Part shown: positions 1 to 37,830 of the stretch, piece by piece
Numbering within the stretch: position 1 is the stretch's first letter
Layout: each line of letters opens with the position of its first letter
Assembly: GCA_019096195.1 (NCBI GenBank)
Contig: JAGTXK010000179.1
Location: forward strand, 1-37,830
DNA length: 37,830 nucleotides
Direction of reading: 5' to 3'
Origin: Boletus sp. NGJ
Lineage: Eukaryota; Basidiomycota; Agaricomycetes; Boletales; Boletaceae
Made by a program: the position numbers and the translations under genes
The notes under the pieces: generated by a model
Database searches by the model: none
What the model saw: only the letters and a program-made list of their open reading frames with translations
Told to the model about the DNA's origin: nothing

Positions 1-120
1 GAGGTTGAAGCACAGCATCCATCAGAACCTTATGTTATTTACTACATGATAGTTGATAATATCAGGGTCAAATAAGTGTCCCAATGACATATCCTTTTAA
101 TATGGCTATAACTCAGTACC

Positions 121-125
121 ATGAC
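121..125. repeat. Target-site duplication, left copy (ATGAC)
   Basis: ATGAC directly precedes the TG of the 5' LTR and recurs directly after the CA of the 3' LTR at 7379-7383. A perfect 5-bp duplication is the normal footprint of Ty3/gypsy integration and fixes both element ends. Confidence 0.9.
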
Positions 126-525
126 TGAAATGAATTGGACGTTTTTCCTTCTGATTTAACGTTGCTAGTCGGTATTTACAAGTACTCACGATTCCGAACC
201 GGAACCATCCCGAGCATTCCGAGTACTCCGAGCCTTCCAACCGGAACCCTTCGGAAGTCTCTCTACTTAAACCCTACGTCATACATTAGTCAGCCTACGT
301 CACAACCCTATACCCATAGAACAGGCTAGACCCCACTACGTCACTGTACATCATACGGAACCTTTTAGTACATTCCATACCGGCCCTAAGTCATGGTCCA
401 TGCTCACGAGTAGATAGTATATAAGTAGCATAGTAACATTTATATTAGCTAGTCTTGGAATTCCTCTTCTCTCGCTCAGATTACGCCCTTCGCGTCCCGT
501 GTGATATTGAGGCCTTTTCCTTTCA
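126..525 (+). repeat. 5' LTR (400 bp)
   Basis: Starts TGAAATGAATTGG and ends CCTTTTCCTTTCA. It is aligned end to end with 7013-7378. It carries a TATA-like box at 418-425 and the segment at 450-462 that pairs with the PBS. It keeps a 34-bp block (about 394-428) that is absent from the 3' LTR. Confidence 0.93.
418..425 (+). promoter_or_regulatory. LTR TATA-like box (TATATAAG)
   Basis: TATATAAG lies 25-32 bp upstream of position 450, where the RNA would have to start if its 5' end is the self-priming segment. That spacing is normal for RNA polymerase II. The box falls within the 34 bp missing from the 3' LTR. Confidence 0.6.
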
Positions 526-538
526 AATTCCAAGACTA
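526..538 (+). other. Primer-binding site, apparently self-priming
   Basis: AATTCCAAGACTA begins at the first base after the 5' LTR and is the perfect 13-nt reverse complement of TAGTCTTGGAATT at 450-462 inside the same LTR. In Tf1/sushi elements the transcript's own 5' end folds onto the PBS and primes minus-strand DNA. The position here (adjacent to the LTR, partner just downstream of a TATA box) fits that mechanism. I could not search for a competing tRNA match. Confidence 0.75.
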
Positions 539-1369
539 ATCCCTCGTCCCTGGGCACTTAGCCTCCGGACACTTCCTCCTTTCTACCCCACTGCTTTTGC
601 CTAGTAGAGCAAACTTATTGCTCTCTAGTACCGCTCCCTCTTCCGACCCAACACTCCCCACATCTGCCCCTCAGAGGAACCGAGGGCCTCCATTAGCGAT
701 AAGCGTAATACCGGACCTATATGGCGGTTGCTAGCACGGAACCCCCCTCAGCTGCAGAGAACGAACAAGGAGTTCGGGTCTCGTTTTCACTCCTCCATTC
801 ACTTCCGAACACGTGGGCTTGTCGCCGCCGTTCACCCGCATACCGGACCTCAGGTTTAGAGGGACCCGCTCGTACACGTGACATACACGAGTAAAGCACT
901 CGGCGAAACGCTTGCATATATGCTCATCTGGCGTTACAAATAAGGATAAAGTTGCTGTCAGGCATAGTGCACTAGCCCCACTTCTCTGGTGGTTGCCGAT
1001 CAGAGCGTACGCTGGTGCTACGATAGTGGACCCGGGTTCGCATGATTACCCGTAACGTCACGTAGGTGCAATAACCCCATTTATCTCAACTTTGGGGCGT
1101 GCACCACCTCTCTGTAGTAAGAGAGTTATCCTCCGGTTCCTATCGCTCGACTCTCCCATTTCCTGACGGTGCATGGTCTTTCCCGTCATTATTTTTTGCA
1201 GAACTGCCTTCAGACACCCCCCGCACGTACAACGTGTACAGACATCGCTACGTCTGGGCACACCCCAATTATTCCTTCGTCGTCCACACCATTCTGACAA
1301 CATACCCATCGCACACACATCGTCTCCACACCATAACCTGACTTGCTCAAATCGCCGGACTCAGATGAG
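539..1369 (+). other. Gypsy 5' leader, no supported gene
   Basis: About 830 bp between the PBS and the first gag ATG. All frames are broken and the small open frames show no family features. It presumably contains packaging and leader signals of the genomic RNA, but none can be recognised from sequence alone. Confidence 0.5.
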
Positions 1370-2857
1370 ATGAGCCACGTCCCCTCCCAACAGCCATACT
1401 CGTGCCCCACATCTACCGCCCCGGCCCCGGGTAGCTTCAGGGACCTGGCCAACCGGGCGGCAGCCCAGGGTTTACCTACCCTCCAGTTGGTCCAGCCCAC
1501 CCCGCAAGCAATCCCGTCCCCTCTCCCGCAGACCCCTCCATCCCCTACACGCCAAGAAGACATCGCGCAGTATCTCCTACACTAGTCAGTCCTGCGTTAC
1601 AACCTGTGGCGCCAAGCATTCGCGGCCGACGCCGCAGCGGCTGGACCACCACCACCAATCAAGCTGCCAAGAGTGGACCCTCCCGCAGCAGCACATGCAG
1701 TCCCATCCCTGACCTTCGGTATCTGAGTCAACATCCCTTCTCCAGAGAGGACTCCCCGACTGGTCCCACCACAGGGCCCAGCTCCCACGCGCCCGCTCCC
1801 CACGCCGCCACAACCAAGCTTGCCCTCCCACTCGAGTTCATCTGGGATCCCACGGCCCACCGCACGTGGTTTTCCCCCTACCTCTCCGAGGATAGGAAAG
1901 AGCCTGGTGGTGAAGCCTGAACACTACAATGGAAATAAGGAGAAGTTCGTACAATGGTGGAGAACCGTTACCCTCTACCTTAATGGCTTCGAAACAATGC
2001 CGACCGATTGGCAAAAAATTCTCATCACCCTGTCATACATGCAAGGCGACAATGCCGCTGGGTGGTTCTCAGACCTTTTGGTGGAAGGTGACGCATATGC
2101 TGCTGTCAACTTTGAGTTCTTCATTGAAAAACTCAAAAAGACGTTCCAACCCGCCGGTCTCATATGGCTGGCTGAACAGAAATTGTTCTCCCTTCGCCAA
2201 GGGAAGGATACGGTGGAGGACTACTTCACCTGACTGTTCCAGCTGGCCATCGAGGCCAAATTCAATGTGAGGATCAACGGGAGGACGATTGTCAACCAGA
2301 TTCGACACCAAGCCGGAAACAAACTGGTCGAATATGTCGAGAGGTACAAGCTGGACCTCATCGACTCCACTGACGTCCGTGAGTGGGAGGCCGCCTTGGT
2401 GCGGGCAGAGGAGGTACTCGGCGTCATTGCGGAGCGCAAGAGAACCTCCAACGTCTATGCCACTGGCCCCACCTACAACCCCCATTTCATTCCACGTTCC
2501 TGTTCCTACGCACCACCCGCTGCTCCCCCACCTACTTGCCCGCCCCCCTCAGCGCCCGCTACGCGCCCGCATCCTCAACAAACCGGGACCTTCCCCAGAC
2601 AAGGCGCTCCCATGGAGCTAGACAAGGCACGCACAGCTGGACTGTGCAAAAAATGTAGGAAACCCTGGCCATGCGCCGACCATCCACCCCGCCCTCGCCC
2701 ACAAGTGAGGAGCATTACGGTAAATGGCCAGGAGGTGTTCCCAGAGATGTTTGCTACAATTTGAGCCATGATGGACTCTGCGGAAGCCCCGCAACAAGAA
2801 CAGGTAGTTTACGCGTCTGATGTACAACAAGATTCGGGTTTTCAGCCTGTACAGTAG
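1370..2857 (+). pseudogene. gag: gag of the gypsy element, interrupted by stops
   Basis: The first in-frame ATG after a TAA at 1334 is at 1370. The frame encodes a Pro/Ser-rich N-terminus, then a capsid-like helical domain around 1910-2460 (PEHYNGNKEKFVQWW, TFQPAGLIWLAEQKLFSLRQ, DTVEDYFT) of the retrotransposon Gag type. A Pro-rich linker follows, then a cysteine cluster near 2641-2685 (CKKCRKPWPCADH), an unusual C-x2-C-x5-C-x2-H spacing compared with the usual CCHC knuckle. Stops interrupt it at 1583-1585 (TAG), 1724-1726 (TGA) and 2231-2233 (TGA). The TGA at 2762-2764 may be the true end, or another decayed CGA, in which case gag ran to the TAG at 2855-2857 and overlapped pol. Gag would form the particle and bind RNA. 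Confidence 0.85.
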
Positions 2858-5800
2858 ATACCAGTCGACCTGCTGTACCATCTAAGTCATTGCGCAATAA
2901 TATGTTCTCTATTTTGAGCATTGATGAGACTGAAGACGAAAGTAAGGAATGCGTGAACCTCCCGGGCACCCCACCCATTAAACAAGTAACCATCATGCCG
3001 CGAAAAGTGAAATTCGTGCCGTCCGTAAAGCAAGATGACGGTCCGAACGATGCAGACACCATTCCTCGCAAACATCCCAAGGAAGCACGAAAGGAAAAGA
3101 TGTCCTCTCGTTCCTGGATAAACATGTTGGACCCCTGGTCCATATGTTGGATGAAGGTGCAAGTGGAGAACACGAATGTTGAGCGTAGCATCCACCACTT
3201 GAAGTCCTTCGTCCACGATAGCAGGACGATCGAAGTATCTCAGGATCTCGTGCAGGATCTTCAAAGGCTTTCCGACGAAGACGCGTACTGGGTCCTCCAC
3301 GACCTACAGCATGCACCGAAATTCTGGAAGGCATCCCTCCGATCCACAACACAAAACTTGTTGAAAATCCCCATGCAGGTGACCTTCACAAATCGACAGA
3401 CCGCCGACGTTAAGGCGCTAATCGACTCAGGTTGCACCGGCTCATCCATCCACGAGAAGTTTGTAGCCGAAAAGGGGGTAAAGACATATTCCCTCCCTCG
3501 CCCACTCACTGTCTACAATGCCGACGGCACGCCAAATGCCGGAGGCAAGGTGGAAAAGTTCGTGATCCTAGAACTCCAGGTAAACGACCACAAGGAACAA
3601 CTGGCCCTTGCTGTAACAAACCTTGGGCCCAACACCATATTCCTTGGACATGACTGGCTGAAGTCACACAACCCAGCCATCAACTGGAAGACGGGAAGAG
3701 TCTCCTTCCGATGTAAAGGAGACCATGTCACGAATAACGTGGACGAGGAGGAAGACGAGATGGATGTAGATTACATGCCGTCCCAAGGCGACCGATTATT
3801 TGAACTCGATGTAGTAGAATACATGCGAAATCGAAATGTCGCCACGGAAGTGGCCATTAAAGACTACATCCGGAAAAAGAAAAAGACCTTCGAGGAGGCC
3901 GCTCCGAAATACGTCCACGAATTCAAGGATGTCTTCAACAAAGAAAGCTTTGATGTGTTGCCCCCAAGACACCCTTGGGACCATGCCATTGAACTCCTCC
4001 CAGGAAACCACAAAGTAGATTGCAAAGTCTACCCCCTCAACCCCGGCGAGCAGAAAGAACTCGACTCCTTCCTCGAGGAGAACCTTAAATCCGGGAGGAT
4101 ATGACCCTTCAAATCACCCTTCGCATCGGCCTTCTTCTTCATCAAAAAGAAGGATGGACGCCTCCGCCCCATACAGGATTACCGCAAGTTGAACGCGGTA
4201 ACAAAACGCAATCACTACCCGCTCCCGCTCATAAGCGAACTGGTCAATAAACTCAAGTCAGCCAAATACTATACAAAGTTCGATGTGAGATGGGGGTACA
4301 ACAATGTACAGATGGCGGAAGGCGACAAGTGGAAGGCCGCCTTCCGGACCAATCGCAGGCTATTCGAGCCTCTCGTGATGTTCTTCGGACTCACCAATTC
4401 TTCAGCGACGTTCCAAATGATGATGAACGCGCTGTTCAGACATTTGGTGGACCGAGGTGTAGTGGTGGTCTATATAGACGACATCATGATATTCATGAGG
4501 ATGCTCAATGAACACCGCAAGGTAGTACGCGAAGTGCTACAAATCCTCCGCGATGCACACCTCTATCTGCGTCACGACAAATGTGACTTCGAAGTCCAAG
4601 AGACCGAGTTCCTCAGACTCATCGTTGCACAAGACAAGGTGAAGATGGATGAAAAGAAGGTGGAGGCCATCAAGAGCTGGCCTGTACCCACATCGAAGAA
4701 AACACTCTGAGGTTTCCTCGGCTTCCTCAACTTCTACCGACGATTTGTCAAGAATTTCGCAATGATAGCGTGCCCCCTCAATGTGCTCACGTCGGTGAAG
4801 AAAGACTTCGAATGGACGACAGCCTGCCAAGAGGCTTTTCAAACCCTCAAAGATACCATCTCCTCCGCCCCGGCGCTCACAATGCCCACCGATGCCGACC
4901 CCTATTGAATCGAAACCGACGGCTTGGGCATTGGCATCGGCGCCATGCTCTCTCAACGACATGACGGCATATGGCACCCCGTCGCATTCATCTCCCGTTC
5001 CCTCAATGACGCTGAGCGGAACTACCACGCCGCGGACCTCGAAATGCTAGCAATCATGTTCGCCCTCAACGAGTGGCAACAGTATCTCCTCGAGGCCGCC
5101 CACCCAATTGAGATCTGGACAGACCACAAGAACCTCGAGTTCTTCCGCAAACCCCAAGATCTCACTCGCCGCCAGGCCAGATGGCAGCAAATCCTACAAG
5201 AATACCATGTAGTGATCAGCCACCAGCCGGGCAAAACCAACCCCGTGGATCCTCTGTCCAGGAGGCCAGACTTTGAAAAGGGGGTGACATCCGATAACAC
5301 TGCACAGACCCTACTGCCAGACACCCTTTTTTCGCCCCCGCCATCGCCTACCTCCACGACAGTCTCCCTCAAAGCCATTGCACCAGCGAGCACGCTCTCA
5401 AGGATCACGAAACTACAATACAAACTTGAGCAGTTCGCCAAAGAAGGCCTGGAGAAGGAGAACTCCCCCTGGACCCGCAAAGACGGGCTTGTCCACTGGA
5501 AATTGCTCGTTTATGTGCCAAACAACGCGAAACTCAGAGAGGACATCCTTATTGCCAACCATGATCATCCGATCGCTGGCCATCCCGGTATCCGGCGCAC
5601 TCACGATTTGATCATGAGCGAGTATTACTGGCCCTCGCTTCAACGCGACGTGGAGACATATGTCAAAGGGTGTGACACATGCCAGAAGGTTAAAGCCAAG
5701 ACCTCAGCAATCAACACACCGCTCCACCCGAATGAGATCCCATCATCCCCCTGGGAGATCATCTCCGTCGACCTGATCGGCCCCCTTCCCCAATCAGATG

Positions 5801-7002
5801 GCAAGAACGCCATTCTGATTATCATCGATCGTTTCTCAAAAATGATCCACTTGGCACTGGTAATGGACACCATAACATCACAAGGGGTCATGACAATCTT
5901 CCGCGACCAAGTCTTCAAACTCCACAGTGTCCCCCGCAAAGTGATCTCTGATCAAGGAACCCAATTTGTGTCGTTGTTCATGTGCGACCTCTACTCCCTC
6001 CTCAACATCGAAGCAAACTCGTCCACCGCTTATCACCCCCAGACCGACGGTCAGACGGAACACATCAATCGAGAGGTGGAGAAGTACCTCCGCATTTACG
6101 TCAACCATCACCAGACCAACTGGGCCGAATGGCTACCTCTAGCCGAGTTCGCCCACAACTCGCAAACGACCAGCGCAACCGGCGTGTCCCCCTTCCTGCT
6201 CAACTATGGGCAGCAACCACTCATGCCAAACAAGCGAGTGGAAGTAAGGAATGAATCCGCCGTCTCCTTCGCCGAAACAATGAAAACCCACCACAACACG
6301 GCTAAGGACGCACTGGAAAGAGCAGCAGAGGCGATGAAGAAGGCACACAACAAACGCGCCTCCCCCGCCGTCGAATACACCGTCGGACAGCAGGTTCTAC
6401 TTGAGGGAACCCACATTCAAACCGACCGCCCGACAAAAAAATTTGACGACAAGCGACACGGCCCGTTCAAGGTAAAGCGTAAGATAGGCAAGACCTCCTA
6501 TGAGTTAGACCTCCCGCGCACGTGGAAGGGAATCCATCCCGTATTCCATGAGTCGCTTCTTACACCTTACCACCCGGGCACCTCTCCCTCCCAGATGAAA
6601 CCAAAACCACCACCCCCGGTTATCGTCCAACAACAAGAAGAGTACGAGGTAGAGCACATCGCCGACTCACGTAAGCGACAAGGCAAAACCAAGTACCTCG
6701 TGCAGTGGAAAGGGTATCCCCATGCAGAACGCACTTGGGAACCAAAGCGGAACGTCTCAAACGCCCCACAGGCAATCGAGAAGTTCCACCGCGAAAATCC
6801 CACTGCCATTCGCATGCTCGCCGATGATGAATGCGACTGCCCGACCTGCGCGTTCCCCAGGACCCCCCTGTTCTCCGACCCAACCTTCCGCTCGTATGCG
6901 GCCTCGCTCAACCACCTCCCCGATCACCTCTTCGAGATCCCCGCACCCCATAGTGACGTCAGACTCACCAGCATCATTGTCAACCGGGAGTTCGACAGTT
7001 AA
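2821..7002 (+). pseudogene. pol: Gypsy pol polyprotein (PR-RT-RH-IN-chromodomain)
   Basis: Frame 1 is open from after TGA 2818-2820 to TAA 7000-7002 apart from three TGA codons at 4102, 4708 and 4906. In order: retropepsin with LIDSGCTGSS (Asp-Ser-Gly at 3424-3432) and LGHDWL; reverse transcriptase from about 3950 with [21 protein letters not shown] and YIDD at 4471-4482; RNase H with ETDG, DLEMLA and TDHKNLEFF from about 4909; integrase with an HHCC zinc finger (5563-5690), DLIGPLP, SDQGTQF and the downstream Glu of the DDE triad (QTEHINREVEKYL); and a chromodomain near 6637-6800 (YEVEHI, YLVQWKGY, TWEP). All catalytic motifs survive. Each TGA sits where Arg (CGA) is usual: SGRI-R-PFKSP, L-R-GFLGFLNFYRRF and Y-R-IETDG. 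The chromodomain presumably guided integration to marked chromatin. Confidence 0.95.
2836..2842 (+). promoter_or_regulatory. Candidate -1 frameshift heptamer (GGGTTTT)
   Basis: In gag frame the bases read G-GGT-TTT, the X-XXY-YYZ form of a -1 slippery site. It lies inside the only stretch (2821-2857) where the gag frame, read past 2764, and the pol frame are both open. A -1 slip moves frame 2 to frame 1, which is the frame of pol. The assignment depends on the TGA at 2762 being a mutated CGA. No downstream stem was verified. Confidence 0.5.
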
Positions 7003-7010
7003 AAAGGGGG
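7000..7010 (+). other. Polypurine tract
   Basis: TAAAAAGGGGG overlaps the pol stop codon and ends two bases before the TG of the 3' LTR, the usual place for plus-strand priming. Confidence 0.8.
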
Positions 7011-7012
7011 TA

Positions 7013-7378
7013 ATGAAACGAATTGGATGTTTTTCCTTCTGATTTAACGTAGCTAGTCGGTATTTACAAGTACTCACGATTCCGAACCGGAACCATCCCA
7101 AGCATTCTGAGTACTCTGAGCCTTCCAACCGGAACCCTTCAGAAGTCTCTCTACTTAAACCCTACGTCATACATTAGTCAGCCTACGTCACAACCCTATA
7201 TCCATAGAACAGGCTAGACCCCACTACGTCACTGTACATCATATGAAACCTTCTAGTACATTCCATACCAGCCCTAAGTCATGTAGTAACGTTTGTATTA
7301 GCTAGTCTTGGAATTCCTCTTCTCTCGCTTGGATTATGCCCTTCGCGTCCCGTGTGATATTGAGGCCTTTTCCTTTCA
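7013..7378 (+). repeat. 3' LTR (366 bp)
   Basis: Aligns with 126-525 apart from a 34-bp gap that removes the TATA-like box, plus about 17 substitutions. Sixteen are transitions and about 12 fall at CpG positions in one copy or the other. It ends ...TTTCA directly before ATGAC. Confidence 0.93.
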
Positions 7379-7383
7379 ATGAC
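7379..7383. repeat. Target-site duplication, right copy (ATGAC)
   Basis: Matches 121-125 exactly and abuts the CA end of the 3' LTR. Confidence 0.9.
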
Positions 7384-7833
7384 AACCAACTCACATGACT
7401 AAGGGCTCATCTTCAGGGCAAGGATTAGGGCTATCAATGGCCCAGTAAGGGTTAGGACTAATACCTTTTGGTTCTTTTGCAAATGTCAAGTCTTTGCAAA
7501 ATAGTCAAATATTGGGACACTTTTTTGAGCCACTGTATGCCATTTTGTTTGAAAATGTTACATTGAGGGAGAGTTGGTTTGCGCACAGCATATGTATTTG
7601 TGACAAGGGTCTGAAATATGAACAAAATAAGAACTACTCATCTGAGCAGAAAATAAATGATGTACTTCAACAAGCTTCTGTGATGTATCTTATATGGCAG
7701 GATGCAATGGGTGTAACTTTTTCTTGTCAGCGCTTGGGGACTTCCATGCAAGTTTGCACTTTTGGACTGTAGTAATGAGGGTTTTGATGGCTTCTCTCTG
7801 TTTCTCCTTGATAGAATGCTTTTCAAATGTTAT

Positions 7834-8470
7834 CTAACACTTGGTGAAGCTGACCGGGTTCTCGATTGTGACATGACCATCAAATTTGATTCCATCAGGC
7901 CACATGAGGGTGTTGAGAGGGCAGACTGATGCATTGCTCATTGCAATCTCATCTAGATGAGGAGGCTGGCTGTGACCTGGACGAAAGTAGGCTGTGATGA
8001 TGCATTCTAAGATGACATGAAGGAAGGCAACTCCCCCATATGTGTCATCCAGCAGGTCTTCACGGTAGCTGGTGACAGCACAATGTTCAACTATTGCAGC
8101 AGTGATGACTTCTTTGCATACTGTATGTGGCTGAGGGAATTTGGTTGTATGTCTCTCCAAGACATCATATGGAAATTGAGGAGGTCGACCATGTGAATTG
8201 GTGTCTCAAGGTCCAACAGGATATTGTGGTGATTGCGGTGCCAGTGTGAGACCCAATCGGTCTTGAACCCTCCACCCAGTTGTCTTATTGTTGAGAGATT
8301 GCATCTTTTATCATTGTCCATACGTTGAGGTTTAACTGTAGAGACCTGCCATGATCTGGGGTAATGGCAACATATGTGCGATAGTTCTGTCCATCAAAGC
8401 CCTGCACCACATCCAATCCAAGAGAACCTTTGCAAGATCTGTAAATTCATAACAAAGTTTGTCTGTGCAA
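7834..8470 (-). pseudogene. Decayed coding remnant, unknown protein
   Basis: The best frame is the 108-codon stretch 8160-7834, which continues upstream in frame to about 8195 (PPQFPYDVLERHTTKFPQPH). It contains SYREDLLDDTYGGVAFLHVI and is rich in His, Pro and aromatic residues. Further upstream on the same strand, protein-like pieces appear in other frames (GSLGLDVVQGFDGQNYRTYV near 8400 and WVSHWHRNHHNILLDLETP near 8240), so frameshifts or lost introns separate them. I do not recognise the family. The evidence for coding origin is only the non-random composition and length; it could be an old host gene or an internal gene of an unrecognised transposon. Confidence 0.35.
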
Positions 8471-9037
8471 CCAGGCTTTATGAACAATTGAAAGCTCAGG
8501 GAAGATCACAAAGGATGTGCCAGAGTCACCATTGTCCCAAGTGACAGGTCATGTGATGAGGTTTTCGAGAGTGCATGTTGAAGGCGTCAGCCATTTCAGC
8601 ACCTGGGGTCAATGCAGGGCAGTTGCATCTTCACTTGGGATGCCGAAAGCTGCCTGTTGATGCCAGCCATGATCAATGCACAGTGTGGGGTATGGCGCCT
8701 CTACAGCATTTTGGCCCTTCATTTGACGCAAATCATGAATTATCCAATTTTGGCGACTAGATCCAGATCTGGTGGTAATGCTCATGATGGTACTCTATTT
8801 CCATGGAAGGTGTTGCATTCCAAGCACCCTCTGCATGGCTCTGTGTGACTTCTATGCCCATTGCCCGTCCCGCACTTTCCTATGTCAGAATGCTCAATAT
8901 TTGGAGTGACCATCACATGTGAGCTCAGGGCTCACCCTCGATCTAGACCGAGCACATGGCATTTCACCAGCAACTGCCGACCATAAGACAGCACTTCAGA
9001 ATAGCCAAGGGATTTGTGGTCTTTCACATTGTCACAA
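8471..9037. other. No supported feature
   Basis: Short open frames on both strands (for example 8575-8760 and 8612-8848) lack protein-like composition and start context. Nothing else was recognised. Confidence 0.4.
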
Positions 9038-9735
9038 TCAGCTGATAGTAATTCTGCTCTCGTAATGGGTGCTCCAATCACATGACTGCCGCAAACCTTT
9101 TGCCTGATACATATTCATAAATGCAGCACCGCCTTGTGCGGCATACCTGTAGGCTTCTTGACATCTGCACAATAGGAACCAGTGTGATATTGCCGCGAAC
9201 AGAAGCCTCTGACATTTCACATTCATGTCGGCTCCAGATCCATTTCAAGATCGCTTGCACACCCCACTCTCAAATCACACCCTCCCCAAACGCTCCTTTA
9301 CCAATATTTGCATCACTTTTTCACAACTTTCATAATTTTCTTCGGTGGCTCCTTGTCTGGTGGATGCTAGGAACAAAAAGCATATACTGGTTCTGGGTGA
9401 ATATGGCATCTGTGAGTCGCGTTTCGATTTCACTCCACCAGTCGTATTGAGAAAGCAGATCCATTTCATCACAGATCTCGCTGTACTGCACAACTATAAG
9501 ATATGTAGCCTGCTTTGGTGGTTGGATGTCCCAACCAGCCCACTGGCGGATTGTCATGCACAGGATGCAAATATGTGGCCAGCACTACGAAGTTTCGATA
9601 CCATCATTTGCAAGGATGGGCTGTTGTCTCCTGACCTGGTGAAGCTGGCCATCACCAGCAGCAACACTGATTTATCACTCTCAGATCCTGCTTTAATGTG
9701 CAAAATTGTCTATGCTCCAAAAGGTCAGACCAAAT
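9038..9735 (-). pseudogene. Decayed coding remnant, unknown protein
   Basis: Protein-like pieces follow one another on the minus strand in shifting frames: SVLLLVMASFTRSGDNSPSL (about 9690-9630), then QWAGWDIQPPKQATYLIVVQ and YDWWSEIETRLTDAIFTQNQ (9557-9330), then an IGKGAFGEGV-like stretch and WGVQAILKWIWSRHECEMSE (about 9310-9200), then EAYRYAAQGGAAFMNMYQ (about 9170-9110). Such collinear fragments fit one gene broken by frameshifts, stops and possibly introns. The opposing plus-strand frame 9345-9737 (130 codons) is probably its shadow, though I cannot exclude it. No family was recognised. Confidence 0.35.
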
Positions 9736-9739
9736 GAAT

Positions 9740-10620
9740 TGCTACCATCGAGAGCACGGTGAATATGTTCATCAAAGTGGCAATCGCCGTTCGCTTCCAA
9801 ATTGGGGGCCAGACATTCAAAGTTCTGATCGGCGGGCAGGAGAAAATTCTCAGTCAGCACACCCTGTTGAGTTTCCTAGCTGCATTGAGCAGGTTGAGGG
9901 GCAATGCATCGCCAGCAGAGAGAGCTAGCATATAATCGTAGCTATGTGGATTGGTGCACTTTTCACTATAATTCTTATTTTTCAATCATACTATATGGTT
10001 TCGTCGCACTCCATCGCACCAACGATCGAGAGAGTGAAAGAATGGTGACCCACCACTACAGAACCTTCTGCTGAAGCAGCTTCACATAGAATTCTGAACA
10101 CAGCAACAATAACTTGCATTCTCGCTTGCAAGTGACCGGCAGATTAATTGCCCTTGAGCATCTGAACTGTATGTTATCTCACAGCATTGGCCCAGAAAGG
10201 AATGGGATCAATGAATAGGAAGCCTGTCACAGGGTTCATTACATTGTCAGGCACTGCCCAATATCCTCTCTTGAGGCAAGAGTCAGCTGACAACCAGGGA
10301 CCTCAAGCCCTTTCACACAGGAGTGCTTCAGTCAATGCAGTAAGGTTCCCTCTGCGATGGGTCAGCTGAGCGAGACGTGGCCCTCATTGCTAGCTCACAC
10401 CAAGAATGTCCTGCACCACGACTATCTAAACAGTTAGATTGTCACCTCATTTGGGACGATTGTGATGCCTAGTGTCACAGTGGAGCACCTATATCGAGTA
10501 AGGTGTACCTGAATAATGCAATCAAAGTGTTTCTATCATAGTGCGTGACCCCATTGGGCTGTCTATCCAGAAGGGATGTGAGTATTATAATCCCTTGGGT
10601 ATTGTCAGGCCTCAACATTG
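9740..10620. other. No supported feature
   Basis: No open frame above about 76 codons looks coding, and no repeat or RNA gene was recognised by eye. Confidence 0.4.
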
Positions 10621-10861
10621 AACACCATGCCTACATTGCAATCCCTCTTTTCCCAACCACACTCCCAAATTCCTCGTCCTCTCCGCAATATCCCTGCCAT
10701 GCTCACATTGTTGAATATGAAACCCCGCCGATGGAGACAACTGAGCACCTTAGTTGGGTTGGAAAACTTAAGATGGCTGCTGGAAAATCGATACACGGTG
10801 AGTTTAACAGGAAAGCCGAATTTCAAGTTTGCTTACCATGATAGATCTAAGCCAGCATATC

Positions 10862-11340
10862 GTCATCACATTCCTTCACCTCATTCGAGGCAAATGGATG
10901 GAAAGAGTTTGATGAAGCCATGGAGCTGATCAATGATCCACAACATGACTCCCACTTCCAAATCAGATTAAATGACTGAGAACGCGCCTTGCCGTATATG
11001 ATTGTCTTCAAGAGCAAAGCTGACGATGACCAGTCCACAATTTGAATAGAAGGAAAGTCTGTCACGTTGCGTTGGGACAAACTGCAAGAATTTGTCGAGC
11101 TCTGGTGGTCAGGGAGGAAGAATAGGATTTGCATTGGCAGCGGAGTCTCATCAGCTTATATGAATATAGGCTTGCGGCAAAGTCTCAAGGCAATATGGAG
11201 ATATGTCAAAGTCCAATGAGGGGGAATCAGGAGCGGGGAGGAGAAGGTCATGGCACCAGATAGAATCACTTAAAATTGCTGGTGTGCATCCTAGTTTATA
11301 TGATCTCATTGTTCCCGCCGCAATACATATTCTGTAAACA
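10862..11340 (+). pseudogene. Broken gene fragment, unknown protein
   Basis: One frame is coding-like from about 10862 to TAA near 11339, interrupted only by TGA at 10977, 11043 and 11217. Pieces include EFDEAMELINDPQHDSHFQI, ERALPYMIVFKSKADDDQST, LRWDKLQEFVELWWSGRKN, SSAYMNIGLRQSLKAIWRYV and VHPSLYDLIVPAAIHIL. All three stops can be explained as CGA to TGA. Upstream at 10710-10799 an open stretch in another frame ends at a GTGAGT with TAG about 47 bp later, so a 5' exon may exist, but I could not join it in frame. No known family is recognised. The longer minus-strand frames here are shadows. Confidence 0.55.
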
Positions 11341-11556
11341 TACAGCGAATTGCTACCTATATTCACCAAGAACAATCGTACAAACATGAAAACTACCTGT
11401 TGCCAAAGAATAAATACAACTCATTTGAGAGGTGGTTGAGCACAACTTATTGAAAATGCCGATAGAACGATGGTTGAGCATCCATCTTTCAATGCCTGAA
11501 ACTGATTCAATTAGAACAATACCAAACACGAAAGAAAGCCAAGCTACATACCACTT

Positions 11557-13061
11557 CTATTTTTCTTCCCCTTGCGGCACAGCGTCAAACCTTGGGTGAT
11601 GGAACCCATGAGAGGTGTCTGCTTCAACTCCACAACAATAGAAGTGCACTTTCTCAGGTTTGTCCGTGCACATGAAATCCGATCAAAGAGCCTTTTCTGC
11701 CCAACCTGGAGTAGCATACAGCACCTTGATCTTTCGAAGAACACGTAAGGCTGGCCATGGTACGAGATCTCCAGTCTTGAGATTGTACATGTAAAACTCT
11801 CGGATGCTATCTGCCTGAGGAATGGAGACATTGTACACTCTTGTTCTGGATCCAATCTTCAGATTTGGAAACCTGGAATATGTCCTCGCCCACTCTACAA
11901 CCTTGACAATGGTGAGCTTGGCAAAGATGGCACGCTGGACCTCTTCATCCAGCATATCCTCAGCCTCAATTTTGGCAGAGTTGATACCAGAGCACATGGT
12001 TAGAAGTGCAAAGAGACACACGCCTACTTCGGAGAGCCCCATCAAGAGCTTCTTTTCGACCACAAGATCCTCAATGCTGCCAGTGGGCATGCCATATCTC
12101 CTTGCCAAGATGATGAGCTCGCTCGGATAGAGGTTGAGCACAAGCTTGATGAGGGTCTTCCATTGAGGGTCAGGATGGTGTTTTTTGACTTCTGCGATGA
12201 GTTGCTCCTCAGAAGTGATTGTGAAGGTGTAAAACATCAGGAGTGTATAGGCATGGAATGGACAATGGCTTATCCAGGCCGCAAACACAGCTATGTCGCT
12301 ATTGCAACAATTAGCAAAAAAGGTGCCATCTGGGACAATCTGCCTGCCCTGCCAGAGTAGATTGGTGGATGCCATAATTGTATCCTCAGAACCCATGCTA
12401 TAGGGTGCAAAGTCACCATTCTGGAACTGTCTGATCAACACCGGTCGGCCCACAACATCCTCTTGCAACAAGTTGGCATAGAGATCTTTGATGTCGGTGG
12501 TGCATATAGGTGAAAAATCGTGGTCGCCGACATGTCCATTTCTTGTAGTGACAATATTGAACTCGTGGTTGTGATGCCTCCTCTCTGCAGATGCCCTCAG
12601 TGTCAAAATGCCGTTCTCTGGCAATCCTAGTCCCAGAAAGTATGCAAACTGATGAGTGATGACTTGTATGTGGTCCCATGTCTTGTCTCTGCACTGAGCC
12701 AAGTTCTTCATCAAGTGAAGATCGGCAAACTCCTCAGCTGACATGCTGGGAGAGTGGTGCCATTTGTCGCTAGTGACATGAGGAAAGATATAAATTCGGT
12801 TCTAAGGAATATCAGTGTATGTTCTACCAAGGAAGGGATGTCCTTACATCCATTGCTCACACTGCGTGGTTCTGGATTAAGGAGGCCGATTGGGTAGCCA
12901 TAGATTTGTTGTGCACACTCTGAGCTGTGCAGATGAGGACAAGGGACAATGCGAACGGATGTCTTCTGGCAGGCTAAAAATTCGATGTTAATCACTATGC
13001 TGGCAAGTTTGCAAGCTACACACCTGGCTGAGAAATGGATATTTGAGCAATGTGCCTCCAT
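11557..13061 (-). pseudogene. Three-exon unknown gene with one nonsense codon
   Basis: Model: ATG at 13061; exon 1 13061-13022; intron 12974-13021; exon 2 12973-12861; intron 12802-12860 (GTGAGC...CCTTAG); exon 3 12801-11557. The exons sum to 1398 nt, a multiple of three, giving 465 codons before TAG at 11557-11559. Reading passes one TGA (11683-11685) followed by a convincing tail (SDFMCTDKPEKVHFYCCG, SHGFHHPRFDAVPQ), so that TGA is probably a former CGA. The N-terminus is Cys/His-rich (CPHLHSSEC) and might bind metal. The middle is helical with a hydrophobic stretch near FANCCNSDIAVFAAWI. I do not recognise the family. Intron 1 needs a weak GTGTAG donor, so the first exon is less sure. Transcription would be divergent from the DUF3830 gene at 13848. 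Confidence 0.6.
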
Positions 13062-13847
13062 CGATCCTGGCTATTTAACTGGTGAAGTGTTTAGAACCTA
13101 ACGTGGCCACTTCACCCTCAAATATTTTGGTTGGGCAATAAGAGGATCACCTATGTCTGATCCAAAGGTCATGTGCCAAAGCGGCGAGGCTGCAAGTGGC
13201 TGGGAAAATAGCCCTTCACCAGTGTTGATATGTTCCGTGCGGCACACCACCATTCTGTGCTTTTCTATCCTAGAATAGATTCTAGGACGTGGTGAGCTGT
13301 CGCCAAAACATAGCAAATTGCCACCTCTGATGATCAGCTGACAGCCATCTGCTCCCTTGTGAATCAGCTGTTCTACCAAATCTGACCTCTTCGGTGTTGC
13401 CCAAGGCCATATTGCAAGATCTGTAAGGGCACTATTGATAACGTGGTGTCCTTCACACGAGATCATCAGACGTCATCAAATGTAGATTGGTTCCAGAGGC
13501 ACCTGATACTCGTGTAAGGTAGCCATCCATATCCAGGCATGCCTTTTAATGCTGATCTTACTGCTGCTGAATGTGCCACAAGATCCGAACTCAATTGAGT
13601 TCTGCAGACAACACAATGTAATGAACCAGCCCCATGGCGGCGTCACTCTACGATGTCGTTTGCAAATGACTTTGCGATTTGAGTTTGTCGAATGGGTGGC
13701 CATATCCAATTTGTGATATAGCTGAGGGGTACAAACATCTATGCACAAAATCGTCCCCTCCCATACCAAAACCTTTCAATCTGATCCTCGGACAGATACC
13801 ACAACTCACCCTAGATCTCTGCAGACACTGTCCAACACCTCATCGTT
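13062..13847. other. Divergent intergenic region
   Basis: Separates the minus-strand gene starting at 13061 from the plus-strand gene starting at 13848. Minus-strand open frames at 13098-13466 and 13476-13769 exist, but their composition is not convincing. It may hold a shared bidirectional promoter; no TATA box was pinned down. Confidence 0.4.
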
Positions 13848-14822
13848 ATGACATCCCCCATGCTCAAATTCTCTGTTTCTGGAACTGAACTCTCTTTCCG
13901 TGTAAAGCTTCTTTGGGAGGAAAATCCATCTGCCATGGACAATGTCTGCAGCAGCTTGCCGCTGAACACCATACTTCACCATGATGCTGTCTCTAGCAAC
14001 GCCTTTTCAATGCCCACCACAATCCTATCTTTATAGAGCGGAATTTCGGTTCCACACTACCTGGATGCTGTTTATCTCCACGCTCCTCGACAAGCCATTT
14101 GCATTTCCTACCAAAGTGATGTAGACCAGGTCAAAGTCAATCAGATCGGGCAGGTACTAGAGGTGGACCTCGAGAAGCTGGAGGCAATTGGGAGGCTTGT
14201 CTACTGGGAGTCCGTCGAAGTCTCGCCTGATAAGCTTGTTAAAGTTGAGGTCAGGTTGATCGGAGGCAGTATAGCTCTGCCCTTCATAAGAGAGCTGCCC
14301 CTCCTTGTGTCAGCGGCCCATTGGACCACCATGAGAAATAGGTTGGAGAGGAAAGGGGCGCAGGTTTGACTGGAGAAGCCTGAGGAGGTCCAGCTGGTGA
14401 GGTGGGGTGTAGAGGGCACATCTAGTGGGCCGGATTATGTGGCAGTGCTGCTCACGGATGCCGCCGATACTGTCTATGGCTTGCTCAAGTGTATGCAAGT
14501 AGTACCAACACCAATAACGAACGACATCATGCAAGAGACGGCCGCATTCTTAACTGGAGTGGACAACCTCTTCAAGACTTTAGGTCTTCCAAGCATTAAC
14601 TGGGCCAGAACCAAATATTCCACAGTGCTTGGCATGGTCAGCAACAATGCCCAGTTCATCGAACTGACAGGCGCTTGGCTGACCTATCTAAACCAAATGA
14701 TCTATTGGATGGAATTGATCCAACCTTCATACCTCAGCGAGCGTGGCACCAACTGTGATCCAATGAATGTCAAGGTGTTCCACAAGCTCATTAAATACAA
14801 TGAATCCACTTCTGACAACTAA
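13848..14822 (+). pseudogene. DUF3830/cucumopine-synthase-like gene, two stops
   Basis: A single frame of 324 codons runs from ATG 13848 to TAA 14820-14822 with no intron, interrupted by TAG 14034-14036 and TGA 14367-14369. Residues about 5-120 match the cyclophilin-like DUF3830 pattern: a beta start (LKFSVSGTELSFRVKLLWEE), then N-P-S-A and SSLPL, then VNQIGQVLEVDLEKLEAIGR and RLVYWE, where the bacterial family has a GQ...L..LGR.VLWEG tail. The second half is helical (TNDIMQETAAFLTGVDNLF, LTYLNQMIYWMELIQPSYLS). As far as I know, cucumopine and mikimopine synthases combine such a cyclophilin-like domain with a C-terminal helical bundle and are about this long. They condense histidine with 2-oxoglutarate without NAD(P)H. 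The substrate here is unknown. The TGA fits a lost CGA. Alternative: another DUF3830 enzyme. Confidence 0.6.
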
Positions 14823-15039
14823 ATCTGCTTCATCTCATAGCTTGTTGAAACTGTTTTTTGCGACCACAATATGCTTTCTCTATATTCTCTTCCTATGTAT
14901 GCATCGTCGCTTTACAAGTTCATCTTTTAAATTCAGTCGCTACAGATTTCTTCTCTTTATATTGGTCAATCTACATTGCCTTTGCGTGGGTGTTTACTAC
15001 CATTGATGTAGCAGGTCATCTATCTGCATTTGCTACTAT

Positions 15040-15540
15040 TCAAATGGAAGATACAACACTTTCTCCGCAGCTGCTAAGAGCCCCCCACGCCTCCAGAAAC
15101 GCACGGCATTTATCCATCGTTGCTTTCAAGATCTCGCCTCTTATTCTTACGCAATATTCATTGTGACAATATGAAATCAGCCCGATCAGATTTTCAGGGT
15201 GGATACTTTGGGTGCTGGTGGAGGTATGAGTGTCCAAGGTATCTGCAAGACTGCAAGGACTTTTGCTGAAGCCCTCCAATGCTGCTCCAGTATCCTCTTC
15301 TTCGTGCCATGTCAAAATGCGACCATCTGCAGCTTCTTCGGGCAGTGCAAGAGCATCACGGAGGGACCCTACAGCCTCCATAATATCCTCCTCTTTCTCA
15401 CAATCTGCAGCGTCAGAGGTTGAGAGTCATGGTTGAAGTTCTGCTGGCCTCTCCTCAATGGTGGCCATTCACACTCCAACAGTGGGGGTATCCGAACATT
15501 TGGCAGCGGCACTCGACTTGTCATGAGTGGCTTTAGACAT
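15040..15540 (-). pseudogene. Small unknown gene, two CGA-to-TGA-type stops
   Basis: From ATG 15540 (MSKATHDKSSAAAKCSDTP) a single 167-codon frame runs to TGA at 15040, interrupted by TGA at 15469-15471 and 15427-15429. It continues through ADCEKEEDIMEAVGSLRDAL, ILTWHEEEDTGAALEGF and MDKCRAFLEAWGAL. The charged, Ala/Glu-rich composition is clearly protein-like on both sides of each stop, and both can be restored by CGA (Arg). No family, membrane segment or signal peptide is seen; it is likely a soluble helical protein. It converges on the DUF3830 gene, with about 220 bp between the stop codons. Confidence 0.55.
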
Positions 15541-17140
15541 TGACACGGTGAGGTGGGGAAGGTGACTGAGAGCACCCTGAAAGCTTGTCTGGGCAGATAA
15601 ATCTGCCTTGACCACTAGATATAACTACACTGGGATCAGCGGTTAGTTTCGAGAGACTTGTGTGACACCTACAGAATGTAGGTTCTGAAGGAACCAATAG
15701 GTCACTGAAAACCCAAAGAGCCAGCATAGCTGGCAGATGGATGGCATAGGGGAGGTGGCAGATCCAGCAGAGGTGCGCGCACAGGATGGCAGGATGCATG
15801 GCAGGCAATGGCCAGCCGAGTTGATCTATGAACCAATCTAAGTCGTGACGGTGATTCGGCTGCTGCCGTGACTTCATGGGCAAGTGGAGCCGGGGTGTCG
15901 GCTCTGTCTGGGGTCATTAAGGGGCATGAAGCATGTTTCATTACAGTCACGCAATTATGCAGCAGTTTCTGACACACACGACAAAAGGGCTTCTCCAGAT
16001 TGGAAGCTCACCGGTTTGTAGCATGCGGCAATAAAGCTGCCCTGGCGGAAATACCCATGGCTTGACTCGTTTTGGAGAAAGAGCCCCCGCATGCTTGCAT
16101 AGCCTCAGCTATTGAGGGGAAGTAGATAAGAGATTTTGTGCGGCTGTCAGACAGCCTCATCATGCTGATTTGATGCCAGGCAGAGTTATTACGCCGGGTG
16201 TGAACCACCTTACCCCTTCCTGATTGTGCTTCTCACACGTATTTCTCATATCCATGGCACAACACATGGACCTTACAGACAGCGTCTTGCTCACATGGTC
16301 ATGAGCATGCGTACGCTATCAAGGGCTGGGAGAATACATGGCAATCTGTCACAACCACACCAACAGGAGAACTAGCCATTGCACGCTGAGCAGCGAACAG
16401 GATTTCCCGCTCTCACCATGTCAATGTCGAGTACATCTATCAATGCCAGAATCATGATGGGCCTTTAGTACTCTCAGTGAGCCATGGAATGCGAGCTGAC
16501 GAGCGAGAAGAGGCAATGGGATGGGAGAGTGAAAGGGAGGATGTCGTCTCTTTAAACCCAAGCCAGCAACCGTGGTTCTTGTCACACAGCACATCGATGA
16601 CTTGTTTATTGAGCGATCGGGTGGCTACACTACGCTTTTCAGTACATCCTGTATGCCACACGTTCAAAATTGAAATCCTCGTGCATTCCACAGCTTGGCA
16701 ATTGCACCCTCTGGCCTGTCTTCAGACAGTTCGAAGACGTAAATGAAAAATGATCATTGTCTCTGTGGGTTGAAATTCACACATGGTGTTGACACACCGG
16801 AACGCCTGCCGAAACATCCCTCAAAAATTCCAACTTCCACTTGTTAGCCCAAATGCATGGGCATTCCCGGCCTATCAAAATCTTTACACGTGCCAAAATC
16901 ACCTGACCTCTGACAGATATTCAAAAGCCCTTTGCGCGTTCCAGAAGCATTTTGATGCTTCAATGATGTCAAAACCTTCCTTATCAATCAATCAGAAAAG
17001 ATAGAATTCCAGCAAATGGTCTCCCCAAAAAGCTCCATGACATCAGCGTTGGTGACCACATGATGTAACGACCTTTTTGGTCAGCTCAGATTGACAAACA
17101 TTCATTTGAAGCACGTTGGTCCCCAAAATCACCAATCCCG
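15541..17140. other. Intergenic region, no supported gene
   Basis: Open frames on both strands (15533-15883 minus, 15702-15977 minus, 16452-16691 minus, 16477-16746 plus) are short and not protein-like. No repeat family, tRNA or transposon end was recognised. Confidence 0.4.
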
Positions 17141-17146
17141 TTAGAT

Positions 17147-17154
17147 TATATAAA
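17147..17154 (+). promoter_or_regulatory. TATA box of the opine-dehydrogenase-like gene
   Basis: TATATAAA lies 95-102 bp upstream of the proposed ATG at 17249. The interval is pyrimidine-rich with TTTTCCTCT, common before fungal transcription starts. Confidence 0.5.
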
Positions 17155-17248
17155 TGAAGAAGCTGTAGCTGTATGTTCCTTTTCCTCTAGCACTCCAATT
17201 TCCATCATTTCGTGCCAAACACAGCCTACCAGTATACTACTTGCCACT

Positions 17249-18452
17249 ATGGTAACGTCTCGTCTCGCCTATTAGCTTCCTTATTAAAACTCATGCACCC
17301 CAGTCAGACAAACTCTTCGTTGGCATCCTTGGCGCCAGCCATGCTGCCACAGTGATCACTGCCAATCTCAAAGAGAAGGGTATCGAACTGGTTATGTGGG
17401 CTCCCCCTGACCATCCAGGAGCAATTCCTATGATAAATCAGAATTAAGGGATACTGAGAGCTAAAGGAGCAGTCAATGGCTTGTACTTGTTTGATATGAC
17501 TCACAACCTCTGCGATGTCGTAGAATCATGCCGTTTCATTATCATGACTATACGTTCTGATGCCCATGAAGCCTATGTCGCCGAACTCGCAAAATATAAC
17601 AACAAACTCCTTGACACTGATCTTTTCATGATCTGCAGCCAAGGCTTCACAATTATCTATGAGGAATGCCTGAAGGTGAAATGCATCTTCGAGAGCAACA
17701 CTTTCCCCGCAGCCTCCAAACTCGATGGCCTTGCCATTGTCGATATTAAGAAGATGAAGACCAACTTTCAGGTTTCTTGCTTCCCACTGTGCAATGGTGG
17801 AGCTGATCTCCCGGCGGATGCCAAACCAATCCTCGATCGGGTTTTTCATGCCATGCTCAGCCCCTGCACTCCACTTGAAATCGCCTTGGGTTCCACAGTT
17901 GTCACTCATGTGGTCACAGCGTTACTCAATATGGGGTGCCTCGAAGATACCGTCAACTCCCTCACTTCCCTCACTCGCTCATTCCACTCTATGCTTCAGG
18001 CGTGCAAGGCTGCAGATCCGCTTCCATTCTTCTACAGCAAGGGCATGAACAACCCTGTTTGCAATGCCCAGTTGGCATTCGGTGCTGAATGCTTGAAGAT
18101 TGGAGAGATGTGCAGGTTACAGCTCATTGACCTGCTTACAGACTGTAATAGCGAGCATGGCACCAGCTATGCCAACCTCTGCGAATACAGCCTTGCACCC
18201 AAGCCCCACAATGTTCAAAAGGCTACACCCCAGGACATTAAACATTGCTATTATGCAGAGGAGCTCTTGCTGATGGTTTTCATCCACTCCCTTGCCAAGA
18301 TCCTCAGTATCGACTCGCCAGTCATTACCGGCACCATCCACTTCTATCAGGCCGCTCTCCAAACCGATGCCTTCACGTTTAACCAAAATTTGGACAGTCT
18401 CCAAGTTGGACGCGAGGATCTTGTTCACTTTGGTGCCAAGTTCCCTGCTTGA
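17249..18452 (+). pseudogene. Octopine/nopaline-dehydrogenase-like gene, one stop
   Basis: Model: ATG 17249-17251, a phase-0 intron 17252-17303 (GTAACG...CCCCAG) directly after the start codon, then exon 2 17304-18452. The spliced product starts MSDKLFVGILGASHAATVI, a Rossmann nucleotide-binding glycine motif, followed by VVESCRFIIMTIRSDAHEAY in the NAD(P)-binding domain. The C-terminal half carries the opine-dehydrogenase helical domain, including LPFFYSKGMN and PQDIKHCYYAEELLLMVFIH followed by SLAKILSIDSPVI, the usual position of the (R/H)YLxEDVPYGLVP-type segment. Total 383 codons including the stop, normal for the family. One in-frame TAA (17445-17447) lies in a loop after PPDHPGAIPMINQN, so this copy is interrupted. 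Such enzymes reductively condense an amino acid with a 2-oxoacid. Substrates cannot be read from sequence. The UTR and splice sites look functional otherwise. Confidence 0.8.
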
Positions 18453-18644
18453 GTGCTGCATTAAGTGTTGTTTCGTCATACAGTAAGTAGTTTCCCCTCT
18501 GAACCCGTATATCTGCTCACAAAATTTGCAGAATATCTGAAAATTCCTTCGACGAGCCTTGTAAATTTAGTAATTGCAGATTGCTTTGTGATTAGTATGA
18601 AGTCGGAATATATGCACATTTTGTCCATACATTTCTGAATAATT

Positions 18645-18948
18645 TCAAAAGATTGCACATGCAGTTTGTCTTGAGACTGCAAAATCAATCTCTAAGCAGT
18701 CCTTACTCTGACTAGGCTTGAGAAAGTCTTTGAGCACCTTCTTGCTCTTGATTACTTCATCATGTAGCTCCCAGTGTGTCTTCTCATCTGCAGTGATCTC
18801 GATGACACACCTTTGTCCTCTTCTCTGGTCCCCCCATGTCTTTGTCCATCTAATATTGCTTTTTCGGTGCATCACCTAGTTGTTTGCACCTACTCTTTGT
18901 CCATTGGCACCTTTGGCAGGTGGTGGCCTTGCCTCTTGTGTCTGGCAT
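18645..18948 (-). pseudogene. Remnant with a zinc-cluster-like N-terminus
   Basis: From ATG 18948 the minus strand reads MPDTRGKATTCQRCQWTKSR and then C, a Cys-x2-Cys-x6-Cys arrangement reminiscent of small cysteine clusters in agaricomycete DNA-binding and retroelement proteins. A stop follows after about 34 codons. Downstream in another frame (18875-18645) the sequence is again protein-like (CVIEITADEKTHWELHDEVI, KSKKVLKDFLKPSQSKDCLE). At least one stop and one frameshift separate them. Its function is unknown. Confidence 0.35.
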
Positions 18949-18949
18949 C

Positions 18950-20311
18950 TGTTATGATCCCTTTTGGAAACCAATCCACAAGGCTCGAATATCTCGCAGG
19001 CTACACAGGTCCTGGCTTAACGAATAAGGTGGGGAGTCTTAGTCCTGAATATTCCCAACCCTACGACGACCAAAGGCCGAAGCTAATAGGTTGTTGGAGG
19101 AAGAAACAAGTGGATTAGACTGGGGTTACCAGTCGTCTAAGTGCTAGTTTATATATATGAGGAGAGTGTGCACGAACCAGGCTGTGTGTGTGATAAATTA
19201 CTACGTATAGTAAAATGGAGATTAATAGGGCTGTGTGAGAAGAGCGGAAATTAAAAGGTTGTGGATCACATGAGGTATGATGTCATATGACGTCATAGGT
19301 TCTAGACCTATCATGTGATATGGTTCCATGGTCACGTGCACAGTCACATGACTTATGAAGAAAAGAGTTAAGGAAAATGAAAAGTAAGTAATCGTTTGAA
19401 AAGTTTGAAAATTTCCTATATTATTACAGCATCCTACAGGCAACATCCGCACACTTGCAGCACATGCACCTCTGCTTTGTCACCTGAGCCTGAATAACAA
19501 CCTCGATTAGATTGTTCTTCTGTGATGTTGTCAATGCTAATTTACTATATGGAAAGTCTACTTACCTTGGGTGATCTCCATGTCGGACACTGCTCCATCT
19601 CTGTCTCCTCCTCTTCCTCCATTTGCAACCTTTCTTTCTCCATTTCGGCCACTTCCTCAGCCCTCTTTTGCTCTTCCTCACATTGCCTCCAGGACTCTTT
19701 CATATAACACCTTCATTCAGTGCTCTTTTTCTCATACAGATTGTTGTTGTTGTTGTCATTCTCATGAAGCTGTATGTCACTCCAAGTTGTGAGATCAACC
19801 AGATTGTATGTCAACATGATGGGTTGTGGTTGTCAGGGGTACCAGTGGAGGGGAACTTAGCTACTCAATGGAAATTCCAACAACTTAAAAAAGAGTTCAC
19901 ACTTCGCTTAAATGTCCATATCACCACACAATCAACCACGTCATGCCCAATGGGTCAATTATTTCTCCACGTCCCACTCTGCTTTCCATGTAGATACACT
20001 ACTTAGTAATGAATGAATTGGTGGTTTGCCAGAGTGATTGAGCATCCCAAGTGTCCACTGCCCTTCTCTAGAGTCATTCGCCCCCTATGTGTACATCAGT
20101 TATTCCACCCCCTTGATATTACTAACGGGAACATCAGATTCCACTTCCGACTCTTTCACTCCAATGTCTACAGCACTCTTCATTCCATCTCCACATTGTT
20201 ACTATTGACTATACTCTGTATGTTAATGAGTGACCGGTGTAATGGCTAGCGGATGTTGGTGTCACAAACCTGTGAGACCCAAGTTCCAAGTGGAGTGTGA
20301 AGTATATATTG
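18950..20311. other. Non-coding region with a palindrome and microsatellite
   Basis: No convincing gene. It contains a TATATATA run near 19151, an inverted repeat ATCACATGA...TCATGTGAT at 19265-19319 enclosing TGACGTCA, and a (TTG)5 run at 19741-19756. The mix of TATA, short palindromes and stops could be the remains of an LTR, but no second copy was found in the window. Confidence 0.4.
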
Positions 20312-20960
20312 TGACACTTCTTCCAATTCCACCCTCTTCTCCTCTATCTGAAAATATTAATTCATACACTGATCCAGGGTCTCTGAAGTAGATTCTCCAT
20401 GGCCATTGTACACATTCCATACATGATACAATCAATCCTCAAGCACTGGCTAATTGTTCTGACAAATCTTCCAATTCCACCCCCTCCCTGCTCTATCTGG
20501 AGAAAATCAATTCACAAACCAGCCTAGGGTTTTTGAAAAATGTTTCCCCTACCCATTCAACATCTTTATAACATACTCCAAACATCTCCAGAGCATTGGC
20601 TAATTGTTCTCAACCACCAACCAATTACACCCCCTTCTTCCCATACTAGACTATATCAATTCAGAAACATCCACAAGTAGCATGTAAATGACATTCCCTA
20701 CCTCCTATGGACTCTATAAACATGCTATGATACCACCAGAGGCTTCTTGTAAATTTTCTGACATGCTTTCCATTTCTAACCCCCTTCCTACTCCAGCATT
20801 CTAAATTAATTCAGCAAGGACCTTGAGAAATGATATGAAAGTTGGAGAATCCATTGGGAACACCCCCAACATCCTCTGGCATTTATTCACACCACCAATC
20901 TATAAACAATCCCCCTCTCCCCCCCTTACTTGCATTCGCTGTATTAATTTTTCCTGATCA
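20312..20960. repeat. Degenerate ~150-bp tandem array
   Basis: Related units begin at 20312, 20460, 20610, 20759 and about 20887. Each opens with (T)GACA-TTCCAATTCCA-CCCCCTTC-CTCTAT, passes an AATTCA motif and ends near GCATTGGCTAATTGTTC. Spacing is 148, 150, 149 and about 128 bp. Units are perhaps 55-70% alike by eye. It contains no open frame of note. Confidence 0.6.
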
Positions 20961-21059
20961 CCAAATCTCTCCATTTCTTTTTGAGACTCTTACTATGGAT
21001 CATATTAACATATCCAGAACATATCCCAGTCCAAATTATTGTTTGGACTTTTAGTTTTT

Positions 21060-21600
21060 AATTTCCATATGAGTATATAGTATGCTAGAAGGTTCTTGTG
21101 CATAACATCAAGATTGCAGTTTATAGTCATGTAGAACTTGTGATTGAGGAGCACAAAGCTGCATGCACAAGATCACAAGGGATGATGTAGTTTGTAGGTG
21201 TGTGGGCCTAGACTGTTTATAGTCTATCGTGGGACTGTCTTGTAACCTTGCAGTCAGTGTTAGCTGGGTGGCTACTTGTTATATTGTATTATAACGATTA
21301 TGATAAGAAATAGGTATCTAATCATGTGTGTGTCTAGAGTTTCATAGGATGGAGTCTATGAATGCATCAGGATTTGTTGGTTGTGTAGGTATATCATATG
21401 AGGAAGGATACGATGGTAGACTTTGGTAGTGCAAATGTAAAGGTGTGCACAAATGCTTAAATATAAGGTGTGGACATTTCAATCATTTACATTGATATAC
21501 TTAAACCTTAAGTTAATTGAGGTTGAATTATATCACCAGCATGAGTATACCATTGTCTTCAATGATGATTATACATCTATGGGCTAGATTCCATACCTAT
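21060..21600. other. AT-rich region upstream of the copia fragment
   Basis: No gene seen. The position just before copia coding sequence, and motifs such as GTGTGTGGGCCTAGACTG, suggest possible old LTR or leader DNA. No matching second copy was found downstream, so this is not called an LTR. Confidence 0.3.
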
Positions 21601-21629
21601 GCTCTAAGGACCAGGCCTTATTGACCATC

Positions 21630-22980
21630 AAAAATTTCATTAAATACATTCAGACCCAACATAACTCCCACATCATCAAATGGATGTCTCATACAGGGGA
21701 ACTACATGTATATGCACATGCTATATTTGATGAGAATCTTTTCCCTTGCTATAGAAAGGCTCAGCCTCACAAGCCAGTAATGCACCTTGTCATCTGCATT
21801 GGAATATGAAATCAACCTTGGAGAGAGAACACCCTAGTCTTCTTCTTCACTCTCTTCTTATACTCCTTCTCAGAGAATTCCTAGATTGAATGCACTACCT
21901 GCTGCCTCCAGAAAGTCTAAGCAATTATACTGCCCTTCTATCTAGCCTAACAATGTCCATGATGAGCATAGACATCCACTCCAACAATTAAAGGAAATAG
22001 AAAAAGACATGAAATGGAAGGAGTTGACTGGTCAAGGACCTTCTGCATCTTCTAAGGAAGCAGATCCAAATCCTGCCCTTATCCATTTACTCCCTTCATC
22101 TGAAGAGGATGTTGAATGTCTAGTGTGGAAACAAGGAGACATGTTAGTCACTTTCCTTCGCACAAAGGTCATATCCATGAACACTAAGGCTACCAAGCTG
22201 AATTATCATAAATGGTCCTCTTATGATATCTTATACCTACTCAAGTCAGAGCAAAAACTCTGGTGCAAACCTACCACAAAGCACTAAGTATTCTCAAAGA
22301 GCAAAAAATCAATGAGATAGTAGATTCGTCTGTAAACTGTAAGATGATAAAGAACTGATGGGTCTTTGATATTAAGACCAATGGAAGAAAGAAAGCCCAG
22401 TTAGTAGTGAAGGAATTCTTGCAAACTGAAGATTTTGATTTCAACCAGATCTTCAGCCCAGCAGTGTGATTTGAAATGGTGCAATGCATGCTTGCCCTTT
22501 CCATCTTAGAGAACTGGTACATTTCTAGTCTCAATGTGTGATCCACCTACCTATATGGCAAACTAGATGATGGAGTTCACTGAAGAATTCACTCCTCCTT
22601 AGCATAAAGACAAAGTCTTATGACTACTCTACATCCTTTACAAGCTCAAACAAGCAGGCCTAGCTTGATGGAATGCTCTTAGTCTTTCTATGAAAGAACT
22701 AGCTAGGTTTGAGCATCTTAAAACAGATGCTGGCCCTTTTATCTACAAGAAATGGAAACAGTTTGTCCTTGTGATTATATATATAGATAACACCCTCTTT
22801 TGCAGTCCTGATAAAGCCCTTGTCAATAAGATTGAGGCTACCTTCATAAAAAAGTCGGAATGCCACAATCTTGAGGAAACATGTGAATTCCTCCAAATAC
22901 AAACAGATTGAGATGGCTGCTGACTAGAAATAGATCAGTGCAAATACCCTGAATAAGTATTTGAGCAATGCAGAATGATC
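21630..22980 (+). pseudogene. Ty1/copia pol fragment (linker and reverse transcriptase)
   Basis: 21621-21809 ends in a VYAHAIFDENLFP stretch like the region after copia integrase. From about 22360 the reverse transcriptase is plain: WVFDIKTNGRKKAQLVV, KEFLQTEDFDFNQIFSPAV, STYLYGKLDDG, LYKLKQAGLAWWNAL, then YIDN at 22780-22791 and LEETCEFLQIQTD. At least four stops interrupt it. TGA after FSPAV and after SLNV both sit where copia elements usually have Arg (CGA). The catalytic YVDD is YIDN here, so the second catalytic Asp is lost. No LTRs were identified; this is a dead fragment. Confidence 0.8.
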
Positions 22981-23426
22981 AATGCATAACCAACTTGTAC
23001 ACCTCTACTCCAGGGTTATCAACTCCTGAATGATATAGTTCCTGTTAATCTGGAAGTTTAAATACACTTCCAGACAGTGATTGACTTATTACTACAGTGG
23101 CTCAAAAAACTGTCCACATATTTGGTCATTGTTCACTAAACACATTATTCCTCAATAACCCCTAATCCTTACCCTAACATATAGGTGTATGAAATAAAGC
23201 ACTAATCCTTGGCCTTCTATCCATCAAGGTTTTAAGACATATGAATAAGAATTGATGAACTGGCAGCCATTTCAAAACAATGACTCATTCAGATAGTTTT
23301 TTGACTCTACGTTTTGATTACATATATTGGACCCTAGCATGCTGTAATATGATTACATACATTTGGTATGGCTTCTATTATGTCATTATTATGTAACTGA
23401 GTGTCAGACAACATATATAAACCCCA

Positions 23427-24665
23427 TTGTTCCATGTTTATTTTCCCACCATCACTATAAAACCCATTTCCATCTCTCTAAGAAACCATATCATCTCTCT
23501 CTCCTCTCATGTGCTTTCCTCTAGGAAAATCTCTGCCCAAACTGCCCTAGAGGAGTCTACAGTATGCCAAGTGCTTCAGGAACTCCAGCCAGAGAAGACT
23601 AGGCTTCTTGGTGGCTGTCCTTCCAAGCTTACCTCTACCAACAAAAGAGCTATTGTCCAGCAAATTATTACTGGCAAGGCCAGGAATGCTGTTCATGCTG
23701 CCCAATACATCAATACCATTATTGATACCCCTGTCTGTCCTCAGACTGTGAGAAATACTCTCAAGAAAGCCTCCTTAATGGCTGTGGTAAAGAAGAAAAA
23801 GCCACTGCTTTCTAGTGGTCACAAGAAAAGAAGATTAGCCTTTGCTCTCAAGTACTAGCATTGGACTGTGCAGGACTGGAAGAGAGTTATATGGTCAGAT
23901 GAGACCAAGATCAATTGGATTGGATCAGATGGGCAAGAGTATGTGTGGAAAAAGAAAGGAGAGGGGCTAATTGCTAGAGAGGTCCAAGGCACAGTCAAGT
24001 TTGGAGGAGGTTCACTGATGGTATGGGGCTGCATAGGGTGGAATGGAGTGGGGATTTTGAGTGAGGTGGAGGGGAGAATGGATGCTGAACAGTATGTGGC
24101 CACATTGGAGCAGGGGCTGCTGCAAAGCATAGAGGAATCTGGAATTCCAGAAGATGACATTATCTTTCAACAAGATAATGATCCCAAGCATACCTCTCAA
24201 AGAGCCCAAAGATGGTTTGAAGAGCAAGGAATCAAGCTTCTGGACTGGCCTGCACAATCTCCAGACCTTAATCCCATTGAACATACTTGGAATCACCTCA
24301 AGAGATGCCGGTTGCTACAAAGCATGGAGGAATCTGGAATTCCAGAAGATGACATTATCTTTCAACAAGATAATGATCCCAAGCATACCTCTAAAAGAGC
24401 CCAAAGATGGTTTGAAGAGCAAGAAATCAAGCTTCTGGACTGGCCTGCACAATCTCCAGACCTTAATTCCATTGAACATACTTGGAATCACCTCAAGATA
24501 TGCCTCTCAGGTTATGAAAATGCTCCTACAGGTATTCATCAATTGTGGGAAAGAGTAGTGGAGCAGTGGGGAAAGATTGATGAGGAACAGTGTCAGAAAT
24601 GGATAGAAAATATGCCTAGAAGGATTGAAGCAGTTATCAAGGCCAAAGGAGCTCATACCAAGTAG
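23427..24665 (+). pseudogene. Tc1/mariner DD34E transposase, one stop, internal duplication
   Basis: One frame runs to TAG 24663-24665 with an internal TAG at 23856-23858, in a segment that normally reads as continuous protein (ALKY-stop-HWTVQDWKRVIWSDETKI). The N-terminal part is a helix-turn-helix region (ALEESTVCQVLQELQPEK, PQTVRNTLKKASL). The catalytic triad is visible as WSDETKIN, FQQDNDPKHTS and PAQSPDLNPIEHTW with 34 residues between the last Asp and Glu, which defines the DD34E Tc1 type. Codons for 65 residues (24118-24312) containing the second Asp and the Glu are repeated in frame (24313-24507). The C-terminal tail NMPRRIEAVIKAKGAHTK is typical. The start codon is uncertain. With a stop and a doubled core it is probably inactive. 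Confidence 0.85.
24118..24507 (+). repeat. 195-bp in-frame tandem duplication inside the transposase
   Basis: 24118-24312 and 24313-24507 align without gaps with only a handful of differences. The unit encodes 65 residues covering LLQS.EESGIPEDDIIFQQ to NPIEHTWNHLK, so catalytic Asp and Glu are duplicated with the frame preserved. The high identity suggests a fairly recent unequal exchange or replication slip. Confidence 0.9.
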
Positions 24666-24755
24666 TAGATACCTAGATAAATTTAGAGTCAAAAAACTGT
24701 CTGAATGAGTCATTGTTTTGAAATGGCTGCCAGTTTATCAATTCTTATTCATATG

Positions 24756-25150
24756 CAGGACGAAGCCACTAGGAACACGAGGCAACAAGGGACGGGAGGG
24801 AACGGATAAAGCAAAGGCAGTGGCTAGCAAGCAAAAAAGAGGACTCTAAGAACAAAAAGCAAGAAGAGTTGAATCCAAATTATGCGCACCTGGCAAGCAA
24901 ATGAGAGGACTGTAGGAAGAGGGGCTGGAGGAGTGCTGTCAGTGGCTTGCCAGTCAGAGTTTGAATTGGAGTTTGGAAAGAGGGGCTTTTTTGCCACAAT
25001 GATATGGCACAGGTGAGGAAACTGATCACAATGGTGTGATCAGGCAAAAAATAAGCAGGGACCCTCCAACCATAGTGGTATGGCTAGTGGTGCACATGAT
25101 AGTGGCATTGTCCAATTAGTCTTGTATAAACTGAGTTTAAATCCAATTTA
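24756..25150 (+). repeat. Dispersed repeat, copy 1
   Basis: Reverse complement of 29160-29561 across nearly its whole length. It is close at 24784-25145 and weaker at the CAGGACGA end. It includes a small palindrome CTGATCAC...GTGATCAG (about 25020-25041). No protein could be read from it. Confidence 0.8.
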
Positions 25151-25197
25151 GTGAAAAATGACTGAACATGTGGACAGTTTTTTGAGCCACTGTATGT

Positions 25198-25545
25198 CCA
25201 AAAGAAAAAGAAAACCTTTAAGGAAGCCGCCCCCAAGTACATCCACAATTTCAAAGATGCATTCACAAAGAAAGGTTTTGATGCACTCCCTCTGAGATGC
25301 CCCTGGGATCATGCAATCAAACTACTCCCAGGGAGTCATAAAGTAAACTGTAAGGTATACCCTCTGAACCTGGAAAAACAGAAGGAACTCAATGCTTTCC
25401 TTGAAGAAAACCTTAAATCTAGATGCATCCACCCATCTAAATTCCCATTCACCTCAGCATTCTTCTTCATTAAAAAGAAGGATGGACATCTCCACCCCAT
25501 ACAAGATTACCACAAACTCAACATGATAACATGTTATAACTGATA
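25198..25545 (+). pseudogene. Gypsy pol fragment (start of reverse transcriptase)
   Basis: Encodes [65 protein letters not shown] and HKLN, collinear with 3870-4200 of the full element. Only about one CpG remains in 348 bp, whereas the homologous part of the full element has many. Arg codons appear as His or Cys ([12 protein letters not shown] versus HLHPIQDYHKLN), as expected if CGC became CAC or TGC. It starts six bases after the end of element A and is cut off at 25545. Confidence 0.85.
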
Positions 25546-25627
25546 CTCTCTCCCTTGGACGTCTTTCACAATATTGGAGATGAACTTAGGAAAGCTTCTG
25601 CATATCCATCCTGAGTCTCAACTACAC

Positions 25628-26144
25628 TGTATGATCATCAATATCTTGCCATGATTATGAATAAGGCCCATACTGCATGCAAACTCAACAACTTGCACAC
25701 TGCAGTCTGTGCCCTGCATGCCATGTCTGCCAACACCATCGCCATGACTGCCACCCCAGTCATGACCAAATTGCTGGTCAGCATCCTCTATTCCCTTCAT
25801 CTATTTCTCTCTTTTTGTTGTAATTGATCATTGAACAATTGCTGCCATATTAAGATCTGTGGATTATGAATCATGTTATGGGAATCCAACAGTTCTCTAA
25901 CAAGGTGGTATATGATTCTATGACAAGGGAATTAAATAGAGCCAAGGGAAAAGATTGCAAAGCTAAGCATGAATCAGAAAATGCCACTGAGCACCTCAGA
26001 AAACTCTTTCCTGGGACTGATGCTTATGATCCAATGAAGACAAAGCTTTATCCCAAGCTCCAGAAATACATCCCCTGGCTTAGAGAATCTTTTCTTTACA
26101 TGTCATGCTTATTGAGCTACATGATTGGGAGTGGAGGGAATTAA
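25628..26144 (+). pseudogene. SNF2-type helicase fragment
   Basis: The first piece (about 25635-25795) reads MNKAHTACKLNNLHTAVCAL and TIAMTATPVMTK, matching the DEAH-like and (A/L)TATP motifs of SNF2 ATPases. A second piece in another frame (to 26144) continues DLWIMNHVMGIQQFSNK-like and RELNRAKGKDCKAKHESENA. The gap at about 25780-25862 could be an intron (GTCAGC...TTAAG), but no in-frame join was found. The second motif-II Asp/Glu signature is altered to NKAH, so the ATPase would be dead. Many agaricomycete genomes carry such expanded SNF2-like genes. It is a fragment with neither end. Confidence 0.55.
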
Positions 26145-26234
26145 ACACACTCACCAATTAAGTTATAGAGCAAACTCCCCTAACACTTGTCAAAATAGGA
26201 AATGTGGGCTCTTGTTATCTTGCATTCAGAATTA

Positions 26235-26443
26235 CAGTGACTCCAAAAATCCTTTCCATGCTAACCCTCAATGTGGTGTGTGAAGTGCACCACCACACAC
26301 TGTGGGAATTTCGCTTAGCTTGGTGGAGAGTACATACCCTTGGCTAGAGATTGCTTCCTAGGTCATGTGATTTGGTCCACAGGCTGTGGAGATATGATCA
26401 ATGTGAAACAGTAATACCATGGAAAGGGTTTTTTCACTTTTGA
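26235..26443 (+). repeat. Left terminal inverted repeat of element C
   Basis: About 209 bp, starting CAGTGACTCCAAAAATCC, including GGGAATTTCGCTTAGC. It mirrors 26870-27078. Confidence 0.9.
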
Positions 26444-26609
26444 ACTGATGACTAGGATCTTAGTCAAATCATATCATATTTGCCAGTGTGTTCATGCAAA
26501 CAAAGATATACATATAAATAGCATGTCTGAGCTTAAAAAAGTTCACGCACTTCTTGATTCTCAACCACCACCATGGTCAAATCCCTCTTCCTTCCCCAAC
26601 AAAGCACTA

Positions 26610-26879
26610 TTCCCTCTTTGGCCTGCACAATCTCCTAACCTCAACTCTATTGAACATCTCTGGAGCTGTCTGAAGAGGAGCCTTGCAAAGCATGAAAACC
26701 CCCCTAATGGAATTCATGAATTGTGGGAAAGGGTTCAAGTGGAGTGGGATAGGATACCAGTGGAGGAGTGTTAGAAATTGATTGAAAGCATGCCTAGGAG
26801 GATTCAGGCAGTGCTTAGAGCAAAAGGAGCTATACCAAGTACTGATAATATCCAAATACCCTTTTCAATTCAAAAGTGA
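26610..26879 (+). pseudogene. Transposase C-terminal fragment in element C
   Basis: Reads WPAQSPNLNSIEHLWSCLKR, NPPNGIHELWERVQVEW, a TAG at 26772-26774, then LIESMPRRIQAVLRAKGA and TGA at 26877-26879. The Glu of the DD34E triad (NSIEHLW) is present; both catalytic Asp regions are missing. The upstream open frame from 26448 is not recognisable transposase and may span a deletion join. Confidence 0.8.
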
Positions 26880-27078
26880 AAAAGCCCTTTCCATGGTATT
26901 ACTGTTTCATATTGATCATATCTCCACAACCTGTGGACCAAATCACATGACCTAGGAAGCAATCTCTAGCCAAGGGTATGTACTCTCCACCAAGCTAAGC
27001 GAAATTCCCACAGTGTGTGGTGGTGCACTTCACACACCACATTGAGGGTTAGCATGGAAAGGATTTTTGGAGTCACTG
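26870..27078 (-). repeat. Right terminal inverted repeat of element C
   Basis: Reverse complement of 26235-26443 with about three mismatches, ending ...GGAGTCACTG before TA. Confidence 0.9.
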
Positions 27079-27206
27079 TATCTTTTCATTCAACCCGAGT
27101 TCCAAATGTTCTGAAGTTATCAGAACTGGGATTTCCGAGTTCAATCTGAATCTGAATTCGAACATCCTCATTCCTTTGCCTCCACAATGTTATGGTTCAT
27201 CCTTGC

Positions 27207-28413
27207 TCATATGTATTTACATTCAGAACTTTTACATTGAATTTTGCCACTGACTCTTTTCCGTAGTGTAGGCCTGGATGTAGTGAAAGATATCAGAATG
27301 AGCCCCAGAGACCAGCAAAATCCGGCAAGGTCCTTGAGATGCATCTGATGGTCCATGTAGTACTTTTTGCTCCTCAAGAGTGCCCTTCCAGTATCATCCA
27401 GGTCCAGAAGGAGAAAGCGGACAGGGGGTTCATGATCAAGAGTGTACCAAGTCATTACCATTCCGGGAACTCCAAATTCCAAATTGACATCTATCAACCA
27501 CTGCTCCTGATTGATCTCTTCCATATCTAGCACTCTGATAAGGTCCTTCAAAGCGACCACATGCGCATATGCAGCACCAAGCTCCACTGGTTCATCAGCA
27601 TCCCATTCCAGGTTATGGACCATGGCTGCTTTCCAACCCTGAAGCTCATGACCGAAATATGCATCTTTCAACCTGTCCCTGAGGTTTTCCAAAGAGTTCA
27701 GATAGGAATGGCAAAAGTCACGAAGGACATGGGCCAGTATGTCTAGGCTTCCCAGATGTAGACGACCGGTACAATGCTGGCTGGTTTGTATTGTCATTCA
27801 GTAGTTAAGAGGCCAGTGAGTGGCTTGATTTGGCATGACACCTTGGATGGCTGGACGGAGGCAGCAGTTATAGATGGATTCCAGCACTGGGTACATCTGA
27901 GGAAAAACAGACTCGTATTGCTGACTGGTTACCGACCTTGCCTAATGCGAGATTGGGGATCGAGTGCATTGGTATATATATAGCATTTCTCAAGAACAGG
28001 AAACAAATGAATGAGGAAGAGTGAGAGATGGGCACTCACATTCCTGTCATATGCGACTGAGGTAACATGGTTGCTCATCTTGAGCATATCTCTAAACGAA
28101 GGAATGGGCCAGACTGTGAGCGAGACAAGGTAGGGCAGAGTCCTTGTAGTTCCGATCAAGGAATCATAGTCTCTGGTTGTGGTGGCGTGCAGGATATCTG
28201 GTTCAGCTTGTGTCATGTTCAAAGTGATTGTCCATTGCTTGTCCAGATCCAACCCCCATCTACCTGCAAGGATGAACTTTAGAAACAACTATTCATTCAC
28301 CACCTAAAATTAAGTCCGGGACCCTTACAGATTATGATTGTAGGCAGTGTCTCTGATCCAGAAGATTGATAGACTTGATTAGGAGTTAATGACCCAGGCA
28401 CACTGGTTTCCAT
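27207..28413 (-). pseudogene. Three-exon unknown gene with one TGA
   Basis: Model: ATG 28413 (METSVPGSLTPNQVYQSSGS); intron 28264-28328 (GTAAGG...TTGCAG); exon 2 28263-28040 (LDLDKQWTITLNMTQAEPDI); intron 27942-28039 (GTGAGT...ATTAG); exon 3 27941-27207. The coding length is 1044 nt, in frame throughout, so 347 residues are specified if the single TGA at 27798-27800 (THWPLNY-stop-MTIQTSQHC) is read as Arg. That fits CGA to TGA. TATATATGG lies about 30 bp upstream of the ATG. The C-terminal half has an alpha/beta look (WLIDVNLEFGVPGMVMTW, VRFLLLDLDDTGRALL). I do not recognise the family. Frame-preserving introns and protein-like composition argue for a real gene that was lost recently. Confidence 0.65.
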
Positions 28414-29159
28414 AGTGGACATTCAGAATACTCTACCATATATAGGATGGGTCAGGATCACCAGAAAGATCACATAATGGAGCATCAATAATGGAAAGGA
28501 AAAGGATATTATCTTAGGACACTCCTGAGCGGGGTGATGGTCTAACCTACCTAATCTAACAGAGCGTGTAGAGGGACAAGCATCATCAACAGGTGGCATG
28601 TGAGTGTCACGGACCGGGAATACCTGCTGTCATGCCAACTGCATGTGGAATAATGGAAAGGAGAAATGGAATCCTTGGAGAAAGGAAAGGAATGATCTGT
28701 ATTTACGTTCGGGACACCATATATGTGTGTAGTTAGCTGATATGGATATATATAGTAGACCTAAGGGGGTGGATTATAGTCTACTTCAGTGTCTAACCCT
28801 GCCTAGTCTTCCACAGTTCCAAATGACACCCTTGAAACACCCCATTCCTCTGGGAATAAAGGGGCACTGCCAATGTCTTCTATCGATGGAGGTCGGCAGG
28901 AATTGGAGGGACCTGCGGAGGGACCTGCTTTTGCAGGTGTCCTGTTGTCATAGTGTTTACATTGGCATGGCCTCACACCCGGTGTCATTCTTACAGTGCC
29001 ATGTGGTTGGGAACTTGAAGGGAGTGATTGGGAAGGAGGTGATGGGGGTGACATGGGCGAGAAAGCATGGATGATGAGGGACATGTTCCTGAGTCATCAA
29101 CCTTCTGATCAATTACTGGACTTGCTGGACTTGAGCAAATGGCTCCCTAGCCCCAAGTT
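28414..29159. other. Mostly unassigned; one doubtful minus-strand ORF
   Basis: Contains TATATATAG near 28749 and GTGTCACGGACCGGG near 28606. A minus-strand frame 29084-28803 (93 codons, Pro/Ser-rich start, ending EEWGVSRVSFGTVED) could be the 5' part of a gene, but the opposing plus-strand frame 28742-29074 is equally long. I do not call either. Confidence 0.3.
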
Positions 29160-29561
29160 CTTAGGTTGGGTTTAAACTCAGTTTATACAAGGCTAATTGG
29201 ACAATGCCACTATCATGTGCACCACTAGCCATACCACTATGGTTGGAGGGTCCCTGCTTATTTTTTGCCTGATCACACCATTGTGATCAGTTTCCTCACC
29301 TGTGCCATATCATTGTGGCAAAAAGCCCCTCTTTCCAAACTCCGATTCAAACTCCGTCTGGCAAGCCACTGACAGCACTCCTCCAGCCCCTCTCCCACAG
29401 TCCTCTCATTTGCTTGCCAGGTGCGCATAATTTGGATTCAACTCTTCTTGCTTTTGTTCTCAGAGTCGTCTCATTTGCTTGCCAACCACTGCCTTTGCTT
29501 TACCCGTTCTGTCATCCTGGGGTAGACTATACTACCTCGGCTTTGCTGGCTTCTCGTCCTG
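29160..29561 (-). repeat. Dispersed repeat, copy 2 (inverted)
   Basis: Inverted relative to 24756-25150. Motifs such as AAACTCAGTTTATACAAG and GGTGCGCATAATTTGG are shared exactly. This copy has fewer A-runs and keeps some CpGs lost in copy 1. It lies directly upstream of the retroelement remnant and may be its terminal repeat, which is inference. Confidence 0.8.
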
Positions 29562-29909
29562 GTGCCCCTCTAAGGCTAGTCCAATTGGTATGGGGTCCAA
29601 TGACAAGCTTTACAATGAGTCCCTCCTACCAACATATAGGTGACGTTCTGTGACACTACAACACAGTATGGGTTGGAGCCTCTCAATGACCAGTGGCGGA
29701 GTCATAGGCTTTTACAACCTGCATGTGGACAACATTTCGACAGTTGGGTGATGAACCAGTGGCAGGATCTGAGATAAGTATAGCATGCAGAGAGATGTGT
29801 ACTAACAATATTTGCCCACGATCAAGTTTCAAATCACTCCAGCTCCATCAATTCTGCATTTGGAAGTGCCATTTTGAAGTCATGTCCTGGAACATCCAGA
29901 CAGCCCTCA

Positions 29910-31016
29910 CTTCTGGAGAGATGAACCCTCCAAAGACGACCTCACCAGTGCCCTCACCACCTACATCACCACGCTTGATGACCTCGACCAGTCGGCTCGA
30001 CAGAATCAGCCCCAGGGAGCTTCAAGCAGTCCAACCACCAGTAGAGCCCCTATCCCAGCCAACCCTTCTTCAACCATTATTCAGCCAGGGAGAGGAGAGA
30101 ATGACAATGAATTTGACCTCTCTGATGGCTCATCAGATGCTGGACAAAAGAAAGGACACCACATCATCGACTCAGAGTCTGAGGAGAGGGAGAAAGGGTT
30201 ATCCAAGTGGCACAGAGCCTTTGTGTCAATGAGGATCTCTTCCCTTGGAAGGGAACCTCTGCAGTCCTTCGAGCTGGGCTCGAGCCCGAGGTGCAGCAGT
30301 GTCTCGACCTCCTTGAGGACTGGGCAACAGACCCCACCTATGTGGTCAGAATGATCCTGCTCTCACCTGGATGCCCAGACTTCCCACCTGACCAGTGGCT
30401 TAACATTGTCAAGGGGTTTGCAGTCGACCTTGCCAAGGTCCTGGGAGCACATTACTCCACTGATATCGAGACTAAGCAGAGCCAGGATGTTGGAGACCTC
30501 TTCCAGATCTCAGTTCGAGTCCCCAAGCAGTCCAAGGCCATCAGGTCGCATGGGGACTGGGTCATTGCATTTGGCAAGACCATCCAAGCGATCACGATAC
30601 TCTGAATATGTGGTATGTCGGCCCTCTTTGCCTCCATCTCCCCCACATTCCACTCCAGGGTCATTGACCTCGACAAGGCCATCAGACTCCGAGCTGTCAA
30701 TCAAAAGCACCTTCGCCTCTCTGATTTTGCCCGGTTTGAGGACCTCAGAACCATATATCTCACCTCATTTGGCATGGGTCTGAGTCCCGGAGAGGGAGGA
30801 CAGGGCGGAAAGCGAGCTGGCAAGTCAGCCAGTGCTGGAGGAAGAGAGCCTGCCATAACTGGAATAGAGGCACCTGTCACAAGCAAGCATCTGAATGCTC
30901 CTACTCTCATGTCTGCGATTGCAACAAGTGTGGAGGAGCTCACAGACAGCCGAGTGTCCAAAGTCGAAGCCTCGATCAGGAGCTCAGTAGGGGTCAGAAG
31001 TTCAGGAGACACTTGA
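29910..31016 (+). pseudogene. Retroelement ORF1 (gag-like) with zinc-finger tail, frameshifted
   Basis: Collinear pieces in changing frames: ALTTYITTLDDLDQSARQNQ and NDNEFDLSDGSSDAG (29930-30150), then FPWKGTSAVLRAGLEPEVQQ, WATDPTYVVRMILLSPGCPD, PDQWLNIVKGFAVDLAKVLG and SHGDWVIAFGKTIQAIT (30207-30600), then ALFASISPTFHSRVIDLDKA (about 30618-30680), and finally CHNWNRGTCHKQASECSYSH and CNKCGGAHR (30851-30950), a cysteine/histidine zinc-finger tail. I recall this ORF1-plus-RT arrangement from agaricomycete retroelements related to DIRS/tyrosine-recombinase types. That placement is from memory and tentative. At least three frameshifts make it non-functional. Confidence 0.6.
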
Positions 31017-31842
31017 GCTTGCTGAGCCCTTACCATCTCCTCCAGCTACTGAATTTAACAGTCAGTATTCAAAACCATCCTGATCTGTTTCATATTGTCA
31101 CTCCTATTCATGTGGACCGCTTTCACTCACTCCTCTCATCCCATCCCAACCAACCCTTTGTCAAGTCTGTGTGTCAGGGATTGCGCCAGGGTTTTTGACC
31201 CTTTGCCAATACCCATTATGGGGATTGGCCTCTCACATGGGACAACTCCCAGCGCGCTCCCAAACACCAGAGGAGGCAGCGTTTCTGCAAGAACAGATTG
31301 AGAAAGAAGTTGCACTTGGTTGCTATTCAGAGTCCTTTGGTGCAGATCTCCTTCCAGGGATGTACAGTATGCCCTGGGCATTCATGCAGTCCCCAAGCCT
31401 GAGGCCAACAAACATCGACTTGTCACTGATCACAGTGCTGCTCAGTTCGCTCTCAACAACATGATCTCGTGTGAGGACATCACTGGGGTTACTCTGGATA
31501 ATGTCCAAGATTTAGGGCATGCCCTTCGACATCTTCGCCACCAAGATCCCAATGTCGACAACATGCTCTGGGAGGCCGATGTTTCTGGAGCATACAGGCT
31601 TAAGTAACGCTATGTGGGTTGCTGTAATGTCTTTGGGGGGCGTGCCTCACAGCGCATTTGGCATGCTTTCATGTCCCTTTGTCACCTGGATTGCTGTGGT
31701 GAAGTATCTCATCCACTATCTCTATGTTTATGTCGACGACTCCTTCTCTGCTCAGAAGAGGGGCAAGATGCTCTTCTACAAGGGCTATCGGAAACAACTC
31801 CCTTATCACGTTACTCACCTACTCCAGCGTTCGACCACTTGA
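31017..31842 (+). pseudogene. Retroelement reverse transcriptase fragment (YVDD)
   Basis: Continues after the zinc-finger ORF with VDRFHSLLSSHPNQPFVKSV, a TGA at the usual GFWPF (GF-stop-PF), then the LLPGMYSMP segment, VPKPEANKHRLVTDHSAAQF and LNNMISCEDITGVTLDNVQD, then MWVAVMSLGG, and LIHYLYVYVDDSFSAQKRG with YVDD at 31729-31740. These are reverse-transcriptase fingers and palm in three frames. No RNase H, integrase or tyrosine recombinase was found downstream, so the element is truncated at about 31850. The lack of an integrase is compatible with, but does not prove, a DIRS-like origin. Confidence 0.65.
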
Positions 31843-32106
31843 CTCCGACGTTGTAGACTAGTTGTCGACGACCTCTTTTGGGTTACGACCGCCTCCACCC
31901 AAGTCAGTTTTAGTAACAGTTTCCTTTATCATCAGAGCATATAGTAGTAGGTCCTCAAACACAAGCATTGTCTATAAATATATTCATGACTTGTTTGACA
32001 ATGTCCTCTCTAAATATACATATCTGGCACTCTTAATTCAGAGGGCATTGAGGTAAGTCTTAATAGATCAATGGGGCAATAGAAGGCTGTTATGCTTTGA
32101 CTAGCT
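31843..32106. other. Non-coding, AT-rich
   Basis: Between the truncated reverse transcriptase and the stop codon of the next minus-strand gene. No open frame of note. Confidence 0.5.
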
Positions 32107-32775
32107 TCATGTGTTCTTGGTGTAGGTGAAGGTGGGAAACTTCATCTGCTCTTCGCCGGTGAGGCCCTTGAGGAACTCCATCAACTGCTCGCTGGAGGGT
32201 TTACTGCTGTCGATACAGGGGTGAGAAATGATGGAAAGGGTGGTGACCTTGTGTGCCCATTTGTAGTTAAGCATGCAAGCACACCAGGCGTTGACTGGGC
32301 TGGAGCCAATGAGGGTGACAATGACCTTATGGTTACCAGGAAAGAGTTTCTCCATCATGATGTCAAGAGGAAGCCAAGTGTGGATGTTGGAGTAATTGGT
32401 GCTCTCGATACTGTCAATCTCATTACCAGTGACAAGCTCACGAATGATGGTGTTGGAGACTTGGCGGGGAAGGCTGAGGTTGGAGTTGACTGTGTTAGAG
32501 TAGATGTCCTTGACACTGGTAATTCCCCTAACGGTACCCTTGAGAGTGTTGTAGTGGAACTCGAAGTCTATGCCCTCAAACCTCTCCTATAGATGGGTGG
32601 CCCTGTCAAGAGGAACATGCATCTTGGAGCTTGAAAGCTCATCAGCCATCTTAAGTTTCCAGAAGCTCTCAAGATCCTTGGCGACCAGCGCTGGGATTAG
32701 CTCCATGCCATAGGCTTTGAGTGTTGCATTGTTGAATTTGCCCAAGGGAGAGGGGCAGGTTACACCAGAGTACAT
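32107..32775 (-). pseudogene. Unknown gene, one in-frame TAG, 5' introns
   Basis: ATG 32775 (MYSGVTCPSPLGKFNNATLK) to TGA 32107, 223 codons in one frame with a TAG at 32587-32589 (DRATHL-stop-ERFEGIDF). Codon use is C-ending and typical of well-expressed fungal genes (FHYNTLKGTVRGITSVKDIY, LPLDIMMEKLFPGNHKVIVT, SSEQLMEFLKGLTGEEQMKF). TAG is one C-to-T step from CAG (Gln). Two candidate introns lie just upstream: 32777-32824 (GTAAGC...AAATAG with CTAAC) and 32903-32949 (GTAAGC...TTTCAG), probably in the 5' UTR because a TAA precedes the ATG in frame. No family recognised; no signal peptide or membrane helix seen. Confidence 0.6.
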
Positions 32776-32949
32776 GCTATTTTTGTGTGTTAGATCAGAA
32801 CAGGGAGCATACAGGGAAGCTTACGTTGATGAATTGATAATGGTTTAAGTAAAAAAAAATTAAGCTTGGCACCGTTCGATGGAGGTGTCAAAAGATGAGA
32901 GACTGAAATAAGGGTCAGTAGGTATTAGTGGTTTTGGGAATGTGCTTAC

Positions 32950-33918
32950 TGGAGCGAGAATGCAAGTGCTGGGGAAAACAATCAGCAGAGAGCCATTTCT
33001 TATGAGCTGGGACAAAGCAGTACATGGATCTTGCATATGCCCTTGATCGTGATGTGTCTCAGCTATCTGATCGCCCCCTGATTGGACGATAGATGGTCAG
33101 CGGGTGTTATCATGGAGAGAAGTGTATAGGCCACGAGGGAAAGGTGAGGCCCAGAAGTTCATCTGACCGATGGAATGTGTACTGTTTGGGCAAATGAGGA
33201 GGAAATATTTCGGGAATGACAAGGTGGCATTGTCAGCTGAACAGGAGTGAGGGGCTTATGCTGCTATATCCAGTTACAGTAGAAGCCAAGTGGCGTCAAT
33301 GTCTCAATAGATTGCGAATGTAGCACCATGCTCCCGTCAACTGGGAAAACGTTTACTCCTTCTTCTCTCATGTGGCGTCTTGATAGGGCTGGGACTGGAG
33401 CAAAATTCTGATGGATACGAGATAACATGGCCATTTCCAATTGCACCTATTCTTAAGATGGCTTCTGTTCTGCTCAATGCTCACACATATCAATACAATT
33501 CCAGACCAAATCTCGGCTTTTGCCTGCAGTTACCCTATAGACCGTTCAATTGGGGTTTGAGTGGCCAGTCCCCCATTCTCACAGGAACCCACTATCTTGG
33601 TGTGTTGCTGCATCAGCAGCATTACTGACACTGGACAGGTTTGTTGGCAGTAGTCTGGCCTGTCCACTGTCAGAACATGTCACTGTCAGTCAATTTGTTG
33701 CCTTAGATTATATTCAGTCATTCTGGCCTGCCAAGCATATTTTTGTAAAATAAATATTCTCAAATTTTACAACTGTATTGAGTGGGTATGCATGCAAAAT
33801 TGTCCAACGTATTAAAAAACAATCCAAATCGTGTCAGCTGAATGATTTAAAGGGCTGACATTGAGGGAGGAGCACACGAAGATGAAGGGGGGTGTGGAAA
33901 CAAACCAATGACATTGCT
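32950..33918. other. No supported gene
   Basis: Probably includes the promoter of the minus-strand gene ending at 32107. Open frames at 33264-33446 (minus) and 33380-33628 and 33550-33753 (plus) are short and unconvincing. Confidence 0.4.
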
Positions 33919-34725
33919 CTACTGCAAGTTCCCTGCCTCCATACCCAGGTGTTTCGCAATGGCCCTGATCTCGACAGATAGCGATGAGATCTTCAGAATG
34001 TGTGGTTTGGAGCTGAGCGAGTTAGCTTCATAAGAGATGTCTGTGCTCAGGGTGCTCAGTGCAAATCTGATGGATGCTGTGGGCTTTCCAGCAAGTAAGT
34101 CCTGCCACCTCTTAGCATAGGCCTCTAAATGAGCCAAGACGATGCCCATGTTGATGTGGGCTTTATACTCCTCCATCACTCCTTGTATCACCTGCTCCCC
34201 TACCTCTTCTCCAACACCGGCCAAGAATATGCAAAGGTCCTGACCAAGGCAATAGTCATGGGTCTCCAACTGATCCTCGATCAAACTTTCCACCTCCAAA
34301 ATGTGAGTGTCCATAATGCCAACAAGCCTGGTTAGTTTCTCCATGATTGCACTGCCTGCAGAATTGCATTTCTGCTCCAAAAGATCAACTGCCTTGCAGA
34401 AGTGTGCACCCACCTCCTTCAATGCAGCTTCACTAGGCCTCTCATCCTCCACAAGGCTCCAAATAAGCTTGATGGTGATCGAGCTGCAATGGAACCACTC
34501 TCTTAGCAGGTCGTGGCATGGAGTCTGGAGCGACTTGCAGCTGCTCGAGAGAGTGAAGGCTGGAGTGAACCCCTTGCTGCTGATGCTATGGAGTGTCCAG
34601 CTCCAACGAAGAGTATCAAGGTCACCATGGAGATGCGCGATGCCAGTCAGAGCAGGGAAAAGATTGGTGAGGCTCTGAGGTTGGTTTGTCAGATACACAT
34701 AGATCATATGATTGTAACTTACCAT
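33919..34725 (-). CDS. Unknown helical protein, two-exon model
   Basis: Start ATG 34723-34725 is followed at once by a 48-bp intron 34675-34722 (GTAAGT...CCTCAG). Exon 2 is 34674-33919. Spliced, it is 252 residues beginning MSLTNLFPALTGIAHLHGDL, then LREWFHCSSITIKLIWSLVE, EALKEVGAHFCKAVDLL-type helices and LGQDLCIFLAGVGEEVGEQV. The intron length is a multiple of three, so the unspliced frame is open too. The sequence is strongly alpha-helical, acidic and soluble, with no motif I can name. It is one of the few frames in the window with no internal stop. The ATG-then-intron layout is the same as in the opine-dehydrogenase-like gene. Confidence 0.55.
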   Translation of the reverse strand: MVSYNHMIYVYLTNQPQSLTNLFPALTGIAHLHGDLDTLRWSWTLHSISSKGFTPAFTLSSSCKSLQTPCHDLLREWFHCSSITIKLIWSLVEDERPSEAALKEVGAHFCKAVDLLEQKCNSAGSAIMEKLTRLVGIMDTHILEVESLIEDQLETHDYCLGQDLCIFLAGVGEEVGEQVIQGVMEEYKAHINMGIVLAHLEAYAKRWQDLLAGKPTASIRFALSTLSTDISYEANSLSSKPHILKISSLSVEIRAIAKHLGMEAGNLQ

Positions 34726-35060
34726 TATGCTTGTGGATGGGGGGAGTTCATATCAAGTGGCTTTGTCAATGGGGGTAAAGAGAGGCACCTTATGAGTACT
34801 TATGGAATGTGTGAGGATGACATGGCAGCAGAGATTAATGGCCCCGAGCTAGCGGGTTGATGGTGGCATCATGGATACCCAAAAGATGCTTCCAGGCCAT
34901 CATTTGATTGAATAATCAAAAATATTGAGAAAAAGAACTGCGTTTTTTTGATGATTACTATCTACTTACATCAATTGTCTGAGCTCATCATGTATCCTAT
35001 CTCACTAAATTTGTGAAAGAGTCAACCCAACGCCTCCCACAATTCATACTGATGAACATA
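34726..35060. other. Intergenic
   Basis: No gene or repeat recognised. It would contain the promoter of the 33919-34725 gene. Confidence 0.4.
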
Positions 35061-35539
35061 TCAATTAAGAAACCTCTCCTCCTCTTCCTGCAGCAATTTC
35101 ATTAAGTTTGATTCAGTGATATATGCATCTCGCCTAACGAGCATGTGCTCGAGAACCATCCTTGCCTCCCTATGACCTCTGTTAAGCTGAGATAAGGGAA
35201 ATACAGCAATGCTTACCTGCGTCCTCCGAGATAAGTAAGACACGGCAGAACTCCCCATAGACAATTGAAGAATGTGAAGTTATTGTTGAAGTCATTGAGA
35301 AAGTTATCGATCTTAAAGTCCAGGCAAGTTAGATGACCCTCTGAGCACAAATGCTCAACAACTGTTCTCAACAGTGTTGAATTCTCCTTCAAGACGCTGC
35401 ACCCAAGTCGCGGCTCTTGAAGGCATGCAATGGTGAGGGCAATCTTGGGGTGGAGGATGGGTGTAGTGAGATTCTTGGTCATTTTGGCGCAATAAAACTT
35501 GTACTGAGGTTGGGCAGGGAGAACGAGATATGAGGACAT
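35061..35539 (-). CDS. Small unknown protein, two-exon model
   Basis: ATG 35539 (MSSYLVLPAQPQYKFYCAKM), exon 1 to 35217, intron 35179-35216 (GTAAGC...TTAACAG), exon 2 35178-35061. The join is in frame (441 nt, 146 residues) and links NFTFFNCLWGVLPCLTYLGG to GHREARMVLEHMLVRRDAYI and the acidic tail KLLQEEEERFLN. The 38-bp intron is shorter than most fungal introns, which lowers confidence. No domain recognised. Confidence 0.4.
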
Positions 35540-36039
35540 CTCTATGCATTTATATGTGACAAACAGCGAGCATCAGAAAATCAGAACAATTAGAATTCCA
35601 CAAGGGGAAATGCCATCCCATGTCCACCCAAATCTCACACCCTCCAACATTGTCTCACCACCTATAGAGAGAAGAGACCACACCGCAAAGGAAAAATGGG
35701 AAAAGGATTCATGACCGAGCCCAAGAGATAATCCTTGACCAAGACCAGAGAATGCAAGGCCTGTTCAATAATGGCGTTTGATTAGATAGCCAGATCTGAT
35801 CACTCCAGTGAAGCCTGGGTGCAAATAAAAAACTGGCCATTCCAGTACAGCTCTATTTGAGGTAATTGGTGCCTTAGCATTTAAAGCAATGCGCACTGTA
35901 GTGATCGATGGAACATAGTGGGATCTGCAAAACATTGCTTTTTATATTTTATGTCGAGATGTCATCCCATCGCTAGGCACAAAAACAGACTCTTTTGTCA
36001 CTAAGCTAGCTATAGCCAAAAATATAAAAGCCTTTTGTA

Positions 36040-36535
36040 CTAAACATTTTCTTCACGACACATCTCCTCCCAAATGCCTCTCAACTTGGCCGCAACCAGA
36101 GCGTCGAGGATGCAGTGTTTCTCATTGTCACCCCAAATGATTGTGACAGTCATGCAGAATGGGTCCAGCCTGGCCCCAGACTCTTCCTCCTTTTGCTTGA
36201 ATTCCTCAATGGCGACAGACCTATCATTGATAGCATGAGTGATGAGCACATATAAGGCAATGAAGATATGCACTTACAGGTTTGCATTTGGAATAAGATC
36301 CCAATCTCCTCCGGTGACCGGAACACAGAGTGGGGACAGCCATTCGCTGGCGGTAATGACGTAGGATATCTGAATCTTAGATCAGATGAGGCCAGTGACA
36401 TTTAAGAAGGGCACATACTTGTTGGGTAGCAACTTCTGTGGGCACTCCCATCAGAATCAGGACAGTATTGCTGTGCTGGTGTAGAAAAGAGAGGTGTGCA
36501 AATGATGCCAAAGTCGGGGCGGATGGGAAATAGCA
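36040..36535 (-). CDS. Unknown multi-exon gene, 3' part
   Basis: Three exons join in frame: 36419 upward to 36475 or 36535 (NTVLILMGVPTEVATQQ), intron 36376-36418 (GTATGT...TCTAAG, 43 bp), exon 36375-36278 (IQISYVITASEWLSPLCVPV), intron 36221-36277 (GTAAGT...TGATAG), and exon 36220-36040 (SVAIEEFKQKEEESGARLDP, ALVAAKLRGIWEEMCREENV, TAG). Reading is continuous and protein-like across both junctions. The 5' end is unresolved: a stop lies in frame at 36536-36538, and an acceptor CACCAG at 36476 suggests a further upstream exon. Function unknown. Confidence 0.5.
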
Positions 36536-36584
36536 TCAGCTGACAACATTCTTAGCTCTTATTATAGGGGCCAGTATTAATTTC

Positions 36585-36809
36585 TCATGATGACAATTTG
36601 TGAACAGACTGAGCGAATGGTGTCTGGGTAAGCAGCCTAGGCTTCCATGTCAATTCTAAGCGAGTTATCAATCCATCCATCAATCGCGAGAAGGTTTCAA
36701 CAATTTTCACCCTTCTCCCCTCAAGCGGCTTTTTTGTTGAGGCCTTGATGGGCTGAATGACGGGAGCTATAGCAAGGGGGCAAGGGTCACTTGACCGTTT
36801 TGGGGGCAT
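36585..36809 (-). CDS. Short basic ORF, possibly an upstream exon or separate gene
   Basis: ATG 36809 (MPPKRSSDPCPLAIAPVIQP) to TGA 36585, 74 residues: a Pro/Lys-rich start, then VKIVETFSRLMDGLITRLEL. The frame stays open upstream to 36998. An opposing plus-strand frame 36757-37008 also looks partly protein-like, so the strand is uncertain. It could belong to the gene at 36040-36535 through an unseen splice. Confidence 0.3.
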   Translation of the reverse strand: MPPKRSSDPCPLAIAPVIQPIKASTKKPLEGRRVKIVETFSRLMDGLITRLELTWKPRLLTQTPFAQSVHKLSS

Positions 36810-37266
36810 GCCATTCAGATACATTGAGTTTGATCTCTCATGCATTACCCAATCACATGCTCCTGCCAGCAAAACAGAAGGGCCAATTGTGAAATACATT
36901 AAGGGGGATTGTTTCCAACTGCCCAAGATGGCCAAGTCTGCACCAGTGGACTGGAAAAATATGTCCTCTGTACAAATGTGCACAACTACTGGCCTCAATA
37001 AAGGCTAGCCTCTTGCAGACACCAATGGTGATGCTTCAATATAAGGCTGAAATGTATGACTTACATTCTAATTGTTGAACATAAGGTGAATTCAGAGAAC
37101 ACTGCTCACATTACATTTTCAGGCGTTCCAGCCTGTGTAATTTGACACTGTTACTATAAAGGCACTTTGCTTCTTTGGGATCATAATTATGTTTACCCAT
37201 GCATTTTTCCTGCTAGAACACATGCTCCACTCGGTTTATCCGCAGATGTGTTATTTACTGTATGTC

Positions 37267-37392
37267 AATGGGAAAGCTTCACTAAGAACAATCCACTAGG
37301 AACACCTCATTAAGACCGTCTTGCTAAGAACATTCTATTCGAAACATTTCATTAGAAATGTATTATCAGGAACATCTCACAAGAATGTATGC
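37267..37392. repeat. 14-bp minisatellite, about nine degenerate units
   Basis: From 37267 the sequence falls into exact 14-bp steps: AATGGGAAAGCTTC, ACTAAGAACAATCC, ACTAGGAACACCTC, ATTAAGACCGTCTT, GCTAAGAACATTCT, ATTCGAAACATTTC, ATTAGAAATGTATT, ATCAGGAACATCTC, ACAAGAATGTATGC. The consensus is near ATTAAGAACATCTC. No open frame is associated. Confidence 0.75.
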
Positions 37393-37830
37393 CCACTCAA
37401 TTTTCATGGCATAGGCTTTTTCCAAGTGTTCACTATCTTTAGGGCCCTGTGCTTAGTGAGCATAAGAGTGAAGGAAGGTATCATTATCGGCAGAGTCATG
37501 CAGAGACAGATGCTACCTCTCTCATTGTATTATTCAATGGAGGAGAATGGGCTAGATATACTAAGTTCAACGTGAGCATTCATTCCCCTTTTTCCATTGC
37601 TTTTCCTATGCCCCCTATTCTGCTACCGTGATATGCACACCTCAACATCATGGTTCATTGACTTTTTTGCTACCTCTCTTCATTCCTTCACATATTCTTT
37701 TCCCCTGTGGCTGAGGGTGATGATGATATTGATCTCCAAGATGTCTGAGCACTTAGCCCCCTAGAATCAACCCTTAATCAAGCACCGCCTCCCAAATTTC
37801 TCATGGAGCTGCTAGAAACAGTAGTGCCAT
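37393..37830. other. No supported feature
   Basis: Short overlapping plus-strand frames only (37321-37575 spans the minisatellite, so it is not called a gene). The window ends inside non-diagnostic sequence. Confidence 0.4.

Follow-up and report, generated by a model that had tools for sequence, protein, structure and literature searches.

A group of three opine-type genes, at least two of them broken, in the genome of a bolete

Introduction

The closest described system is CaTA of Camellia, a cellular T-DNA (cT-DNA) in which acs-susL-rolB lie within ~5.3 kb, with identities of 31% and 37% to Agrobacterium and with stops, according to the available parts of the report (PMC9763466). Outside plants, the accessible sections of Chen and Otten (2017; PMC5606197) describe opine-enzyme-like genes in fungi that are patchy, divergent and given singly; they also state that plants alone were known to carry bona fide cT-DNA and that transfer would gain support if such genes were grouped. 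A 2025 review, in the portion at hand, notes, without elaborating, that ascomycetes and basidiomycetes have homologues of Camellia cT-DNA genes (PMC12568777). Our literature search found no report of an opine-type trio in a fungus, subscription journals being mostly outside its coverage.

Bacterial plasmids hold further relatives, among them the presumed mikimopine synthase (mis) of pRi1724 with an adjacent split gene pair. The names mis, riorf22 and riorf23, which we take to apply here, were matched from papers, and the record itself says 'hypothetical' and 'DUF3830'. The families concerned use different chemistry: agrocinopine synthase (Acs) links sugars through phosphate, and its products are sugar phosphodiesters; mikimopine and cucumopine synthases (Mis/Cus) perform a Pictet-Spengler reaction; and nopaline synthase (Nos) reductively condenses an amino acid with a 2-oxoacid. 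Here, we analysed a window consisting of the whole 37,830-base contig JAGTXK010000179.1 of Boletus sp. NGJ.

Results

Three opine-type families within 6.8 kb

Genes of three opine-type families, an Acs-like gene, a Mis/Cus-like gene and a nopaline-type dehydrogenase, were found within 6.8 kb of the window (11.7-18.5 kb). All three belong to gene types with which Agrobacterium-type plasmids make opines, and at least two of the three are broken. When T-DNA-type proteins were compared with the window by tblastn, the matches had E values of 1e-19 to 1e-82 and spanned most of each gene, with identities to bacterial relatives of only ~23-41%. Frames with at most one stop made up 6 of the 4354 sampled 387-codon frames at 7-23.4 kb, the genes themselves counted, so that the near-open frames exceed chance. 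The first-pass annotation had reported two opine-synthase genes of unrelated chemistry side by side on one strand of this fungal DNA, and both proved real and decayed. The small minus-strand gene that it placed between them was dropped because the ORF concerned (15043-15426) gave no hit to Pfam at E 1, and the Acs-like gene, which lies outside the coordinates it covered, had been missed.

The nopaline-type dehydrogenase

The dehydrogenase gene (17249-18452, plus strand) consists of a Rossmann part followed by the helical domain of the octopine/nopaline dehydrogenase family (PF02317; E 9e-13, 48.9 bits, cut-off 30), in agreement with the earlier assignment. Nopaline-type plasmid dehydrogenases are 36-40% identical to it over 97-98%. 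A further protein, P0007, from a contig of 3149 bases, is 43% identical to it, and a search of viral contigs with P0007 gave nothing. A tree that took in no further fungal dehydrogenase grouped the window gene at 100/100 with synthases of the nopaline and vitopine types; octopine synthase and all other dehydrogenases included stood outside this branch. The frame is interrupted by a stop at 17445. Furthermore, the NAD(P)-binding motif reads GASHAA where nopaline synthase of C58 has GSGHAG, so that two of the three glycines are changed and GxGxxG is not intact. The interruption and the altered motif together suggest a relic of a family member and not a working one. Directly after the ATG, the sequence contains a probable 52-base intron (GTAACG...CCCCAG, 17252-17303, plus strand), and removing it would give a protein starting with MSDKLFVGILG.

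At an E value of 1e-3, 106 plasmid records matched the dehydrogenase, all from Rhizobiaceae genera except one from Paraburkholderia. Among 394 genomes from the family of Phyllobacterium, two had close relatives (E 1e-20); a set of 398 genomes drawn from its phylum had none and gave two weak partial matches (1e-12) and nothing else.

The Mis/Cus-like gene

The second gene (13848-14822, plus strand) encodes an N-terminal cyclophilin-like domain fused to a C-terminal helical bundle, as judged from its bacterial and Butyriboletus relatives, and its frame is interrupted only by two stops, at 14034 and 14367. The resemblance to cucumopine synthase, proposed before any database search, was upheld by these relatives. 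The Butyriboletus roseoflavus protein P0001 is 81% identical (E 2.6e-158). It hits bacterial gene pairs, one member coding for DUF3830 and the other for the C-terminal bundle, with E values between 5e-35 and 2e-32. The window protein is 36-37% identical to the N-parts of these pairs and 33-41% identical across the bacterial N-parts compared, which identifies a DUF3830/cyclophilin-like domain at its N-terminus, and 29-31% identical to the C-parts, which identifies a Cucumopine_C bundle behind it in the N-then-C order of the Mis/Cus family. Its identity to the pRi1724 protein presumed to be a T-DNA mikimopine synthase is 27%.

Profiles responded weakly. A significant profile match to at least one of the two genes first noticed had been proposed as a check, and the dehydrogenase supplied it; Pfam DUF3830 scored 15.3 bits against the first piece of the Mis-like gene and 13.2 bits against the whole (cut-off 26), and did not pick the gene up in a profile search of its own genome. 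Cucumopine_C scored 13.7 bits against P0001 (cut-off 27) and 89 bits against the C-part of pRi1724, and found no match in the C-piece of the window gene. An NCBIfam search gave nothing useful, and PDB sequence searches with this gene and the dehydrogenase returned only one chance match. The predicted model of P0001 (mean pLDDT 60.7) has helices at 148-277, and its best Foldseek matches were the Pictet-Spenglerases McbB (3x27, E 2.7e-9) and KslB (9ns6, E 4.3e-5), followed more weakly by cyclophilin-like proteins. Unlike the activity considered here, both of these enzymes bind tryptophan, as their structure titles state, and KslB carries its DUF3830-type domain at the chain end. KslB is titled bacterial, so the swapped domain order was dropped as a mark of a fungal family.

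As the yardstick for unconstrained change we used the 3' flank at 14888-15226 (plus strand), which is treated as coding sequence in the P0001 gene model of Butyriboletus, with 101 of 113 residues alike. Divergence of the Mis-like gene from its Butyriboletus relative was no less than in this flank, and there is thus no sign of selection on the gene.

The position of the Mis-like gene in the tree is poorly supported (81/40), no closer to the T-DNA mis than to a split bacterial pair. It shares a branch with the presumed mis of pRi1724 and the adjacent split pair, in which its two domains recur in identical order, and is separated at 100/100 from the related genes of C103, another contig of the genome, and C101. 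Compared with its pRi1724 kin, the window gene is 27-37% identical, broken and fungal. The two Mis halves are separate ORFs at 13 of 14 prokaryote loci; the order and the fusion seen in the window match the presumed T-DNA mis. Fusion is not T-DNA-specific, since the protein next to hutH on an A. vitis plasmid is also fused. Split pairs occur in Paraburkholderia, Sodalis, Pseudomonas and others, and a plasmid search at E 10 gave relatives in five records, which belong to Sinorhizobium, Rhizobium and Sodalis. The branch in the tree is what suggests a putative Pictet-Spengler activity on histidine and 2-oxoglutarate for this enzyme.

Both genes have relatives in Butyriboletus roseoflavus (81% identical for the Mis-like gene and 87% for the dehydrogenase), each on a contig of 2576528 bases and so probably on one contig. 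The first-pass annotation had named orthologues that are never neighbours in relatives as grounds for rejection, and the probable sharing of a contig gives no such grounds. Butyriboletus was the only source of named fungal proteins in protein searches with the two genes, by a word-limited method that also missed nopaline synthases.

The Acs-like gene

The third gene (11683-12744, minus strand; 353 aa from the ATG) was recognised by tblastn to plasmid records and by alignment to Acs of C58, to which it is 27% identical over 374 columns (E 9e-26). The similarity to Ti/Ri Acs covers most of its length, and 34 columns are invariant across seven sequences. Beyond the stop, weak similarity to Acs runs on to about 11572; the gene is therefore probably cut short at its C-terminus. 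A Pfam search at E 1 found nothing, GDPD included, and for this reason we call the gene Acs-like and not Acs; the GDPD cut-off is 23.6 bits, and the two proteins of C58 itself reach just 24.6 and 31.2. The Acs-like protein matched 129 of 72,556 plasmid records by tblastn, all from Agrobacterium, Rhizobium, Neorhizobium or Sinorhizobium. In the Acs tree, in which the row from C103 was disregarded as partly in the wrong frame, the Acs-like sequence stood on branches too long to use, and its fold predicted alone was of no use (mean pLDDT 32.4).

A second trio in the same genome

Acs-like sequence was found at two places only in the fungal genome, the window and contig C103, and at both it is grouped with dehydrogenase and Pictet-Spenglerase-type sequence. 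C103 holds a second, different and damaged opine-type trio. Unlike the window gene, the Mis-type genes of C103 and C101 carry the DUF3830-type domain at the chain end, as in KslB. The odds of such grouping by random placement in the 32.8 Mb genome are roughly 3e-6 per acs site, with gene counts taken after the fact.

Search for other T-DNA features and for a bacterial counterpart

The window contains one feature of a cT-DNA, the grouping of T-DNA-type genes in a eukaryotic genome, three of them in 6.8 kb. Border-like sites were not found above chance, using a consensus for a 25-base site that may not survive such divergence. RolB-family proteins (pTiC58, pRi1724), ornithine cyclodeaminase, iaaH, iaaM, ipt and the hypothetical protein 3528-5099 of pTiC58 were not found in the window at E 1e-3, the best sub-threshold match being to a RolB-family protein (E 0.087). 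A search of the fungal genome for RolB, run without a positive control, gave nothing.

No bacterium carrying the Mis-like gene together with the dehydrogenase was found among the loci and genomes checked. Among 16 genomes or records with a Mis-type pair, none had a strong nopaline-type dehydrogenase match and two had weak partial ones (1e-8). As in the window, plasmid accessoryB of S. meliloti M270 combines acs with a nopaline-type dehydrogenase, whose identity of 39.5% is the highest among the plasmid dehydrogenases, and also carries nopaline-transport genes; unlike the window, the two are 21 kb apart and the plasmid is absent from the list of Mis-like matches.

Origin of the locus

Like CaTA, the window shows a small group in a eukaryote; CaTA combines acs with a succinamopine synthase, at 31-37% identity to Agrobacterium and with premature stops, and differs in its plant host, its rolB piece, its terminal repeats and a known relative without the insert, as given in the available parts of the report (PMC9763466). 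The window is fungal, has a nopaline-type dehydrogenase in place of rolB, and such repeats were not found in it. We lean towards the interpretation that 11.7-18.5 kb is a decayed three-gene opine cassette of the Ti/Ri-plasmid kind, most likely acquired in a single stretch from a donor resembling Rhizobiaceae. T-DNA transfer, or a similar process, would have brought it into a bolete ancestor before the split from Butyriboletus. Each gene, when intact, would have encoded an enzyme able to make an opine by itself. The Acs-like enzyme would join sugars through phosphate; the Mis/Cus-like enzyme would close a histidine-like amine with 2-oxoglutarate by Pictet-Spengler chemistry that needs no cofactor; and the Nos-like enzyme would use NAD(P)H to condense an amino acid reductively with a 2-oxoacid. 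Because Acs products are sugar phosphodiesters, the three look like parallel opine makers and not like steps of one pathway, and the single amino-acid/2-oxoacid pathway suggested at first describes the locus less well than does a cassette of the opine-plasmid type. Direction, route and timing of transfer, substrates and any past benefit are what we infer. Counting for transfer are the relatives, mainly on Rhizobiaceae opine plasmids, the branch of the dehydrogenase, the joint presence of acs and a dehydrogenase on accessoryB, the order and fusion of the Mis domains, the grouping at both Acs-like sites and the likeness to CaTA; counting against it are the lack of borders above chance and of tumour genes in the window, the low identities, the poorly supported place of the Mis-like gene, the fusion seen outside T-DNA and the lack, in the bacteria checked, of the Mis-like gene together with the dehydrogenase. 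Fungal homologues of these families are also on record (PMC5606197), and a nested fungal clade, beyond the reach of word-limited protein searches, is possible. The trees give a mixed answer on kinship to T-DNA, with the dehydrogenase in the nopaline/vitopine branch, the Mis-like gene placed at 81/40 support and the Acs-like gene on long branches. The probable intron in the dehydrogenase suggests that the gene has long resided in a eukaryotic genome.

The probable intron and the two different trios in one genome would fit a native fungal cluster, a possible but less probable origin in which Acs-like, dehydrogenase and Pictet-Spenglerase genes were long grouped in fungi and passed down or between them, the window and C103 being dead copies and the T-DNA opine genes cousins or descendants. 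A mis homologue in Eutypa lata, mentioned in the part of the source at hand (PMC4242671), points the same way. However, the Mis-like gene of the window lies in another branch than those of C103 and C101 (100/100), and the dehydrogenase lies inside the plasmid nopaline/vitopine branch, in a tree with no other fungal dehydrogenase. The first two protein searches, with one relative each, also speak against it, weakly, as they missed nopaline synthases too. If this rival were true, fungi would have opine clusters of their own, with a bearing on the origin of the opine genes of T-DNA, which have to function inside eukaryotic cells. Separate horizontal gains of single bacterial genes, for example a split pair fused in the fungus, that later became neighbours appear rather unlikely. 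The Mis-like protein is at least as near to a split pair as to the T-DNA mis, and split pairs are found in several bacterial genera, but rare families would have been grouped twice in 32.8 Mb, against the rough, post hoc odds given above, and in the plasmid collection two of the three families hardly occur outside Rhizobiaceae. Chance similarity or contamination, with unreal frames or a non-fungal contig, is scarcely credible: the contig is short and the genes are broken, but the tblastn matches cover most of each gene, the contig has Ty3/gypsy-like and mariner-like ORFs (by eye), and the Butyriboletus orthologues on a 2.58 Mb contig contradict it.

Under the preferred transfer from a Rhizobiaceae-like donor, it is conceivable, and we offer this as a tentative suggestion, that an Agrobacterium-like bacterium naturally transformed the fungus more than once. 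The two trios would then be independent opine-only T-DNA-type insertions, now dead, and the first grouped T-DNA-type genes outside plants as far as the searched literature shows. Opine formation had been regarded in the first-pass annotation as known mainly outside fungi, yet fungal opine-type enzymes had already been reported one by one; what the locus shows is one gene from each of three families, grouped together, plus a second grouped set elsewhere in the genome, and such grouping is what the accessible sections of Chen and Otten named as an argument for transfer (PMC5606197).

Other sequences in the window

Among the ORFs of at least 75 codons past 7 kb, 76 of 100 were scanned, and only DDE_3, DUF1990 and RVT_2 stood out. 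A convincing plasmid relative was not found for two longer ORFs, and when stretches of the opine-type plasmids were compared with the window at E 1e-3, the sole further match was that of a mariner-like transposase to a transposase. By eye, Ty3/gypsy-like and mariner-like ORFs are present on the same 37,830-base contig.

Remnants of three opine-type genes

The first-pass annotation had placed an octopine/nopaline-dehydrogenase-like gene at 17249-18452 (plus strand; gene 3) and had called both this gene and gene 2 (13848-14822, plus strand; a single frame of 324 residues) decayed. Both statements held: PF02317 matched gene 3 at 48.9 bits, the only match to this profile found in the genome, and the frames contain one stop in gene 3 and two in gene 2. 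A probable 52-base intron lies directly after the gene 3 ATG, and the dehydrogenase retains 76 of the 113 columns invariant in seven relatives. Genes 2 and 3 both find their best relatives among proteins of a bolete, Butyriboletus roseoflavus, and this kinship is our sole ground for calling the host bolete-like. Compared with its Butyriboletus relative, gene 2 differs at 48 of 301 ungapped residues and its 3′ flank, read in frame, at 12 of 113 (Fisher p 0.21; all our rates and p-values are rough), so that gene 2 is no better preserved than the flank. Gene 3 shows about 35 differences in 274. The Butyriboletus dehydrogenase model (274 aa) lacks its first third, and the gene is perhaps broken there too.

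Gene 2 had also been described as DUF3830/cyclophilin-like and as resembling cucumopine synthase. The family assignment stood on bacterial gene pairs and tblastn, but Pfam did not bear it out: DUF3830 scored 13-15 bits against a cut-off of 26, a DUF3830 profile search of its own genome did not pick up gene 2, and Cucumopine_C reached 13.7 bits against a cut-off of 27 in the Butyriboletus relative. Pfam by itself would not have established the identity of gene 2. When the Butyriboletus relative was searched by tblastn against 72,556 plasmids (E up to 10), five records matched, each at E 2e-32 or better, and every match spanned two adjoining genes, one annotated as DUF3830 and the other as 'hypothetical protein'; the latter, in the pRi1724 pair, matched Cucumopine_C at 89 bits. 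Identity of the gene 2 protein is 36-37% with the bacterial first halves, 29-31% with the second halves and 27% with the fused protein of pRi1724. It retains 42 of the 79 columns invariant in 17 Mis-type (mikimopine synthase-type) rows, counted after A. vitis, C101a, C101b, C103 and L031 had been dropped. A structure model of the Butyriboletus relative (mean pLDDT 60.7, 19-row alignment) best matched the folds of McbB (3x27) and the Pictet-Spenglerase KslB; since the TM-scores were low (0.25-0.39) and the McbB superposition was poor (rmsd near 20), these matches support, and do not settle, the predicted fold.

A third gene, a 372-codon open stretch at 11686-12801 (minus strand), is like agrocinopine synthase (Acs) by tblastn; Pfam gave no match in this stretch. 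With gene 1, as we call it, tblastn hit 129 of 72,556 plasmid records, every one from Rhizobiaceae genera; the proteins matched are Acs or Acs-like. The C58 agrocinopine synthase aligned with it at 27% over 374 columns (E 9e-26), and weak similarity extends beyond the gene 1 stop. Each of two queries found Acs-like sequence at the same two places in the genome only, the window and contig C103.

Phylogeny and prokaryotic distribution

In a 24-row Mis/Cus (mikimopine/cucumopine synthase) tree, the window and Butyriboletus genes joined pRi1724 mis and 17 bacterial rows, and this branch was split from A. vitis and the C101/C103 genes with 100/100 support. Support of 81/40 does not decide between mis and the split pairs as the closer kin of the window and Butyriboletus genes, and the program flags long branches. 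The pRi1724 gene records read 'hypothetical' and 'DUF3830'; we matched the names mis (the fused gene) and riorf22/23 (the pair) to those used in PMC5606197 and PMC4242671.

The 17-row dehydrogenase tree, whose fungal members are the window and Butyriboletus only, put both in one branch (100/100) that also holds nopaline and vitopine-type synthases, an S. meliloti plasmid enzyme and the further relative P0007. Octopine synthase, a pAt enzyme and the other five dehydrogenases fell outside, and a tighter grouping that leaves out the vitopine type was neither shown nor rejected (p-AU 0.30). The pTiS4 enzyme, annotated as octopine/nopaline dehydrogenase family, is the one that we take to be 'vitopine-type'. 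P0007, on a 3149-base ENA contig, is 43% identical to the window dehydrogenase; with nopaline-type dehydrogenases of plasmids its identity reaches 55%.

Scanning one genome per species (84,980 species) detected at least 14 loci with the Mis-type pair in 13 genomes, a lower bound because only two peptide patterns were used. The halves are two separate adjoining ORFs in 13 of the 14 loci; L031 could not be read so. The A. vitis plasmid protein, from the other Mis/Cus branch, is fused, so a fused gene does not mark a T-DNA. No nopaline-type dehydrogenase was found in the fetched flanks of the 14 loci and three plasmid stretches. Seventeen genomes or records were then checked whole for the dehydrogenase (16 carrying a Mis-type pair, the other picked for its dehydrogenase; two further pair-bearing plasmid records lay outside this set), and the one strong dehydrogenase match was in the record so picked, an S. 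meliloti plasmid; two others gave weak, partial matches (1e-8). This M270 plasmid, accessoryB, carries an opine-type stretch (L054, 92-135 kb) with acs, nopaline-transport genes and the nopaline-type dehydrogenase.

A second opine-type group in the genome

Contig C103 of the same assembly (G000:C103, 230949-240192; L046, L047) holds a damaged three-part opine-type group within 10 kb. Its Acs-like gene (230.9-232.2 kb, in two frames) is 32.9% identical to Rhizobium plasmid proteins (E 6e-25). A dehydrogenase-like fragment follows at 233.4-234.0 kb (top E 1e-7); the best 8 of its 143 matches were octopine/nopaline-dehydrogenase proteins bar one unannotated record, and Pfam recognised only a generic nucleotide-binding fold. 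The third part, a Pictet-Spenglerase-like gene at 238.4-240.2 kb, has swapped domains and is apparently split by an insertion. Contig C101 has two such swapped genes (L051, 430227-431233, plus; L052, 438142-439142, minus), with the C-part before the N-part as in PDB 9ns6 and 9uwa, and no Acs or dehydrogenase matches in the 40 kb read. The swapped C101/C103 genes group in the tree with the A. vitis plasmid protein, apart from gene 2; thus, neither the window group nor the C103 group is a recent copy of the other.

Origin of the window trio

Each of the three enzymes, if it kept its branch's activity, would make a separate opine unaided, and T-DNAs are built in this way, from enzymes that each make a different opine alone. 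The trio is also like the plant CaTA insert (PMC9763466) in being small, divergent and broken. This T-DNA-like build and the likeness to CaTA incline us, with modest confidence, to read the trio as the relic of an opine-plasmid cassette; a native fungal cluster of opine genes we consider less likely. Protein searches found no named fungal relatives beyond Butyriboletus, which is weak evidence because candidates were gathered by short exact words; 7998 were scored in the last search, and a single-sequence search of this kind missed even nopaline synthases. Our clustering estimate supposes that genes fall at random and uses gene numbers obtained post hoc. Among the cellular T-DNAs (cT-DNAs) of plants, opine-only ones are said in PMC12568777 to be the commonest. 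We do not class the trio, even as an opine-plasmid relic, as a cT-DNA, since neither borders nor closest kin decide this.

Contig setting

The window is the whole of contig C34 (37,830 bases), which belongs to a 32.8-Mb assembly of 141 contigs. Mobile elements, recognised by eye, lie on both flanks of the opine-type region. On one side, the first 7 kb hold Ty3/gypsy-like ORFs; on the other, a mariner-like transposase lies at 23.4-24.7 kb. The opine genes are bracketed by 43-base inverted repeats (7495-7537 and 23093-23135; 81% complementary, 15.6 kb apart). A similar sequence, seen by eye, borders the insertion in the C103 gene, and the window repeats are therefore probably ends of mariner-like elements. 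Further along, a 277-codon open stretch (33922-34752, minus strand) weakly resembles YicC endoribonuclease (Pfam E 0.04; tblastn E 0.007).
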